Source: Hyphomicrobiales bacterium
GTDB lineage: Bacteria > Pseudomonadota > Alphaproteobacteria > Rhizobiales > RI-29
Reading direction: 5' to 3'
Length of the DNA stretch: 64,000 nt
NCBI GenBank assembly: GCA_016125495.1
Contig: WGLQ01000001.1
Location: 62,001-126,000, forward strand
The translations under genes and the position numbers were made by a program. The stretch's first letter is position 1, and each line of letters opens with the position of its first letter. Shown here one piece after another: positions 1 to 64,000 of the stretch. The notes beneath the pieces are model-generated. The model did not search any database and had not been told where the DNA came from. It saw only the letters and a list, made by a program, of their open reading frames with translations.

Positions 1-2
1 AA

Positions 3-71
3 GACATCGTATCGCGTACCGCGGCCATCATTGCGGCCAACAACAAGTCAAGCATGCGGGTGACGAACTGA
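3..71 (+). CDS. C-terminal fragment of an unidentified protein
   Basis: An open frame enters from the left edge and stops with TGA at 69-71. The last residues read DIVSRTAAIIAANNKSSMRV plus TN. Too little is present to name a family; it does not look like ribosomal protein S20, which often precedes dnaA in alphaproteobacteria. It could also be a chance frame. Confidence 0.3.
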   Translation, partial: DIVSRTAAIIAANNKSSMRVTN

Positions 72-528
72 CCCCTGGGGCGGATGCACGTTCCGGGGGA
101 TAGCGAAACTATGCCTGCCGAAAGCCCAGCGTTCGTGGCGGAACGTCGGCGACCGGCAAGCGGGGGGCCTTGAAATTGAGAGCTGCATCTGAAGCGTATG
201 GTTGTTCACTGCCGATCGCGGTCACTGATGACCAGATCGAGCATGTACGTTCCTCGTCTCTGACGTGGACGGTTGGTTGCTTGCGCCGGAACGGCGCGAT
301 CGTCGGCATGGCCTTGTCCGACACTGCGTGAGGCGCGTCGCGCGTGCGACGCCGGGCCGCGTTCCAATTGGCTCGAGTCTCGTTTCCTTCCATGCCCGGC
401 GTTCGGGTAGCGGGATTAATTTCCTTTGTAGCGTTGCGTGATGTTCGCCCTGAAGCGGCGGACGGGCATCATTGCGTTCGAGAACAACGGGGCGAATGCC
501 CCTTACCGGCAAGCAGGGGTGAACTGAA
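72..528. promoter_or_regulatory. Intergenic region upstream of dnaA
   Basis: This 457-bp stretch holds no convincing gene. It should carry the dnaA promoter and leader. I saw no TTATCCACA-type DnaA box and no long AT-rich unwinding element, so nothing here supports an origin by itself. A small hairpin, GGGGC-GAAT-GCCCC (489-502), lies just before the purine-rich ribosome binding site AGGGGTG that precedes the dnaA ATG. Confidence 0.5.
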
Positions 529-2136
529 ATGGCATCTGATTCGAAAACACCAGGCGAAGGGCTCCCGGACGACAAGGACCTCGGTCAGGCGGCGCCGTCC
601 GGTCGTGAGGAGACAGGAACGCCGATCGAGATCGACCGCATCCGCGCACCGCGCATCTCGCGGCCGGTTTCGGATGTCGCGGCCTCCTCGGGCGGCGACG
701 TCACCGGCGAGCCGTTCATGCGGGCGCTGGCCCGCATCAAGGCGGCGGTCGGGGACGAGAATTTCATCAGTTGGTTCGCGCAACTGCAGTTCGAGGGTCG
801 GACAGGCAGTGAGCTCGAATTGTCTCATGCCACACGCTTCCTCAAGAACTGGATCGAGCGGAACTACATGCGTCTGCTGCTCGATTGCTTTTCGGCCGAG
901 TACGAGGGCGTCAGGAGCGTATCGCTTTCCATCCGCGTGCCGGGCCGTGCGGTCAAGGTGCAGGCTCGGTCCGGCGACGACGAGCGGGACGACGAGCGCG
1001 GCACGTCGGCGCCCCGATCCCACGCCAGGACGAGCGCGCCCGTCGAGCATGCGGACCTGCCGAGCAGCCACACCGAGATCAACGGCTTCCACGGCTCGCC
1101 GCTCGACCCGCGCCTCACCTTCGACAGCTTCGTCGAGGGCGCCCCGAACCGGCTCGCGTTCGCCGCGGCCCGTCAGGTCGCCGAGACGTTGAAGGAGCAG
1201 CCGCTGCGCTACAATCCACTTTTCATCCATTCCAACGTCGGGCTCGGCAAGACGCACCTCTTGCATGCCATCGCCTGGGATGTGAAGCGGCGCTATCCGG
1301 GCGTACGGGCGCTCTATCTGACCGCCGAGCGCTTCCGCTACAGCTTCGTGGAGGCGCTTCGCAATCAGCGGGCAACGAGCTTCAAGGAAACGATCCGCAA
1401 CATCGAAATTCTCCTGATCGACGACATGGAGTTCTTGCAGGGCGAGCGCACGGAACTCGAATTCGACCACACCCTCAACGCCCTCCTCGACAGCGGGCGC
1501 CAGGTCGTGGTGGCTTCGGCGAATGCGCCGGGTCTCCTCGAGGGGCTCGATCCGCGCATGCGTTCGCGCCTCTCCGGCGGTTTGGTGACGGAACTCGGCA
1601 GCCTGGACTACGACCTGCGTTGCCGCGTCCTGCGGCGGCGCGCCACCGAGAAGCAGGCGGCCGACCCGACCTTCCAGCTCTCACGCGAGGTGATCGAATT
1701 CCTCGCCAGCGAACTGAACGAAAGCGCTCGCGAACTCGAGGGCGCCGTGACGCGGCTCTATGCCGCATGCCACCTGACGGGGCTGCCGATCAACGTCGAG
1801 ACCACGCGCGAGGCGATCCGCGACCTGATGCAGGGACCGGAACAGAAGCGCATCAAGATCGAGGACATCTTGAAGCTCGTGTCGCGACACTACGGGGTCA
1901 GCCGCACGGATATTTTGTCCCAACGCCGCCACCGCTCCGTGGTCCGGCCGCGCCAGGTGGCGATGTATCTCGCCAAGCAGCTCACCTCGCGATCCCTGCC
2001 CGAGATAGGCCGCAGGATCGGGCTGCGCGATCACACGACCGTGTTGCATGCCGTGCGCAAGATCGACGCGGAGATTAAAGTGGATATGCGCCTCAAGGAC
2101 GAGATCGACGAACTGAAGCGCTTCCTCAATTCATAA
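529..2136 (+). CDS. dnaA: Chromosomal replication initiator protein DnaA
   Basis: DnaA is the AAA+ ATPase that binds DnaA boxes and opens the origin for DnaB loading. Of the 535 residues, about 60 form a charged N-terminal extension. Domain I follows (about 62-140), then a variable linker, then the AAA+ core with a Walker A motif NVGLGKTH (about 236-243) and a Walker B motif ILLIDDM (about 294-300). The C-terminal domain IV carries the DNA-binding signature RDHTTVLHA. The region after Walker B (MEFLQGERTELEFDHTLNAL) departs from the usual IQFIAGKxxTQEEFFHTFNAL but keeps its pattern. The ATG follows AGGGGTG. dnaN, recF and gyrB follow on the same strand. Confidence 0.97.
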   Translation: MASDSKTPGEGLPDDKDLGQAAPSGREETGTPIEIDRIRAPRISRPVSDVAASSGGDVTGEPFMRALARIKAAVGDENFISWFAQLQFEGRTGSELELSHATRFLKNWIERNYMRLLLDCFSAEYEGVRSVSLSIRVPGRAVKVQARSGDDERDDERGTSAPRSHARTSAPVEHADLPSSHTEINGFHGSPLDPRLTFDSFVEGAPNRLAFAAARQVAETLKEQPLRYNPLFIHSNVGLGKTHLLHAIAWDVKRRYPGVRALYLTAERFRYSFVEALRNQRATSFKETIRNIEILLIDDMEFLQGERTELEFDHTLNALLDSGRQVVVASANAPGLLEGLDPRMRSRLSGGLVTELGSLDYDLRCRVLRRRATEKQAADPTFQLSREVIEFLASELNESARELEGAVTRLYAACHLTGLPINVETTREAIRDLMQGPEQKRIKIEDILKLVSRHYGVSRTDILSQRRHRSVVRPRQVAMYLAKQLTSRSLPEIGRRIGLRDHTTVLHAVRKIDAEIKVDMRLKDEIDELKRFLNS

Positions 2137-2438
2137 GCCCGGGACCTGTGGTCCGTCAATTCCGAGGGCTCCGGCACGGCGAATGGCCACCGGGGCCCTT
2201 ATTCTTTCGTGGGGCGCGCAGTCCGGCTCGAATGCCGAAAGTGACCGCTCCGCCACCGCCCTCGCCGCCCGCAGCCTTGAAAAATCGATGCGGGCAGTCC
2301 AATGTCCGCGTCCCCGGGCCTCGGGCAACCGATTCGTGCCGGCAGGTGGGCCTCGCACGTTCATACTTGTGGTGCGGCCGTGTCGGGGCCCTTAGGTTGC
2401 GAAGGCCGCGAGGCACAGCGAAGGCGAGGTCAGGCGCC

Positions 2439-3557
2439 ATGCGACTGCACATCGAAAGGGGCGACCTACTGCGCGCCCTGTCCCACGTGGCCAGCGTCGT
2501 CGAACGGCGCACCACGCTGCCGATTCTGTCGAATGTCCTTCTCGTGGCCGGTGATTCGGTGCTGGAGCTGAAGGGCACGGACCTCGAACGTGAGGTGGTC
2601 GAAAGCGTTCCGGCAACCGTTTCGCGGCCCGGCGCAACCACCGTTGCCGCGCATCTGCTCTACGATATCGTGCGCAAGCTGCCGGACGGCAGCCAGGTCG
2701 AACTTGCGACCGAGGGCGACGAACAGCGCCTCGCCGTCATGACGCGCCAGGCCCGTTTCCACCTTCCGATGCTCAGCGCCGACGAATTCCCCGATCTGAC
2801 GGCCGGCGAGTTGCCGCACCGTTTCGAGATCGATGCTCGGGACCTCAAGCGGCTGATCGAGAAGGCGCGCTTTGCGATCTCGACGGAGGAGACCCGCTAC
2901 TACCTGACGGGAATCTATCTCCACGTCGCCGACCCGACGGGCAAGCCGATGCTCCGGGCCGTTGCAACCGACGGCCACCGCCTCGCGCGCGTCGAGTTCG
3001 ACTGCCCGTCCGGTGCCGAGGGGATGCCGGGCGTCATTGTACCGCGCAAGACCGTCAACGAGCTTCACCGGCTCATCGAGGATCAGAACGCCCCCGTCGA
3101 CGTGGCGCTATCCGACAGCCGGATCCAGTTCGCCTGCGCCAACGTGATCATGACCTCGAAGCTGATCGAAGGCACGTTCCCAGACTACAACCGCGTCATC
3201 CCGCAATCGAACGACAAGCAGATGATCGTCGAAACCGGCGAGTTCGCGACCGCCGTCGATCGTGTGTCGACCGTCTCGACCGACCGGGGTCGGGCCGTCA
3301 AACTGGCACTGGGTGCCGGTCGGCTGACCCTTTCCGTCTACAATCCCGACGGCGGCAGCGCGACCGAGGAAATCGAGGTCAACTACTCCGCCGAACCGCT
3401 GGAGATCGGTTTCAACGCCCGATATCTGCTCGATATCGCCAGCCAGCTCGATAGCGGCGAAGCCGAGTTCATGCTCGCGGACCCCGGCTCGCCGACCACG
3501 ATCCGCGACCACGGCGATGCTTCGGCGATCTACGTGCTGATGCCGATGCGTGTCTGA
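2439..3557 (+). CDS. dnaN: DNA polymerase III sliding clamp (beta subunit)
   Basis: The beta clamp is a ring-shaped dimer that tethers polymerase III to DNA. From the ATG at 2439 the protein is 372 residues, the normal family length, and starts MRLHIERGDLL. Three clamp folds run through to the typical C-terminal end VLMPMRV. The frame stays open upstream to 2148, but that extension is Pro/Arg-rich and unlike any clamp, so the internal ATG was chosen. A 302-bp gap separates it from dnaA. Its TGA overlaps the GTG start of recF, implying translational coupling. Confidence 0.97.
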   Translation: MRLHIERGDLLRALSHVASVVERRTTLPILSNVLLVAGDSVLELKGTDLEREVVESVPATVSRPGATTVAAHLLYDIVRKLPDGSQVELATEGDEQRLAVMTRQARFHLPMLSADEFPDLTAGELPHRFEIDARDLKRLIEKARFAISTEETRYYLTGIYLHVADPTGKPMLRAVATDGHRLARVEFDCPSGAEGMPGVIVPRKTVNELHRLIEDQNAPVDVALSDSRIQFACANVIMTSKLIEGTFPDYNRVIPQSNDKQMIVETGEFATAVDRVSTVSTDRGRAVKLALGAGRLTLSVYNPDGGSATEEIEVNYSAEPLEIGFNARYLLDIASQLDSGEAEFMLADPGSPTTIRDHGDASAIYVLMPMRV

Positions 3558-4752
3558 GCAGCCGACAACCGCAGGGGAAGCCGTTCGGTCGGGTGGTTCG
3601 CCCGATGCGCCGGTCACGTGGATCGCCACGCTGAGCCTCTTCGATTTCCGCAATTACGCGGACCTTCGCCTGACTCTCGGGCCACGTCCGGTGGTTCTCT
3701 ACGGCGCCAACGGCTCGGGCAAGACCAATCTGCTGGAAGCGGTGTCCCTGCTCGCGCCCGGCCAGGGCATGCGGCGCTCGAATTACGCGGATCTTGCCCG
3801 TTCGGGCGGCGGCGGTGGCTGGGCGATTGCCGCCGACGTCGTAACGCCGCGCGCGACCATTCATATCGGCACCGGCATCGAATCGTCCGCAACGGCCGGC
3901 GGGCGCGCGGTCCGCATCGACCATCGCGCCCAAAAGGGCTCGGGCGCCCTTGCCGACCATCTCGAGATGGTCTGGCTCGTGCCTGCGATGGATGGCCTCT
4001 TCACCGGCCCCGCCAGCGAGCGACGACGGTTCCTCGATCGGCTGGTCCTCTGCCTCGAGCCGGGCTCGCGCGCCGCCGCCGCCGCGTTCGAACGCGCCAT
4101 GCGCCAGCGCAACCGCCTGCTCGAGGACGAGCGTGCCCCCGCCTTCCAATTCGCCGGCCTGGAACAGCAGATGGCGGCCGCCGGAGCTGCGATCGCCATC
4201 GCTCGCGCCGCCACCGTGAAAGCCTTGACCGGGACCATCTCCCGACGCCGGCTCGCAAATCCCCTGTCTGCCTTTCCCTGGGCCCGAATGACCCTCGAGG
4301 GCCCGCTCGAGGAGCTTGCGGCGCGCGACTGCCCACCCTTCGAGATCGAAGCCCGCTACCGCGAGCGCCTCGCCGAGATGCGGCCGGGCGATCGTGCTGC
4401 GGGGCGAACCCGGTTCGGCCCCCACCGCAGCGATCTGCACGTCGTGCACGGCCCCAAGGACCAGCCTGCCCGACTGTGCTCGACCGGCGAGCAGAAGGCC
4501 CTGCTGGTGAATCTCGTGCTGGGCCACGCCGAACTGGTGCGCGCGAGCCCCAAGGGGACGGCGCCGGTGCTGCTCCTCGACGAAATCGCGGCCCATCTGG
4601 ACGAGGCCCGCCGAGGGGCGCTCTTCGAGGAGCTGCTCCGCCTCGGCACCCAGGCATGGATGACGGGGACCGACCGTGGCCCCTTCCATCGCCTCGAGGG
4701 AGCGGCCGATTTCCTGCTCGTCGAAGACGGTCGCGCAAGGCCGGTTCCCTGA
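3550..4752 (+). CDS. recF: DNA replication and repair protein RecF
   Basis: RecF is an SMC-like ATPase that loads RecA at single-strand gaps with RecO and RecR. The 400-residue protein has the N-terminal LFDFRNYADLRL pattern, Walker A GANGSGKTN (about 52-60), the ABC signature region STGEQKALL, and a C-terminal Walker B LLLDEIAAHLD. The start is a GTG at 3550 overlapping the dnaN stop by 8 bp. An alanine/arginine-rich N-terminal extension of about 25 residues precedes the usual RecF start. Order dnaA-dnaN-recF-gyrB is conserved. Confidence 0.95.
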   Translation: MSEQPTTAGEAVRSGGSPDAPVTWIATLSLFDFRNYADLRLTLGPRPVVLYGANGSGKTNLLEAVSLLAPGQGMRRSNYADLARSGGGGGWAIAADVVTPRATIHIGTGIESSATAGGRAVRIDHRAQKGSGALADHLEMVWLVPAMDGLFTGPASERRRFLDRLVLCLEPGSRAAAAAFERAMRQRNRLLEDERAPAFQFAGLEQQMAAAGAAIAIARAATVKALTGTISRRRLANPLSAFPWARMTLEGPLEELAARDCPPFEIEARYRERLAEMRPGDRAAGRTRFGPHRSDLHVVHGPKDQPARLCSTGEQKALLVNLVLGHAELVRASPKGTAPVLLLDEIAAHLDEARRGALFEELLRLGTQAWMTGTDRGPFHRLEGAADFLLVEDGRARPVP

Positions 4753-7839
<3,087 letters not shown>

Positions 7840-7862
7840 CCGGCGCACGCAGGGTGCGCCGG
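7840..7862. terminator. Hairpin between convergent gyrB and transporter genes
   Basis: Perfect 9-bp stem CCGGCGCAC (7840-7848) and GTGCGCCGG (7854-7862) with a 5-base loop, starting directly after the gyrB TGA. There is no T-tract. Its place between two convergent genes suggests a bidirectional transcript end. Confidence 0.5.
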
Positions 7863-7866
7863 CCCG

Positions 7867-8793
7867 CTATCGCCGTTGCCTCGGGACCCGCCACGCCATG
7901 ACGCGGAGCGGAATTCGCCCGTCGATGAAAAGCAGCCCGAGCGCGATCACAAGCGCGCCGGCGATCTGGCGCTCGCGGATCGGCTCGTCGAGGAAAGCGA
8001 TCCCGAGCGCCAGCGCCGAGACCGGGATGAGCAGTGTCACGAGCATCGCGTTGCTGGCGCCCGCCCGCCCTATGATGCGAAAGAACACCACGTAGGCCGC
8101 GGCGGTGCCGAATACGGCGAGCGCCAGGAGGGAAAGCAGCGTCGCAGTCCCCGGCATCGCGAGCGCCCACGGACGATCGACGAAGCAAGCGACGATCGCG
8201 ATGATGACGCTCGAGGAAATGAGCTGGCACGTCGCGGACTTGAGCGGGGGGACACCGCCGAGGTTCCGCCTCGCCCAGAGGCCGGCGAACCCGTAGCTCG
8301 CCGCGCCGGCAAGGCATAGGAGGATGCCGACGAACTCGGCGTTCTCGAAGTTCGCGGAAAATCCCTTGAGCACCGCGACCCCGACCAAACCGAGCAGAAC
8401 CCCGCAGACGCGCAGTCCCGTGAGCCGCTCCTCGGCGAACGCCGCCATCACCAACACCGTGAAGAGGGGCGTCGTCGCATTGACGATCGAGGCTAGCCCC
8501 GAGGGGATATAGGTCTGACCGGCGAAGATCAGCGAGAAGGGGAGAACATTGTTGAGCAGTCCCATACCGACGAAGGGGCGCCATCCCGAAACGCTGGTCG
8601 GCAGCCGGTGCCCGAGCAGCCAGAAGACCGGGAGCAGGGTCAGGCCGGCGAAGAAGACGCGCGCGAGCACCACGGTGAGTGGCGGCAGCTCTCGCACCGC
8701 GATCCCGGAAAAGAAGAAGGCGCCACCCCAGAGCACCGAGAGGAGGACCAGCAGCGCCCAGTCCTGTCCGTCCATCGTCCGAGCCGCCTGCAT
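7867..8793 (-). CDS. EamA/DMT-family transporter
   Basis: An inner-membrane protein of 308 residues with about ten hydrophobic segments arranged as two EamA repeats, each of about 140 residues. The first begins WALLVLLSVLWGGAFFFSGI and the second near GILLCLAGAASYGFAGLWAR. Such proteins are drug/metabolite exporters; the substrate cannot be read from sequence. ATG 8793 was preferred because GGGGGA sits five bases upstream; the frame stays open to 8826 and a later ATG lies at 8775. Convergent with gyrB and not in an obvious operon. Confidence 0.85.
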   Translation of the reverse strand: MQAARTMDGQDWALLVLLSVLWGGAFFFSGIAVRELPPLTVVLARVFFAGLTLLPVFWLLGHRLPTSVSGWRPFVGMGLLNNVLPFSLIFAGQTYIPSGLASIVNATTPLFTVLVMAAFAEERLTGLRVCGVLLGLVGVAVLKGFSANFENAEFVGILLCLAGAASYGFAGLWARRNLGGVPPLKSATCQLISSSVIIAIVACFVDRPWALAMPGTATLLSLLALAVFGTAAAYVVFFRIIGRAGASNAMLVTLLIPVSALALGIAFLDEPIRERQIAGALVIALGLLFIDGRIPLRVMAWRVPRQRR

Positions 8794-8951
8794 GCCGTCC
8801 CCCGAGCCCTGACCCGGCCCGACCATGTCCGCTCTACGGCACCGCCTCCACCCGATTCATGCGCGAGATGGCGACACCCCGCGAGCGCAGGGGAGACCAC
8901 AGCGGCGCACTGCACTGAACGGGCCGCCCTCGGGGCAGGTTCGGAACGCAT

Positions 8952-9335
8952 TCAAAAGAGGACTTTGTCCTTGCGAACGCAGGTAAATACGGAAACACTC
9001 GTGTCGGTCTTGGCCTTGCCATCGCATCGCAAGTCCGCCTCGCCGGAGACACGGGACACGGTCCACTCGCAGGATTCGTGGTTCACGTTTCTGAAGCGGA
9101 AGGCGACCGACCCACTCGTAACGTCGCCAGTTATGCGGCTGCCATCGTAGCGGATGCGCCCGAGCCACGGGCTGAATCCGATCACAACCGACGCGCCGAA
9201 TTCCGACCTGCACTCGACGATGACCGACGGATCGACCGCCTCCCACCAGGAGTCGGGCCATTCGGTCACGAGAAGGACACAAGAGATTAAATAAAGGAAG
9301 ATTATTCCGCCAACGTTCAACACCGGGCGTTCCAT
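8952..9335 (-). CDS. Hypothetical membrane-anchored protein
   Basis: A 127-residue protein I do not recognise. Residues 8-25 (NVGGIIFLYLISCVLLVT) form one hydrophobic segment, either a signal anchor or an uncleaved signal. The rest is a soluble domain with paired cysteines (VECRSEF, ESCEWTV, LRCDGK, FTCVR), which suits a periplasmic disulfide-containing domain. The start at 9335 is set by a strong GAGGGA six bases upstream; the frame is open further to 9590 but without support. Base composition is lower in G+C than the neighbours, a hint of acquisition. Function unknown. Confidence 0.6.
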   Translation of the reverse strand: MERPVLNVGGIIFLYLISCVLLVTEWPDSWWEAVDPSVIVECRSEFGASVVIGFSPWLGRIRYDGSRITGDVTSGSVAFRFRNVNHESCEWTVSRVSGEADLRCDGKAKTDTSVSVFTCVRKDKVLF

Positions 9336-9594
9336 GAAATATCCCTCGAAACCGAAAATTACGGCCGGCGCGACCACCCCGGACCTTCGGCACCAGCATT
9401 GCGCGAACGCTGGGAATCGCACTTCGAATATATTGGGAGTATAATCGGAAATTCTATGATCAGCAAGAGTTTTCGTGTTCTTCTCCCCCTCCAACGTGAG
9501 CTGGAAATCCGCGTTCGCAACGCCTTCCTTCGCCGCTGAACGGGACACCTGAATCGAGGACGCCGGACCCGATTGACCCACAGCGCCCACCCCG

Positions 9595-10128
9595 TCACGG
9601 ACCCCAGAGCTCGGCCCGCCGCCAGGGCGCCGGCACGATCAGCCGGCCGGTACGGCGGGGCCTCGTACCACCGCCGGGCGTCACCGACTGCCAGGCCTCG
9701 CGCCACTCATCGGGGAGCGGATAGGCAGGCTCGACGTCCTCCTCGGGGCGAAAGCCGTAGCGGCCGTAGTAGGCCGGGTCGCCGAGCACGAGGACGAGCC
9801 CCATCCCTGCGCCCGCCGCGTATCGGAACAACTCCTCGACGAGCGCCATCCCGAGGCCCTTGCGTTGCAGGGCCGGTGCCACCGCGAACGGCCCGAGCAG
9901 ACCGATCGGACCGCCACCATCCGTCGCCGCGCAGCGCGAGAGCGCGACGTGCCCGACCACCGCGCCCGCGCGCCGCGCAACGAACGAGACGACATCCGCC
10001 GGAGCCTTGAGCAACTCGCGGATCAATCCGGTGAGATCCTCGTCGGGAAACGCGTCGCGGTAGAGATCGACCAGTGCCTCGGCGTCCTGTGCCTCACCCT
10101 TTGTGATCACACACCCTTCGATGTTCAT
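9595..10128 (-). CDS. GNAT-family N-acetyltransferase
   Basis: A predicted acetyl-CoA-dependent acetyltransferase of 177 residues, YhbS-like. The GNAT core is visible: motif A VAPALQRKGLGMALVEELF for acetyl-CoA binding, preceded by the beta strands GAVVGHVALSR and PIGLLGPFAV, and followed by GDPAYYGRYGF, typical of the YhbS group. The start at 10128 follows AAGGTGGG. The acceptor substrate is unknown; it may be a small molecule or a protein N terminus. Stands alone, divergent from the next gene. Confidence 0.8.
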   Translation of the reverse strand: MNIEGCVITKGEAQDAEALVDLYRDAFPDEDLTGLIRELLKAPADVVSFVARRAGAVVGHVALSRCAATDGGGPIGLLGPFAVAPALQRKGLGMALVEELFRYAAGAGMGLVLVLGDPAYYGRYGFRPEEDVEPAYPLPDEWREAWQSVTPGGGTRPRRTGRLIVPAPWRRAELWGP

Positions 10129-10262
10129 CGGGCCCACCTTCGATTCGATACCGCGACCCGGCGCGCCGCGGCACCTTGCTGCATGGCAATTCGACTTGTA
10201 GAACGAACTGGCAAACATGTCGCCCGGCCGGGTGCCGCGGTGAACGCGAGGGGGAGAGCGTT

Positions 10263-10757
10263 ATGATGGCCGGCTTGATCAGGGCGCTGTTGACGATCTT
10301 CCTGTCGTTGATCCTCGGCATCATCGCGATCGCTCTTTGCGCCTACTATTTTCCCGAGACGCTGGAGTCGATCCAAATCTGGGCGAGCTACCGCAAGGAC
10401 GACATCCTCTATTCCCTCACCAACCACTTCGGCACGACGCCCCGGGTCAACGTCTGGTTGCGCTTCCTGCTGCAGGAGCAGAGCCTCGTCTTCATGGCGT
10501 TCGTCGTCGTCGCGCGTATCATCGTCTTCAGCGCGCTGACATTCGTTGGCTGGCTGTTCTCGAGTGCACTTTCGGTCGAGCAGCAATACGAAGAGAGCGA
10601 AGCCATGCGCGAGGCTCGCGAGCATCTGGCCGCCGAGCGCCGCTCGATCGCCGCCGAGCGCGAGCGCCTCGAGGCCGAGCGCAAGGAGCTCCTCGCCCAG
10701 CGTCGCGCCGATGCCGCTGGTGGAGCCGCCGCCGGCTCACTCGGCAAGCTCGGTTGA
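10263..10757 (+). CDS. Membrane protein with C-terminal coiled coil, function unknown
   Basis: A 164-residue protein. Residues 1-28 and about 74-100 are hydrophobic (LLTIFLSLILGIIAIALCAY; LVFMAFVVVARIIVFSALTF), giving two membrane spans joined by a ~45-residue loop. From about residue 105 a highly charged helix rich in Glu, Arg and Ala repeats (EAREHLAAERRSIAAERERL) predicts a coiled coil in the cytoplasm, then a Gly/Ala tail. The start follows GAGGGGGAG; ATG 10263 and ATG 10266 are both possible. I do not recognise a family. Confidence 0.65.
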   Translation: MMAGLIRALLTIFLSLILGIIAIALCAYYFPETLESIQIWASYRKDDILYSLTNHFGTTPRVNVWLRFLLQEQSLVFMAFVVVARIIVFSALTFVGWLFSSALSVEQQYEESEAMREAREHLAAERRSIAAERERLEAERKELLAQRRADAAGGAAAGSLGKLG

Positions 10758-10838
10758 CGGCATCCGAGTTTCATGAACCGCCGACGATGACCTGTGGCGG
10801 GACTAAACTTCAGTTTTTGTAAAGGCTGATCAGCAAGG

Positions 10839-10860
10839 ATGCTGCCTCAGGCGGCAGCAT
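10839..10860. repeat. Inverted repeat upstream of the penicillin-binding protein gene
   Basis: ATGCTGCC (10839-10846) and GGCAGCAT (10853-10860) form an 8-bp stem with a 6-base loop, about 40 bp before the chosen start of the next gene. With no T-tract it is as likely a leader structure or operator as a terminator of the preceding gene. Confidence 0.4.
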
Positions 10861-10898
10861 TCTGTCGCCCGCAGAATAACAGCATCTGCGTGAGTGAC

Positions 10899-13121
10899 AT
10901 GCTCGACCGGAATGACCCCTCCTTCGACGACCGCCCCTATTGGCCGAGCGAGCGACGCGCGCCGGACCGAGCGCCATTGGGCAGCGCGGACCGCGGCGCT
11001 CGTCACGGGCTTGCGGGCGGTTTGGCTCTGCTCGGCAGGTTCTGGGCGAGCGAATCGACCACCAGCAACGTCTCCGGTCAGACGCCGGCGCGGCGAACAG
11101 GCGGCCCCCGTCGGAGCCGGCCGGGGCTGCGAAGGCTCGTCATCTGGACCGCCGGCTTGACCTTCACCCCGGTCGTTGCCGCGCTCGCGGTGTGCGCTGC
11201 GGTGCTCGTCACCATGCCGAAACCCTCGCTCGAACGCGCTGTCGTCGAGCGTCAGGTGGTCAAGGTGCTCGCCCGCGACGGCTCACTGCTGGCCCAACGC
11301 GGTGATGAACACCGCATCGTCCCGCTCGCGGCCATGCCCCGTCAGCTCATCCAGGCCGTCATCGCCACCGAGGATTCGCGCTTTCTCGAGCACTCCGGGG
11401 TCGACCTCGTCGGCCTCGCACGCGCCACCTTCGCCAACGTACGAGCCGGCCGCTATGTGCAGGGCGGCTCGACCATCACCCAGCAGCTGGCCAAGAACCT
11501 CTTCCTCGCCCCCGACCGCAATCTCCTGCGCAAGGCCCAGGAGCTGATGCTCGCGTTCTGGCTCGAGTGGCGGCTCGACAAGCCGCGCATCCTCGAGCTC
11601 TATCTCAACCGGGTCTACTTCGGCGGTGGCGCCCATGGCGTCGCCATGGCTGCGGACCGCTACTTCGGCAAACGCCCCGAGGAACTCGGCCTCGCCGAAT
11701 GCGCCGTTTTGGCGGGTTTGCTGAAAGCCCCGACCCGCTTCGCCCCGACCGGCGACCCGCGCCGCACACTGCGCCACGCCCGTGTCGTGCTGAAACGCAT
11801 GCGCGCCGAGGGCTATATCACCGCCGAAGAGGAAGCCGCCACGGCTTCGCGGCCGGTGAAGTTCAAGACGGGCCCACGCCGGCTTCGCAGTCGCGGCGCC
11901 GACTATGCCGCCGACTGGGTCCTCGACGAGCTCGACGCCTTGGTCGGCACGACCGAAGGCACGATCATCGTGCGCACGACGATCGACAGTGAACTCCAGC
12001 ACCGCGCCCAGAGCATCGTGCGCCAGGCGATCGACGTAGGCGCGGTGGCTCGGGGCGCCGAACAGGCCAGCGTCGTCGTCCTCGATCACAATGGCGGGGT
12101 TCGTGTGATGGTCGGCGGGGTCTCTCACGACGAAAGTCAGTACAATCGCGCCGTTCGCGCGACACGCCAGCCCGGCTCCGCATTCAAACCGCTCGTTTAT
12201 CTGGCGGCGATGGAGGCCGGTTTCACGCCGGATTCCGTTGCCTATGACGAGCCCGTCGAGGTCGACGGCTGGTCACCACGCAATGCGACGGAGCGCTATC
12301 GCGGGCGCACGACGCTGCGCGAGGCGCTCTCCCATTCCTACAACACGGTTGCGGTTCGGCTCATGATGGAGGTCGGCGCCGGTAAGGTCGCCAAGACCGC
12401 CGCGCGCCTCGGCGTGCGCACGCCAGTCCACACCAACCCCTCGCTCGCCCTCGGCACCGCCGAGGTGACACCGCTCGAGTTGACCGCCGCCTACGCGCAC
12501 CTCGCCAATGGTGGCTCGACCGTCACTCCACATGCGATCCTCGATGTCCGCCGGGCCGACGGGACGGTGCTCTATGAACGCAAGAGCGCTGCGGAAACGC
12601 GCGTCGTCGAGGAGACCAGCGTCGCGGCCATGAGCGACATGCTCGCGCACACCCTGTCCAGTGGCACCGGCAAGCGCGCCGCCATTCCGCCCCACCCGGC
12701 CGCAGGCAAGACCGGCACCTCCCAGGAGTTCCGCGACGCCTGGTTCATCGGTTACACCGGCCACCTGACGGCCGGCGTCTGGGTCGGCAACGACGCCAAC
12801 CGAAGCATGCAGTCGGTCTCGGGCGGCGATATTCCGGCACACATCTGGCGCGAAGTGATGCTGGCCGCGCATGAAGGGTTGCTGCCCAAACCACTCGCCG
12901 GTAGCTACGCGGCCAAGCTCATGGCGCTGCGCGAACGCCCCCGTTCACCGGACGATCCGTCCGGCAGTGTCGCGAGCATCGCCGAACTCCTGGATTTGGC
13001 CGAAAAGCCCGCCGTCGCCCCGATGGGCCTCGGTCTTGCAACCGGCGACACGCCGCCCGCCGCCAAAGGCAATCAACGGGCAGAAAGCGATCCGCTGGGT
13101 TGGCTGACGTCCCGAAACTGA
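10899..13121 (+). CDS. Class A penicillin-binding protein (PBP1A family)
   Basis: A bifunctional peptidoglycan glycosyltransferase/transpeptidase of 740 residues. An ~80-residue Arg/Pro-rich cytoplasmic tail precedes one membrane anchor (about 82-106). The GT51 domain shows ATEDSRFLEHSG (catalytic Glu158), GGSTITQQLAKN (189-200) and the ILELYLNRVYFG motif. The transpeptidase domain has SAFK (nucleophile Ser427, Lys430), SYN (480-482) and KTGT (604-607). All catalytic motifs are intact. ATG 10899 was preferred; the frame is open to 10839 but that start lies inside an inverted repeat. At 740 residues it is shorter than classic PBP1A because it lacks an inserted OB domain. Confidence 0.9.
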   Translation: MLDRNDPSFDDRPYWPSERRAPDRAPLGSADRGARHGLAGGLALLGRFWASESTTSNVSGQTPARRTGGPRRSRPGLRRLVIWTAGLTFTPVVAALAVCAAVLVTMPKPSLERAVVERQVVKVLARDGSLLAQRGDEHRIVPLAAMPRQLIQAVIATEDSRFLEHSGVDLVGLARATFANVRAGRYVQGGSTITQQLAKNLFLAPDRNLLRKAQELMLAFWLEWRLDKPRILELYLNRVYFGGGAHGVAMAADRYFGKRPEELGLAECAVLAGLLKAPTRFAPTGDPRRTLRHARVVLKRMRAEGYITAEEEAATASRPVKFKTGPRRLRSRGADYAADWVLDELDALVGTTEGTIIVRTTIDSELQHRAQSIVRQAIDVGAVARGAEQASVVVLDHNGGVRVMVGGVSHDESQYNRAVRATRQPGSAFKPLVYLAAMEAGFTPDSVAYDEPVEVDGWSPRNATERYRGRTTLREALSHSYNTVAVRLMMEVGAGKVAKTAARLGVRTPVHTNPSLALGTAEVTPLELTAAYAHLANGGSTVTPHAILDVRRADGTVLYERKSAAETRVVEETSVAAMSDMLAHTLSSGTGKRAAIPPHPAAGKTGTSQEFRDAWFIGYTGHLTAGVWVGNDANRSMQSVSGGDIPAHIWREVMLAAHEGLLPKPLAGSYAAKLMALRERPRSPDDPSGSVASIAELLDLAEKPAVAPMGLGLATGDTPPAAKGNQRAESDPLGWLTSRN

Positions 13122-13341
13122 CACACCCGCCAAGGCGTGAGCGACAGCGGCGCCGACCGCGTAATGGCTGTGGAGACGTCAGTTTCGCCACGGATGGGGC
13201 GGCGTGAACACTCTGGACACTGTCCGATTCCGGTCCATAGGCTCGACACGGCTCGAAGGCGACCGACCAGCTGATCCGCACGGATGCGGCTGGCCAGGTC
13301 GATGGCGATGCCGGACGACCCCTCAATGGCTGGAGACATCC

Positions 13342-14037
13342 ATGTCGCGAAAGCTTGCCGCCGAGGCATTCGGCACTTTCTGGCTCGTGTTCGGTGGTTG
13401 CGGTAGTGCGATCTTCGCCGCAGCCTATCCTGGGCTCGGCATCGGTTTCACTGGCGTTTCACTCGCGTTCGGCTTGACCGTGCTGACCATGGCCTACGCG
13501 GTCGGCCCGATTTCCGGCGGCCATTTCAACCCCGCTGTCTCGACCGGCCTCGCGGTGGCCGGGCGTTTCTCGTGGTCCGAGCTCCTGCCCTATGTTGTCG
13601 CGCAGCTCCTCGGCGCCGTGGCCGCCGCCGCGCTGCTCTATCTGATCGTTTCCGGCAAGACCGGCTTCACGGGTGTGGGTGGCTTTGCCGCCAACGGCTA
13701 TGGAACCGCCTCGCCGGGCGGCTTTTCCATGGTCTCGGCATTCGTCGCCGAGGCGGTCCTCACTGCCTTCTTCCTGATCATAATCCTCGGCGCGACCGCC
13801 AAGCGCGCACCTGCCGGTTTCGCCCCGATCGCCATCGGCCTGGCGTTGACGCTCATCCACCTGATCTCGATCCCGATCACCAATACGTCGGTGAACCCGG
13901 CCCGCTCGACGAGTCAGGCGCTCTTTGCCGGCGGGGATGCCCTCGGGCAGCTCTGGTTGTTCTGGCTGGCCCCGGTCATCGGCGCCGCGATCGGCGCGCT
14001 GATCTACAACGCCCTCCTTTCCGATAACGAGCGGTAG
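13342..14037 (+). CDS. aqpZ: Aquaporin Z
   Basis: A water channel of the inner membrane, 231 residues. Both NPA boxes are present: GGHFNPAVS (Asn63) and NTSVNPARS (Asn185). The selectivity-filter positions match E. coli AqpZ (Phe43, His173, Thr182, Arg188), which indicates a water-selective pore and not a glycerol facilitator. Six membrane spans and two half helices can be followed. The ATG at 13342 has GGAG eight bases upstream; the longer frame upstream is Arg-rich and unlike the family. Confidence 0.95.
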
Positions 14038-14132
14038 GCGGGCGCTTCTGGAAAGCCCGGGCCGCGCATCGGGTCTCCGGTCGCGCGGACCTCGGGGCGG
14101 GTCTCGGCCCGCTCCGGCAAACCGGCACGACG

Positions 14133-14906
14133 TCAATCGCCGGCGCCGTCCTCGCTCTCGCAACCGATGCTGTGCAATCGCGCGCCATGCTCACGCAGCC
14201 ATGCCTGAGCTTCGTCGAGTCGCGGCATGGTCATGCGCACCAGTGCCCAGAATCGCGGTCCGTGGTTCATCTCTTGGAGGTGCGCGACCTCGTGTGCCGC
14301 CACGTAGCTCAGCACGAAGCGCGGCGCGAGAATGAGCCGCCAGGAAAACGAAAGCGCCCCGCCCGACGAGCAGGACCCCCAGCGCGTGGTCTGATCGCGC
14401 ACCGTGATGCGACGCGGCTGCAGCCCGAGATTTCGCGCATGAAAACCGACCGCGCGCGATACGTCTCGCCGCGCCTCCGCCTGCAACCAGTCGCGCAACC
14501 GCCGGGCCCCGCTCCTGCCGAGACCCGCGACCTCCAGCACGGGCAACCCATCGGCGATGCGCTCGTCGCCCTCGAGAGCCCTGACGACCCCACCGCCCCG
14601 CTGCGGCTCCCGGAATCGCACCACGTGCTCGACACCACGAAGCGGCACCAGCGCCCCCTCCTCGAAGGGCACACCCGGCGGCAGATCCGCCAGTCGTGAT
14701 CTGAGCCACGCCAGGTTGCGCGTCACGAAGCGCCCTGCCTCCTGGCGGCCGCAAGTCGTTGGAACCGTCAGGATCACCGCCCGGCGGGTCTGTGAAACCC
14801 GCAGTGTCAAGCGTCGGGCGGCCGGGTGCCGCCGCACTTCGATGGGGCGCGAGAGGCCTTGGACCTTGATCTCGTCGTGCCCGACGACGTCTTCAGTCAG
14901 CCGCAT
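14133..14906 (-). CDS. YgjP-type (M48-like) zinc metallopeptidase
   Basis: A 257-residue protein with the conserved pattern TTRWGSCSS followed by the zinc site HEVAH (205-209) and a third ligand candidate His215 in MNHGPRFW, the arrangement of the YgjP/DUF45 family. An N-terminal beta-rich region (SRPIEVRRHPAARRLTLRV) is also typical. The cellular substrate of these putative proteases is unknown. ATG 14906 was chosen because the family starts close to this point; the open frame upstream reaches into the antisense of phaZ and was rejected. Confidence 0.85.
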   Translation of the reverse strand: MRLTEDVVGHDEIKVQGLSRPIEVRRHPAARRLTLRVSQTRRAVILTVPTTCGRQEAGRFVTRNLAWLRSRLADLPPGVPFEEGALVPLRGVEHVVRFREPQRGGGVVRALEGDERIADGLPVLEVAGLGRSGARRLRDWLQAEARRDVSRAVGFHARNLGLQPRRITVRDQTTRWGSCSSGGALSFSWRLILAPRFVLSYVAAHEVAHLQEMNHGPRFWALVRMTMPRLDEAQAWLREHGARLHSIGCESEDGAGD

Positions 14907-15103
14907 GACCACCGTCCGAGGTTGCTGGAGAACGCCTGAACAGGATGTGCGCCCCGTGCCCGACCCGGGACGTGTGACAATGTCGGATCGACCACCCGGC
15001 AGCCAGGACATTTCGCCGAGCGATGAACGGCCCGGTGCGCCGACGAGCCCCAACGGTCCGACTGGCCTGGGCACCCGAAGCAGCGGCGCCCGAGCGAATG
15101 GTA

Positions 15104-16555
15104 TCAGCGGCGCCGCGAGCCCGGCACCTTGCCCCCGGCCCGCTGTGCCGGTCGGGGCTTCGGCGCGCTGGAGCGCCGCACGATCTCCGGAGTGAGGCCC
15201 ACGAGGTCCATGGCACCGACCCCCCAGGCCAACTCGACCGGGATCGAGCGCATTGCCGAAGGCAGGTCTCCGGTCCGGTCGTGCACCGCGCGCTCGTCGG
15301 GATGTGGCGGGCGCGTGTGCTTGAAGCGGTCGTGCTGGCGGATGAATTTGGCCATCTTCGGCAGGATGCCCTTGCGGAAGCGTGAGCCGTTGAAAATGCC
15401 ATAGTGCCCGACGTCGGGCTGCTCGTAGTGCTGCTTCATCGCGGACTGGAGGCCGCTGCACAGGTCGATGGCAGCCGAACATTGCCCCCGCCCGGTGATG
15501 TCGTCCTTTTCGCCTTCGATGGTCAGAAGCGCAACCCGTTCGATCGCGCTCGGCTCGACGAGGCGGCCGCGATGGCGGAACTGACCCTTGGCCAGGGCAT
15601 GGCGAACGAACACGGTCTCGATGGTCTGCAGATAGAACTCGCTCGTGAGATCCATGACGGCGAGATACTCGTCATAGAACTCCTTGTGCTTGTCGGCCGA
15701 ATCGCCATCGCCACGCACGAGGTGCAGGAACAGGTCCTTGTGTGCCTTGAGATGCCGGTCGAGGTTCATGGTCATGAACCCCGAGAGCTGCAGGAAGCCC
15801 GGGTAGACGGCCCGCCCGACCCCGGCGTTCGGCCAGGGCACATAGGTGATGACGTTGCGCTTGAACCACTCGGTGCCGCGTTTTTCCGCGAGCAGGTTCA
15901 CCACGGTCGGGTTGATGCGCGTGTCGATCGGCCCACCCATCAGCGTCATGCTCGACGGGATCGCAGGATCGCGATCCATCTCGAGCAACGCAACCGCGGC
16001 CAGCACCGGCACGGACGGCTGGCAGACCGCGACGACGTGCACATCGCCCTCGAAGCGACGGAAGATCTCGATCATGTAGTCGACGTAGTCGTCGAGATCG
16101 AAGGAGCCGGCACTGAGTGGCACGTTCCGCGCGTCCAGCCAGTCGGTGATGTAGACATCGTGATCGGGCAGCAGCGATTCCACCGTGCCCCGGAGCAATG
16201 TCGCGAAATGCCCCGACATGGGAGCGACCAGCAGCACCTTGGGATCGCTCGCCGCGCGCTCGGGCGCCAGGTGCCGGCGGAAGCGCACGAGCCGGCAAAA
16301 CGGCTTTTCCGAGACGGTCTCCTGCGTCACCGCGATCGTTTCGCCATCGACGATCGTCTCGGCGATGCCGAAGCGCGGCTTGGCATAACGCCGCGTGGTG
16401 CGCTCGAAGACCTCGAACGCGGCCGACGCCCCGCGCCCCATGGCCGTGTGCGCGATCGGGTTGAAGGGATGGCTCAAGATCAGCCGATACGTATCGGCGG
16501 CGGCGCGGGCCGGCCTTACGGCCGCATGACCCAGCTCATACCAGGAATAGAGCAT
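15104..16555 (-). CDS. phaZ: Intracellular polyhydroxyalkanoate depolymerase
   Basis: This enzyme mobilises stored polyhydroxybutyrate granules. The 483-residue protein begins MLYSWYELGH, typical of PhaZ. It carries the nucleophile box VCQPS with Cys178 in place of the serine of ordinary esterases, as known for the intracellular PhaZ family, plus WLDARNVPLSAG and the late histidine region PDVGHYGIF. The last 70 residues are Arg/Pro-rich and look variable. The start at 16555 is preceded by AGGGGGA. With the phasin at 43.1 kb it indicates PHA storage. A dyad in its promoter region is shared with the phasin gene. Confidence 0.93.
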   Translation of the reverse strand: MLYSWYELGHAAVRPARAAADTYRLILSHPFNPIAHTAMGRGASAAFEVFERTTRRYAKPRFGIAETIVDGETIAVTQETVSEKPFCRLVRFRRHLAPERAASDPKVLLVAPMSGHFATLLRGTVESLLPDHDVYITDWLDARNVPLSAGSFDLDDYVDYMIEIFRRFEGDVHVVAVCQPSVPVLAAVALLEMDRDPAIPSSMTLMGGPIDTRINPTVVNLLAEKRGTEWFKRNVITYVPWPNAGVGRAVYPGFLQLSGFMTMNLDRHLKAHKDLFLHLVRGDGDSADKHKEFYDEYLAVMDLTSEFYLQTIETVFVRHALAKGQFRHRGRLVEPSAIERVALLTIEGEKDDITGRGQCSAAIDLCSGLQSAMKQHYEQPDVGHYGIFNGSRFRKGILPKMAKFIRQHDRFKHTRPPHPDERAVHDRTGDLPSAMRSIPVELAWGVGAMDLVGLTPEIVRRSSAPKPRPAQRAGGKVPGSRRR

Positions 16556-16620
16556 GTTCCGACTGTCCCCCTGAGGCGGTATGACACGGGGCACCACTTG
16601 CCCGCTTTTCGCAGGCTCTC

Positions 16621-16690
16621 GCGCAACCCCCATTGCGACGAACCAAGTGGATCCGGCCTTGTGCGCCCATTGTTGTCGAAAGTTGCGCAA
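16621..16690. promoter_or_regulatory. Dyads in the phaZ promoter region (candidate PHA regulator sites)
   Basis: GCGCAA-N6-TTGCGA (16621-16638) lies 66-83 bp upstream of the phaZ start, and a compact TTGCGCAA palindrome lies at 16683-16690. The first has the same arms and spacing as GCGCAA-N6-TTGCGC upstream of the phasin gene. A PhaR-like repressor is the obvious candidate binder, but this is inferred only from the shared sequence. Confidence 0.45.
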
Positions 16691-16787
16691 AGCTCATTGA
16701 AAGTTTCCACTGATTCCCCGCCGTCTGTCCACGCCTCCCTGGTCGGGAACAAACCACGTACTTTACAGTTCCTTACCTGATCGAACC

Positions 16788-17408
16788 TCACTTCACCAAC
16801 GTGCGCAGTCGAGCCGCCATCTCGCTTGCGCCCGTTCCGTGCGAGAAGTGTGCCGCATAGCGACCGTCCTTGTCCATAAGGTAAGCGATCGACGAATGGT
16901 CCATGGTGTACGCGCCGGCAGACGACGGATCGTCGACGCGCGCCGCATAGACCTTGTAGGCCTTGGTCGTGGCTTTGATCTGCTCGGGGGTGCCGGTCAG
17001 ACCCACGAGACGGGGGTGGAAGAGCGAGACATAGTCGGCGAGTTGCTCGGCCGTGTCGCGCTCCGGATCGACCGTTATGAACCAGGGCGTCACCTTCTCG
17101 CCGGCCGGACCCGCCTCGTCGAGCGCCGCGGCAATCGTCTGCAGTCCCGACGGGCAGACGTCGGGACAATGGGTGAAGCCGAAATAGATGAGGGTATACC
17201 GACCGACGAGGTCGCGCTCGCTCACCTGCCGGCCATCGTGGGCGGTGAGCGTGAACGGCCCGCCGACCAGTGCCGTCCCGACGCTGACCTGCCCACCCGA
17301 CCGCGCGGCGGGATGGAACACGGACGGGCCGAACTGCCAGAGGGCGACCGCCGCGCCGAGCGCGAACGCCGCGATCGTGATGGCGATGCCGATGCCACGT
17401 CCGATCAT
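16788..17408 (-). CDS. SCO1/SenC family copper chaperone-like protein
   Basis: A membrane-anchored periplasmic thioredoxin-fold protein of 206 residues involved in copper delivery to cytochrome oxidase or in redox sensing. Residues 7-25 are the membrane anchor. The copper/redox motif CPDVC (Cys81, Cys85) and the distal histidine His171 in YTMDHSS are all present, so copper binding is plausible. The ATG at 17408 is the only start that places the hydrophobic anchor at the N terminus. No cytochrome oxidase genes lie nearby. Confidence 0.9.
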   Translation of the reverse strand: MIGRGIGIAITIAAFALGAAVALWQFGPSVFHPAARSGGQVSVGTALVGGPFTLTAHDGRQVSERDLVGRYTLIYFGFTHCPDVCPSGLQTIAAALDEAGPAGEKVTPWFITVDPERDTAEQLADYVSLFHPRLVGLTGTPEQIKATTKAYKVYAARVDDPSSAGAYTMDHSSIAYLMDKDGRYAAHFSHGTGASEMAARLRTLVK

Positions 17409-17458
17409 GCTTGACTGTCCCTTCGCTCTGGCTCGCAACCGCGCCGTCTTCGCTCGCT

Positions 17459-17992
17459 TCACCAGGTGTTGCCCTGTTCGCAGGCCGCCAGCGGATCGGC
17501 GAGCCCACTCAGCCGGGCCGCTGCCGCCCGCGCGAAACGGATCAGCACGGCCTTGCGCCTTGCAGGGGATATCGGCTCGGCTGGTGCCGGGCGCAACTCC
17601 TCGGCGCCATACCGGTCGGCGACGATGAGACCGACCCCGTCCGGCAGAACAGCGAGCGGGAAGTCCGGGCCGACGGCGAATGCGAATTGGTCGCAATGTT
17701 CGAGGTAGTCGGGCCATTTGCCATCGGCCTGGTAGTCCGCGAGGCTCGACTTGATCTCGATGATCCAGATTTCCCCGCGTTGGGAGAGTGCAACGAGGTC
17801 GGCCCGCCGCCCGTCGGCCAGAACCAGCTCGGCCACCGCCTCGTAGCCCCGCTGACGCAAGAGCCGAACCGTCCCGCGCGCGATCTCGAGGGCGCGTGGC
17901 GACTGTCGTCCGTCCACGGGCACCACCGGCAACCCCGCGCCGGCTTCGTTGGCGGGCGTGGCGGCTCGATTGATCGCTGGATCGTCGCTCAT
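17459..17992 (-). CDS. mmcB: MmcB family DNA repair protein
   Basis: MmcB is a small PD-(D/E)xK nuclease-like protein of alphaproteobacteria linked to mitomycin C resistance. In this 177-residue protein the family pattern is clear: ADLVALSQRGEIWIIEIKSS, with Asp and the EIK triad of the nuclease fold, then KWPDYLEHCDQFAFAV and GLIVADRYGAEELR. The first ~30 residues are variable. It lies 50 bp upstream of the SCO gene on the same strand and may be co-transcribed. Confidence 0.88.
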   Translation of the reverse strand: MSDDPAINRAATPANEAGAGLPVVPVDGRQSPRALEIARGTVRLLRQRGYEAVAELVLADGRRADLVALSQRGEIWIIEIKSSLADYQADGKWPDYLEHCDQFAFAVGPDFPLAVLPDGVGLIVADRYGAEELRPAPAEPISPARRKAVLIRFARAAAARLSGLADPLAACEQGNTW

Positions 17993-18096
17993 GGCCCCCC
18001 CTCCTTCACTCGGCTGGCCTTCTCGTCGACACGCCCCTCGACTAGTCTACCGATGCCCGAGGCCCCGTGGCGGGTCGATTGCAGGAGTTGGTGCCG

Positions 18097-20607
18097 ATGT
18101 TCTTCAAGCGTCCGACGAGCGGACCCACCGAGGTGACCACGCCCGGAGCCCCTTCGACAAGACCTTCGGGTCCGACCGCCGATCGCACCCGCCTCGATGC
18201 AGCCGACCTTCGCCTCACGGTCGATCCGGCGACACTGGGCGTGCTGAGTAGCGCGGAACTCGAACCCGCCACCGGTCTCATCGGCCAGCAGCGGGCCTTG
18301 AAGGCGATCGAACTCGCCGCCAGCATTCGCCAGCGCGATTTCCACCTCTTCGTCATGGGTCCCTCCGCCACCGGCAAGCGCACGGCCGTCAAGGAGTATC
18401 TCGCCAGGAAGGCGGCCAGCGAGCCGGTGCCCCCGAGCTGGGTCTACGTCAACAACTTCGACGACCCTTCCGCCCCCCGCGCACTCTCCCTGCCGCCGGG
18501 CCGTTGCGAGATGCTGGCGAACGGCATGCTCGCCGCGATCGCCGAGTTGCGCACGTCGCTTCCCGCGCTCTTCGAGAGCGACGACTACCAGAGCCGGCAC
18601 CGCGCCCTGACCGAAGCGATCCGTTCACGCCAGGAGCAGGCCTTCGAGGCCCTGACCGAACGCGCCCGGTCCCAGAGCATCGCCGTGGTCCAGACGCCGA
18701 CCGGTATCGCCATGGCACCCCTCTCCGACGGCAAGGTGATGAAGCCCGAAGACTTCCAGTCCCTCCCGGATGCCGAACGCAAGGCCTTCGAAGCCCGCGT
18801 CGAGCAGCTCCAGTCCGAACTCGGCGAGATCATCCAGCAGGCCCCACGCGTCCAGAAGGAGATGCGTGCCCGCCTCCAGGAACTCAACGAGGAGGTCGCC
18901 TCGCTCGCCATCCATCAGGCCCTCGATGACGTCGTGGCGGCCTTCTCCGATCTTCCGGATGTGCTCACCTACCTCGAGGCCGCGCGGCGCGATCTCGTTC
19001 GCAACGTCGGCCTCTTCATCATTCCCGGCGAAGAAGAGGACGGTGCCCTCGTCGCCCAGTCGGTCGACGTCTCGCGCGACGACCGTTTCCGACGCTATCG
19101 TGTGAACGTCATCGTCTCGCGCAATCCGTCCGACAAGGGCGCCCCGATCGTCGACGACCTCAACGTCGGCCACGGCCATCTCGTCGGCCGCGTCGAGTTC
19201 ATTGCCCGCATGGGCGCGCTGATCACGGATTTCCTCCTCATCCGTCCCGGCAGCCTGCACCGCGCCAACGGTGGCTATCTCCTCCTCGATGCGGCCAAGC
19301 TGCTGACGACGCCTTTTGCCTACGAAAGCCTGAAGCGCGCCCTGCGCCGCCGCGAGATCCGCATCGAATCGCCGAACGAAGGCCAGGCCCCGACCTCCAC
19401 CCAGACCCTCGAGCCCGACCCCATCCCGCTCGACGTCAAGGTGGTGCTCGTCGGTGACCGCCAGATCTACTACGCCCTCAACGACCTCGATCCGGATTTC
19501 CCTGGCCTCTTCAAGGTGCAGGCCGACTTCGACGATTCCATCGATCGCACCGACGGGAGCCTTCGCGAATACGCCCGCATCATCGCCTCGATCGTGCGCA
19601 CCCACGAGCTACGCCACGTCGAGGCGGCCGGCATGGCGCGCCTCATCGAGCGCTCCGCGCGCATGGCCGACGACAACCGCAAGCTCTCCCTCCAGGTCGG
19701 CCGCCTCGCCGATATCCTCCGCGAGGCGGACTATTATGCGATGCGTGCCGGCCGCGAGCTGATCACCGAGGGCGATGTCGTACTCGCCGTCAGCGAACAG
19801 GAGCACCGCGCCGACCGCATCCGCGAGCGCTCCGAGGAGATGGTGCGCCGCGACATCGTGATGATCGACACGGATGGCGCCAGGATCGGCCAGGTCAACG
19901 GCCTCAGCGTCCTCTCGTTCGGCAACATTTCGTTCGGCAAGCCGACCCGGATCACGGCGAGCGTCAGGCTCGGCTCGGGCCGCGTCACCGATATCGAGCG
20001 CGAGGCCCTGCTCGGCGGCCCGCTCCACTCCAAGGGCGTCATGATCCTGTGGGGCGTGCTCGCGAGCCGCTATGCCATCGACGTACCGCTCTCGATCGCA
20101 GCGAGCCTGGTCTTCGAGCAGTCGTACGGCGGCGTCGACGGCGACAGCGCCTCCTCGACCGAACTCTATGCCCTCATCTCTGCGCTGGCCGAGGTGCCCC
20201 TGCGTCAGTCGATCGCTGTCACCGGTTCCGTCAACCAGCTCGGCGAAGTGCAGGCGATCGGTGGCGCCAACGAGAAAATCGAGGGCTTCTTCGACATCTG
20301 CCGGGCTCGCGGTCTCACCGGCGCCCAAGGTGTCATGATCCCCCGCGCCAACATCCAGCACCTCATGCTGCGCCAGGATATCGTCGCTGCCGCCAACGCC
20401 GGCCAGTTCTCGATCTATGCCGTCTCCAGCATCGACGAGGGGATCGAGATTCTCACCGGCCTGCCCGCCGGCGAGCGCGGCGAAGACGGCCGCTTTCCGA
20501 GGGACAGCGTGAATTATCGTGTCGAACGCAAATTACGGCTGTTCGCCAAGCTGCGCAGGGAGTTCAATCTGAAGGACGGTCCAGAGGAGGCGATGTCGAC
20601 ATCATGA
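18097..20607 (+). CDS. Lon-related AAA+ ATP-dependent protease (LonC/YcbZ type)
   Basis: An 836-residue protein combining an ATPase and a Lon-type Ser-Lys protease. Walker A is GPSATGKRT (88-96). A long coiled-coil insert (about 170-290) follows, as in the YcbZ-like group, and then FHRANGGYLLLDA-type sensor sequence (here RPGSLHRANGGYLLLDA). The C-terminal S16 domain has Ser684 in DGDSASST and Lys727 in ANEKIEGF, the catalytic dyad. ATG 18097 has CAGGAG upstream; a GTG at 18067 is less likely. Its TGA overlaps the next ATG, so the downstream protein is translationally coupled and probably acts with it. Confidence 0.88.
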   Translation: MFFKRPTSGPTEVTTPGAPSTRPSGPTADRTRLDAADLRLTVDPATLGVLSSAELEPATGLIGQQRALKAIELAASIRQRDFHLFVMGPSATGKRTAVKEYLARKAASEPVPPSWVYVNNFDDPSAPRALSLPPGRCEMLANGMLAAIAELRTSLPALFESDDYQSRHRALTEAIRSRQEQAFEALTERARSQSIAVVQTPTGIAMAPLSDGKVMKPEDFQSLPDAERKAFEARVEQLQSELGEIIQQAPRVQKEMRARLQELNEEVASLAIHQALDDVVAAFSDLPDVLTYLEAARRDLVRNVGLFIIPGEEEDGALVAQSVDVSRDDRFRRYRVNVIVSRNPSDKGAPIVDDLNVGHGHLVGRVEFIARMGALITDFLLIRPGSLHRANGGYLLLDAAKLLTTPFAYESLKRALRRREIRIESPNEGQAPTSTQTLEPDPIPLDVKVVLVGDRQIYYALNDLDPDFPGLFKVQADFDDSIDRTDGSLREYARIIASIVRTHELRHVEAAGMARLIERSARMADDNRKLSLQVGRLADILREADYYAMRAGRELITEGDVVLAVSEQEHRADRIRERSEEMVRRDIVMIDTDGARIGQVNGLSVLSFGNISFGKPTRITASVRLGSGRVTDIEREALLGGPLHSKGVMILWGVLASRYAIDVPLSIAASLVFEQSYGGVDGDSASSTELYALISALAEVPLRQSIAVTGSVNQLGEVQAIGGANEKIEGFFDICRARGLTGAQGVMIPRANIQHLMLRQDIVAAANAGQFSIYAVSSIDEGIEILTGLPAGERGEDGRFPRDSVNYRVERKLRLFAKLRREFNLKDGPEEAMSTS

Positions 20608-21467
20608 GCCAGCAGCCCACCGGAGCGACCCATCGGCGCATCGTCATCGAGGCCCGTGGCGCGGCCGTCAGCCGGACGCTCGTTGCAGCCGTCGCCGGGT
20701 TGGCGGATGCCATCGGTGCGCGCATTGAGCAGCGGCTCGACGACGACGGAACTCTGGCGGCACTCGCTGCGCTCGACTGTTGCCGGGAGGTCCGACGCCT
20801 ATCGGGCATCGCCACCGCACTTGCCCCCCACGAGATCGAAGGCACCGTGCACCATACCCTGCGCGGCGTCGACCGCCATCTTGCGCGGCGCCACGGCGCC
20901 GCGCCGCACGGCCCTTCGAGCCACCGGTATGCGGCCGTCGACACGCCGTCCGGGCAAGCCGATCCGGGTGGCACAGGGCTCCACAACATCCTCGCCCTCG
21001 CCGAGACCGTGCAACGCTCGAGCCTCGAGCGGATCCGCAGCGCACTGGCTAGGACCACAGAAGCCCCGGACGCCTTGCTCATCGCCGGACCGGATGCCTC
21101 GACGCGTGGCGAGAGCATCGTCATGGCCCTCGAGGACGAACGCGACCTGCCGGCACTCCTCCCACTCCTCCTCAAAATCTCCGCCACCGAACGAAGGCGC
21201 GCGCTCATCCTCGTCATCGGCAATGATCGCGAGGCTATCGCCCGTCTCGCCGGTTCGCTCGCCGAGCAGCTCGCCTCCATGGCAAGCCCGCCGCGGCTTG
21301 TGCTTGCGCCGCCTGCCTTCGGCGAACCGACGGTCGTTGCAACGGCCACCCGCAAACTCGCCGCGAGCCTTTTGATCGGCCGGGCCGCAGGCCTGATGTC
21401 ACACGAGGACGGCGACCTGACCCGCCTGCTGACCGCGCTCGACTGCCCGGTGCTGCTGCTTGTCTGA
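20604..21467 (+). CDS. Unrecognised protein coupled to the Lon-like protease
   Basis: A 287-residue soluble protein whose ATG overlaps the protease stop (ATGA). I do not recognise the family. The first half is Arg/Ala-rich with one CC pair. The second half alternates predicted strands and helices: PDALLIAGPD, RRALILVIGND, PRLVLAPPA, and the ending LLTALDCPVLLLV, which is reminiscent of UspA-like nucleotide-binding domains (DCPVLLV is a common end of such folds). A role as adaptor, regulator or substrate of the protease is inference from coupling only. It ends at a strong terminator. Confidence 0.7.
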   Translation: MSQQPTGATHRRIVIEARGAAVSRTLVAAVAGLADAIGARIEQRLDDDGTLAALAALDCCREVRRLSGIATALAPHEIEGTVHHTLRGVDRHLARRHGAAPHGPSSHRYAAVDTPSGQADPGGTGLHNILALAETVQRSSLERIRSALARTTEAPDALLIAGPDASTRGESIVMALEDERDLPALLPLLLKISATERRRALILVIGNDREAIARLAGSLAEQLASMASPPRLVLAPPAFGEPTVVATATRKLAASLLIGRAAGLMSHEDGDLTRLLTALDCPVLLLV

Positions 21468-21499
21468 CCTCGCGCCGCCGGGACACTGCCGATGACGAA

Positions 21500-21534
21500 A
21501 AAAGGCCCGGCACGTTGCGCGCGCCGGGCCTTTT
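21500..21534. terminator. Bidirectional intrinsic terminator
   Basis: AAAAGGCCCGGC (21500-21511) and GCCGGGCCTTTT (21523-21534) form a 12-bp perfect stem with an 11-base loop. The A-tract on one side and T-tract on the other give a terminator for both strands, between the convergent 287-residue protein gene and speE. Confidence 0.9.
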
Positions 21535-21575
21535 CGTCGATGGAACACTGGAGCCGAGGCGGAACCGCCCCGTCG

Positions 21576-22436
21576 TCAGACCGGCTTGTCGCCGATGGTC
21601 TCGTGCACGTAGGCCGGCAGCGCGAACGCCGCCACATGCACCTGCGGAGTATAATACCGCGTAACGATCCCGAGCGGCGAGAAGCGGCCTTCGACCTCCT
21701 CCACCTTCAGCGACCTGAGGCGCACATCGTCCGTCGCCCACCCGTAGCTCATCGCTCCCCCGACATAGGTCGGCGTCACGCCGAGATAGAGGCTGCCATC
21801 GGCAAATAGGCCGCGGAAGTGACCGACCGAAGCCTTGAGCGTCTTGCCCTGCATGAACGCAACGCCGTTCTGCGTCACGAGTACGCCTCCGGGCGTCAGG
21901 CAACGTTTGCAGCTCTGGTAGAACTCGCGCGTGAACAGCACCGCTCCTGGTCCGACGGGATCGGTCGAATCGACCAGGATCGCATCGAACCGTTCGTTCG
22001 TTTCGGCAACGAACCGGACACCGTCCGCGATCACCACCTCGGCGCGCGGATCGTCGAAGGCTCCCCCGGCGACGCCGGGAAAGAATTCGAGCGACATGTC
22101 GATCACGCCACGGTCGATCTCGCAGAGCACGACACGTTCGACACCCGGATGCCGCAACACCTCGCGCATCACGCCGCCATCGCCACCGCCGACGATGAGC
22201 ACGCGCCGAACTCGCCCGTGGGCGACGATCGGCACGTGCGCCATCATCTCATGGTAGACGAATTCATCCGCCGTGGTCAGCTGCGCGATCGAATCGAGCA
22301 TCATCACACGGCCGAACTTGGCGTTCTCGAAGATGACGAGATGCTGGTGCTCGGTGTGGCTCTCGTGGATCAGGCGATCAACGCGATAGCGGGAGCCCCA
22401 ACCGTCGTGCAGGTCTTCCTCGATCCATCGTTCCAC
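21576..22436 (-). CDS. speE: Spermidine synthase
   Basis: Transfers the aminopropyl group of decarboxylated S-adenosylmethionine to putrescine. The 286-residue protein has the SAM-binding motif VLIVGGGDGGVMREVLRH, the acidic VLCEIDRGVI, the substrate-binding DSTDPVGP, and the conserved YHEMMAH at the active-site entrance. The start is GTG at 22436, fixed by GGAGGG upstream (GAGGAGGG, six bases before). It overlaps the 3' end of speD by 67 bp, so the two enzymes of spermidine synthesis are co-expressed. Confidence 0.95.
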   Translation of the reverse strand: MERWIEEDLHDGWGSRYRVDRLIHESHTEHQHLVIFENAKFGRVMMLDSIAQLTTADEFVYHEMMAHVPIVAHGRVRRVLIVGGGDGGVMREVLRHPGVERVVLCEIDRGVIDMSLEFFPGVAGGAFDDPRAEVVIADGVRFVAETNERFDAILVDSTDPVGPGAVLFTREFYQSCKRCLTPGGVLVTQNGVAFMQGKTLKASVGHFRGLFADGSLYLGVTPTYVGGAMSYGWATDDVRLRSLKVEEVEGRFSPLGIVTRYYTPQVHVAAFALPAYVHETIGDKPV

Positions 22437-22921
22437 AGATTTCCCTCCTCACCACGCATGTGCTCCTTCACCACCACCCGACCGGGTTGGAAATGGCGTT
22501 GGAGAACGCCGACGGCCTCGTGTGGGCGCGCTGCACCGCACATGAAAACGTCGAACGCCGCATAACCCACCTCCGGCCAGCTGTGGACCGAGATGTGCGA
22601 CTCCGACAACACGGCGACGCCCGAGACGCCACCGTTCGGCTCGAAGTGATGGAGGTTGATGTGGAGCAACGTCGCCCCTGCGGCCGTCACGCATTCGCGC
22701 AGCGCCCGCTCCATGAGGTCGACGTCGTCGAGCTTTTCCGCCTCGTACAGATCGATCAGCAGATGCGTTCCTGCGAAACGCACGCCGTTCCGTTCGATGA
22801 AAAAGTCCTTACGCTGCTCCTCGTGAGGTGCGGCGCGGTGATCGTGTTCTTCCGTTTGGGCGGTGCTTGAACTGGATGCCAAGTCCATCCCCAATTGGAA
22901 GAGGGCGACATGGTTTGCCAT
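22370..22921 (-). CDS. speD: S-adenosylmethionine decarboxylase proenzyme
   Basis: Makes decarboxylated S-adenosylmethionine for SpeE. The 183-residue proenzyme has the class 1B self-processing site LSESHISVHSWPE: cleavage between Glu107 and Ser108 would convert Ser108 to the pyruvoyl cofactor. An N-terminal Ser/Thr/Glu-rich stretch of about 35 residues (STAQTEEHDHRAAPHEEQ) precedes the usual family start and is unusual. GGGGAGGA precedes the ATG. First gene of the speD-speE operon. Confidence 0.94.
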   Translation of the reverse strand: MANHVALFQLGMDLASSSSTAQTEEHDHRAAPHEEQRKDFFIERNGVRFAGTHLLIDLYEAEKLDDVDLMERALRECVTAAGATLLHINLHHFEPNGGVSGVAVLSESHISVHSWPEVGYAAFDVFMCGAARPHEAVGVLQRHFQPGRVVVKEHMRGEEGNLWNDGSRKTCTTVGAPAIALIA

Positions 22922-23231
22922 ATGGCGTCCTCCCCAACCAGCAGATGACCCAGACCCTGGGTGCTAAGGAGCGGCGGATTACTCTGTGTCGGTGACATAC
23001 GCAAGAAGAATCTATGTCGCTTGCATGAAATCCCGACCGGCAGCACCCTTCCGCGCCGATTCTCGATAAGTCGTTGATCCTTTCCCGATCTCTCCGACTT
23101 GCCTTGCCAACGCAGCAGTCGCTTGACGCCGGCCGGACGCAGATGGTGCCGGCAGCCCGGCAATTCAAGGGCATCGGCTTGATCCAGCAGCGCATTTTTC
23201 GCCTGCGGGCGTACTCGCCGGACTTTCTCGC
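22922..23231 (-). promoter_or_regulatory. speD leader and promoter region
   Basis: A 310-bp gap between the AsmA gene end and speD, read toward speD. It holds a GACATA...TATGTC dyad (22996-23021 region) and a CCAGACCCTGG near-palindrome (about 22950-22960). No gene was found. No known riboswitch fold could be confirmed by eye. Confidence 0.4.
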
Positions 23232-25493
23232 CTACTGCGAACCGAGCAGCCCGCGCAGCAGACGGCCGGCATCGCCGCCCTTGCGCAATTCCTCGATGCC
23301 CCTGCGCACCTCGTCACGATTGGCGAGGTTGCCGGTCAGCCCTTCGACGGCGCGAACGGCCCCTTCCGGGTCGGCGAGCAGGCCCGAGAGGTCCGGAACG
23401 TAGTTCGGACGGTCCCACGGTCCCTGGACCCGCACCGGGATTTCAATCCCCTTTGCGGCGCCGCCACCCTGCCCCTGGAGGCTCGCGACCAGCCGCGGAC
23501 GCACGAGATAGTCGAGCGTGCGCTTCGGCAGGGAAATCGTGCCAGCCCCATCGACGCGCACCAGCGGCCCCACCAGGTTGAGGTCGTCGTTGGTCAACAC
23601 GCCGGCGGCGGCGACGAACGTGGCATCGAGCGCGGTGAAATCGGTACGCTCGTCGTCGCCCTGCGCGATGTCGCCGATCCTGCCCTGCTGCAGGTTCCGC
23701 AGCGCCTTGGCGACATTGACGCCGACGATCGCCCCATCGGAGAGTTCGATGCGGATAGGCCCGGTGAGCGAGGCGACCATCGCATGCTCACTGGCGCCCT
23801 TGGCCGCGAGATCGAGAACGACGCGTCCGCGCGCATCGACCCGCTGGAATTCCGCCAGGTCGCGCAGCAGCCCCAGCATCTGGACGCCGGTCAACTCGAG
23901 CTTGGCAGCGAACTGAGGCACATTGCGCCGCGCATCGACGCCGACCGTGCCCTTGCCCCGCCCGCCGTAGAGGGCGACGTCCTCGATCACCGTCTCGAGC
24001 TGTCCCCCTTTGAGCTGCGCCGACAATTGTGCCGGCCCGACCACGAGGTTGGCGACCCTGAGTTCGTCGGCCCGAACCCGGGCCCTGACGGCGACCAGTC
24101 TCATGGTGCCGAGATCGATCGCCTCTCGGCTCCAGCCGTTCGCCCCGACGGCGCTCGGTTTTGCGCTCTGGGAGACGCCTCCGGCAACGAATTGCTTGGC
24201 GCCGCTTCCCGTTCCGAGCTGGCGCAGGAGATCGCCGATACCGTCGCCGCTGCCGGACGCTCCGCCGCCGGCCCCGCCATCCGACGCCCCGCTCGCCGGT
24301 TGCGCTGTCGACGTACCGGCCGACCCACCGCGAAAACTGTCGAGGTCCAGCAATGCGAACCGCAACTCGGTCTCGATCGCCGGCACCTTGCCGACGAGAT
24401 TGGCGACGATCGTGCCCTCGCCCCGATTGGGACCGGCCTCGAACGTGGCACTGCGCAGTGTCACGCGGTCACCGTTCACTTGCAGTCTGCCGCTGATCCG
24501 CCCGGCGCCGAACCCGGGCGCGTCCGCGAGCGCCACGTCGACCCATCGCCCGAGTTCCCCGAGGGAAACCGCCTGCAACGCGAGCTGACCGTCGAGGGTC
24601 AGCCGTGCCGCCTGCCTGATTTGCCCCTCATAGAGCGCCGCCACCGGCCGCGCGCGCATCTCCGCGCGAAGCTTCGTTGCCTGCCCCTCGATGAGATCGG
24701 CGAGCGATGCGATCTCCAGCTCGAACGGCACGTTCTCGCCGCGCCAGCGCGCTTTGCCCTCCGCCCCGAGCGGACCATCGATACGCGCCAGACTGAGGGC
24801 GACGTCGATGTCGTCGAGCCGCTGGGTCGAACCATCGGCTTCGTTGGAATAGACCAGCGAACCGCCGACGATCTGCACGTCACCGAGGCTGAGGCCGCGC
24901 AACTGGCCGCCGAGCGCTCCACCCGAATTCCCGGCCCCGCCCGCATCGTTCGCCGTTCCGGCCGCCCGCTGCGCCTGCGCGAGGCGCTCGAAGGCTTCGG
25001 GCGGCACGTCGGAGGCGACGGCCCCCTGTGCGGTCCGCAGGCCCGCCCCGAGCCCCGCTTGCCGATCGAGAGCGGCGAACCGGACCGACCGATCCGCATC
25101 GGAGCCCCGTGCGAACGTCCAGTTGTTGCGCCCGTCGGACGTCGCCCTGAGCGCGAACCGGGGTTTGACCAGCACGAACCGCTCGACACGGACCTCGCGC
25201 TGGAGGAGCGGCATCACGGGCACCTGCAATCGCAGCTGCTCCATTTCCACGAACGGTTCACCACCCATCTGCGGCGGGTTGGCGAGCGCCACGTCATCGA
25301 GCGTGACGGCGAGGTTCGGATAGAGCGACAGCGACACCGGGCCACCGATCGACAGCTCGCGCCCGGTCTGCTGGCGTACCATGGCGATCGCCTGCTCGCG
25401 GATGAGGCCCGTCGGCGCGGCAACGACGAGGAAAGTGATCGCCGCCACGGCGACACAGGCCAAGCCGAGCAGCGTGTAAAGGATCAAGCGCAT
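23232..25493 (-). CDS. AsmA family protein
   Basis: A 753-residue inner-membrane-anchored periplasmic protein of the AsmA group, which is linked to outer-membrane assembly and phospholipid transport. One N-terminal membrane span (LILYTLLGLACVAVAAITFLV) is followed by the AsmA N-terminal domain (TGRELSIGGPVSLSLYPNLA and the GEPFVEMEQLRL stretch), a Gly/Ser/Ala-rich low-complexity linker around residue 390-420, and the C-terminal AsmA domain with RVVLDLAAKG and DLNLVGPLVRVDGAGTISLP. ATG 25493 was chosen because it starts MRLILY directly before the span. No close partner genes. Confidence 0.88.
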   Translation of the reverse strand: MRLILYTLLGLACVAVAAITFLVVAAPTGLIREQAIAMVRQQTGRELSIGGPVSLSLYPNLAVTLDDVALANPPQMGGEPFVEMEQLRLQVPVMPLLQREVRVERFVLVKPRFALRATSDGRNNWTFARGSDADRSVRFAALDRQAGLGAGLRTAQGAVASDVPPEAFERLAQAQRAAGTANDAGGAGNSGGALGGQLRGLSLGDVQIVGGSLVYSNEADGSTQRLDDIDVALSLARIDGPLGAEGKARWRGENVPFELEIASLADLIEGQATKLRAEMRARPVAALYEGQIRQAARLTLDGQLALQAVSLGELGRWVDVALADAPGFGAGRISGRLQVNGDRVTLRSATFEAGPNRGEGTIVANLVGKVPAIETELRFALLDLDSFRGGSAGTSTAQPASGASDGGAGGGASGSGDGIGDLLRQLGTGSGAKQFVAGGVSQSAKPSAVGANGWSREAIDLGTMRLVAVRARVRADELRVANLVVGPAQLSAQLKGGQLETVIEDVALYGGRGKGTVGVDARRNVPQFAAKLELTGVQMLGLLRDLAEFQRVDARGRVVLDLAAKGASEHAMVASLTGPIRIELSDGAIVGVNVAKALRNLQQGRIGDIAQGDDERTDFTALDATFVAAAGVLTNDDLNLVGPLVRVDGAGTISLPKRTLDYLVRPRLVASLQGQGGGAAKGIEIPVRVQGPWDRPNYVPDLSGLLADPEGAVRAVEGLTGNLANRDEVRRGIEELRKGGDAGRLLRGLLGSQ

Positions 25494-25653
25494 GGCGGTT
25501 CGTCCCCATTGCTCGCGATCGAGGCCAAGCTGCGCCCCCACGGCGCAACGTGACCCATGTCGATCCCGTGTTTAGCTGGCCACGCCGTGGTTTACACGTG
25601 ACAATCTGGCGGGTGTTGATGTCACGAGCGTGTCACGCGGCCAGCGGACCACT

Positions 25654-26973
25654 TCAGAGCGACCCATCGTCCCCATCGATCGCGAGGACATGACCGACGA
25701 GATGGAGTGAGCCGCATATGAGCAGCCGCACCTCGCCATCGCCGGCCGCGACGCTCGAGGCGAGCGCGTGGCAGAGATCGCGTGCGACACGCGCATCGAG
25801 CCCGATGCCCGTCGCCGCCGCCGCGATCCGTTCGGGCGGCAGGCCAGGCGCCGTCGCATGCGCGAGGCGCTCCGGCGGCACCGGCAAGGCGACGACCAGC
25901 GAAGCAATGCCAGCGAATGGCTCGAGGAAGCTCTCGGGATCCTTGCTCGCGAGCATGGCGATGCAGATGTGCAGCGGCTTGGGCGAACGCTCCTCGAGAT
26001 CACCCATCGTCGAGGCCACGGCCGCCGCCGCCGCCGCGTTGTGACTGCCATCCACCCAGACTTCATAGCCTTCCGGCAGCAGCCCGTTGACGAGCCCGTC
26101 CAATCTCTGGAGCCGGCCTGGCCAGCGCACATTGCGCAGCCCGGCGGCGATCGCCTCCCGCGTCACGCCTGTGAGGCCGAACTCGAGCACCGCCGCGATC
26201 GCCGTCCCGGCATTCTCGACCTGGTGGCGCCCGAGCAATTGCGGCGCCGGCAGATCGACGAGCTGCGTTTCGGACTGAAAGACGAGCCGGCCGTGCTCGA
26301 AATAGGCGCGAAAGTCCTCGCCTGCCGACAGCATCCTGGAGCCCGCTCGCCGGCAGGCCCGCGCGAGCACCGCCCGCGCCGCATCGCTCTGCGGGCCGAC
26401 GATGCAGGTCGCACCGCGCTTGATGATGCCCGCCTTCTCGGCCGCGATCGCTTCGACCGTATCGCCGAGCAATTCGGCATGATCGAGCGAGATCGGAGTG
26501 ATCACCGTCAGCCTCGGCATCACCACGTTCGTGGCATCGAGCCGCCCACCGAGCCCGGTCTCGAGCAGTACGACGTCGGCCGGGATTTCGGCGAATGCCA
26601 CGAAGGCCGCGGCCGTCTCGGCCTCGAAGCGGGTGAGTGGAACCCCGTCCGCCGCAGCCTCGACGCGCGCGAGGCACGCTGAAAGGTGCGCCTCCGAGAT
26701 CACCATGCCGGCGAGCACGATCTGATCGTGTAGTGTCGTGAGCGTCGGTGATGTGTAGACGTGCACGCGCGCGCCGCCGGCCTCGAACATGGCGCGCATC
26801 AGCGCGATGACGGAGCCTTTTCCGTTCGTGCCGGCCACATGGATGATCGGCGCGAGTTCGCGGTGTGGACTGCCGAGCCGCTCGAGCACCGCTTCGATGC
26901 GCTCGAGCGAGAGATCGATGCCCGGTCTGCCGCGCGCGACGATTCGATCGAGGATCATGCTCGAGGATGGCAT
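25654..26973 (-). CDS. folC: Bifunctional dihydrofolate/folylpolyglutamate synthase
   Basis: A Mur-ligase-like cytosolic enzyme adding glutamate to dihydropteroate and folates, 439 residues. The P-loop HVAGTNGKGSV (about 45-55), the second motif ETGLGGRLDATN, SLDHAELLGDTVEAIAAEKA and the C-terminal WVDGSHNAAAA motif are all complete. It is the last gene of the trp-accD-folC series, 145 bp downstream of accD, an order conserved in alphaproteobacteria. GGAG lies upstream of the ATG at 26973; an alternative ATG lies five codons in. Confidence 0.95.
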   Translation of the reverse strand: MPSSSMILDRIVARGRPGIDLSLERIEAVLERLGSPHRELAPIIHVAGTNGKGSVIALMRAMFEAGGARVHVYTSPTLTTLHDQIVLAGMVISEAHLSACLARVEAAADGVPLTRFEAETAAAFVAFAEIPADVVLLETGLGGRLDATNVVMPRLTVITPISLDHAELLGDTVEAIAAEKAGIIKRGATCIVGPQSDAARAVLARACRRAGSRMLSAGEDFRAYFEHGRLVFQSETQLVDLPAPQLLGRHQVENAGTAIAAVLEFGLTGVTREAIAAGLRNVRWPGRLQRLDGLVNGLLPEGYEVWVDGSHNAAAAAAVASTMGDLEERSPKPLHICIAMLASKDPESFLEPFAGIASLVVALPVPPERLAHATAPGLPPERIAAAATGIGLDARVARDLCHALASSVAAGDGEVRLLICGSLHLVGHVLAIDGDDGSL

Positions 26974-27118
26974 GTGGCGCTCAACTCCGACCGGTGCTTC
27001 CGGCCCCCGCCATCGCGGCCCGGCCGGATGCGGCAGAACGGTTGGAACCAGGTCATCGACGTGAATTGATCACCGGCGCAGAACCGTCGCCGGTCGACAA
27101 TGGAACGGGAGGGGCAGC

Positions 27119-28252
27119 TCAGTTCTTCGTGGCCCCCGGCACGGGCTTGCCACCTGCCCCTTCGCCACGCCCGACGGACGCCGATGGTCGCACGTCGGCG
27201 ACCGCCTCGTCCGAGACCACGATCTCGATCTCCTCGAGGGCTTCGATGTGCCCGTTCGGAGCCTTACCGTTTATGGTGCCCGCGCCATGATGGCCGCTGC
27301 CGTTGACATGCACCGGCAGATTGCGGTCGTCGCCTGCCTGTCCGGTATCGCCCGCCGTCAGCACCTCGCCCTTCTGCGCCGTCTCGGCCGCGGCGACGTG
27401 CGCCGGCGCACGCATCAGCAGCCGGCAGACCCGACTGAGCGTTTCGCGCAGTTCATGGCGGTGAACGACCATGTCGATCATGCCGTGCTCGAGCAGGAAC
27501 TCGGCGCGCTGGAAACCCTCGGGCAATTGCTCGCGGATGGTCTGCTCGATGACGCGCGGTCCGGCAAAGCCGATCAGCGCACCCGGCTCGGCAATATGGA
27601 CATCGCCCAGCATCGCGTAGGAAGCCGTCACCCCGCCCGTCGTTGGATGGGTCAGCACGACCACATAGGGCAGCTTGGCGCGCCGCAGCGCCTGCACGGC
27701 GACCGTGGTTCGCGGCATCTGCATGAGCGAGAGCACGCCCTCCTGCATGCGCGCTCCGCCCGAGGCGGCGAACATGATGAACGGCGACTTCAGTTCGACG
27801 GCCTTGAGCATGCCGGCAACGACGGCCTCGCCCGCCGCCATGCCCAGCGATCCGCCCATGAATTTGAAGTCCTGCACCGCCGCGACCACGGGCAGCGCAT
27901 CGAGCGTACCCTTTCCGACGAGCACCGCGTCCTTGAGGCTGGTTGCCTCGCGCGCTGCCTTGATGCGGTCCGTGTAGCGCCGCTCGTCGCGGAACTTGAG
28001 GGGATCGACGGGTACGTCCGGCACCTCGATGACGTCGTAAGTGCCACCATCGAACAGCGACGCGAGGCGCGTCCCCGCCGTCATGTGCATGTGGTAGTTG
28101 GAGCCGGGGATGACGAACTGGTTGTCCTCGAGGTCCTTGTAGAAGACCATCTGCCCGGTTTCGGGGCACTTGACCCAGCGGTCCTCGGGGATGTCGCGCT
28201 TGCGCCAGATCCCCTGGATTTTCGGGCGAACGACGTTGTTGATCCAGTTCAC
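27119..28252 (-). CDS. accD: Acetyl-CoA carboxylase carboxyltransferase subunit beta
   Basis: With AccA it transfers the carboxyl group from biotin to acetyl-CoA, the first step of fatty acid synthesis. The GTG-started protein is 377 residues. The carboxyltransferase core ([52 protein letters not shown]) is normal. The N-terminal zinc ribbon has lost three of its four cysteines: only Cys29 remains in [20 protein letters not shown], and the second pair is replaced by IPGS. I recall the same loss in other alphaproteobacterial AccD proteins. A Gly/His/Glu-rich tail of about 90 residues follows the core. Confidence 0.94.
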
Positions 28253-28480
28253 GTCACACGAGCCTTGTGCCAATAGCGCCGACGTTGTGCCGGCGCACCC
28301 GGCGCCGCCGCCGGAAAGGGACGATCCCCTATCATAGGACGCGCGCACTGCCTGGGGCGAGGCGCGCTGCAACCCTCCGTTTGCGGCGAAACGTAGGCTC
28401 TGGCGCGGGCAACCGCAAGCCCGGCGCAGGAAAACCCCGCTCGTCCACAGGCCCCGGCGGCCGCGCTGCCACCGCCCCCC

Positions 28481-29332
28481 TCAAGCCGAGCGCAGCGGTC
28501 TGGCGAGCGCCCCGACCAGAGCGAGCACCTTCTCGACGGTTCCGGCTCGCACGCGGCCCGCTTCATCGAGGTTGTCGGCGATGATGTTGACCAGCGCCGA
28601 ACCGACCACCACGCCGTCCGCGACCGCCCCGATGGCAGCCGCCTGCTCGGGCGTCTTGACGCCGAAGCCGACCGCGACGGGCAACGGCGTTGCCGCCTTG
28701 ATGCGCGCGACCTGCGCTCCGACCTTGGCCGGGTCCGGCGCGGCCGTGCCGGTGATGCCCATGATCGAGACGTAATAGACGAAACCCGAAGTATTGTTCA
28801 GCACCTTCGGCAGCCGCTTGGCATCCGTCGTCGGCGTCGCGAGCCGGATGAAGTTGAGCCCCCGGGCGAGCGCTGGCAGGCAGAGTTCCTCATCCGTCTC
28901 CGGCGGCAGGTCGACGACGATGAGACCGTCGACGCCAGCCGCCACCGCCCGCTCGAGGAAGACGTCGACGCCCATCCGGTAGATCGGGTTGTAATAGCCC
29001 ATGAGCACGATGGGCGTTTCGGAATCGCGCGCGCGGAACCGCCCCACCATGTCGAGCGTCTTGACGAGCGTCTGGCCGCCCTTGAGCGCCCGAAGGGATG
29101 AGGCCTGGATCGCCGGCCCGTCCGCCATCGGATCGGAGAACGGCATGCCGAGTTCGATGACGTCGGCTCCGGCACCAGCGAGCCCCGCAAGGATGGCCTC
29201 TGACGTCGCGAGATCGGGATCACCGGCGGTGACGAACGTGACGAGAGCCGGCCGCCCCTTGGCCTTCAGCTCCCTGAACCGGCGATCGATGCGTGTTTCG
29301 CCGCCGCCTGCGCCGTCCGACCCGTCCGCCAT
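28481..29332 (-). CDS. trpA: Tryptophan synthase alpha subunit
   Basis: Cleaves indole-3-glycerol phosphate to indole, which is channelled to TrpB. The 283-residue TIM barrel shows [19 protein letters not shown] with the catalytic acid, the [15 protein letters not shown] strand, [12 protein letters not shown] and [16 protein letters not shown] 29332 is preferred; an earlier ATG at 29362 is possible. In related genomes trpA follows trpB closely. Here about 1.6 kb of other DNA separates them, so trpA may have its own promoter or depend on read-through. Confidence 0.95.
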
Positions 29333-29615
29333 ATCGTCATCGACCCCGGTATGAGTGCCCATCCGCCAGACGGCAGCCCCGCACGGGACCGCGCAACCGC
29401 ACCTCCCGCCCATCGCCGAGGCCTAGCGCGAACCCCGCGAGCTTGCAAGCAGACCGCCGGCTGATCCGAATGCGGGCTGGCGTGCTCTTCCGGGGCGGCG
29501 CGAAACCACGCCCTCACCAACCGCGTGCGATTCCCGGACCAAGGTCGCCGGCCGGCCTCTCGCCGTTTCAGCCGAAGACCGACAACACGATGGAATTGAA
29601 AGGGAAATGAGACCG

Positions 29616-29828
29616 ATGACCATCCGCAATCGACTGACATTCGTCGCCGGCGTCGCCATCGCCACCGCCATGGGCTCGGCGAGCCTTGCGGGTTCGGCCG
29701 AGGCGTTCTATGCCTGTGCCGCCTACGCCGACAGCGCCGTGCAGCAGAACCAGCGAAACGAGCGGCTCGGCTGCGGTTACCACGGCATCCGCTGGCACAA
29801 CTGGCACGAAGGCCACGCGTCCTGGTGA
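29616..29828 (+). pseudogene. Small secreted Cys-containing protein interrupted by in-frame TGA
   Basis: A 70-codon frame with a clear signal peptide (hydrophobic core FVAGVAIATAMGSASLAG, likely cleavage after SAEA) and a short mature part YACAAYADSAVQQNQRNERL then GCGYHGIRWHNWHEGHASW. It stops at TGA 29826-29828, but the same frame continues for 25 sense codons (RSVNWSIARAEMQRRELKLA, then QCRFN) to a second TGA at 29904-29906. The continuation reads as protein and supplies another cysteine. The TGA sits where a TGC cysteine would be expected after a Trp. A nonsense mutation, a sequencing error, read-through or selenocysteine are all possible. ATG 29616 has AGGGAA ten bases upstream. Confidence 0.55.
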
Positions 29829-29941
29829 CGGTCCGTCAACTGGTCGATCGCCCGCGCCGAGATGCAGCGCCGCGAACTGAAGCTCGCCCAGTGCCGCTTC
29901 AATTGATGGCGTAGGGCGATCCGAGGCGAAACAAGGAAACC

Positions 29942-29966
29942 GGAGCCGGAACCCCGCCTCGGCTCC
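29942..29966 (+). terminator. Hairpin after the small secreted-protein gene
   Basis: GGAGCCG (29942-29948) and CGGCTCC (29960-29966) pair with an 11-base loop, 36 bp after the second stop of the small secreted-protein frame. No T-tract follows, so termination is tentative. Confidence 0.35.
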
Positions 29967-29984
29967 TACATGCCCCCGACCCCA

Positions 29985-30041
29985 CCTACATCGCCCGCCC
30001 GAGGTGCTCGGCGACGGCGAAGATGTCCTTGTCGCCGCGCC
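29985..30041. repeat. Direct repeat copy 1: displaced copy of the trpB 3' end
   Basis: This 57-bp segment is identical, base for base, to 30935-30991, which encodes the last 18 codons and stop of trpB. The copies are 950 bp apart in the same orientation. Copy 1 is not part of any intact gene. The arrangement matches the displaced att site left when an element integrates into the 3' end of a gene and restores it. Confidence 0.9.
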
Positions 30042-30051
30042 ACCTACGAAG

Positions 30052-30098
30052 CGAGGGGCGGCCCGAATCATCAATAGTCACAATATCTTCGCCCCTCG
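30052..30098 (-). terminator. Inverted repeat spanning the stop codon of the winged-helix gene
   Basis: CGAGGGGCG (30052-30060) and CGCCCCTCG (30090-30098) are perfect 9-bp arms flanking the TGA stop at 30071-30073. The large loop and lack of a T-tract make a plain terminator doubtful; it may instead mark an end of the element or a structured 3' end. Confidence 0.3.
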
Positions 30099-30478
30099 TG
30101 AGTAATGAGGTAGGCTCCATCACCAATTCGCTCAATAAAGCCGCGTTGAACATAGTGGTGTAGCTGGGCCCTCACAGAAGATCGCGATACTTCCAGCCCG
30201 TTTTCATGCGCAAAAGCAAGAATATCATCCACGGATACTGGTTGGGGCGATCGGAGGACGATAAAATTTAGAACCGAAGCCCACTTCTCCGACATTCCCC
30301 TGACTTTGTTTTCGAAGGGAAGGGGAATCTGTGCCGCCTCAGATTGCGCCACTGCGAGGCGTTCACGCAATTCGACTAGCTCAGCTCTGATCTTTGAAGC
30401 CTCGTCGATGGCGCGCTGCAGCCGCAACTCCGTGTTGTGGATCAGCCGCAGAAGTCTCTGTTCTCTCTTGGACTGCAT
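30071..30478 (-). CDS. Winged-helix protein with N-terminal coiled coil
   Basis: A 135-residue protein of unknown family. Residues 1-45 (RLQRAIDEASKIRAELVELR) form a predicted coiled coil. Residues 58-132 look like a winged helix: KWASVLNFIVLRSPQPVSVD, DILAFAHENG, a recognition-helix-like SRSSVRAQLHHYVQRGF, and the wing IERIGDGAYLITHEG. A regulator of the divergent gene is the simplest guess. Starts at GTG 30577 and ATG 30553 also exist; 30478 was chosen because the upstream part is unlike protein and a TAAAAT hexamer and a CTCCGC-N7-GCGGAG dyad (30499-30517) lie just before it. Codon use differs from the GC-rich neighbours, suggesting transfer. Confidence 0.6.
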   Translation of the reverse strand: MQSKREQRLLRLIHNTELRLQRAIDEASKIRAELVELRERLAVAQSEAAQIPLPFENKVRGMSEKWASVLNFIVLRSPQPVSVDDILAFAHENGLEVSRSSVRAQLHHYVQRGFIERIGDGAYLITHEGRRYCDY

Positions 30479-30568
30479 AACAAACGCAAATTTTACGGCT
30501 CCGCAGATTTCGCGGAGCTTGCGCACCGAGGATACGCGGTGTAACCTTACCATTGGGCTAACGAAGAA

Positions 30569-30712
30569 GGGCTGCACGTTGCCGCGTGCAGCCCCTCAAT
30601 TGGCCCAAGCGGAGAAGGCCCGCCTCAGCTCTTACAAAACGAATCATATCAAGTTTTGATTCGGGGGTCGAGACCTTCTCCATCATCTCAACTCCTTGAT
30701 GGAGAACCAACA
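30569..30712. promoter_or_regulatory. Divergent control region with nested inverted repeats
   Basis: Between the winged-helix gene and the 61-codon gene lie several dyads. GGGCTGCACG/CGTGCAGCCC (30569-30594) has a 6-base loop. GGAGAAGG (30611-30618) pairs with CCTTCTCC (30674-30681) and encloses CGAATCA (30640-30646) with TGATTCG (30657-30663). CTCC-N5-GGAG (30691-30704 region) overlaps the ribosome binding site of the 61-codon gene. Together they look like operators or a structured leader in a divergent promoter. Confidence 0.5.
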
Positions 30713-30898
30713 ATGAACTACTTGCTTTCTGCTCGGCTGCCCCTCGGCACGCGCCGGAGGACGGGAGAGGTCTGCCCAGAGAGTGGCGTGTGGCGCTCTG
30801 ATGACTCTCCCAGCACGACTGCCCCCATTGCGAAGGGCAATAGGATGCCGCCCCATAATAACAGGGCGGTCTTCTGGATCCTGATCCAACACGCGTGA
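30713..30898 (+). CDS. Small 61-residue protein of unknown function
   Basis: A short gene starting at ATG 30713 with GGAG nine bases upstream. The product has a Gly-Glu-Val-Cys-Pro-Glu-Ser-Gly-Val-Trp-Arg centre (TGEVCPESGVWR), then PSTTAPIAKGNRMPP, and ends AVFWILIQHA. The pattern of a Cys-Pro turn, a Trp and an alternating hydrophobic end suggests a compact beta fold. I have a general memory of similar short bacterial proteins but cannot name a family. It is divergent from the winged-helix gene inside the repeat-bounded island, so the two may form a regulator-target pair. Confidence 0.55.
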   Translation: MNYLLSARLPLGTRRRTGEVCPESGVWRSDDSPSTTAPIAKGNRMPPHNNRAVFWILIQHA

Positions 30899-30904
30899 CA
30901 TGGC

Positions 30905-30936
30905 GGGGGCGGAGCACAATTGCTTCGCCCCCCGCC
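30905..30936. terminator. GC-rich hairpin immediately downstream of trpB
   Basis: A near-perfect GC-rich inverted repeat, GGGGGCGGAGC against GCTTCGCCCCCC, closes on ACAATT and lies directly after the trpB stop at the inner edge of the repeat-bounded island. It could end trpB transcripts and would then isolate trpA. Confidence 0.4.
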
Positions 30937-30991
30937 TACATCGCCCGCCCGAGGTGCTCGGCGACGGCGAAGATGTCCTTGTCGCCGCGCC
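30935..30991. repeat. Direct repeat copy 2: 3' end of trpB
   Basis: Identical to 29985-30041 over 57 bp. It contains the trpB TAG stop (30936-30938) and the codons for the C terminus ending EHLGRAM. Sequence on both sides differs from copy 1: G against A before it, and C against A after it. Confidence 0.9.
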
Positions 30992-32165
30992 CGCAGAGGT
31001 TCATGACGAGCAGCTTGTCGGGGCTGAGTGTCGGGGCGAGCTTTTTCACGTAGGCGAGCGCGTGGGAAGGCTCCAGCGCCGGGATGATCCCCTCCGTGCG
31101 GCAGCAGAGTTCGAAGGCATCGAGTGCCTCCTTGTCGGTGATCGAGACGTAGGAAACGCGCCCCGTGTCCTTCAGCCAGGAATGCTCGGGCCCGATCCCC
31201 GGATAGTCGAGCCCGGCCGAGATCGAATAGCCATCCTTGATCTGCCCGTCGGCATCCTGCAGCAGATAGGTGCGGTTGCCATGCAGCACGCCCGGCTCGC
31301 CACCGTTGAGCGAGGCGCAGTGCTCGCCGGTCTCGATCCCCTTGCCCGCCGCCTCGACGCCGTAGATCGCAACCGAGGCGTCGTCCAGGAAGGGATGGAA
31401 AAGGCCGATCGCGTTCGAGCCGCCGCCGATGCAGGCAACGAGTGCGTCCGGCAAGCGCCCCTCGCGCTCCAGCATCTGCTCGCGCGTCTCCTTGCCGATC
31501 ACCGACTGGAAATCGCGCACCATCGCCGGATAGGGGTGCGGTCCCGCCGCCGTGCCGATGATGTAGAAGGTGCTCTCGACGTTGGCGACCCAGTCGCGCA
31601 GCGCCTCGTTCATGGCATCCTTGAGCGTGCCCGTGCCGGCCGTCACCGGCTTGACCTCGGCGCCGAGCAGCTTAATGCGGAAAACGTTCGGTTTCTGGCG
31701 CTCGATGTCGTGCGCGCCCATGTAGACGACGCAGGGCAGCTTGAAACGCGCCGCCACCGTCGCGACGGCGACGCCATGCTGGCCGGCCCCGGTTTCCGCG
31801 ATGATCCGCTTCTTTCCCATCCGCCGGGCGAGCTGGATCTGGCCGAGGCAGTTGTTGATCTTGTGGCTGCCCGTGTGATTGAGCTCGTCGCGCTTGAAGT
31901 AGACTTTCGCCCCGCCCAGTTCCTCGGTCAGGCCCTCTGCGAAATAGAGCGGGCTCGGCCGCCCGCCGTAGTGGGTCATGAGGTCGGCGAGTTCGCGTTG
32001 GAAGACCTCGTCGCCCTTGGCCGCCTCGTAGGCCTCCTCGAGCTCGAGGATCAGCGGCATCAGGGTCTCGGCGACGAAACGCCCGCCGTAGATGCCGAAA
32101 TGGCCGCGCTCGTCCGGCCCCGTGCGGAAACTGTTGGGCTGCTGCTGGGAGAGCGGATTGGCCAT
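30936..32165 (-). CDS. trpB: Tryptophan synthase beta subunit
   Basis: The PLP enzyme that joins indole and serine to make tryptophan, 409 residues. PLP lysine Lys102 is in HTGSHKINN, the phosphate-binding loop is GGGSNAIG, and the substrate region [10 protein letters not shown] is intact. It starts 11 bp after trpF ends, so trpF-trpB are co-transcribed. Its last 18 codons and stop form one copy of a 57-bp repeat whose second copy lies 950 bp downstream; the coding sequence itself is complete. Confidence 0.97.
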
Positions 32166-32176
32166 GGCTGGCTCCT

Positions 32177-32884
32177 TTAGGTGCGCGGCGTGTTGGCGCT
32201 GGCGGCGACGGTGGTCCGGCCGCTCGCCTCGAAGGCCCGTACGGCGGAAATGAAGGCGCGGATGCGCTCGGGGTCTTTTCGCCCGGGCGCGCTCTCGACG
32301 CCAGAGGAAACGTCGACACCCGGCGCCCCGGTGAGGGCGAGCGCGGTGGCGACATTGTCGGCATGGAGTCCGCCCGACAGCAGATAGCGCTCGCCAGCCG
32401 CAAGACCGGCCAGAACCCGCCAGTCGAACGACAGGCCGTTGCCGCCGGGCAGGTCCGCGCCGATCTCCGGCGCCGGCTTGGCATCGTACAGCATGAGGTC
32501 GGCGACGCCGGAATAGACCGCCGCTCTTTCGAGGTCGGCGCCCGATGCGATCCCCGCCGCCTTGATGATGCCGCAGCCTGTCCGCGCCTTGAGTTCGGCG
32601 ACGCGAGCGACACTCTCGCTGCCATGCAATTGCAGGTCGTCGGGCGCCACGCTTGTCACGATCGCCTCGATCAATTCGTCATCCGCATCGACCGAGACGG
32701 CGACGATCCGCACCCGCCCGCCTGCGATCCGCCGCGCCTGGCGCGCAAGCTCGCCCGCCCTCTCGAGCGAGACGTTGCGCGGGCTACGCGGATAGAACAG
32801 CAGCCCGATCCGGTCCGCCCCGGCCGCTGTGGCGGTGGCGATGCTCGCCTCGTCATTCAATCCGCAGATCTTGATCTCGACCAA
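32177..32884 (-). CDS. trpF: Phosphoribosylanthranilate isomerase
   Basis: Catalyses the Amadori rearrangement of phosphoribosylanthranilate in tryptophan synthesis. The 235-residue TIM barrel has the catalytic Cys7 in IKICGL, the strand LQLHGSES, the late acid in [10 protein letters not shown] and the phosphate-binding [12 protein letters not shown] and GVDVSSGVE. The start appears to be TTG at 32884 with GAGGG five bases upstream; no nearby ATG fits. First of the split trpF-trpB...trpA set. Confidence 0.94.
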
Positions 32885-32973
32885 GATGCCCTCGAACGGC
32901 TGTGGCAGGGCCTCGCGCCCGCGCCGATCATCTCTCTCGGCCCTGGCCCCGGTTGCCTGCTGGACGCGTCAAT

Positions 32974-33321
32974 TCAGGCCGTACGCCCCGGTTCCGGCAG
33001 GCCCAGTCGCGAGCCGACCTCCTTCTCGCGCAGCAAGCGGTCCGCCTCCGTCTTCCAGCGGTAGGCCTCGCGCGTGCGCTCGCGCGCCATGGAGCGCCAT
33101 TTGCCCTGACTGATCCAGCTGGCGACACCGCCGAGCACCAACCCGAGGAACAGACCGGCGAAGATGAAGGCATAGAGCGGCGCGGGAATGGACAGCGCCG
33201 GCGCGGAGGGGCGGAACGGGTCGAGGATCAGCTCGACCTCGTGGCGGTTGGCGACGGCCAGCACCACCACCAGCGCACCGATTGGAATGACGATTAAGAG
33301 CCAGAAGAGCACACGCAGCAT
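32974..33321 (-). CDS. LapA domain-containing membrane protein
   Basis: A 115-residue protein of the LapA/DUF1049 family. Two membrane spans are visible (LFWLLIVIPIGALVVVLAVA; LYAFIFAGLFLGLVLGGVAS) separated by the NRHEVELILDPF loop, and a basic cytoplasmic tail with KWRSMARERTREAYRWKTEA. E. coli LapA works with LapB in regulating lipopolysaccharide assembly. Here no lapB is adjacent, and the ihfB-lapA-trpF order is shared by alphaproteobacteria. The molecular role here is not established. Confidence 0.85.
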   Translation of the reverse strand: MLRVLFWLLIVIPIGALVVVLAVANRHEVELILDPFRPSAPALSIPAPLYAFIFAGLFLGLVLGGVASWISQGKWRSMARERTREAYRWKTEADRLLREKEVGSRLGLPEPGRTA

Positions 33322-33643
33322 GGCCCGAGCCTTCCTTCAGTTGGACATCGACGTTGCGGCAGCTGCAGGTCGCACCCGAAGCGTTCCGCCCCGGGCCGCG
33401 CTGCCACGGATATGGTCTTGGTTCTGGCGCCGCATGCGACGCGACGCAAGCCCCTGGCGCCGGCCAACGGTCATCGAGGTTGCTGGCGACGTCCCGGCGG
33501 CGGCACCGGCGAGGGACGGCGCTCGGACAACTGCGGCAAGAGCCCATCCGCCCACTGGCGCGGTTGACCCATGAAAGCAGAGGCCGCCACCCGGTGCCCA
33601 CCGGATGACGGCCTCGTTCACTCGGCTGGACCCTGAGGGGGGC
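33322..33643. promoter_or_regulatory. Region between ihfB and the LapA gene, with ihfB terminator
   Basis: A 322-bp gap without a convincing gene. At 33580-33615, read on the minus strand, GAGGCCG and CGGCCTC enclose an inner stem CCGGT/ACCGG. This two-tier hairpin begins about 30 bp after the ihfB stop and is followed by TGCTTT, so it is a likely ihfB terminator. The rest should carry the promoter of the lapA-trpF-trpB transcript. Confidence 0.5.
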
Positions 33644-34171
33644 TCAGCTCTCCGAAGGCTTGGACCGGCGCACCGCGCTCGTCACCGAGGCGGCAGCGGC
33701 CTTTGCAGGAGCCTTCGACGGCTTCTTGGCGGCTGCCCGGCCGGTTGCGGCTGCGGCAGGCTTCTTGGCGACCGCCTTGGGAGCGGCCTTGGCTGCGGCT
33801 TTCGGCGCTGCCTTGGGAGCGGCCTTCGGCGCGGCCTTGGCGGCAGCCTTGGGAGCGGCCTTCGCCTTGGCGGTCTTCTTGCCCTTGGCGACGTCCCGGT
33901 TGAGGCGCTCGCGCAGCTCCTTGCCGGTCTTGAAGAACGGCACGAACTTTTCGTCCACCGGCACCGACTCGCCCGTCCGCGGATTGCGCCCGACGCGCGC
34001 CGCGCGGTGCTTGACGGTGAAGGCGCCGAAGCCGCGAAGCTCGACCCGGTCGCCGCGCGCGAGGGCCTCGGTGATCTCGTCGAAGATTACGTTGACGATG
34101 GTTTCGACGTCGCGCTGGTAAAGGTGCGTATTGGCATCCGCGATGCGCTGGATCAGTTCAGACTTGATCAT
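33644..34171 (-). CDS. ihfB: Integration host factor beta subunit with histone-like C-terminal tail
   Basis: IHF bends DNA as an alpha-beta heterodimer. Residues 1-95 are a normal IHF beta ([20 protein letters not shown], the DNA arm [28 protein letters not shown]). About 80 further residues form a Lys/Ala/Pro-rich tail with repeated AAPKA units, ending RRSKPSES. Ordinary IhfB is about 94-105 residues, so the tail nearly doubles the protein. Such tails resemble eukaryotic H1 and those on some actinobacterial and other HU proteins. GGAGTGGGA precedes the ATG. Confidence 0.95.
33774..33881. repeat. 36-bp-period repeat encoding the Lys/Ala/Pro tail of IhfB
   Basis: The 17-mer GCCTTGGGAGCGGCCTT recurs at 33774, 33810 and 33846, an exact 36-bp period (12 codons). 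The rest of each unit is diverged. It encodes the KAAPKA-type repeats and is expected to vary in copy number between strains. Confidence 0.85.
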
Positions 34172-34288
34172 TTTCCCACTCCATGCCCCATCTCGACGGG
34201 GTGAAAGACGTTGCCCACACGAATCGTAGTCGTATGATTTGCCTTGGTTTGCAATGGGTTTTTGGCGTGATGCCCTTGTTTTGCAACA

Positions 34289-35260
34289 CTAATTCCGATT
34301 TGCGTGCCAGATAGACACCAATCCCTCGAGCTGGAAAGCCTCGATGCGGGCTGCGATATCGCCCCTGAGAGCCCTTGCGGCCCCCTCGAGACCGGCCAAT
34401 TCCAGCGCCGCAGCCGTCGCACGCGATAGAAAGCTCAAGTCCTCCAAGGACTTCGGTTTACGGTCCCGAACCTCGAGATCGTCCTCGATACCCTTCTCGG
34501 CGACCAGCCAGCGGATTGCCTCGCTCTCGCCTCCGAGCTCGTCGACGAGCCGGTGCGCAAGGGCCTGGCGGCCGGAATAGATGCGCCCGTCCGTGAGCCC
34601 CGGCACGCCGGCGATATCGACGCTCCGCCGTTCCGAAACGAGGCCATTGAACCAAGCCTGTGATTCCGAAACCATTTCCTCGGTGAGCCGTCTCGCCTCC
34701 TCGCTGAGTGGTGAGAACATCGAGGGCTCGGCCTTGAGCGGTCCGCTTTTGATCTCGTTCATCCGCACGCCGATCTTGTCGAGCAGGACACCCACTTCGG
34801 CCCACTGGAATATGACGCCGACCGACCCCGTGATGGTGTTGCCCCGCGCCACGATCCGGTCCGAAGCGAGCCCGACGATGTAGGCGGCCGATGTCGCGAT
34901 GGTGTCGAAGACGGCCACCACCGGTTTCTTCTCCGCCACTTCGCGGATTTTCAGGAACAGCGCCTCACCACCGGCCGTCGTGCCACCCGGGCTGTTGACC
35001 GCGAGCACGATGGCCGCGACGTCGCTGTCGTTCTTGAGGGTCTCGAGCAACTCGAGCTGGGCGCGATTGCTTTGGATGAGACCGGTGATCTCGACCCGGG
35101 CGATATGCTTGCCGCCGAACAGGGCGGACTGGCCGCCGCTTGCCGAAAGGCCCGCGACCGCGAGCGCGACGATCCCGAATACCACGGCGAGCACCCGCCA
35201 GAGGGTCAGCCGCCCACGCATGCGCCGCCGCTCGAGCGCTCGGGTCACGTCCACGCTCAT
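34289..35260 (-). CDS. sppA: Signal peptide peptidase SppA
   Basis: A membrane-bound S49 serine protease that degrades cleaved signal peptides, 323 residues from ATG 35260. One N-terminal span (LWRVLAVVFGIVALAVAGLS) is followed by the SppA core. Catalytic Ser124 is in DTIATSAAYIVG and the general-base Lys176 in KSGPLKAEPS; the 52-residue spacing equals that of Bacillus SppA. This is the short, single-domain form. GGGAGCG upstream fits 35260 better than the ATG two codons earlier. It follows rpsA and precedes ihfB on the same strand. Confidence 0.93.
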   Translation of the reverse strand: MSVDVTRALERRRMRGRLTLWRVLAVVFGIVALAVAGLSASGGQSALFGGKHIARVEITGLIQSNRAQLELLETLKNDSDVAAIVLAVNSPGGTTAGGEALFLKIREVAEKKPVVAVFDTIATSAAYIVGLASDRIVARGNTITGSVGVIFQWAEVGVLLDKIGVRMNEIKSGPLKAEPSMFSPLSEEARRLTEEMVSESQAWFNGLVSERRSVDIAGVPGLTDGRIYSGRQALAHRLVDELGGESEAIRWLVAEKGIEDDLEVRDRKPKSLEDLSFLSRATAAALELAGLEGAARALRGDIAARIEAFQLEGLVSIWHANRN

Positions 35261-35323
35261 GAACATCGCTCCCGAAAGAGGCTCCGCGGGACGCCGCCGG
35301 CGTCCCGCGGAGGTGGTACGGAC

Positions 35324-37054
35324 TTACGAGCGTCCGTCGCCGTCGCCGCGCTTTCGCAACGCCGCTCCGAGGATGTCGCCGAGCGAGGCGCCCGCATCCT
35401 GCGAGCCGAACTGCGCCACGGCCTCCTTTTCCTCGGCGATTTCCATCGCCTTGATCGAAACGCTGATGCGCCGGGCCCGGGCGTCGATCTGGGTAACGGC
35501 CGCATCCACCTTGTCGCCGACCGCGAAGCGCTCGGGCCGCTGCTCGGCCCGGTCGCGCGAGAGATCGCCGCGCCGCACGAAGGTGGTGATGTCGGTGTCT
35601 GCCAGCCTCACCTCGAGACCGTTGTCCTTGACGTCGAGAACTTCACAGGTGACGCGGCTGCCCTTGCGGATGTTGCCGATGGACTCGAACGGATCGTTGC
35701 CGATCTGCTTGATGCCGAGGCTGATGCGCTCCTTCTCGGGGTCCACCTCGAGCACGACGGCCCGCACGGTGTCGCCCTTCTTGTAGTCCTGGATCGCCTC
35801 TTCGCCCGACCGGTTCCAGTCGAGATCGGAAAGGTGCACCATGCCATCCACCCCGCCATCCAGCCCGATGAAAAGGCCGAACTCGGTGATGTTGCGCACC
35901 TGACCCTCGACGGGGGTGCCGGGCGCATAGCGGGTCGCAAAGCTCTCCCAGGGGTTGTCCTGGGTCTGCTTGAGCCCGAGCGAGATGCGCCGCTTGACGG
36001 GATCCACCTCGAGTACCTGCACCTCGACCTCCTGGCTGGTCGAGACGATCTTGCCGGGGTGGATGTTCTTCTTCACCCAGCTCATTTCCGAGACGTGGAT
36101 GAGGCCTTCCACGCCATGTTCCAGCTCGACGAACGCGCCGTAGTCGGCGATGTTCGTGACCGTGCCCTTGAAGCGGGCGCCGATCGGATACTTGACCTCG
36201 ATCGCCACCCAGGGATCGGCTTGCAGTTGCTTCATGCCGAGGCTGATGCGTTGGCTGTCGGGGTTGATGCGGATGATCCGCACTTTGACCGTGTCGCCGA
36301 CGTTGACGATCTCGCTCGGCTGGTTGACGCGGCGCCACGCCATGTCCGTGACGTGCAACAGACCGTCGATACCGCCGAGATCGATGAACGCACCATAATC
36401 GGTGATGTTCTTGACGACGCCCTCGATGATCTGACCCTCTTGCAGGCGGGCGACGATCTCCGAGCGCTGTTCGGCCCTCGTCTCCTCCAGCACCGAGCGG
36501 CGCGAGACGACGATGTTGCCGCGCCGGCGATCCATCTTGAGGACCTGGAACGGCTGCGGCGTGTTCATCAGCGGTGCCATGTCGCGCACCGGGCGCACAT
36601 CCACCTGGCTGCCCGGCAGGAAGGCCACCGCGCCATCGAGGTCGACCGTGAAGCCGCCCTTGACCTTGTTGAAGATCACGCCCTCGACCTTCTCACCGGC
36701 TTCGAATTTCTTCTCGAGCCGCGTCCAGCTCTCCTCGCGCCGCGCCTTTTCGCGGCTCAGCACCGCCTCGCCCAGCGCGTTCTCCACGCGCTCGAGGTAG
36801 ACCTCGACGACATCGCCGACTTTGACCTTGACCTCGGCGCCCGGGACCGAGAACTCCTTGAGAGGCACCCGCCCTTCCGTCTTGAGCCCGACGTCGATGA
36901 CGGCGAGATCCTTTTCGATGGCGACGACATTGCCTTTGACGACGCACCCTTCGAGTGGCGACGTCTCATTGAAGCTTTGCTCGAGGAGTGCCGCGAAATC
37001 CTCCCGTGTCGGGTTGAGGTCCCTGTTCATCCCAGCGGCGTGGCCTGCGCTCAT
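35324..37054 (-). CDS. rpsA: 30S ribosomal protein S1
   Basis: S1 binds mRNA at the ribosome and helps initiate translation. The 576-residue protein contains six S1/OB repeats; conserved lines such as GFTVDLDGAVAFLPGSQVD, DYGAFIDLGGIDGLLHVTDM and DYGAFVELEHGVEGLIHVSE mark repeats two to four. The C terminus is Gly/Arg/Asp-rich. The start at 37054 has GGAG five bases upstream; an internal ATG eight codons later is the more common family start. Lies downstream of cmk, a widespread gene pair. Confidence 0.96.
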   Translation of the reverse strand: MSAGHAAGMNRDLNPTREDFAALLEQSFNETSPLEGCVVKGNVVAIEKDLAVIDVGLKTEGRVPLKEFSVPGAEVKVKVGDVVEVYLERVENALGEAVLSREKARREESWTRLEKKFEAGEKVEGVIFNKVKGGFTVDLDGAVAFLPGSQVDVRPVRDMAPLMNTPQPFQVLKMDRRRGNIVVSRRSVLEETRAEQRSEIVARLQEGQIIEGVVKNITDYGAFIDLGGIDGLLHVTDMAWRRVNQPSEIVNVGDTVKVRIIRINPDSQRISLGMKQLQADPWVAIEVKYPIGARFKGTVTNIADYGAFVELEHGVEGLIHVSEMSWVKKNIHPGKIVSTSQEVEVQVLEVDPVKRRISLGLKQTQDNPWESFATRYAPGTPVEGQVRNITEFGLFIGLDGGVDGMVHLSDLDWNRSGEEAIQDYKKGDTVRAVVLEVDPEKERISLGIKQIGNDPFESIGNIRKGSRVTCEVLDVKDNGLEVRLADTDITTFVRRGDLSRDRAEQRPERFAVGDKVDAAVTQIDARARRISVSIKAMEIAEEKEAVAQFGSQDAGASLGDILGAALRKRGDGDGRS

Positions 37055-37292
37055 TCAAACTCCGAGTTTCGTGACCGGGGTCACGGGTTTGACCGATCGG
37101 CAATGGCTGCGGGTTGGCAGCGCCCCTCGTACACGGGGATGCCATTGCGCGCCGACCGGTGTTGGTTGACGTTATGCCGCTCGGCTCGAACGAACGCGAT
37201 ACCTGTCGAGCCTCGGCGAAGGAGTGCCGGCGATCCCATGGGGTACGTCAGCAACTAAAGGGGCGCGCTCCACGAGCGTCCCCTCTCGATCC

Positions 37293-37919
37293 TCAGCTTT
37301 GCCCGCCTCTCTCGATCAAGTCGATTGCGGCTCTCAGCGCGGCATCTATATCCAAATGTGAGGTGTCGAGCAAGTAAGCGTCTTCGGCCATTAGTAAAGG
37401 CGCCGACACGCGTTCCCGGTCGCGCCGATCGCGTTCGCTGATCTGCTCGAGCACCTGCCCCAGCTCGACATCGAAGCCCTGCGACCGCAGTTCACGGTAA
37501 CGGCGCTCCGCCCGCACGCGCACATCCGCCACGACGAAAATCTTGTGATCCGCATGCGGGCACACGACCGTCCCGATGTCGCGGCCATCGAGCACGGCGC
37601 CCGGCGGGCGGCGGGCGAACGCTCGCTGGTATTCGATGAGCGCCGCCCGCACGCCGGCGCGGCCGGCCACGATCGAAGCGGCCTCGCCGATCCCGCGTGT
37701 CCGCAGGAACGGGTCGGCGAGCGTCGAGGCATCGAGATTATGCGCCGCGCGAACCGCCGTCGCCTCGTCGGTAAGATCGCCACCCGCCTGAATGATGTCG
37801 CGCGCGACGGCGCGATAGAGAGCACCGGTGTCGAGATGATGCAGCCCGTAGTGGGCCGCGAGCAGACGCGCGAGCGTGCCCTTGCCCGATGCCGCCGGCC
37901 CGTCGATCGCAATCACCAT
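37293..37919 (-). CDS. cmk: Cytidylate kinase
   Basis: Phosphorylates CMP and dCMP. From the ATG at 37919 the protein is 208 residues, the usual length. The P-loop is IDGPAASGKGTLAR at the N terminus, followed by the substrate-binding LDTGALYRAVA and the DGRDIGTVVCPHADHKIFV motif, and the RDRRDRERVSAPL lid. The frame is open much further upstream but that stretch overlaps aroA in another frame. Lies between aroA (56 bp upstream) and rpsA, an order common in proteobacteria. Confidence 0.95.
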   Translation of the reverse strand: MVIAIDGPAASGKGTLARLLAAHYGLHHLDTGALYRAVARDIIQAGGDLTDEATAVRAAHNLDASTLADPFLRTRGIGEAASIVAGRAGVRAALIEYQRAFARRPPGAVLDGRDIGTVVCPHADHKIFVVADVRVRAERRYRELRSQGFDVELGQVLEQISERDRRDRERVSAPLLMAEDAYLLDTSHLDIDAALRAAIDLIERGGQS

Positions 37920-37975
37920 CAGCCCGCCCACCACTACCTTTACGGGCCCCGGAGCAGCCCCCGACGGCCGCCGCC

Positions 37976-39310
37976 TCACGCGGCCGGGCCGTCTTCGACG
38001 AACGTCGCGCCGAGTGATCCCATGAGGGAGAAGAACTGCGGAAAGCTCGTCGCGATCATCGAGACGTCGTCGACCCGCACCGGCGCATCGCTCGCAAGCC
38101 CGAGCGTCAGGAACGCCATCGCGATGCGATGATCCATCTCCGTTTCGACGAGCCCCCCACCTGCGACACCCTTGTGCCCGCGCCCTTCGACGATGAGGCA
38201 ATCCCCTTCGATCGCCACCCCGACGCCCTGACGACGCAGGCCCTCCGCCGTCGCGGCCAGCCGGTCGCTCTCCTTGACCCGCAGCTCCGCGAGCCCGTCC
38301 ATCCGCGTCACGCCGTCCGCTGCGGCCGCCACGCAGGCCAGCATCGGATACTCGTCGATCATCGAGGGCGCCCGCTCGGCCGGCACCGTGACCCCCTTGA
38401 GCGGACCCGAACGCGCGACGATGTCGGCCACCTGTTCGCCACCTTCCATGCGCGGATTGGCGAGCTCCACGTCGGCCCCCATCTCTTTGAGCGTCTTGTA
38501 AAATCCGGTCCGCGTCGGGCCGGCGAGCACGCCCTCGACGACGATCTCGGAGCCCGCCACCAGAACCGCCGCGGCGGTCGCGAAGGCTGCCGAACTCGGA
38601 TCGCCCGGCACCTGAACGGACCGCCCCGCGAGTTCGGCCCCGCCGGATACCGTGATGTGCCGCCCATCCGCCGCCTCGACCACCTCGATCTCGCCGCCGA
38701 AATAGCCGAGCATGCGTTCGGTATGGTCGCGTGTCGCCTCCGCCTCGATCACCGTCGTGCGCCCGTTGGCATGCAGCCCTGCGAGGAGGATGGCGGATTT
38801 CACCTGCGCCGAAGGAACCGGCAGCCGATAGCGGATCGCGACCAGATCGTCCGAACCGCGCAGTGTCAGCGGCAGCTGGTTGCGCCCATCGTCGACGCTC
38901 GCCCCCATCAGCGTCAACGGCTCCAGAACCCGCCCCATCGGCCGTCGCGACAGCGAGGCATCACCGACCAACCGGCTGGGGAACGGATGGCCCGCGAGAA
39001 CGCCCATCATCAGCCGGACGCCGGTTCCCGTATTCCCGAAATCCAGCGCCCCTGCCGCCTCCGAAAGGCCACCGGTGCCGCGCCCCGTGATGCGCCAGAC
39101 GTCGGCCCCGCGCTCGATCCGCGCGCCGAGCGCTTCCACTGCCCCCGCCGTCGACAACACGTCCTCGCCGAGCAGCAGGCCGCGCACCTCGGTCACACCG
39201 CTGGCCAGCGCCCCGAAGATCACCGCCCGGTGCGAGATGGATTTGTCACCGGGTACTCGGACCTTTCCAGCGAGCGCGCGCCCTCGCTGCGACCGCATTG
39301 GAACTGCCAT
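37976..39310 (-). CDS. aroA: 3-phosphoshikimate 1-carboxyvinyltransferase (EPSP synthase, class II)
   Basis: Forms EPSP from shikimate 3-phosphate and phosphoenolpyruvate. The 444-residue protein matches the class II enzymes (Agrobacterium CP4 type) along its length: PGDKSISHRAVIFGALASG, PSAQVKSAILLAGL, RDHTERMLGYFG, RAPSMIDEYPML and ELRVKESDRLAA. At the PEP site it has GNTGTGVR with Gly95, where CP4 has the alanine linked to glyphosate tolerance, so ordinary sensitivity is predicted by alignment from memory. GGGGAG precedes the ATG. Confidence 0.95.
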   Translation of the reverse strand: MAVPMRSQRGRALAGKVRVPGDKSISHRAVIFGALASGVTEVRGLLLGEDVLSTAGAVEALGARIERGADVWRITGRGTGGLSEAAGALDFGNTGTGVRLMMGVLAGHPFPSRLVGDASLSRRPMGRVLEPLTLMGASVDDGRNQLPLTLRGSDDLVAIRYRLPVPSAQVKSAILLAGLHANGRTTVIEAEATRDHTERMLGYFGGEIEVVEAADGRHITVSGGAELAGRSVQVPGDPSSAAFATAAAVLVAGSEIVVEGVLAGPTRTGFYKTLKEMGADVELANPRMEGGEQVADIVARSGPLKGVTVPAERAPSMIDEYPMLACVAAAADGVTRMDGLAELRVKESDRLAATAEGLRRQGVGVAIEGDCLIVEGRGHKGVAGGGLVETEMDHRIAMAFLTLGLASDAPVRVDDVSMIATSFPQFFSLMGSLGATFVEDGPAA

Positions 39311-39492
39311 GCATTACACTCCCCGTGAGTTCGCGACCGCGACGCCCGGTCGCGGCAACGGGCCGTGGCGCGCATCGGGCTTGCCCCCAGGCTCGCCGCG
39401 CGTCGTCCACCCTTTGTCGGGAATGCTTTTGACAGCGTGCCTTGGGCGTGGCAATGGGCCGCAACCGTTTCAAAACATCAACCGGGTTTCCG

Positions 39493-39870
39493 ATGACCAA
39501 GAAGGCCGATCGCGGCACCAAACGCGTTTGCCGGTCCTGCAATGGCCGGTTCTACGATCTCAATCGCAGCGAGATCATCTGCCCGCTCTGCGGCGCGGAG
39601 TACCAGATGGAGGCCGACGACGCGCGGCCGGATCCGGTCCTCGAGGAGGAGGCACGCAAGCGTGCGGCTCCAGCGCCCAAGCGGCCAGTGGCCCCGGTTG
39701 TCGGTGAGGACATCGCCGACGAGGATCTGGCCGACATCAGCGTCGACGTCGCCGAAGTCGAAGCCGACGACGACGAGGACGATGCGTTCCTCGAGGAGGA
39801 CGAGGTCGAAGGCGACGATGTGACCGGTATCCTCGGCGGCGGCGTGGAGCCGGAAGAGGACGAGGTCTGA
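39493..39870 (+). CDS. TIGR02300 family (FYDLN acid-rich) protein
   Basis: A 125-residue protein with a short N-terminal zinc-ribbon-like part (GTKRVCRSCNGRFYDLNRSE, then ICPLCGAEY; four cysteines in two CxxC pairs) and a long acidic tail rich in Asp and Glu (VEADDDEDDAFLEEDEVEGD). This is the FYDLN family, confined largely to alphaproteobacteria and often located beside aroA as here, divergent from it. Function unknown. Many members have lost the cysteines; this one keeps all four. ATG 39493 gives the family start; the frame is open to 39442. Confidence 0.85.
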   Translation: MTKKADRGTKRVCRSCNGRFYDLNRSEIICPLCGAEYQMEADDARPDPVLEEEARKRAAPAPKRPVAPVVGEDIADEDLADISVDVAEVEADDDEDDAFLEEDEVEGDDVTGILGGGVEPEEDEV

Positions 39871-39967
39871 GGGCCGCTCCCGCGCCCGCCCACATCGGGG
39901 GGTTTGCATCCGATCCCGCGTCGCCTCGGCAATCGACCGCGCCGCGGGCGCCAATTGGCGGGCCGGT

Positions 39968-40171
39968 CTATTGCTTGGATAGCTCGAGGTCGGGCGAGTA
40001 GTCGCCGTCCCGATCCTTGACGATCGCCTGGCCGCAGATCACGCGCCCGGTCTTGGCATCGAACGTCAGCGTCGGATTGCCGTAGAGCATCCAACCGTTG
40101 TTCAGAGCTTCGCTGACGCGGTGGCAGAAGCTCTTGTCGTCCGGACCCGTCAGGTATCTGTAGAGACGCAC
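39968..40171 (-). CDS. DUF1737 domain-containing small protein
   Basis: A 67-residue protein too short for many gene finders. It reads LYRYLTGPDDKSFCHRVSEA, LNNGWMLYGNPTLTFD, then GQAIVKD, the recognisable DUF1737 pattern. The GTG start at 40171 has GGAGG six bases upstream and overlaps the end of the lyase gene by 22 bp, so it is probably co-translated with it. Function unknown. Confidence 0.75.
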   Translation of the reverse strand: MRLYRYLTGPDDKSFCHRVSEALNNGWMLYGNPTLTFDAKTGRVICGQAIVKDRDGDYSPDLELSKQ

Positions 40172-41064
40172 CCTTCGCCTCCATCCCGTTTGGCGATCGC
40201 ATCGGCGACGGCGAGCGTGCGCGCCGCGACGCGGGCATGTAGCAACTCGACCATACGCCCGTCGAGAGTGACGACACCTTTGCCGGCGTTCTCCGGGGCC
40301 TCGAATGCCGCCACGATCCGCCGCGCCCGGACCACTTCCTCGGCGCTCGGGGCGAAAGCGCGGTTCGCCTCCGCGATCTGGCCGGGATGGATGAGCGTCT
40401 TGCCGTGCATGCCGAGCAATCGCCCTTGCGCGCACTCGGCGACGAACCCCTCGTTGTCACGGAAATCGTTGTAGACGCCGTCGATGATCGTCAGCCCGTG
40501 GGCCGACGCGGCGAGAACGGCAAAGCTCAGCCAGGCCGTCATCGCCGCCCGCCCCTGGTCGAGCGAGGCGCCTGTCTCCTTGGCCAGATCGTTGGTGCCC
40601 ATGACGAATGCGCGAAAGCGCGGCTCGTCCTTTTTCGCCGCCGCGATGGCCCCGAGATCGAGAATGCCGATTGGCGTTTCCATCATCGCCCAGATCGCGA
40701 CGCGGCCACCTGGGTCCAGCTCACCGAGCCGCCTGCCGACCGTACGGATCTGTTCCGGCTCGCTGACCTTGGGAACCAGGATCGCGTCGGGCCGAACACG
40801 CGCCGCGGCCTCGAGGTCATCGTTGCCCCACGCGGTGTCGAGGCCGTTGATCCGCACGATCACCTCGCGGTGGCCATAGCCGCCCGCCGCCACCGCTGCG
40901 ACCACCTGTTCTCGCGCCATGGACTTGGCGTCCGGAGCCACCGCATCCTCGAGATCGAGGATCAGGCCATCGGCATCGAGTGTGCGCGCCTTTTCGAGCG
41001 CCCGGGCATTGGCGCCGGGCATGTAGAGAACGCTGCGCCGCGGTCTGAAGCCATCGTCGTGCAT
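40150..41064 (-). CDS. CitE-like CoA ester lyase
   Basis: A member of the HpcH/HpaI and citrate lyase beta family, 304 residues. The family motifs RSVLYMPGANARALEKAR, LDADGLILDLEDAVAP (Glu and Asp for metal binding), REVIVRINGLDTAWGNDDL, PKVSEPEQI and the IWAMMETPIGI loop are clear. Family members cleave or hydrolyse malyl-CoA, beta-methylmalyl-CoA or related CoA thioesters; the exact substrate here cannot be read. No citrate lyase partners are adjacent, which argues against a true citrate lyase. Start 41064 begins MHDDGFRPRRSVLYM. Confidence 0.85.
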   Translation of the reverse strand: MHDDGFRPRRSVLYMPGANARALEKARTLDADGLILDLEDAVAPDAKSMAREQVVAAVAAGGYGHREVIVRINGLDTAWGNDDLEAAARVRPDAILVPKVSEPEQIRTVGRRLGELDPGGRVAIWAMMETPIGILDLGAIAAAKKDEPRFRAFVMGTNDLAKETGASLDQGRAAMTAWLSFAVLAASAHGLTIIDGVYNDFRDNEGFVAECAQGRLLGMHGKTLIHPGQIAEANRAFAPSAEEVVRARRIVAAFEAPENAGKGVVTLDGRMVELLHARVAARTLAVADAIAKRDGGEGCVSTDT

Positions 41065-41233
41065 GCCTAGTGTCCTCGCCTGCGTTTCGTCGGCATCCCG
41101 GGGCCGACCCAAGCCCGCCGCCGAACGCGCACGAGGCCCCTTGCGGGCACGGTGGATGTGGCCGATTCTAGCGCTCCGTCGCCGCTGCGGCCACTGTTCG
41201 ATAGGCCAACGCCGAGGCGCCCGCCAGTGTGCC

Positions 41234-42133
41234 ATGAGCCCGTCCGCGATGCCCGCCATCCTTGCCATCTCTTCAACGGTCGTGCGCGGCCACGTGGGCA
41301 ACAGCGCAGCGGTGTTCGCGCTACGCCGTCTCGGGCTCGAAACCTGGTGCCTGCCGACAATCGTGCTCTCGAACCACCCCGGCTACTCGCACATGGCCGG
41401 CTCGCCGATCCCGCCGGAAACCGTTCGCGCCATGGTCGACGCACTTGCCGCCAACGGCTGGTTCGGTGAGGTCTCGGCGATTCTCTGTGGCTACATGCCG
41501 AGCCCGCGACACGTGGCCACTGCCGCCGCCGCCATCGACCGCATCCGCGCGGCCGGGCGCGCGCCCTTGGTCATGGTCGACCCGATCATCGGCGATCACC
41601 CCAAGGGCCTCTATGTCGACGAGGAGGTGGCGGGCGCCATCCGCGATGAACTTGTGCCGCGTGCCGACATCATCACGCCGAACATCTTCGAGCTCGGCTG
41701 GCTGAGCGGTCTCGGCATGCCCTCGACCAAGGCGGACGTCATGGCGCAGGTCGATCGCCTGTCGCGTCCGGCGACGCTGGTGACGTCCGTTCCCTTGCCG
41801 AGCGCGCGGCACATCTCCACGGTCCTCGTCGGCGATGGCACCGCCTGGGCGGCCGTGCAGACGAGACGCCCCCACGTGCCCCACGGCACCGGCGACCTCA
41901 TCGCCGCCCTGGTACTTGGCCACCGGCTGCGCGCCCCCTCGGTCGGTGCCCGCGGCATGCTCGCCCATTCCGTCGCGGCGCTCGAGGCGGTCGTCGAGGC
42001 GGCTGCCGGCCGCGACGAACTGGCCCTCGCGGCCGAGGGCGGAGCCTGGATCGAGCGCAAACCCTGGCCCGTTGTGCCGCTCGAGACGCTCGACGACAGC
42101 CGCGCCTCGACGCCGCCCGGCACCGGCACATGA
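41234..42133 (+). CDS. pdxY: Pyridoxal kinase
   Basis: Phosphorylates pyridoxal for PLP salvage. The 299-residue ribokinase-fold protein has the N-terminal SSTVVRGHVGNSAAVFALRR typical of PdxY/PdxK, the VDPIIGDHPKGLYV loop and the catalytic GTGD anion-hole motif (PHGTGDLIAAL). A C-terminal tail of about 25 residues is variable. It starts 170 bp from the divergent lyase gene and its stop overlaps the next ATG. Confidence 0.9.
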   Translation: MSPSAMPAILAISSTVVRGHVGNSAAVFALRRLGLETWCLPTIVLSNHPGYSHMAGSPIPPETVRAMVDALAANGWFGEVSAILCGYMPSPRHVATAAAAIDRIRAAGRAPLVMVDPIIGDHPKGLYVDEEVAGAIRDELVPRADIITPNIFELGWLSGLGMPSTKADVMAQVDRLSRPATLVTSVPLPSARHISTVLVGDGTAWAAVQTRRPHVPHGTGDLIAALVLGHRLRAPSVGARGMLAHSVAALEAVVEAAAGRDELALAAEGGAWIERKPWPVVPLETLDDSRASTPPGTGT

Positions 42134-42906
42134 CGGCCCCACCGACCGCTGCGGACGCTTACGGCGCCGACGGTTGTCCGGGTGGCTGGCTGGTCGTGCG
42201 CTGGCCAGCGAGCGCCACCGCCGATGCGTCCGGCAGCAACGACGGGTCGTCAGATCTCGAGGTCTTCATCACCCCGCGTCTCGGCGATCTTCTGGCTCGC
42301 CTCCGACCCACCGACCACCTCGCCATCGACATCCCGATCGGGCTCGCCGACCACGTGACGAGAGGCGGGCGCGGCTGCGACACCGCCGCGCGTCGGCTCC
42401 TCGGCGAGCGCCAGTCCGCGCTCTTTGCTGTGCCGTCACGGGCGGCCGTCATGGCTGCGAGCTATGTCGAGGCCTGCGCCACCGCGTTCGCGACGTCCGA
42501 TCCACCGCGCAAGGTCTCCAAGCAGTGCTACAATATTTTTCCCAAGATCCGCGAGGCCGACCGCCTCTTGACCCCCGCCCTGCAGGAGCGCGTCGTCGAG
42601 TGCCACCCCGAGGTCGCCTTCTGCGCGATGAACGGCTGGCGGCCCCTCGCGTTGCCCAAGAAGGTGAAGTCGCGCCCCGCCCCGGAGGGCTTGGATTTGC
42701 GGCGCAACCTGTTGTCCGAGGCCGGCTTTCCGGTTGCCGCGCTGGTTGGTTTCTCCTGGCCGGCCCGCCTCGCCGGTGCCGACGACCTGCTGGATGCCGC
42801 CGCCTGTGCCTGGACGGCGCGCCGCCGCATCGCGGGCAACGCCCGCCGTTTTCCCGACGAGCCCATGCGCGACCGCCGCGGCCTCAGGATGGAAATCTGG
42901 GCTTGA
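42130..42906 (+). CDS. DUF429 domain-containing protein (predicted RNase H-fold nuclease)
   Basis: A 258-residue protein whose start overlaps the pdxY stop (ATGA), indicating coupling. The DUF429 pattern is visible: an N-terminal GADGCPGGWLVVRW with an acid in the first strand, the second acid in LAIDIPIGL, then RGCDTAARRLLG, SKQCYNIFPKIREAD, and ECHPEVAFCAMNG. The family is predicted to have an RNase H-like nuclease fold with acidic active-site residues; its biological job is unknown. Confidence 0.8.
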   Translation: MTAPPTAADAYGADGCPGGWLVVRWPASATADASGSNDGSSDLEVFITPRLGDLLARLRPTDHLAIDIPIGLADHVTRGGRGCDTAARRLLGERQSALFAVPSRAAVMAASYVEACATAFATSDPPRKVSKQCYNIFPKIREADRLLTPALQERVVECHPEVAFCAMNGWRPLALPKKVKSRPAPEGLDLRRNLLSEAGFPVAALVGFSWPARLAGADDLLDAAACAWTARRRIAGNARRFPDEPMRDRRGLRMEIWA

Positions 42907-42935
42907 GGGCCTGAAAATCCGCGAGCGCGACGTAG

Positions 42936-42982
42936 GCGCAATTTTTGTTGCGCTGCACAAATCTACTATTGCGTCGCAGCAA
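42936..42982. promoter_or_regulatory. Dyads upstream of the phasin gene (candidate PHA regulator sites)
   Basis: GCGCAA-N6-TTGCGC (42936-42953) is a perfect 6-bp inverted repeat about 160 bp upstream of the phasin start. TTGCGCTGCACAA (42948-42960) overlaps it, and TTGC-N6-GCAA lies at 42969-42982. The first has the same arms and spacing as the dyad upstream of phaZ. A PhaR-type repressor is a plausible binder. Confidence 0.5.
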
Positions 42983-43108
42983 ACTTCGCGCTATGTATGC
43001 CTCATGGAATTCGGTCGGGCTGCCGAAGTGGTCACATGGCCAAAATCGCAGCGTGCAGGTGCGACCAAACACGAACGACGCTAACCCCAAACTGGAACGG
43101 TGACGACG

Positions 43109-43567
43109 ATGAACGAGCACTTCATGAAGCAGGCCGAGGACATGATGCAGGCCGCCAAGCAGGTCCGCATGCCTGAGAACTTCCAGGCCCTCGCCGAGGA
43201 AAGCGTGGCGCGCACCCGCGACGCCTACACCAAGCTCAATGCCGTCGCCAAGGAAGCCAATTCCGCGACCGAGGAACTGGTCACCAAGGCCGCTGTCGGC
43301 GTGCGTTCGCTCAGCGAGCAGGCCATGGCGAACATGTCGGCCAACACCGAGGCCGCGTTCGACGCCGCCGAGGCCCTGGCCCGCGCTCGTTCGCTTCCGG
43401 AAGCCGCCCGTCTCCAGGCCGACTTCATGCAGCAGCAGTTCGCCGTTCTCGGCGAGCAGACCCGCTCCTTCTTCGAGATGTCCTCGAAGGTCATGCGCGA
43501 AACCGTCGAGCACGCCAACTCCGTCACGGCGCGCACGATGGAGCAGGTCCGCGAGACCGGCAACTGA
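43109..43567 (+). CDS. Phasin (PHA granule-associated protein)
   Basis: Phasins coat PHA granules and limit their size. The 152-residue protein is almost entirely helical and Ala/Glu-rich with no Trp, in line with phasin_2-type proteins: NEHFMKQAEDMMQAAKQVRM, PENFQALAEESVARTRDAY, RLQADFMQQQFAVLGEQTR. ATG 43109 was preferred over a GTG at 43100. A terminator follows. Together with phaZ it shows PHA metabolism, although the synthase genes are outside the window. Confidence 0.88.
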   Translation: MNEHFMKQAEDMMQAAKQVRMPENFQALAEESVARTRDAYTKLNAVAKEANSATEELVTKAAVGVRSLSEQAMANMSANTEAAFDAAEALARARSLPEAARLQADFMQQQFAVLGEQTRSFFEMSSKVMRETVEHANSVTARTMEQVRETGN

Positions 43568-43613
43568 GGTCGCGATCCGCGGGCTGAGCCCGCCGGGCGC
43601 ACACATTCGATCG

Positions 43614-43647
43614 AAAGGGGTTCGCGGCATCGCCGCGGGCCCCTTTT
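43614..43647 (+). terminator. Intrinsic terminator after the phasin gene
   Basis: The long GC-rich stem AAAGGGG-TTCGCGGC pairs with GCCGCGGGCCCCTTTT around a short loop, ending in four T residues at 43644-43647, about 50 bp after the phasin stop. A typical highly expressed-gene terminator. Confidence 0.85.
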
Positions 43648-43727
43648 CTCGTGGTGGGACGATGCCCCCGAGCGGCGGAACCCGGTTGGCCCTTGTCACC
43701 GGTCCAGCCAGCCCTAGATTCGTCCCC

Positions 43728-44231
43728 ATGACCGCTGCCCCGATCATGATCCGCCGGGCCACTGCCGGCGACAGCACCGCCCTCTCCGACGTTTCGGCCA
43801 GTTCATGGATCGGCGCCTACCAGGGCATCATCCCGCACCTCGATCTGATGCGTTTCGTGTCGAAGCGCGATGCCTCCTACTGGCAGGGGGGCCTCGCCCG
43901 CGGCTTACCGGTTCTGGTGCTGGAAGTGCTCGGCGAGATCGGCGGCTACGCCTGCCTTTCGAGCGGCCGTTTCCAGGGCCGCCCGACGGGGGAAATCACC
44001 GAACTCTATCTCGGCCCCGCGTACCAGGGGATCGGACTCGGCGAGCAGCTCTTTGCCGCCGCCCGCGAAAATCTCGCTGCGCTCGGCCTGCGGCATCTGC
44101 GGGTCTGGTCGCTCGTCGCCAACGAGCCGGCCTGCGCGTTCTACAGACGGCGCGGAGGGCGGCCGGGTGAACGCTCGAGCCAGCGCTTCGGCTCGACGCG
44201 GCTCGAGCGCCAGTCGTTTCACTGGTCGTAG
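43728..44231 (+). CDS. GNAT-family N-acetyltransferase
   Basis: A 167-residue acetyltransferase with all GNAT elements: IMIRRATAGDSTALSDVSAS at the start, GEITELYLGPAYQGIGLGEQ as strand 4 plus the acetyl-CoA loop (QGIGLG), and LRVWSLVANEPACAFYRRRG, the classic ending ...N..A..FY...G. The first residues resemble RimI/YkwB-type enzymes with the SWIGAYQGIIPHLDL pattern. Substrate unknown. Start 43728 or the ATG six codons in. Confidence 0.85.
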   Translation: MTAAPIMIRRATAGDSTALSDVSASSWIGAYQGIIPHLDLMRFVSKRDASYWQGGLARGLPVLVLEVLGEIGGYACLSSGRFQGRPTGEITELYLGPAYQGIGLGEQLFAAARENLAALGLRHLRVWSLVANEPACAFYRRRGGRPGERSSQRFGSTRLERQSFHWS

Positions 44232-44258
44232 TCACCGATTTCCGGGTCCGACGCGCGG

Positions 44259-45251
44259 TCACCCACCCGGGCAGAGCACGATCTTGGCCGCCGCCACCTC
44301 GCCCCGCCGCAACGCGCGAAAGGCCGCACTCCCCTCGCCCAACGCCCGCCGTTCCACCCAGTCGAGATCGCCGAAAACGCCGCGCCCGATCAGCTCCAGC
44401 GTCTCGCGGAAATCGGCCATGGTGTAGGTGTAGGTTCCAAGGAACGTGATCTCCTGCAGCGTGCACTTGCGCGTGTCGAGCCCGCCCGCGTTGTCGCCGA
44501 GCCCAACGTGCACGATGACTCCGCCCGGCGCCGCGATCCGCGAGCTGGCGGCGCGCGTGGCGGCGATCCCGACCGCATCGACCACCACCTCGACGCTCGA
44601 ATCCGCGAGCGCCGCGTCCGCCTCGACCACCTCGGCGATCCCGAGCCGTTCGAGCGTCGCCCGCCGCAGGGCATTCGGCTCGACGACGACGATCCGCCCG
44701 GCCCCGAAGTGCCGCAGCACGTAGGCAACGCCGAGGCCGATGGCCCCGCCCCCCAGCACCGCCACCTCGAGCGAGGCGAGCGGACGCGCCGAGAGCCGCG
44801 CAGCGGCAGCAACCGCATGATAGCCCGTCGCCATCGGCTCGGTCAGCGCGGCCGCCAGGAACGGCATTCCGTCCGGCAAGGTGACGAGGTTGCGCTCGGG
44901 AATGCGCACCAGCTCGGCGAACGCGCCCGGACGCGGCGGCATCGAGATGATCTGCCGGCTGCGACAGAGATTGCTGCGCCCCCCGGTGCAGGCCGGGCAG
45001 GTGCCGCAGGTGACGAGCGGATTGATCGTGACGCGCTCACCCTTTCGAGGTCCCTCGACCACCGTGCCCGCCGCCTCGTGGCCCAGCACCAGCGGCGCCG
45101 GTCGCCGCGGATCGTGCCCGAGATAGGCGTGCATGTCCGAGCCGCAAATGCCGCACGCCTCGACCGCGACGACGCACTCGCCCGCCGCCTCGGGCCTTGC
45201 CACGTCGCGCACTTCGAGCGCTTCGGGTCCGGTATAGACGAGCGCTTCCAT
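44259..45251 (-). CDS. Zinc-dependent medium-chain alcohol dehydrogenase
   Basis: A 330-residue MDR-family NAD(P)-dependent dehydrogenase. Catalytic zinc ligands are in CGICGSDMHAY and LGHEAAGTV; the structural zinc loop TCGTCPACTGGRSNLC keeps four cysteines. The Rossmann motif is VLGGGAIGLGVAYVL with acid VVVEPNALR at the end of beta 2, which favours NAD over NADP. Closest in style to sorbitol, galactitol or threonine dehydrogenase-like enzymes; the substrate is unknown. It lies 62 bp downstream of an SDR gene on the same strand, so the two oxidoreductases are probably co-transcribed. Confidence 0.85.
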   Translation of the reverse strand: MEALVYTGPEALEVRDVARPEAAGECVVAVEACGICGSDMHAYLGHDPRRPAPLVLGHEAAGTVVEGPRKGERVTINPLVTCGTCPACTGGRSNLCRSRQIISMPPRPGAFAELVRIPERNLVTLPDGMPFLAAALTEPMATGYHAVAAAARLSARPLASLEVAVLGGGAIGLGVAYVLRHFGAGRIVVVEPNALRRATLERLGIAEVVEADAALADSSVEVVVDAVGIAATRAASSRIAAPGGVIVHVGLGDNAGGLDTRKCTLQEITFLGTYTYTMADFRETLELIGRGVFGDLDWVERRALGEGSAAFRALRRGEVAAAKIVLCPGG

Positions 45252-45313
45252 CTATTGGCTCCCCAACGTTGCCGCATGCTTCGCCACTGGCCGCCGTGCG
45301 ACCCAGCCCGAGG

Positions 45314-46090
45314 TTATTTCGCGGTATAGCCGCCGTCGACGGCGATCAGCTGGCCGGTGATGTAGGCCGACCCGCGCGAGGCGAGGAAAACCGTCACGCC
45401 GTCGAGATCGCGCATCTCGCCATTCCGCCCGATCGCGGTCATCGCCGCGTTGTGGCGGCTGAGCTCCGGGTTGGCGAACACCGGTGCCGTCAGCTCGGTC
45501 GGAAAGAAGCCGGGCGTGATCGCATTGCTGACGATCCCATCCCGCGACCAGGCCTCGGCCATCGCGCGTGTCAGCTGCGCCACGCCGCCCTTGGAGGCGC
45601 CATAGGCGATGCCGTTGGCAAAGGCGCGGAAGGACTGCAGCGAGGCGATGTTGATGATGTTGCCACCGCCCTTGGCGCGCATCCCCGGCACCAGCGCCTG
45701 GGCGAGGAAGAACGGCACCGTGAGGTTGATGTCGAGGGTCTTCGCCCAGCCCTCGGGCGTCACCGCGTCGGCATGCTGGCGCAAATTGACGCCGGCCGCG
45801 TTGACGAGGATGTCCGGCGCCCCGAACGGATCGGCGAGCGTTCGTGCGAAGCCGACGAAATCCATCGCCCCGTCGAGCGCTTCCACCACGAAACCGCCGT
45901 GCCCGCCACCATCGACGATCTCGCCGGCGAGTTCGGCCAGCGGCTCCGGCCGCCTTGCCACCGCCACCACGCTCGCCCCGGCCCGTGCCAGGACGCGCGC
46001 CATGTGCCGGCCGATGCCCGAGGAGGCACCGGTGACCACCGCGACGCGGCCCGAAAGGGAGAAGAGCTCCTCGAGATACGGCCTTGCCAT
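45314..46090 (-). CDS. Short-chain dehydrogenase/reductase
   Basis: A classical SDR of 258 residues. The cofactor motif is TGASSGIGRHMARVLARAG, NAAGV marks beta 4, and the catalytic residues are Ser in NIASLQSF and the pair YGASK. The ending GQLIAVDGGYTAK is typical. ATG 46090 follows GGAGGGG. Paired with the downstream zinc dehydrogenase; a two-step alcohol or sugar-acid oxidation is possible but not shown. Confidence 0.88.
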   Translation of the reverse strand: MARPYLEELFSLSGRVAVVTGASSGIGRHMARVLARAGASVVAVARRPEPLAELAGEIVDGGGHGGFVVEALDGAMDFVGFARTLADPFGAPDILVNAAGVNLRQHADAVTPEGWAKTLDINLTVPFFLAQALVPGMRAKGGGNIINIASLQSFRAFANGIAYGASKGGVAQLTRAMAEAWSRDGIVSNAITPGFFPTELTAPVFANPELSRHNAAMTAIGRNGEMRDLDGVTVFLASRGSAYITGQLIAVDGGYTAK

Positions 46091-46466
46091 TCCTGCCCCT
46101 CCATCCGCCCGCGTCGCGCGGCGCCAATACGCGCGCCACCCCATCGGCCAATGCACCCGGCCGGTATGGCGAATGCGCCCCCGCCTCGCAAGTGAAGGCT
46201 CACGCGACGCCTCGAGGAGAGCCGCCCGCCGGGGCTGAAACGATGGTGTGAAAGGTCCCGGCGGGGCCATCGCGGACGTGGCCGAAATACCACGCGCCGC
46301 CACGTCAAGAACGTCGATTCTATAAGCAAAATCAATTGATTATCATGGGGTAATTTTTGCCTTCTGCGGGCCGGTGTGGTAAGTTGTTCGGGTCTCGGAA
46401 CGTGCTCCACTCCCCTGCCGAGAGAGCCGTTTCGGGACCAACCCCCACACCGATCCTGGAGAGCAG
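46091..46466. promoter_or_regulatory. Divergent intergenic region with AT-rich palindrome
   Basis: A 376-bp gap between the SDR gene and a hypothetical gene, with no ORF of its own. It contains the perfect 12-bp palindrome AATCAATTGATT (46330-46341) inside a short AT-rich patch, the likely promoter of the plus-strand gene or a regulator site. Confidence 0.45.
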
Positions 46467-47096
46467 ATGACCGCACAATGTTCCGAGCGCATGATCCTCG
46501 ACGGCCGCCTCGCCGCACTGACATGCGTCCCCCTGACGCCACTCATCGAGCAACACCAGCTCCCCATTTACAATCCCAACACTCTTTCGACCTGCCACTG
46601 GCGCGGCTACACCGGCACATGGGAGATCATCGACGGCCGGCTCCACCTCGTTCACATCAACGTCGGAGCCGGCAGCTGGGAGGCGCCGATGCCGCCGGAC
46701 ATGCTGGAGACCCTCCTTGCCGTCCTGCCCGGCAACCGCTTGCCGGCTCCGGCCACCTGGTTTTCGGGCACCCTCCACATCCCCATGGGCCGCAGGCTGC
46801 TCTATGCCCACATGGGCTTCGACAGCGTCTATTCGAAGGAACGGCGGATCGCGATCGAGGCGGGACGGGTCGCCTCCGATGAGATCGTGGACACCGGCGC
46901 CGAATTGCGGGCGGCGATCGCCGCCGAGGAGGCCTTGCGCGCCAAGCTGGACGTCGCGGAGCCGGGCGACGGACCGGCAGAAATCCCGGTCGCACCCCTC
47001 TACTGGCTGACGAAGGACGACGGAACCAGCGACGATGAGCCGAACGACCTCGGCCTCGAATGGCCGGCCGACTACGAGTGCCCGAAAGCGGCCTGA
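46467..47096 (+). CDS. Hypothetical protein with WRGYxGTWEI motif
   Basis: A 209-residue soluble protein, no signal peptide or membrane span. The most distinctive part is HWRGYTGTWEIIDGRLHLVH (about 44-63), a motif I associate with a scattered family of bacterial hypothetical proteins, some near toxin-immunity genes, but I cannot confirm this. It continues with WFSGTLHIPMGRRLLYAHMG, a predicted beta-rich region, and ends with an acidic tail. GGAGAG precedes the ATG. No neighbour suggests a role. Confidence 0.65.
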   Translation: MTAQCSERMILDGRLAALTCVPLTPLIEQHQLPIYNPNTLSTCHWRGYTGTWEIIDGRLHLVHINVGAGSWEAPMPPDMLETLLAVLPGNRLPAPATWFSGTLHIPMGRRLLYAHMGFDSVYSKERRIAIEAGRVASDEIVDTGAELRAAIAAEEALRAKLDVAEPGDGPAEIPVAPLYWLTKDDGTSDDEPNDLGLEWPADYECPKAA

Positions 47097-47158
47097 CCGC
47101 GATGCGTGGGCCGGGCGAAGTGCACTTCGCCCGGCCCCGCGACAACAGGTGGGCTGTG

Positions 47159-48400
47159 CTAGCCACGCCGAAACAGCCGCGCGAACCAGTCCCGCAGCAA
47201 TCCCCAGAGGAGGCCGATGGCGCTCGCCCCGCGCCCGGCCCCGCCCTCTACGGCCTCCCCCGCCAGCTTGTGATCGAGGTTGCTTGCGAAGGTTCCCGAC
47301 ATGCGCTTGACGAGGTCCGCAACCATGCCCGAGCGGCCGAACTGGGCCAGCGGACCGGTGAGCGCATAGTCCATGATCACATCGACCCGCGTCGCCGGTT
47401 GCCCGTCGCTGCCGTCCACGGCGGCAAGCGTGTAGGACATGCGCCCGCTGGTCGCAGAGCCGCTCTTTTGATCGCTGCCCCGCCCCTCGATGGTCGCCCG
47501 AAAGCGCTCCGGCTCGCGGGCGACACTTCCCTCTCCGGCAAAGCCGGCCGTGATCGGCCCGAGGCGAACATTGAAGCGACCGGCGACGTTCCCGTCCTCG
47601 TCGACCCGTTCGATAACGAGACCCGGCATACAGCTCGCCATCTCGCGCAGGTCCGACATGAGCGCCCAGACGTCGTCGCGCGGGTGCGGCAGCACGAAGG
47701 ACTGGGCGAGCCGCGTGGCGCCTTCGTGTGCCTCGGGACGCGAGACCTCGACCGTGATCGCCGGGCGCGAGGCGCCGCCGCGTTGCGTGCTCGTTGCCGG
47801 CGGACGCTGCGACTTGGCCGGCTCACCAGGGCGATGCGATTGCTGCCCACCGACAGCCCGCTCGCCAGCCGTCGTAGCTCGAGGCCCCGGAGCAGGTCCG
47901 AGCGCCCGCTCGCTGGAGCGCACCGCCACGCCCTCGCGCTCACATTCCGCCATCACCCCCGCGATCGCCCGGGTGATGCCGACGTAACCCGTGCAGCGGC
48001 AGAGGTTGCCGCTCATTTCGTGGCGGATGTCGTCTCCCGAAAGTCCGCGCTTGCGCGTCACGAGATCACGGGCCGCGATGAGCATGCCAGGCGTACAGTA
48101 GCCGCACTGCAGCGCATGCTCCCCGCTGAAGGCCGCCCTGAGCCGGGCCATCAACCCATCGTCGTCGAAGCCCTCGATTGTGCGCACGCTGGCCCCGTCA
48201 CACGCCACCGCATAGGTGATGCACGAGCGCACGATTTCCCCGTCGAGTTCGACCGTGCAGGCCCCGCATACCCCGTGCTCGCACCCGATATGCGTACCGG
48301 TGAGCAGGAGTTCATCGCGCAGTACGTCCGCGAGATGCGCGCGAGGTTCGACGTCGACACTGACGGGACGCCCGTTGACCGTGAGCTTGATCGCCGTCAT
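47159..48400 (-). CDS. Molybdenum hydroxylase small subunit fused to a CoxG domain
   Basis: A 413-residue two-domain protein. Residues 1-155 are the iron-sulfur subunit of xanthine dehydrogenase/CO dehydrogenase-type enzymes: the plant-type 2Fe-2S loop CEHGVCGACTV plus later Cys, and the second cluster CGYCTPGM...CRCTGY. After a Pro/Arg/Ser linker (about 165-215), residues 220-375 form a CoxG-like (SRPBCC) domain (LPHPRDDVWALMSDLREMAS, CMPGL). CoxG normally is a separate protein that anchors or helps mature the enzyme. The C terminus (LLWGLLRDWFARLFRRG) could be amphipathic and membrane-binding. Its start overlaps the upstream FAD subunit stop by 4 bp. Confidence 0.9.
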   Translation of the reverse strand: MTAIKLTVNGRPVSVDVEPRAHLADVLRDELLLTGTHIGCEHGVCGACTVELDGEIVRSCITYAVACDGASVRTIEGFDDDGLMARLRAAFSGEHALQCGYCTPGMLIAARDLVTRKRGLSGDDIRHEMSGNLCRCTGYVGITRAIAGVMAECEREGVAVRSSERALGPAPGPRATTAGERAVGGQQSHRPGEPAKSQRPPATSTQRGGASRPAITVEVSRPEAHEGATRLAQSFVLPHPRDDVWALMSDLREMASCMPGLVIERVDEDGNVAGRFNVRLGPITAGFAGEGSVAREPERFRATIEGRGSDQKSGSATSGRMSYTLAAVDGSDGQPATRVDVIMDYALTGPLAQFGRSGMVADLVKRMSGTFASNLDHKLAGEAVEGGAGRGASAIGLLWGLLRDWFARLFRRG

Positions 48401-49233
48401 GCGCGCCTCGCCATGTCCAGGGCCCGTGCGATCGCGGCGGCGTTGAGGGCGAGTTCGTAGTCGTCACGCGCCAGCCCGCGCCCGGTGAGCACCGCCTTGA
48501 TGGCACCCCGGTCGCCCTGGCGGAGCCCCTCGGCATCCCCGGCCCCGAGTTCTCCCAGTTCCACGACGATCGGCCGGCCATCCGTCGCCCCCGCCACGAA
48601 ACGCTCGATCCCGCGCTCGCGGTCCTCGAGATAAACCCCGATCGCATGCGCGAATTCGCCGGTCTTGCGGCAGATCTTGGCATAGCCCCAGCGCGCGCCA
48701 CGCGAGAGCCGCGGCACGACGACCCCGGTCAGCATTTCGTCCTCCTCGAGCGCCGTCGACATCGCGCCGAGCATGAAGTCGGCAAGGCCCATGCGCCGCT
48801 CACCCGAGCCGCCATGCACGACGACCGCGGCATCCGCTGCAACGAGGCTCGACAGCCAGTCCGCCGCCGGATCCCCGTGCGCGAGGCTGCCACCGATGGT
48901 CCCGCGCGTGCGCACCGCCCGATATGCGATCCCCCGCGCGACGAAGCCGAGCAGTCCCTGGCAGGGATCCTCGATCAGCCCGTCCTCGATCGCGGCATGT
49001 GTCACGCAGGCCCCGATCAGCAGCGCCCGTCCGCCATCGATGGCCTCGACCCGCGTCAATTCGTCGATCCGCGTGATGTCGACCAACAGCGACGGCTGCA
49101 CGAGACGCAGGTTGAGCATCGGCCCGAGCGTCTGGCCGCCCGCCATGACCTTGGCTCCGGCCCGGTCCGCGAGCAGCACTTGCGCCTCGGCCAGCGAGCC
49201 GGGGCGGACGTATTCGAAGGGAGCCGGCTTCAT
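48397..49233 (-). CDS. Molybdenum hydroxylase FAD-binding subunit (CoxM-like)
   Basis: The 278-residue medium subunit that passes electrons from the iron-sulfur clusters to the acceptor through FAD. FAD-binding motifs KVMAGGQTLGPMLNLR and TRGTIGGSLAHGDPAADW are intact (the AGGQSL and TIGGNLAHxDPA patterns). Overlaps its neighbours by 4 bp on both sides (ATGA), so the three subunits are translated in a chain. Confidence 0.92.
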   Translation of the reverse strand: MKPAPFEYVRPGSLAEAQVLLADRAGAKVMAGGQTLGPMLNLRLVQPSLLVDITRIDELTRVEAIDGGRALLIGACVTHAAIEDGLIEDPCQGLLGFVARGIAYRAVRTRGTIGGSLAHGDPAADWLSSLVAADAAVVVHGGSGERRMGLADFMLGAMSTALEEDEMLTGVVVPRLSRGARWGYAKICRKTGEFAHAIGVYLEDRERGIERFVAGATDGRPIVVELGELGAGDAEGLRQGDRGAIKAVLTGRGLARDDYELALNAAAIARALDMARRA

Positions 49234-51572
49234 GGGGTGGCCCCTTTTCCTCGCCTCGCCGCCGCGAGCGCCTCGACGATCCTTCGCGGCGTCGCCGGAG
49301 TGACCGTGATTTCCACTCCCTCACCCACGAGTGCATCGTTGATGGCATTGACGATGGCTGCTGGCGGCGCGATCGCCCCGCCTTCCCCGAGCCCCTTCTG
49401 ACCGAATGTCGTGTAGGGCGAAGGCGTTTCCATGTGCAGGATTCGCACCTCGGGCACCTCCGTCGGTCCGGGCAGGAGGTAATCCCCGAGCGTCGATGCG
49501 AGCGGCTGACCGCGGCTGTCGTAGGCCATCTCCTCATAGAGGGCCGTTCCGATGCCTTGCGCCGCGCCGCCCCAGATCTGGCCGTCGACGATCATCGGAT
49601 TGACCAGCACGCCACCGTCCTCGACGATCACGTAGTCGACGATCGCGACCTCCCCCGTCTCCGTGTCGACGCTCACCACGACGGCATGGGCCGCATAGCT
49701 GAACGTTCCGGTGTCGCGCTTGGCCTTGTATCCGGCCGTCACCTCGAGCCCGGCCGGATCGACATCACCCGGCAGGTTCTGCGGGCGCCGGTACCAGGTT
49801 CGCGCGATCTCCCCGATCGAAATTTTTCCACCATTGCCGACGATGTGCCCGTTCTCGTAGCGCACGCTCGACGGGGCCGCCTGCAGCAGCTTGGCGCCGA
49901 TCCCGAGCGCCCGCTCGCGCAGCTGCGAGCAGGCCTCCGCCACCGCGCCACCCGACATGATCATGCAGCGCGAGCCCCAGGTTCCCGTCGAATAGGGCGT
50001 CAGCGCCGTGTCGCCATGCACGAGCTTGATGTCCTCGTGGGCGAGACCGAGGACACTGTGCGCGACCTGCGAGAGCGTCGTCTCGAGGCCCTGGCCGTGG
50101 CTGTGCGCGCCGATCCTCAGCTCGAGCCCGCCGTCCGGCGTAAGGCGCGCCATGCACTGCTCGTAGCCGGGCACGAACGGGATGCCCCAGGATGCATAAA
50201 CGCTCGTGCCGTGCCCCGCCTGCTCGGAATACATCGCGTATCCGACGCCGATCTTCTTTTCCTTCCCGAGCTTGGCGGACAACTCGGCCACCCGCTCCGG
50301 GCGGATCGCCGCCACCGCGCGGCGCAGCGCCTCGGGATAATCTCCCGAATCGAAATGCCGCTTGGCGATGTTGTCGAACGGCATCTGCTCGGGACGTACG
50401 AGGCTCTTGAGGCGAAGGTCGACCGGCGAGACCCCGGCCTCGCGCGCCAGTGCCTCGAGCGTCACCTCGAGCGCGAAGCAGACGCCGGTCCGCGCCACGC
50501 CCCGATAGGGCAGGATGGGCGGCTTGTTGGTCGCGACCGTATAGGTCCGGCAGCGATAGTGCGGAAAATCATAGAGCCCCGGCAGGATGCTGCCGACCTG
50601 GCCGGCCTCGAGGCAGGCCGAGAACGGATACGCGGAATAAGCTCCCGCATCCACCGTCGCCTCGGCATCGAGCGCGAGGAGCCGACCGTCGCTGTCGGCA
50701 TAGGCCGTCAGCACGTAGTGGTGCTCGCGGCAGTCGGCCCCGTTGATGAGGCACTCGCGCCGATCCTCGAGCCACTTGAGCGGTCGCCCGAGGCGACGGG
50801 TCCCCCAGGCGAGCGCCACTTCCTCCGGCAAGAGGATGCCCTTGTAGCCGAACCCGCCACCGACATCCGGCGCGATCACCCGGATCTGCGCCTCCGTGAG
50901 ATCCAGGCACTCGGCGAGGCCCGAGCGAACGAGATGCGACTGTTGCGTGGATGAAAAGACTTCGAGCTGACCGAGCCGCTCGCTCCAGTGCGCGACGACG
51001 CCGCGCCCCTCGAGCGGTGACATCGCCTGACGGGCGGTGCGCAGCTCGCGCGTCACCTTGTAGGCCGCCTTGCCGATCGCCGCCTCGAAATCGACATTGG
51101 CGTTGGTCGTCAGGAAGAGGTTGTCGCCCCACTCCTCGTGCAGTAGCGCACTGTCCGCCCGCCGGCCGGCCAGCATGTCCGTGACCGCGGGCAACTCCTC
51201 GTCGTCGATCACGATCTCGCCGGCGAGGTCCTCGGCGGCGGCGCGACTCTCGGCGACGCACATGGCGACGAGTTCGCCGACGTAGCGCAATTTGCCGTCG
51301 GCCAGGATCGGTTGGATCGACGATTTGAAGCCGGGCAACGCGGTGTCCGCACGGATCCCCGTCACACCAACGAGGTCTTGGGCGATGAAAACCCTGTCCC
51401 GCATCGCGGCGGGCACCCTGACCGCGTTGATGCGGGCGTGCGCCACGGGGCTTCTGAGGAAAGCGACGTGCAGCATGCCGGCCAGCGTGATGTCGCCGAC
51501 GAACTGGCCGCGACCGCGCATGTAGCGGTCGTCTTCCTTGCGCCGCAGCCGCGCTCCGATCCCCTCACTCAT
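49230..51572 (-). CDS. Molybdenum hydroxylase large, molybdopterin-binding subunit
   Basis: The 780-residue catalytic subunit. The N-terminal domain (RRKEDDRYMRGRGQFVGDI) and molybdopterin domains (DVGGGFGYKG, the PYRGVARTGVCFALE loop, AHSHGQGLETTLSQ, and GLGEGGAIAPPAAIVNAIND with the catalytic Glu of GEGG) are complete. The CO dehydrogenase loop AYRCSFR with its S-bound copper cysteine is absent, so this is a hydroxylase of an organic, probably heterocyclic or aldehyde, substrate and not an aerobic CO dehydrogenase. Start 51572 is likely; a GTG at 51593 is open. A TATGAT -10 and a dyad lie directly upstream. Confidence 0.9.
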   Translation of the reverse strand: MSEGIGARLRRKEDDRYMRGRGQFVGDITLAGMLHVAFLRSPVAHARINAVRVPAAMRDRVFIAQDLVGVTGIRADTALPGFKSSIQPILADGKLRYVGELVAMCVAESRAAAEDLAGEIVIDDEELPAVTDMLAGRRADSALLHEEWGDNLFLTTNANVDFEAAIGKAAYKVTRELRTARQAMSPLEGRGVVAHWSERLGQLEVFSSTQQSHLVRSGLAECLDLTEAQIRVIAPDVGGGFGYKGILLPEEVALAWGTRRLGRPLKWLEDRRECLINGADCREHHYVLTAYADSDGRLLALDAEATVDAGAYSAYPFSACLEAGQVGSILPGLYDFPHYRCRTYTVATNKPPILPYRGVARTGVCFALEVTLEALAREAGVSPVDLRLKSLVRPEQMPFDNIAKRHFDSGDYPEALRRAVAAIRPERVAELSAKLGKEKKIGVGYAMYSEQAGHGTSVYASWGIPFVPGYEQCMARLTPDGGLELRIGAHSHGQGLETTLSQVAHSVLGLAHEDIKLVHGDTALTPYSTGTWGSRCMIMSGGAVAEACSQLRERALGIGAKLLQAAPSSVRYENGHIVGNGGKISIGEIARTWYRRPQNLPGDVDPAGLEVTAGYKAKRDTGTFSYAAHAVVVSVDTETGEVAIVDYVIVEDGGVLVNPMIVDGQIWGGAAQGIGTALYEEMAYDSRGQPLASTLGDYLLPGPTEVPEVRILHMETPSPYTTFGQKGLGEGGAIAPPAAIVNAINDALVGEGVEITVTPATPRRIVEALAAARRGKGATP

Positions 51573-51593
51573 GCTCGCGCGCCCAATGTTCAC

Positions 51594-51617
51594 ATCATAC
51601 CAATGACAATACCATTG
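51594..51617 (-). promoter_or_regulatory. Promoter with embedded operator for the molybdenum hydroxylase operon
   Basis: On the plus strand CAATGACAATACCATTG (51601-51617) is an inverted repeat with arms CAATG/CATTG. Read on the minus strand it is followed at once by TATGAT (51599-51594), a good -10 hexamer, about 22 bp before the operon's ATG. The dyad would therefore occupy the promoter spacer. The same 17-bp layout recurs at 52634-52650. Confidence 0.6.
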
Positions 51618-51675
51618 AGCTTAGAGGCTCGCGGGCCCGATCACAAGTCGTCCGACACGCAAACGGGCGGGCCGT

Positions 51676-52449
51676 CTAGCGATCCTGCGCCCGGTCCGCC
51701 GACAGCAATTCGACGTTGAGCCGTACACAGTCGCCCCGGTAGGTGATCTCGCCGACGTAGATCAGCACACCGTCCTCGTCCTCGACCACGCATCGCGCCT
51801 CGGCGGTCGGGGCATTGAGCGGAACGTTGAGGTAGCGGGCCGCCTCGACATCGGCGCCGCGCACCACGAAGGTTTGGTGGGCGCGCGACAGCTTGAGGCC
51901 CTTCATGCCCGCGATGACGGCCAGCGCGGCGCGGCTCGAAAAGAGTTGCGGCGCCCGGTCGTGGATGTGCTTGGCGATGTGGACCCGAGCGAAACCGTAG
52001 GATTCCTGACCTCGGCTCTGCACGCTGCGAATGTAGACATAGCTTTCCGCGTGCTCGCCATCGTCGTCCATGCGCACAGGAGGTCCACTCGGGCGTTGCT
52101 CGATGACCTGGAGCACGTTGTTCTTGATCGGCGCTATGAGGCTTTCCCAATCGGTCGCCAGCTGCAGCCAGCGATCGTCGACGATGGCACGCGTGACGAA
52201 CGTGCCGCGACCTTGGAAAGCCTTGAGGATCCCCTCGTTCTGCAGCAGCTCGATCGCTTGGCGCACGGTCACTCGGGCAACGCCGATTTCCTTTTCCAGC
52301 TCCTCGAGCGTCGAGATTTTGTCCCCGACGGACCAGCTTCCGTCCTTGATGCGCTGGCGCAGCACCGATGCCACCTCGAGATAGCGCGGGACCCGGCTCG
52401 CCGGCACGGGCCGTTCGCCAGAAACCGATGTGCGTGCTGTCTTTCCCAT
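51676..52449 (-). CDS. GntR/HutC-family transcriptional regulator
   Basis: A 257-residue regulator. The N-terminal winged helix is clear (YLEVASVLRQRIKDGSWSVG, ELEKEIGVARVTVRQAIELL, GILKAFQGRGTFV). The C-terminal UTRA-type ligand domain shows IEQRPSGPPV, ESYVYIRSVQSR, GLKLSRAHQTFVVRG and EARCVVEDEDGVLIYVGEIT. Such proteins repress and are released by a metabolite of the pathway they control. It lies between the hydroxylase operon and the divergent pxpA-F420 genes; both promoter regions carry the same candidate 17-bp dyad, so it is the natural controller of both. ATG 52449 starts MGKTARTS. Confidence 0.92.
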   Translation of the reverse strand: MGKTARTSVSGERPVPASRVPRYLEVASVLRQRIKDGSWSVGDKISTLEELEKEIGVARVTVRQAIELLQNEGILKAFQGRGTFVTRAIVDDRWLQLATDWESLIAPIKNNVLQVIEQRPSGPPVRMDDDGEHAESYVYIRSVQSRGQESYGFARVHIAKHIHDRAPQLFSSRAALAVIAGMKGLKLSRAHQTFVVRGADVEAARYLNVPLNAPTAEARCVVEDEDGVLIYVGEITYRGDCVRLNVELLSADRAQDR

Positions 52450-52633
52450 GGTTCCATCCGAGATCGTCGCCGAGGCTCGTCGCCGCCGGTGATCGGCCGC
52501 GCAGCGGTTGTGGCCCAGGCGGCCGCGATCAGGCAAGTTGTCTTCCTTGCCGGACGGCTCGCGGCGGGTCAAGCTCGCCACCACGGTCCGTCGCACGGCC
52601 GGCGCGCGGCACGAACCATTGATCCGGTCTTAC

Positions 52634-52657
52634 TAATGATGGAATTATTGGTTGACG
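52634..52657 (+). promoter_or_regulatory. Candidate operator and -35 element upstream of pxpA
   Basis: TAATGATGGAATTATTG (52634-52650) matches the site at 51601-51617 at 10 of 17 positions, including AATGA and ATTG at equal spacing, and is itself near-palindromic (TAAT...ATTA). TTGACG (52652-52657) directly abuts it and is a fair -35 box for pxpA. The -10 is unclear. Confidence 0.55.
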
Positions 52658-52709
52658 TGCGTCGCCCCGGCGGTGCACTTTGGGATGCTCTTTTTCAGGA
52701 TGGTCTCGC

Positions 52710-53483
52710 ATGACGAAGCGCGTAAATCTCAATGCCGACATCGGCGAGGGCTGGGGTGCCTACCGCATCGGCAACGACGACGAACTGATGACGATCATCA
52801 CCTCGGCCAATGTCGCCTGCGGCATGCATGCCGGCGACGCCAATTCGATGCGCCGGCTCTGCGCCCTGGCCCGCCAGAACGGGGTCAGCATCGGCGCGCA
52901 TCCCGGATTCAACGACCTCTGGGGCTTCGGGCGGCGACAGATCCGCATGAGCGCGAACGATCTCGAGCATCTGGTCGCCTACCAGATCGGCGCCTTGCAG
53001 GCGATGGCCTGTTACGAGGGGTTGCGCGTCACCCACCTCAAGCCGCACGGCGCGCTCAACAACATGGCCGCCGAGGATGCCGGTTACGCCGAAGCCATCG
53101 GCCGCGCCATCAAGGTTGTCGATCCGAGCATCATATACGTGGCGCTTTCGGGCTCCGAAATGGCCAAGGCGGCCGCGAAGCTCGGCCTGAAGGTCGCGCG
53201 CGAGGGATTCTGCGACCGAAAGTACGACGATCACGGCAACCTCGCCTCGCGATCGATCAAGGGCACCGTGCTCAGCGATCCCGCCGCCGCCGCCGAGCAA
53301 ACCGTTCGGATGGTCCTCGAAGGTGAAGTCATCAGCATGAGCGGCAAGCGCATCCGTCACGAGGTCGACACCATGTGCATCCACGGCGACGAGCCAACCT
53401 CGGTCGCCGTCGGGCGCGCGGTGCGCACGGCTCTGGAGACGGCGGGCGTTTCGGTTGTGCCACTGACCGAGATGGCGCTTTGA
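52710..53483 (+). CDS. pxpA: 5-oxoprolinase subunit A (LamB/YcsF family)
   Basis: PxpA, with PxpB and PxpC, hydrolyses 5-oxoproline (pyroglutamate) to glutamate using ATP. The 257-residue protein has the family start VNLNADIGEGWGAYRIGND, then SANVACGMHAGD, IGAHPGFNDLWGFGRR, THLKPHGALNNMA and CIHGDEPTSVAVGRAVR. No pxpB or pxpC gene is nearby, which is unusual and may mean a related lactam or amide substrate. First gene after the candidate operator, 159 bp ahead of npdG. AGGATGG precedes the ATG. Confidence 0.93.
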   Translation: MTKRVNLNADIGEGWGAYRIGNDDELMTIITSANVACGMHAGDANSMRRLCALARQNGVSIGAHPGFNDLWGFGRRQIRMSANDLEHLVAYQIGALQAMACYEGLRVTHLKPHGALNNMAAEDAGYAEAIGRAIKVVDPSIIYVALSGSEMAKAAAKLGLKVAREGFCDRKYDDHGNLASRSIKGTVLSDPAAAAEQTVRMVLEGEVISMSGKRIRHEVDTMCIHGDEPTSVAVGRAVRTALETAGVSVVPLTEMAL

Positions 53484-53579
53484 GCTGACCGTGGATCGTG
53501 ACGGCGACGCCCGGATTGCCGGCGCTCGGCGGATGACCAAGACCGCGCACTTGCGGAACGAGTGAATTCCGCGTCATAT

Positions 53580-53618
53580 GTTCGGACCGACAAGTTCGGA
53601 CCGGCATGTAGTAACATG
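53580..53618. repeat. Repeats upstream of npdG
   Basis: GTTCGGACCG occurs twice in direct orientation (53580-53589 and 53594-53603), directly followed by the inverted repeat CATGT-AGTA-ACATG (53605-53618), 25 bp before npdG. Possibly a second regulatory site within the F420 gene series. Confidence 0.35.
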
Positions 53619-53642
53619 TCTTCGACGGGAGCCGAGATCAGG

Positions 53643-54305
53643 ATGAGCGACAAACCGGTTGTGGCAGTTGTGGGTGGCACCGGCGCACTTGGCTCTGGCC
53701 TTGCGGGCCGGCTCGCCAAGGCCGGTTACGACGTCATCATCGGGTCGAGGTCGCCCGAAAGGGCCGCCGCCGCTGCGCAGGCCATGACCGGTGGCGCCGG
53801 CCGCCGCGTCTCCGGCGCGGGCAACGCCGACGCCGCCGCCCGTGCCGAGGTCGTTCTCCTCACGGTGCCGTGGGCCGACCAGCGTGCGACCCTCGAGGCG
53901 ATCCGCCCCTCGCTCTCCGGCAAGTTGCTCGTCGACACGACGGTGCCGCTGGTGCCACCCCGCGTCGCCCGCGTGCAGCTTCCGCCCGAAGGGTCGGCCG
54001 CACTCGCCGCCCAGGCCCTGCTCGGTGCCGAGGCGCGGATCGTCTCCGCGTTCCACAACGTCGCCGCCCACAAGCTCCAGAAGGACATGGTCATCGAGTG
54101 CGATGTGCTGGTTTTCGGCGACAAGGCGGAGGATCGCGAAATCGTCGTTGCGATGGCCAACGCGATCGGCCTGCGCGGCCTGCATGCGGGACCGCTCGCC
54201 AACTCGGCCGCGGCCGAGGCCTTGACGTCGGTTCTGATTGGCATCAATCGCAACTACAAGGTCGATGGCGCGGGTTTGCGGATCACCGGCATCGCCGAAG
54301 CGTGA
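53643..54305 (+). CDS. npdG: NADPH:F420 oxidoreductase
   Basis: Reduces F420 with NADPH, supplying F420H2 to F420-dependent enzymes. The 220-residue Rossmann protein matches the NpdG/Fno family: VVAVVGGTGALGSGLAGRLA, VIIGSRSPERAAAAA, the VPW motif in VVLLTVPWADQ, DTTVPLVPP and SAFHNVAAHKLQ, ending with the AEALTSVLIGINRNYK pattern. The hydroxyl-binding GSR points to NADPH. ATG 53643 gives the family start. Position beside the cof genes supports the role. Confidence 0.92.
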   Translation: MSDKPVVAVVGGTGALGSGLAGRLAKAGYDVIIGSRSPERAAAAAQAMTGGAGRRVSGAGNADAAARAEVVLLTVPWADQRATLEAIRPSLSGKLLVDTTVPLVPPRVARVQLPPEGSAALAAQALLGAEARIVSAFHNVAAHKLQKDMVIECDVLVFGDKAEDREIVVAMANAIGLRGLHAGPLANSAAAEALTSVLIGINRNYKVDGAGLRITGIAEA

Positions 54306-54441
54306 GCGCCACGATCCGCCTCGATGGGGCGGGGGGATTGCGAACGCCGTCGATGCTCGTCTCGGGCCGCGGACCCCCGACCGGGAAAGAGGACCATGCC
54401 GCCTTGCCGAGGCTGCCTGGAGTTTGGGGTCGAAGGCTGCG

Positions 54442-55224
54442 ATGGCCGCCAACTCTCTGACCATAGAGGCGCTTGAGGGGCTCCCCGAGTTCAGGCCCGG
54501 GGTCGACCTCGCTGGAGAAATCGTCCGCGCTGCGCAGCGCCTCGCGAGCCCGCCGCAGGCCGGCGACGTCATCGTCGTGACCCAGAAGATCGTCTCCAAG
54601 GCCGAAGGGCGCTTCATCGATCTCGACACGCTCACCCCTTCACCCGAGGCCCGGCGCCTCGCCGCGTCGACGATGAAGGACCCGCAGTTCGTCGAGGCGG
54701 TGCTGATGGACACCCGCCGCGTCGTGCGAGCCGCCCCGAACGTCCTCGTGGTCGAAACGTCGCACGGCATCGTTCTCGCCAACGCGGGCCTCGACCAGTC
54801 GAATCTGCCGGCGGATGCGCACGAGGGGGCCGCCCGTCGCCGCGCCCTTCGACTTCCCGCCGACCCGGACGCCAGCGCAGCCCGCCTGCGCGAGGCGCTG
54901 GAGCGCGTCTTTCCCGCCCCCATCGGTGTGGTCGTCTCCGACAGCGTCGGCCGCGCCTGGCGCATCGGAACCGTTGGCCTTGCGATCGGCGTTTCCGGAA
55001 TGCCTGCCCTTCTCGATATGCGTGGCATGCCCGACATGTCCGGACGCCGCCTCGAGGTCACCATGGTCGCGCTCGCCGATCAGGTCGCGGCGGCAGCCAA
55101 CCTCGTCATCGGAGAGGCAGCCGAGGGCACGCCGGCGGCACGCGTTCGCGGCCTCGCCGTCGCCGGCGGCGATGGTCGGGCGCGCGATCTCCTGCGCCCC
55201 GCGAATGAGGACCTCTTTCGATGA
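54442..55224 (+). CDS. cofE: Coenzyme F420-0:L-glutamate ligase
   Basis: Adds glutamate residues to F420-0 using GTP. The 260-residue protein has GDVIVVTQKIVSKAEGRFID, HGIVLANAGLDQSN, IGVVVSDSVGRAWRIGTVG and a CofE C terminus. It is the single-domain form, without the nitroreductase domain fused to FbiB in actinobacteria. Its stop overlaps the cofD start (ATGA). In the same series as cofD, cofC and cofGH. Confidence 0.94.
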   Translation: MAANSLTIEALEGLPEFRPGVDLAGEIVRAAQRLASPPQAGDVIVVTQKIVSKAEGRFIDLDTLTPSPEARRLAASTMKDPQFVEAVLMDTRRVVRAAPNVLVVETSHGIVLANAGLDQSNLPADAHEGAARRRALRLPADPDASAARLREALERVFPAPIGVVVSDSVGRAWRIGTVGLAIGVSGMPALLDMRGMPDMSGRRLEVTMVALADQVAAAANLVIGEAAEGTPAARVRGLAVAGGDGRARDLLRPANEDLFR

Positions 55225-56225
55225 TCCCGCGCCCCGGCAATGGCGATCAGCCGTGCAAACCACCGGTGTCAGGCCCGCGCATCCTTGCACTTTCCGGCGG
55301 CATCGGCGGCGCCAAGCTCGCGCTCGGGCTCTATCGTCTCCTCGGCGAGCGGCTGACGGTCGTCGTCAACACCGGCGACGATTTCACCCATCTCGGCCTC
55401 GCCATCTCGCCTGATGTCGACACGACGCTGTACACCCTGGCCGACCTCGTCGATCCGGCAAAAGGCTGGGGGCGGCGTGACGAAACTTGGACCTTCATGA
55501 AGGTGCTGGGCGAACTCGGCGGACCGACCTGGTTCAACCTCGGGGACGGCGATCTCGCTCTCCACGTCGAGCGCACGCGCCGCCTTGCGGCCGGTGCCCG
55601 CTTGACCGACGTGACGGACGCGGTGCGCCAGCGCTTTGGCCTGTCCTGCCGCATCCTGCCGATGAGCGACGAGCCGGTCGCCACGCTCGTCGAGACGGAC
55701 ATCGGACCACTCGCGTTCCAAGAGTACTTCGTGCGCGAGCAATGCCGCCCGCGCCTTCGCTCGATCCGCTACGAAGGCGCCGATCGCGCCCGCGTGACCC
55801 CCGAGATCGCGGCCGCCATCGCCGACCCGGCACTCGGCGGGATCGTCGTTTGCCCCTCCAATCCCTACTTAAGCGTCGCGCCGATCCTGGCCGTGCCGGG
55901 CATGCGCGAACTGCTCGAAAGCGCCCCGGCCCCGGTTATCGCGGTGAGCCCGCTCGTTGCCGGCAAGGCGATCAAGGGCCCGACCGCCAAGATCATGGAC
56001 GAACTCGGCCACGCAGCGAGTGCCGCGACGATCGCCAGCCACTACCGCGGCCTGATCGACGGCTTCATCGTCGATGAGGCCGACGCCGACCTCGTGGGCA
56101 CTCTCGGCGTGCGCGGCATCGCGGCGAAGACGGTCATGCACGACGAGGCCGAAAAGATCGCGCTGGCCGAAGTGGCGATCCGGTACTGCCAGGAACTCCG
56201 CGAGCAGCGGGAGTGGGTGCGATGA
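55221..56225 (+). CDS. cofD: 2-phospho-L-lactate (or PEP) transferase CofD/FbiA
   Basis: Transfers the phospholactate or phosphoenolpyruvate moiety to FO, forming F420-0 or dehydro-F420-0. The 334-residue protein has LALSGGIGGAKLALGL, VVVNTGDDFTHLGL, ISPDVDTTLYTLA, NLGDGDLALHVERTRRL, and CPSNPYLSVAPILAVPG. All are CofD signatures. Starts on the cofE stop and ends overlapping cofC, so coupled on both sides. Confidence 0.95.
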   Translation: MIPRPGNGDQPCKPPVSGPRILALSGGIGGAKLALGLYRLLGERLTVVVNTGDDFTHLGLAISPDVDTTLYTLADLVDPAKGWGRRDETWTFMKVLGELGGPTWFNLGDGDLALHVERTRRLAAGARLTDVTDAVRQRFGLSCRILPMSDEPVATLVETDIGPLAFQEYFVREQCRPRLRSIRYEGADRARVTPEIAAAIADPALGGIVVCPSNPYLSVAPILAVPGMRELLESAPAPVIAVSPLVAGKAIKGPTAKIMDELGHAASAATIASHYRGLIDGFIVDEADADLVGTLGVRGIAAKTVMHDEAEKIALAEVAIRYCQELREQREWVR

Positions 56226-56920
56226 TTCCAGCGGGTGTCTGCGCCATCGTGCCGGTCAAGCGTCTGGACCGCGCCAAGCACCGGTTGGCAGCTCGGCTCA
56301 CGCCGCCGCGCCGCCGCCGCCTCGTGCTGGCCATGCTGACGGACGTCCTTGCAACCCTGCGCCAGACCCCTGGCATTGCATGCGTCCTCGTCGTGACGCC
56401 CGATGGCGAGGTCGCGGACCGCGCGCGCTCGGCCGGCGCCGAGATCGTGCTCGAGGCGGCAGAGAGCGGTCTCAACCCCGCCATCGTCCGCGGTCTCGAG
56501 GTGGCGGCCGGACGCGGATGGCGTCATGCCCTGGTGCTTCCGGCCGACGTGCCGGCGGCAACGCCGCGCGACATCACCACGCTCTTGGACGCCGCGACCT
56601 CCGGCGACGATCTGGCCACGGTGATCGCACCGGCGAGCGATGGCGACGGAACGAATGCGCTGCTGCTGCACGCGCCGTTCGTCGTGGCGCCAGCATTCGG
56701 CCCTGCGAGCGCCGAACGCCACGCCGTGACCCTGCGAGCGGCCGGCCCAGTCCGGGTGCTGCGCAATTGCGGTGCCCTCGGCTTCGACGTCGATACGCCC
56801 GCCGACCTCGACCGGCTGCTCGCCGAGCCTCGTTGCGGCCCGCGCTACCGCCTGCTTCTCGACGAAGAGCCGGGCACGGTCCGCGCGCCGCATTCCCCTG
56901 TCATGGAGATCGAATGGTGA
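56222..56920 (+). CDS. cofC: 2-phospho-L-lactate (or PEP) guanylyltransferase CofC/FbiD
   Basis: Activates phospholactate or PEP with GTP for CofD. The 232-residue nucleotidyltransferase fold shows AIVPVKRLDRAKHRLAARL (KxxxxAKxRL pattern), LVVTPDGEVADRA, LVLPADVPAATPRDI and GTNALLLHAPF with FGPASAERH. In bacteria the substrate is often PEP and not phospholactate, which cannot be settled here. ATG overlaps the cofD stop; the cofGH ATG overlaps its own end. Confidence 0.93.
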   Translation: MIPAGVCAIVPVKRLDRAKHRLAARLTPPRRRRLVLAMLTDVLATLRQTPGIACVLVVTPDGEVADRARSAGAEIVLEAAESGLNPAIVRGLEVAAGRGWRHALVLPADVPAATPRDITTLLDAATSGDDLATVIAPASDGDGTNALLLHAPFVVAPAFGPASAERHAVTLRAAGPVRVLRNCGALGFDVDTPADLDRLLAEPRCGPRYRLLLDEEPGTVRAPHSPVMEIEW

Positions 56921-59328
56921 TGGCAAGATCGGCGATGGAACGCGCACTCGCTGCGGCCGCCAACGGTGAGCTGCCCGCCGAGGACGATGCCCTGGCGCTT
57001 GCCGGCATGGAGGATCTCGGCCGCCTCCTCGCGCTCGCCGGGGACCTTACGCTCGCCGGTCATGGCCGCGGCGTCACATTCTCGCGCAACGTCTTCATAC
57101 CGTTGACCATGCTCTGCCGCGACGTGTGCCACTACTGCACCTTCGCCAAGCCGCCCTCGCGCAGCGGAGCCGCGTATCTCTCCCTCGAGCGCATCCTCGA
57201 GATCGCCGAGAGGGGCGCCGCCGCCGGCGCCAGGGAAGCGCTGTTCACGCTCGGCGATCGGCCCGAAGCCCGCTACGCCACGGCTCGCCGGGCCTTGGAC
57301 GCACTCGGCCACGGCTCGACCTTGTCCTACCTCGAGGAGACCGCGGGCCTCGTCCTCGAGCGCACCGGCTTGCTCCCCCACCTCAACCCCGGCCTCATGG
57401 ACGACGCCTGGATCGCGCGCTTGCGCCGCGTTTCCGTCTCCATGGGGCTGATGCTCGAATCCTCGTCGGAGCGGCTCTGCGAGAAGGGCGGACCCCACCA
57501 TGGCTCGCCCGACAAGCGCCCGGAACGCCGGCTCGCCACCATCGATGCGGCCGGCCGCGCGAGCGTTCCGTTCACCTCGGGCCTCCTTGTCGGCATCGGC
57601 GAGACGCGGCGCGAACGCATCGAATCGCTCCTGGCCCTGCGCCGTCTCCAGGTCGAGCACGGCCACATCCAGGAACTGATCATCCAGAATTTCCGCGCCA
57701 AGCCGGGCACCCGCATGGCAGGCGCCCCCGAGCCGAGCCTCGAGGACCAGCTCTGGACCATTGCTGTCGCGCGCATCGTGCTCGGCCCGAGAATGCACCT
57801 GCAGGCGCCACCCAATCTGCGGCCGGACGAACTCGCGCGCCTCATTGCCGCGGGCATCGACGATTGGGGCGGCGTCTCGGCCGTCACCCCCGACCACGTC
57901 AATCCCGAAGCCCCCTGGCCAGAGGTCGAGCGGCTCGCCCGCGAGACCGAGGCGGCGGGCCGCGAGCTGGTCGAACGTCTCGCCGTCCATGCCGAGCACG
58001 CCCGCGATCCCGAGCGCTGGCTCGATCCCGCGACGCGGCCGGCCCTGCTGCGCCAGTGCGATGGCATGGGCCTCGCCCGCGAGGACGCCTGGACCGCTGG
58101 CGCGTTGGCGGACCTGCCGAAGCTCGCGACCTCCGCGCTCGGCGTCTCGAAGCCCATCGCCGCGACGCTCGCCCGTCTCGAGGCCGGCGAGTGCGCGACC
58201 GAGAACGAGATCGAGGGCCTCTTCGAAGCACGCGGCGCCGACCTCGCGGCCATACTCTCGGCCGCCGATGCCCGCCGCGCCGCGCGCTCCGGCGACGTCG
58301 TCACCTACGTCGTCAATCGCAACATCAACTACACGAACATCTGCACCTACGGCTGCAAGTTCTGCGCTTTCTCGAAGGGCGCCCACACCCTCGGCCATCG
58401 CGACAAGCCATACGATCTGCCCCTCGCCGAGATCGTCGAGCGGAGCCGGCAGGCCGTTCAACGGGGCGCCACCGAGGTCTGCCTGCAGGGCGGCATCCGG
58501 CCCGGCTATACCGGCCACACCTATCGCGCCATCGTCGAGGCGATCCACGAGGCCCTGCCCGAGTTGCACGTGCACGCCTTCTCGCCGCTCGAGGTCTGGC
58601 ATGGCGCGAGCACCCTCGCCATGCCGCTTGCCGACTACCTTTCGATGCTGCGCTCGGCCGGCCTTTCGAGCCTGCCCGGTACCGCGGCCGAGATCCTCGA
58701 CGACGAGGTCCGCGCAATCCTCTGCCCGGACAAGATCGACACCGCCCAGTGGCTCGAAGTGATGCGCGCGGCGCATGGCGTCGGCTTGGCGAGCACGGCG
58801 ACCATCATGTTCGGCCACGTCGACGGCTACCGCCACTGGGCCCGCCACCTCCTGCGGGTGCGCACGTTGCAGGCCGAGACCGGCGGTTTCACCGAGTTCG
58901 TGCCCTTGCCGTTCGTGCACATGGAGGCCCCGATCTATCTGAAGGGCCGCTCACGCAAGGGCCCGACCTGGCGCGAGGCGCTGCTGATGCACGCCGTCGC
59001 GCGCCTCGTCCTCGATCCGTTGATCACGAACATCCAGGCCTCGTGGGTCAAGATGGGACCGAACGGGGCGGCGGTGTGCCTTACAGCGGGCGCCAACGAT
59101 CTCGGCGGCGTACTGATGAACGAGTCGATCACCCGCGCCGCCGGCGCCGCGCACGGCCAGGAGCTGGATGCCGCCGAACTCGAAAGGCTGATCCGGCGGG
59201 CCGGCCGAATCCCCCGCCAGCGGACGACACTCTACGGCGTGCCACCCGACACGCGCACGAAAGCGCACGAAGGCCAGCCGAACGAGGGCCGCGCGGTATC
59301 ACCGGCGCTCGCTGCAGGCGGCCGTTGA
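56914..59328 (+). CDS. cofGH: FO synthase, fused CofG-CofH (FbiC type)
   Basis: Makes the deazaflavin chromophore FO from tyrosine and a flavin precursor. The 804-residue fusion has two radical SAM domains. CofG: CRDVCHYC with Cys68, Cys72, Cys75. CofH: CTYGCKFC with Cys477, Cys481, Cys484. Both CxxxCxxC clusters are intact, and LQGGIRPGYTGHTYRAI and AFSPLEVWHGASTL fit CofH. The fused form is typical of bacteria such as actinobacteria and the F420-making proteobacteria. ATG 56914 has GGAG six bases upstream and overlaps cofC by 7 bp. Confidence 0.96.
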   Translation: MVMARSAMERALAAAANGELPAEDDALALAGMEDLGRLLALAGDLTLAGHGRGVTFSRNVFIPLTMLCRDVCHYCTFAKPPSRSGAAYLSLERILEIAERGAAAGAREALFTLGDRPEARYATARRALDALGHGSTLSYLEETAGLVLERTGLLPHLNPGLMDDAWIARLRRVSVSMGLMLESSSERLCEKGGPHHGSPDKRPERRLATIDAAGRASVPFTSGLLVGIGETRRERIESLLALRRLQVEHGHIQELIIQNFRAKPGTRMAGAPEPSLEDQLWTIAVARIVLGPRMHLQAPPNLRPDELARLIAAGIDDWGGVSAVTPDHVNPEAPWPEVERLARETEAAGRELVERLAVHAEHARDPERWLDPATRPALLRQCDGMGLAREDAWTAGALADLPKLATSALGVSKPIAATLARLEAGECATENEIEGLFEARGADLAAILSAADARRAARSGDVVTYVVNRNINYTNICTYGCKFCAFSKGAHTLGHRDKPYDLPLAEIVERSRQAVQRGATEVCLQGGIRPGYTGHTYRAIVEAIHEALPELHVHAFSPLEVWHGASTLAMPLADYLSMLRSAGLSSLPGTAAEILDDEVRAILCPDKIDTAQWLEVMRAAHGVGLASTATIMFGHVDGYRHWARHLLRVRTLQAETGGFTEFVPLPFVHMEAPIYLKGRSRKGPTWREALLMHAVARLVLDPLITNIQASWVKMGPNGAAVCLTAGANDLGGVLMNESITRAAGAAHGQELDAAELERLIRRAGRIPRQRTTLYGVPPDTRTKAHEGQPNEGRAVSPALAAGGR

Positions 59329-59431
59329 GCCGGTCGCGGCGGGAGCTTGACACGAGGGCCGCCCGATCGCCGGATGACGTGGCCGGGACACGAAAACGCA
59401 AGCTGCCGATTGCGGCTTGCGTCCAATCATT

Positions 59432-59441
59432 CTATCGATAG
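59432..59441. promoter_or_regulatory. Palindrome in the promoter region of the PLP enzyme gene
   Basis: CTATCGATAG is a perfect 10-bp palindrome in an AT-rich patch 55 bp before the next gene, with a partly repeated TATTATCGG just after it. A possible promoter or operator opening a new transcript after the F420 genes. Confidence 0.35.
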
Positions 59442-59495
59442 TATTATCGGATGTTTGGTCGTCGAAGCCGACGCCTGGAGAGGGACGAGACTGCC

Positions 59496-60995
<1,500 letters not shown>

Positions 60996-61059
60996 GACGG
61001 CTGGCGTTCCGGCCCCGAGCCGGACACAAGAGTGACGGGAAACGAGGAGAGCATCCCCC

Positions 61060-62034
61060 ATGGCCGGCACCGGCGAGCTTGTCATCCCCTATGCCAAACT
61101 GCGCGAGCGCACCGCCGAGCGCGATCGCGGTTTGCGCGAAAAAGTCATGTCGCTCGAGGATGCCGCCGCCCTGGTCAAGGACGGCGACCATGTGGCGATT
61201 GGCGGGTGCACCGTTTCCCGCACGCCGATGGCCATGGTCTGGGCGTTGATCCGCGCCCGCCGTCGGGACCTCACCATCTCGCGCTCGATCACCTCGACCG
61301 AGGGCGACCTCTTTTATGCCTCCGGCGTCTCGCGGCACGTCATCACGAGCTGGTTCACCCAGGGCATCGTCTGGGGCGTCTCCAAGGTGATGCGCCACCA
61401 CACGGAGAACAAACTGGCCCGCTACGACGAGTGGAGCCATATGTCGATCGGCCTGCGCTATCGGGCCGGCGCCATGGGCGTACCGTTCATGCCGACCCGC
61501 TCCATGGTGGGTTCGGGCGTCGCCGACCGCCTTGGCGACGAGGTCAAGACCATGACCTGCCCGTTCACCGGCGAGGAAATCACCCTCCTTCCCGCCCTCA
61601 ATCCCGACGTCGCGCTCATCCACGTTCAGCGCTGCGATGCCTACGGAAATGCCCAGCTCGACGGCCTGCAGTTCATGGACATCGACATGGCGATGGCCGC
61701 CAACCGCGTCATTCTGACCACCGAGCGCATCGTCTCCAACGATCAGATTCGTCGCCAGCCCGACCAGACGCGCATCCCCTTCTTCACCGTCGACGCGGTC
61801 GTGGAGGTGCCCTACGGCTGCGCGCCGCACGAATGTTATGGCGTTTACGAGCCGTTCTTCGAGCATCTCGATCTCTATGCCGCCATGAGCGGCAAGGACC
61901 CGATCGCCGGCACCCGCGAGTATCTGGAGAAGTATTATTATGGTCCCGCCTCGTGGTCGGAATATCTGTCTCTCCTGGGCATGGAGGCGTTGCTCGATGC
62001 CAGCCGTCGCGGAAGGAGCGTGATCAATGACTGA
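61060..62034 (+). CDS. CoA-transferase family protein, subunit A
   Basis: A 324-residue alpha subunit of the glutaconate CoA-transferase/IpdA group. Motifs: DGDHVAIGGCTVSRTPMAMV, TISRSITSTEGDLFYASG, YRAGAMGVPFMPTRSMVGSG and LPALNPDVALIHVQRCDAYG. In actinobacteria the related IpdAB opens a steroid ring by hydrolysis of a CoA thioester, so either CoA transfer or C-C hydrolysis is possible. Its end overlaps the start of subunit B by 8 bp, showing a two-subunit enzyme. Confidence 0.85.
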   Translation: MAGTGELVIPYAKLRERTAERDRGLREKVMSLEDAAALVKDGDHVAIGGCTVSRTPMAMVWALIRARRRDLTISRSITSTEGDLFYASGVSRHVITSWFTQGIVWGVSKVMRHHTENKLARYDEWSHMSIGLRYRAGAMGVPFMPTRSMVGSGVADRLGDEVKTMTCPFTGEEITLLPALNPDVALIHVQRCDAYGNAQLDGLQFMDIDMAMAANRVILTTERIVSNDQIRRQPDQTRIPFFTVDAVVEVPYGCAPHECYGVYEPFFEHLDLYAAMSGKDPIAGTREYLEKYYYGPASWSEYLSLLGMEALLDASRRGRSVIND

Positions 62035-62809
62035 GCAATCGGCGATGCGAACCGCTTTCACCGGCTCCGAGTTGCTGGCCGTCATGGCCTCCCGCCTGCT
62101 GCGCGACGGCCAGATCGTCTTTGCCGGCATCGGCATTCCGCTCCTGGCCGCCACCCTCGCCCAGCGAAATTTCGCCCCGCACCTCACCATCCTCTTCGAG
62201 GGCGGCACGATCGGTCCCTTCATCGTCCCCGGTGAGTTGCCGCCCTCGACCAACGAGCAGCGCTGCACGCGGCGCGCCAACATGGTCCTGCCGATCACCG
62301 ACGTTCTCCTCCTCCTCCAGCGCGGCTATGTCGACGTCGGCTTCATGGGCGGCGCCCAGATCGACCGCTTCGGCAACCTCAATTCCTCCTACATCGGCGA
62401 CGCCGCCAATCCGAAGATCCGCCTGCCCGGCACCGGTGGCGGCAACGATATCTCCTCCCTGACCAACATGATCGTCGCCATGAAGCACGAGAAGCGCCGC
62501 TTCGTGCGCGATGTCGATTTCATCACATCACCCGGCTGGATCGAGGGCCGCAACTCGCGCGCCGAGCGCGGCCTTCCCCAGGGGGGCATGTGGCGTGTCG
62601 TCACCGATCTCGCCATTCTCGGCTTCGAGGAGCGGACCCGCGAGATGCAGGTCCTCGCCCTCCACGAAGGTGTGACGCGCGAGCAGGTCCAGGACAACAC
62701 CGGCTTCGATCTCACCTTCGCCGAGCGCCTCGAGACGACACCCCCACCGACCGCCGCCGAGTTGGCCGTGCTGCGCCATCTCGACCCCGAGCGCCTCTAC
62801 ACCGCCTGA
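62027..62809 (+). CDS. CoA-transferase family protein, subunit B
   Basis: The 260-residue beta partner. VFAGIGIPLLAATLAQRNFA and LTILFEGGTIGPF place a Glu (in FEGG) where CoA-transferases carry the catalytic glutamate; then GFMGGAQIDRFGNLNSSYIG and RLPGTGGGNDISSLTN follow. If that Glu is truly at the thioester position, a real CoA-transferase is favoured over an IpdB-like hydrolase. Alignment to GctB and IpdB is needed to settle it. Confidence 0.85.
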   Translation: MTEQSAMRTAFTGSELLAVMASRLLRDGQIVFAGIGIPLLAATLAQRNFAPHLTILFEGGTIGPFIVPGELPPSTNEQRCTRRANMVLPITDVLLLLQRGYVDVGFMGGAQIDRFGNLNSSYIGDAANPKIRLPGTGGGNDISSLTNMIVAMKHEKRRFVRDVDFITSPGWIEGRNSRAERGLPQGGMWRVVTDLAILGFEERTREMQVLALHEGVTREQVQDNTGFDLTFAERLETTPPPTAAELAVLRHLDPERLYTA

Positions 62810-62834
62810 TCCCGGCCGCCAGGAGTTGAGTACC

Positions 62835-63803
62835 ATGACGTCAACCACCAAGAAGCAGACCGTCTATGGCATCGCGATGCGCAACTTCACGCGCTATCCG
62901 GAGATGCCGGACGCGCGTGCGCTGATCGAGTACGGCGTGCGCATGGAGGAACTCGGTTTCGAGTCCATCTGGGCCTGGGATCATATCCTCCTCGGGGTCG
63001 ACCCGAACTTTCCCATCCACGAGGCTCTTTTGATCCTCACGGCGGTCGCGGCGCGCACCACCCGCATCCGGGTCGGCACCGGCGTGCTCGTGATGCCGAT
63101 GCGCAATCCCGTGATCCTCGCCAAGGAACTCGCCACCATCGACCACATATCCAACGGCCGCCTGCTCGTCGGCACCGCCGTCGGCTGGTACAAGCGCGAG
63201 TTCGACTCCCTCGGTGTCGACTTCACGAAGCGCGGCCGCATCATGGAAGAGAGCCTCGAGATCATCGATCGGCTCTGGACCGAGGAGCGTGTCGACGGCG
63301 AATACCCCCCCTACAATATTCGCGGGGCGGTGATGTACCCCAAGCCCCTCCAGAAGCCGCGCCCCCCGCTGCTCATCGGCGGCTATGTGGACGCCGTTCT
63401 CAAGCGTGCCGCCACCAAGGGCGACGGCTGGCTGACCTATTATTACACCGCCGAGAGCTTCGCCCGCACGTGGGCCCGCATTCGCGGGTTCGCCGAGGAG
63501 GCCGGACGCAACCCCGACGAGCTGATTTCCACCAACCAGCTCCCCATCGTCATCGGGCCGCGCGCCAAGGTCGAAGGACCGATGCGCGAATGGCTGCAAA
63601 CCGAATGGGACTATGCGTCCTGGTCGGAGTCGACCATGGACAGCGCCATCATCGGAACGCCCGAGGAGTGTATCGAGCAGATCGAGGCTCACCTCGCGAC
63701 TGGCATCGACCGCCTCATATTCGTTCCCTACCGTTACGAGAAGGAACAGGTCGACGCCCTTGCCCGCGACATCCTGCCGCGCCTTCGGGCACGCCAGGCC
63801 TGA
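62835..63803 (+). CDS. LLM-class (luciferase-like) F420-dependent oxidoreductase
   Basis: A 322-residue TIM-barrel protein of the luciferase-like monooxygenase superfamily. It has LIEYGVRMEELGFESIWAWD, AVAARTTRIRVGTGVLVMPM, RNPVILAKELATIDHISNGR, LLVGTAVGWYKREFDSLGVD and RPPLLIGGYVDAVLKRAA, the pattern of the F420-dependent branch (TIGR03619-like). It lies 25 bp after the CoA-transferase genes and downstream of the cof operon, which supports F420 and not FMN as cofactor. Substrate unknown. AGGAG precedes the ATG by nine bases; a TTG nine bases earlier is less likely. Confidence 0.85.
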   Translation: MTSTTKKQTVYGIAMRNFTRYPEMPDARALIEYGVRMEELGFESIWAWDHILLGVDPNFPIHEALLILTAVAARTTRIRVGTGVLVMPMRNPVILAKELATIDHISNGRLLVGTAVGWYKREFDSLGVDFTKRGRIMEESLEIIDRLWTEERVDGEYPPYNIRGAVMYPKPLQKPRPPLLIGGYVDAVLKRAATKGDGWLTYYYTAESFARTWARIRGFAEEAGRNPDELISTNQLPIVIGPRAKVEGPMREWLQTEWDYASWSESTMDSAIIGTPEECIEQIEAHLATGIDRLIFVPYRYEKEQVDALARDILPRLRARQA

Positions 63804-63969
63804 CGCACCGCGGGTCGCTCCAAGGCCGGACAGCCGGCCTTGCAACTCGTCGGAGGCGGGAATATGCTCCAGTCGTCCGATGTGCCTAAAATTAGAACAA
63901 TAATCTACCGGGAGTAAGTTGCTTCACCTGACGGCTCAGGCCCTCAGGTCATCAAAGGGAGTGAAGCGA
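63804..63969 (+). promoter_or_regulatory. Leader region of the next gene
   Basis: 166 bp with an AT-rich patch around 63888-63908 and the dyad ACCTGA-N12-TCAGGT (63926-63949) just ahead of a strong AAGGGAG ribosome binding site. A likely new promoter and a regulated or structured leader. Confidence 0.4.
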
Positions 63970-64000
63970 ATGAGGAAGTCGGTTCTGCTGGCCAGCGCAT
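63970..64000 (+). CDS. Start of a truncated gene, probably an exported protein
   Basis: ATG 63970 follows AAGGGAG at good spacing. The ten visible codons read MRKSVLLASA, a positively charged start with hydrophobic continuation, as in a signal peptide. After catabolic genes a substrate-binding protein of an ABC transporter would be typical, but the rest lies outside the window. Confidence 0.55.
   Translation, partial: MRKSVLLASA

Follow-up and report, generated by a model that had tools for sequence, protein, structure and literature searches.

Behind the trpB gene of this Hyphomicrobiales bacterium lies a compositionally foreign insert that is flanked by a duplication of the 3' end of trpB itself. 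At least three such events, the trpB insert among them, are seen in this genome; the one at trpB is most likely the scar of an insertion and no island unique to that gene. We put the probability at roughly one half that a single gene was inserted here with long target duplication, by way of recombination.

The repeat pair was located in the window, by which we mean the whole 64 kb stretch of DNA that was analysed. A reading made from the sequence alone had noted that 29985–30041 and 30935–30991 are identical over 57 bp. This perfect duplication is confirmed, and with one mismatch allowed it extends to 62 bp (29980–30041 and 30930–30991; 98.4% identity), the mismatch being located directly behind the trpB stop codon. 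No other exact direct repeat in the window reaches 20 bp, so chance is excluded. By alignment, the gene-proximal copy (30930–30991, minus strand, with 30935–30991 as its exact part) is comprised of the last 56 bases of trpB, including the stop codon, and 6 bases downstream. The distal copy (29980–30041, minus strand), likewise delimited by the repeat alignment, is 950 bp further downstream of the true trpB end and 648 bp ahead of trpA. The intact target gene trpB is on the minus strand at 30936–32165, encodes 409 aa and matches PF00291 (PALP, E 4e-41). trpA, also on the minus strand at 28481–29338, matches PF00290 (Trp_syntA, E 3e-92); its start is our choice within an ORF that is open to 29413. 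These two matches bear out the earlier identification of the second copy as the true trpB 3' end and of the first as a copy displaced to a position between trpB and trpA.

Between the copies is an insert of 888 bp (30042–30929) with a G+C content of 0.553, that is 55% against about 68% in the flanks; 200 bp windows off the island have values of 0.62–0.74. The insert has no terminal inverted repeat. It is also single copy: the sequence-only reading had proposed to look for the inner 0.9 kb with other flanks, and a sequence search of the genome found no second copy. No further copies of the 62 bp site are present in the genome either, the next best match being 36 bp at 87%. Outside the 62 bp the alignment diverges immediately on either side which, together with the single-copy state of the insert, speaks against the repeat being part of a larger segmental duplication. 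Interpretation as a DDE transposon or IS element fails, as there are no terminal inverted repeats and the duplications seen, at 57–90 bp, are not short. Rfam gave no match in 29300–31200 at E up to 0.1.

Only one convincing gene is present inside the insert, a minus-strand ORF at 30071–30577 that encodes up to 168 aa, or 135 aa if translation starts at the ATG at 30478. An AlphaFold model built from the single sequence predicts, with a mean pLDDT of 84, a 45-residue coiled-coil helix together with a winged helix-turn-helix. All family matches of this cargo gene are weak (MarR_2, E 8e-4; the regulator family phrog_2440, E 1e-6; AbiEi models, E 2e-4 at best), and a fold search of the PDB with the model returned nothing at E of 0.001 or below. 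Short peptide patterns found no cargo homologues in the genome-contig or viral-contig collections, and none were found in plasmids. Weak matches are present in 8 of 396 other genomes of the order, the best with 29% identity. This best relative (genome G227, locus L017, 1276–1926) is found in an AT-rich stretch directly behind what appears by eye to be atpC and is perhaps another gene-end insertion; 3.4 kb of that locus contain no exact repeat longer than 13 bp.

The interior had been described as about 0.9 kb with two small genes and no recombinase. Its size stands, as does the lack of a recombinase among the insert ORFs in searches of Pfam, PHROGs and NCBIfam, but the second gene is unsupported. 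A possible 61 aa ORF at 30713–30898 on the plus strand, part of an 80 aa ORF, is doubtful and has no Pfam match. Apart from the cargo gene, four small ORFs were searched, three in the island and one beside it. With a cut-off of E 1, Pfam and NCBIfam matched none of them; PHROGs gave a single weak match (E 0.05), to one of the four. A G+C-rich hairpin with 10 bp arms, read from the sequence, is found within the insert, with trpB on one side of it and the cargo gene on the other (30569–30594, minus strand). It could possibly terminate trpFB transcription, and it is absent from the output of a terminator scan. Outside the insert, between the displaced copy and trpA, there is a small secreted-type ORF on the plus strand (29607–29904). 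This ORF has 73 aa up to an in-frame TGA at 29826–29828 and the same frame is open for 25 codons beyond, so that it is probably a nonsense-interrupted gene; there is a weak paralogue-like match to it at C4:248622 (E 1e-3).

Is trpB the only gene of this genome with such a scar? Direct repeats 250–6000 bp apart were sought in 120 stretches that, with the window, cover 2.44 of 4.05 Mb (60%). Seventy pairs of at least 40 bp were found, and after sorting by eye three with at least 95% identity remain. Besides the trpB pair, these are a sister insert at the end of a Tad/VWA pilus gene on contig C4 (repeat of 84 bp, 95.2% identity, spacing 886 bp) and another at the end of an enoyl-CoA hydratase gene on contig C14 (90 bp, 96.7%, 1596 bp). 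Every one of the three repeats spans the stop codon of its gene. The interior G+C contents for trpB, Tad and enoyl-CoA hydratase are 0.553, 0.592 and 0.631 against 0.68, 0.65 and 0.69 in the flanks, and the two copies differ by 1, 4 and 3 mismatches, respectively. In the Tad repeat the four mismatches, TAG/TAA among them, all fall on third codon positions and are synonymous. Three ORFs from the two sister interiors, searched against Pfam, have no match above the cut-off. The repeats hold no detectable common motif (in pairwise comparison the score is reached by 81, 223 and 448 of 500 shuffles), the insert ends share nothing beyond shuffles (43 to 200 of 300 reach the score) and terminal inverted repeats are found in none of the three inserts (162 to 247 of 500).

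Pairs left out were, for one part, long and diverged, for example the tandem paralogues at C4:371–378k. Likewise omitted, at 92% identity or more, were the repeat-rich spacer at C14:38k (partly 95–96%), the repeat clusters at C14:20.8k and C15:151–155k (C15:151k partly 95–96%) and the pilin paralogues at C2:1 (by eye). The spacer (C14:38208–39225, L247) contains several repeats of 66–202 bp with 77–96% identity around what appears by eye to be a small GIY-YIG-type nuclease gene. As a control, 80 loci of other prokaryotes (929 kb) were searched for exact blocks of at least 30 bp at the insert spacing; exact blocks were used because a search at identity of at least 92% returned nothing, even for the relative G016 described below. 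Blocks of 31 and 34 bp were present in two of the 80 loci and none reached 35 bp. The rate of this genome predicts 1.1 such repeats in the control, with a probability of 0.32 for none, and the comparison therefore does not establish an enrichment here.

The genome studied here is the sole representative of its family among the genomes compared. TrpB is matched in 383 and TrpA in 386 of the 397 genomes of the order, this one included. Among the matches listed, both genes are found in 79 genomes and on one contig in 75, with distances taken from match end to match start and hence slightly overestimated. In 52 of these 75, again among the matches listed, trpA follows trpB within 110 bp; wider junctions are 111–330 bp in ten, 331–1000 bp in ten and over 1000 bp in two (G048 and G219). 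As a rule the junction is tight in the order, and extra DNA is not rare. The earlier claim that trpB and trpA are normally adjacent holds for most of the genomes measured in the order but not for the present locus, in which the gap would be about 0.65 kb even without the insert because the secreted-type ORF sits between the genes. A DUF559 gene is located between trpB and trpA in G361 (L035, 968–1414), where 2.5 kb contain no exact direct repeat of at least 15 bp, and the trpB–trpA gap of G048 (L028) contains a Uma2 gene. An apparent 12 kb insertion in G387 was ruled out, as trpA is upstream of trpB in reversed order.

Second trpB ends were searched for with a 40-residue C-terminal TrpB query in 60 genomes around G016 and in 270 genomes of the class. 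Matches weaker than E 0.08 aside, a second fragment adjoining trpB is present among the 60 only in G016 and G048; G024 and G043 also gave second matches, and these genomes carry three and two TrpB genes, respectively. The class search gave any match in 191 of the 270 genomes, the other 79 being uninformative, and two matches in G000, the genome studied here, as expected, and in G429, G557 and G654, which belong to one genus (second positions not listed). An exact codon pattern matched 236 of the 397 genomes, with two or more matches in G016, G024, G289 and G378; it misses the displaced copy of the window itself and is therefore not sensitive. Exact repeats of at least 30 bp at the trpB end are found in two of 20 trp loci, again G016 and G048. 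A TrpF-assisted scan of genome contigs yielded 80 loci, with a TrpB match in 59 that reaches the C-terminus in 52. None of those 52 has a separate TrpB-end fragment, and seven loci of the scan have a second, distant full-length TrpB relative.

The TrpB of G016 is the top-scoring one among the other genomes of the order (86% identity). In G016 an exact second copy of 64 bp of the trpB end lies 870 bp downstream. The genes between the copies encode a Phd/YefM antitoxin (E 2e-7) and a PIN-domain protein (E 1e-8), and a CCDC90-like gene is found between the displaced copy and trpA. On the insert side the 64 identical bp are followed by 36 bp at about 75% identity (27/36, by hand); at the divergence rate of these 36 bp, zero changes in 64 bp would have a P of about 1e-8. 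The limits of the duplication differ from those in the window, so we treat the two events as separate. An array of three copies in G016 was considered and dropped: the third match comes from contig C353, where overlapping contig ends reveal another allele of the displaced copy, and two copies remain. The overlapping ends of contigs C353 and C122 (L156 and L157) are two diverged alleles, and the assembly apparently mixes strains. Behind its trpB, G048 contains a 1083 bp tandem unit in which the trpB end and a Uma2-family gene are present twice (the second Uma2 copy by eye). It was set aside as an independent case, the repeat including the Uma2-family gene and looking like a tandem gene duplication. 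In the stretch with this unit (L028, 1320–3080) a DUF559-like fragment, seen by eye, runs into a diverged trpB-end copy.

Insertion with long target duplication was reportedly first described by Nobusato, Uchiyama, Ohashi and Kobayashi in 2000. Some restriction-modification systems, according to an extract of PMC3874152, insert with long, variable target duplications of the order of 100 bp and are not linked to known elements. Extracts of two further papers suggest such an insertion for one Helicobacter restriction-modification system (PMC4978471) and cite the original paper (PMC3031569). As far as these extracts describe them, the known systems and ours share a cargo of one or two genes, the lack of a linked mobile element and variable direct duplications of the order of 100 bp. 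Here the duplications are of 62, 84 and 90 bp, both target sequence and length vary, and no transposase, integrase or IS is linked. The cargo is different, being a winged-helix gene in the window (orphan ORFs in the sisters) and a Phd/YefM–PIN pair in G016 and not restriction-modification genes. Additionally, all three of our cases span stop codons, and they are drawn from the repeats of one genome, whereas the known cases in the extracts are based on the comparison of related genomes. The case in the window works like insertion with long target duplication. We do not file it as an outright member, because its cargo is something other than a restriction-modification system, and for an empty site there are only distant relatives to go by, most of which have a single trpB end and a tight trpB–trpA junction.

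How might such an insertion have come about? A foreign segment with the winged-helix gene would have entered directly behind trpB and brought a further copy of the trpB 3' end, leaving trpB whole. The evidence for insertion is that three inserts of one build are present in 2.44 Mb. Since two further gene ends, unrelated to that of trpB, show the same build although their repeats are longer and no site is common to them, a process using any available gene end fits better than a trpB-specific integrase. Most likely this would be recA-type or repair recombination rather than the work of a dedicated recombinase. For example, a small DNA circle, or a DNA that had been circularised, with the cargo and 60–90 bp of homology to the gene end may have undergone one crossover with that end. 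We prefer this single-crossover route within the reading as a long-target-duplication insertion, and taken overall we hold it only tentatively. In E. coli, insertions with duplications were put down to single crossovers with a circular plasmid that had been shortened; duplications were detected there by PCR in 56 of 60 clones, and sequencing of 14 gave lengths of 109–950 bp (extract of PMC3240628). Direct duplications of a homologous gene end and the lack of a site-specific recombinase are features of both settings, but there, in the same extract, the duplications are 109–950 bp and experimental, and here they are 57–90 bp and natural (PMC3240628).

The synonymous mismatches of the Tad repeat, a small sample, hint that one copy came from the working gene of a relative. 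The mosaic of 64 identical and 36 diverged bp in G016, also a small sample, would be as expected if a crossover or gene conversion had taken place. Of the six codons that differ within those 36 bp, however, five are nonsynonymous (by hand), and drift of a dead copy plus gene conversion would account for this as well as a donor gene. The crossover route also has its weak points, as the incoming DNA must already carry the gene end, the origin of which is unexplained, and four synonymous mismatches are few. That the direction of the event was insertion is taken from distant relatives. The position at gene 3' ends would follow from selection, because a duplicated end keeps the gene intact. A likely effect would be the uncoupling of trpA from the trpFB transcript.

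The sequence-only reading had taken the feature for an island placed at trpB by an integrase. The foreign insert and the restored and displaced gene ends stand, but not a trpB-specific, integrase-moved element, given the unrelated sister inserts, the different limits in G016 and the finding of no integrase with a trpB-type site in this genome or in the viral contigs. A single trpB-specific mobile family was dropped as the main reading on the unrelated sister repeats and because no second copy, second site or matching integrase was found in the genome or the viral contigs. Could the feature nevertheless be a CIME-like remnant of an integrative element, or a minimal satellite? In that case a tyrosine integrase would have acted on the trpB 3' end, attL and attR would be left, and the integrase would have been lost or supplied in trans. 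We regard this as rather doubtful. A restored gene end with a displaced one is the classical picture of integration, and attL/attR-like repeats do flank the insert. IMEs with tyrosine recombinases are described in an extract of PMC5704250 as having repeats of generally 8–60 bp and as using the 3' ends of housekeeping genes, with CIMEs as decayed forms that keep attL and attR without integration genes. The 57 bp of the exact repeat fall within this range and, like a CIME in that extract, the trpB locus has a restored gene end and a retained displaced copy and is without integration and transfer genes. Different from such elements, no parent element, integrase or common att site was found in the genome, the viral contigs or 13 trp loci read by eye, the insert is just 0.9 kb, and the sister repeats of 84 and 90 bp are unrelated, longer than 60 bp and would need other integrases.

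A look for genome-encoded tyrosine recombinases, as had been proposed, gave five matches to PF00589, and there is one serine-recombinase match. None of the five is on the contig of trpB and the insert is itself without a recombinase; of the three read by eye, one is like the housekeeping Xer and two adjoin ParA-like genes. The second trpB 3'-end duplication, in G016, would be in keeping with an integrase, but its repeat limits are not those of the window, and the 62 bp site is found nowhere else in the genome studied. Two exact patterns detected no TrpB-end fragment in the viral contigs, which also speaks against this origin; of 14 pattern matches there none is TrpB, and 11 read as nearly one same other protein. 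No integrase was seen by eye beside trpB in 13 of the 20 trp loci. Targeted literature searches returned, in the extracts available, nothing relevant on trpB as an attachment site, and one paper found had used trpB for strain typing. The integrase islands at dusA, in an extract of PMC4482086, likewise use the end of a protein-coding gene and displace the original end. They differ in their common integrase gene, 21 bp attachment repeats, size of 4.8–185 kb and location at the 5' end of dusA (PMC4482086).

Improbable, in our view, is an origin without any target-duplicating insertion, either by tandem duplication of a segment including the gene end and subsequent deletion or by replacement through ordinary homologous recombination with a relative. 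The 1083 bp unit of G048 demonstrates that the trpB end can be duplicated with its neighbour, and extra trpB–trpA DNA is common (more than 110 bp in 22 of 75 genomes among the matches listed, one genome with reversed order excluded). In the window, however, only the trpB end is duplicated, with both sides diverging at once beyond it, and the single-copy insert is unlike both neighbours in composition. A false second trpB end from misassembly or strain mixture, to which the 36 contigs of the assembly, the mere 57 bp of exact repeat and the overlapping alleles on the two contigs of the fragmented G016 assembly might point, is highly improbable, as the copies differ in all three pairs, each pair is well inside its contig and the interiors are compositionally distinct.

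When single genes enter intergenic spacers with neither a transposon nor an integrase at work, long gene-end duplications are a fossil of the event. The three cases at unrelated genes show that scanning for repeats is a simple way to uncover such scars, and that these can tell site-specific insertion apart from insertion by recombination. What gives the trpB case its value is that the build recurs in one genome, and a wide scan is worthwhile for that reason. In addition, the trpB insert splits a usually tight operon, so that changed regulation of trpA is testable. It is conceivable, and here we speculate, that this lineage repeatedly gains single orphan genes as recombinase-free units of about 0.8–1.5 kb behind genes, each with a fresh 60–90 bp copy of the gene end. 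This would be a cassette-like route of gene acquisition without integron, transposon or integrase, along which toxin-antitoxin, nuclease-like and regulator cargo may travel.
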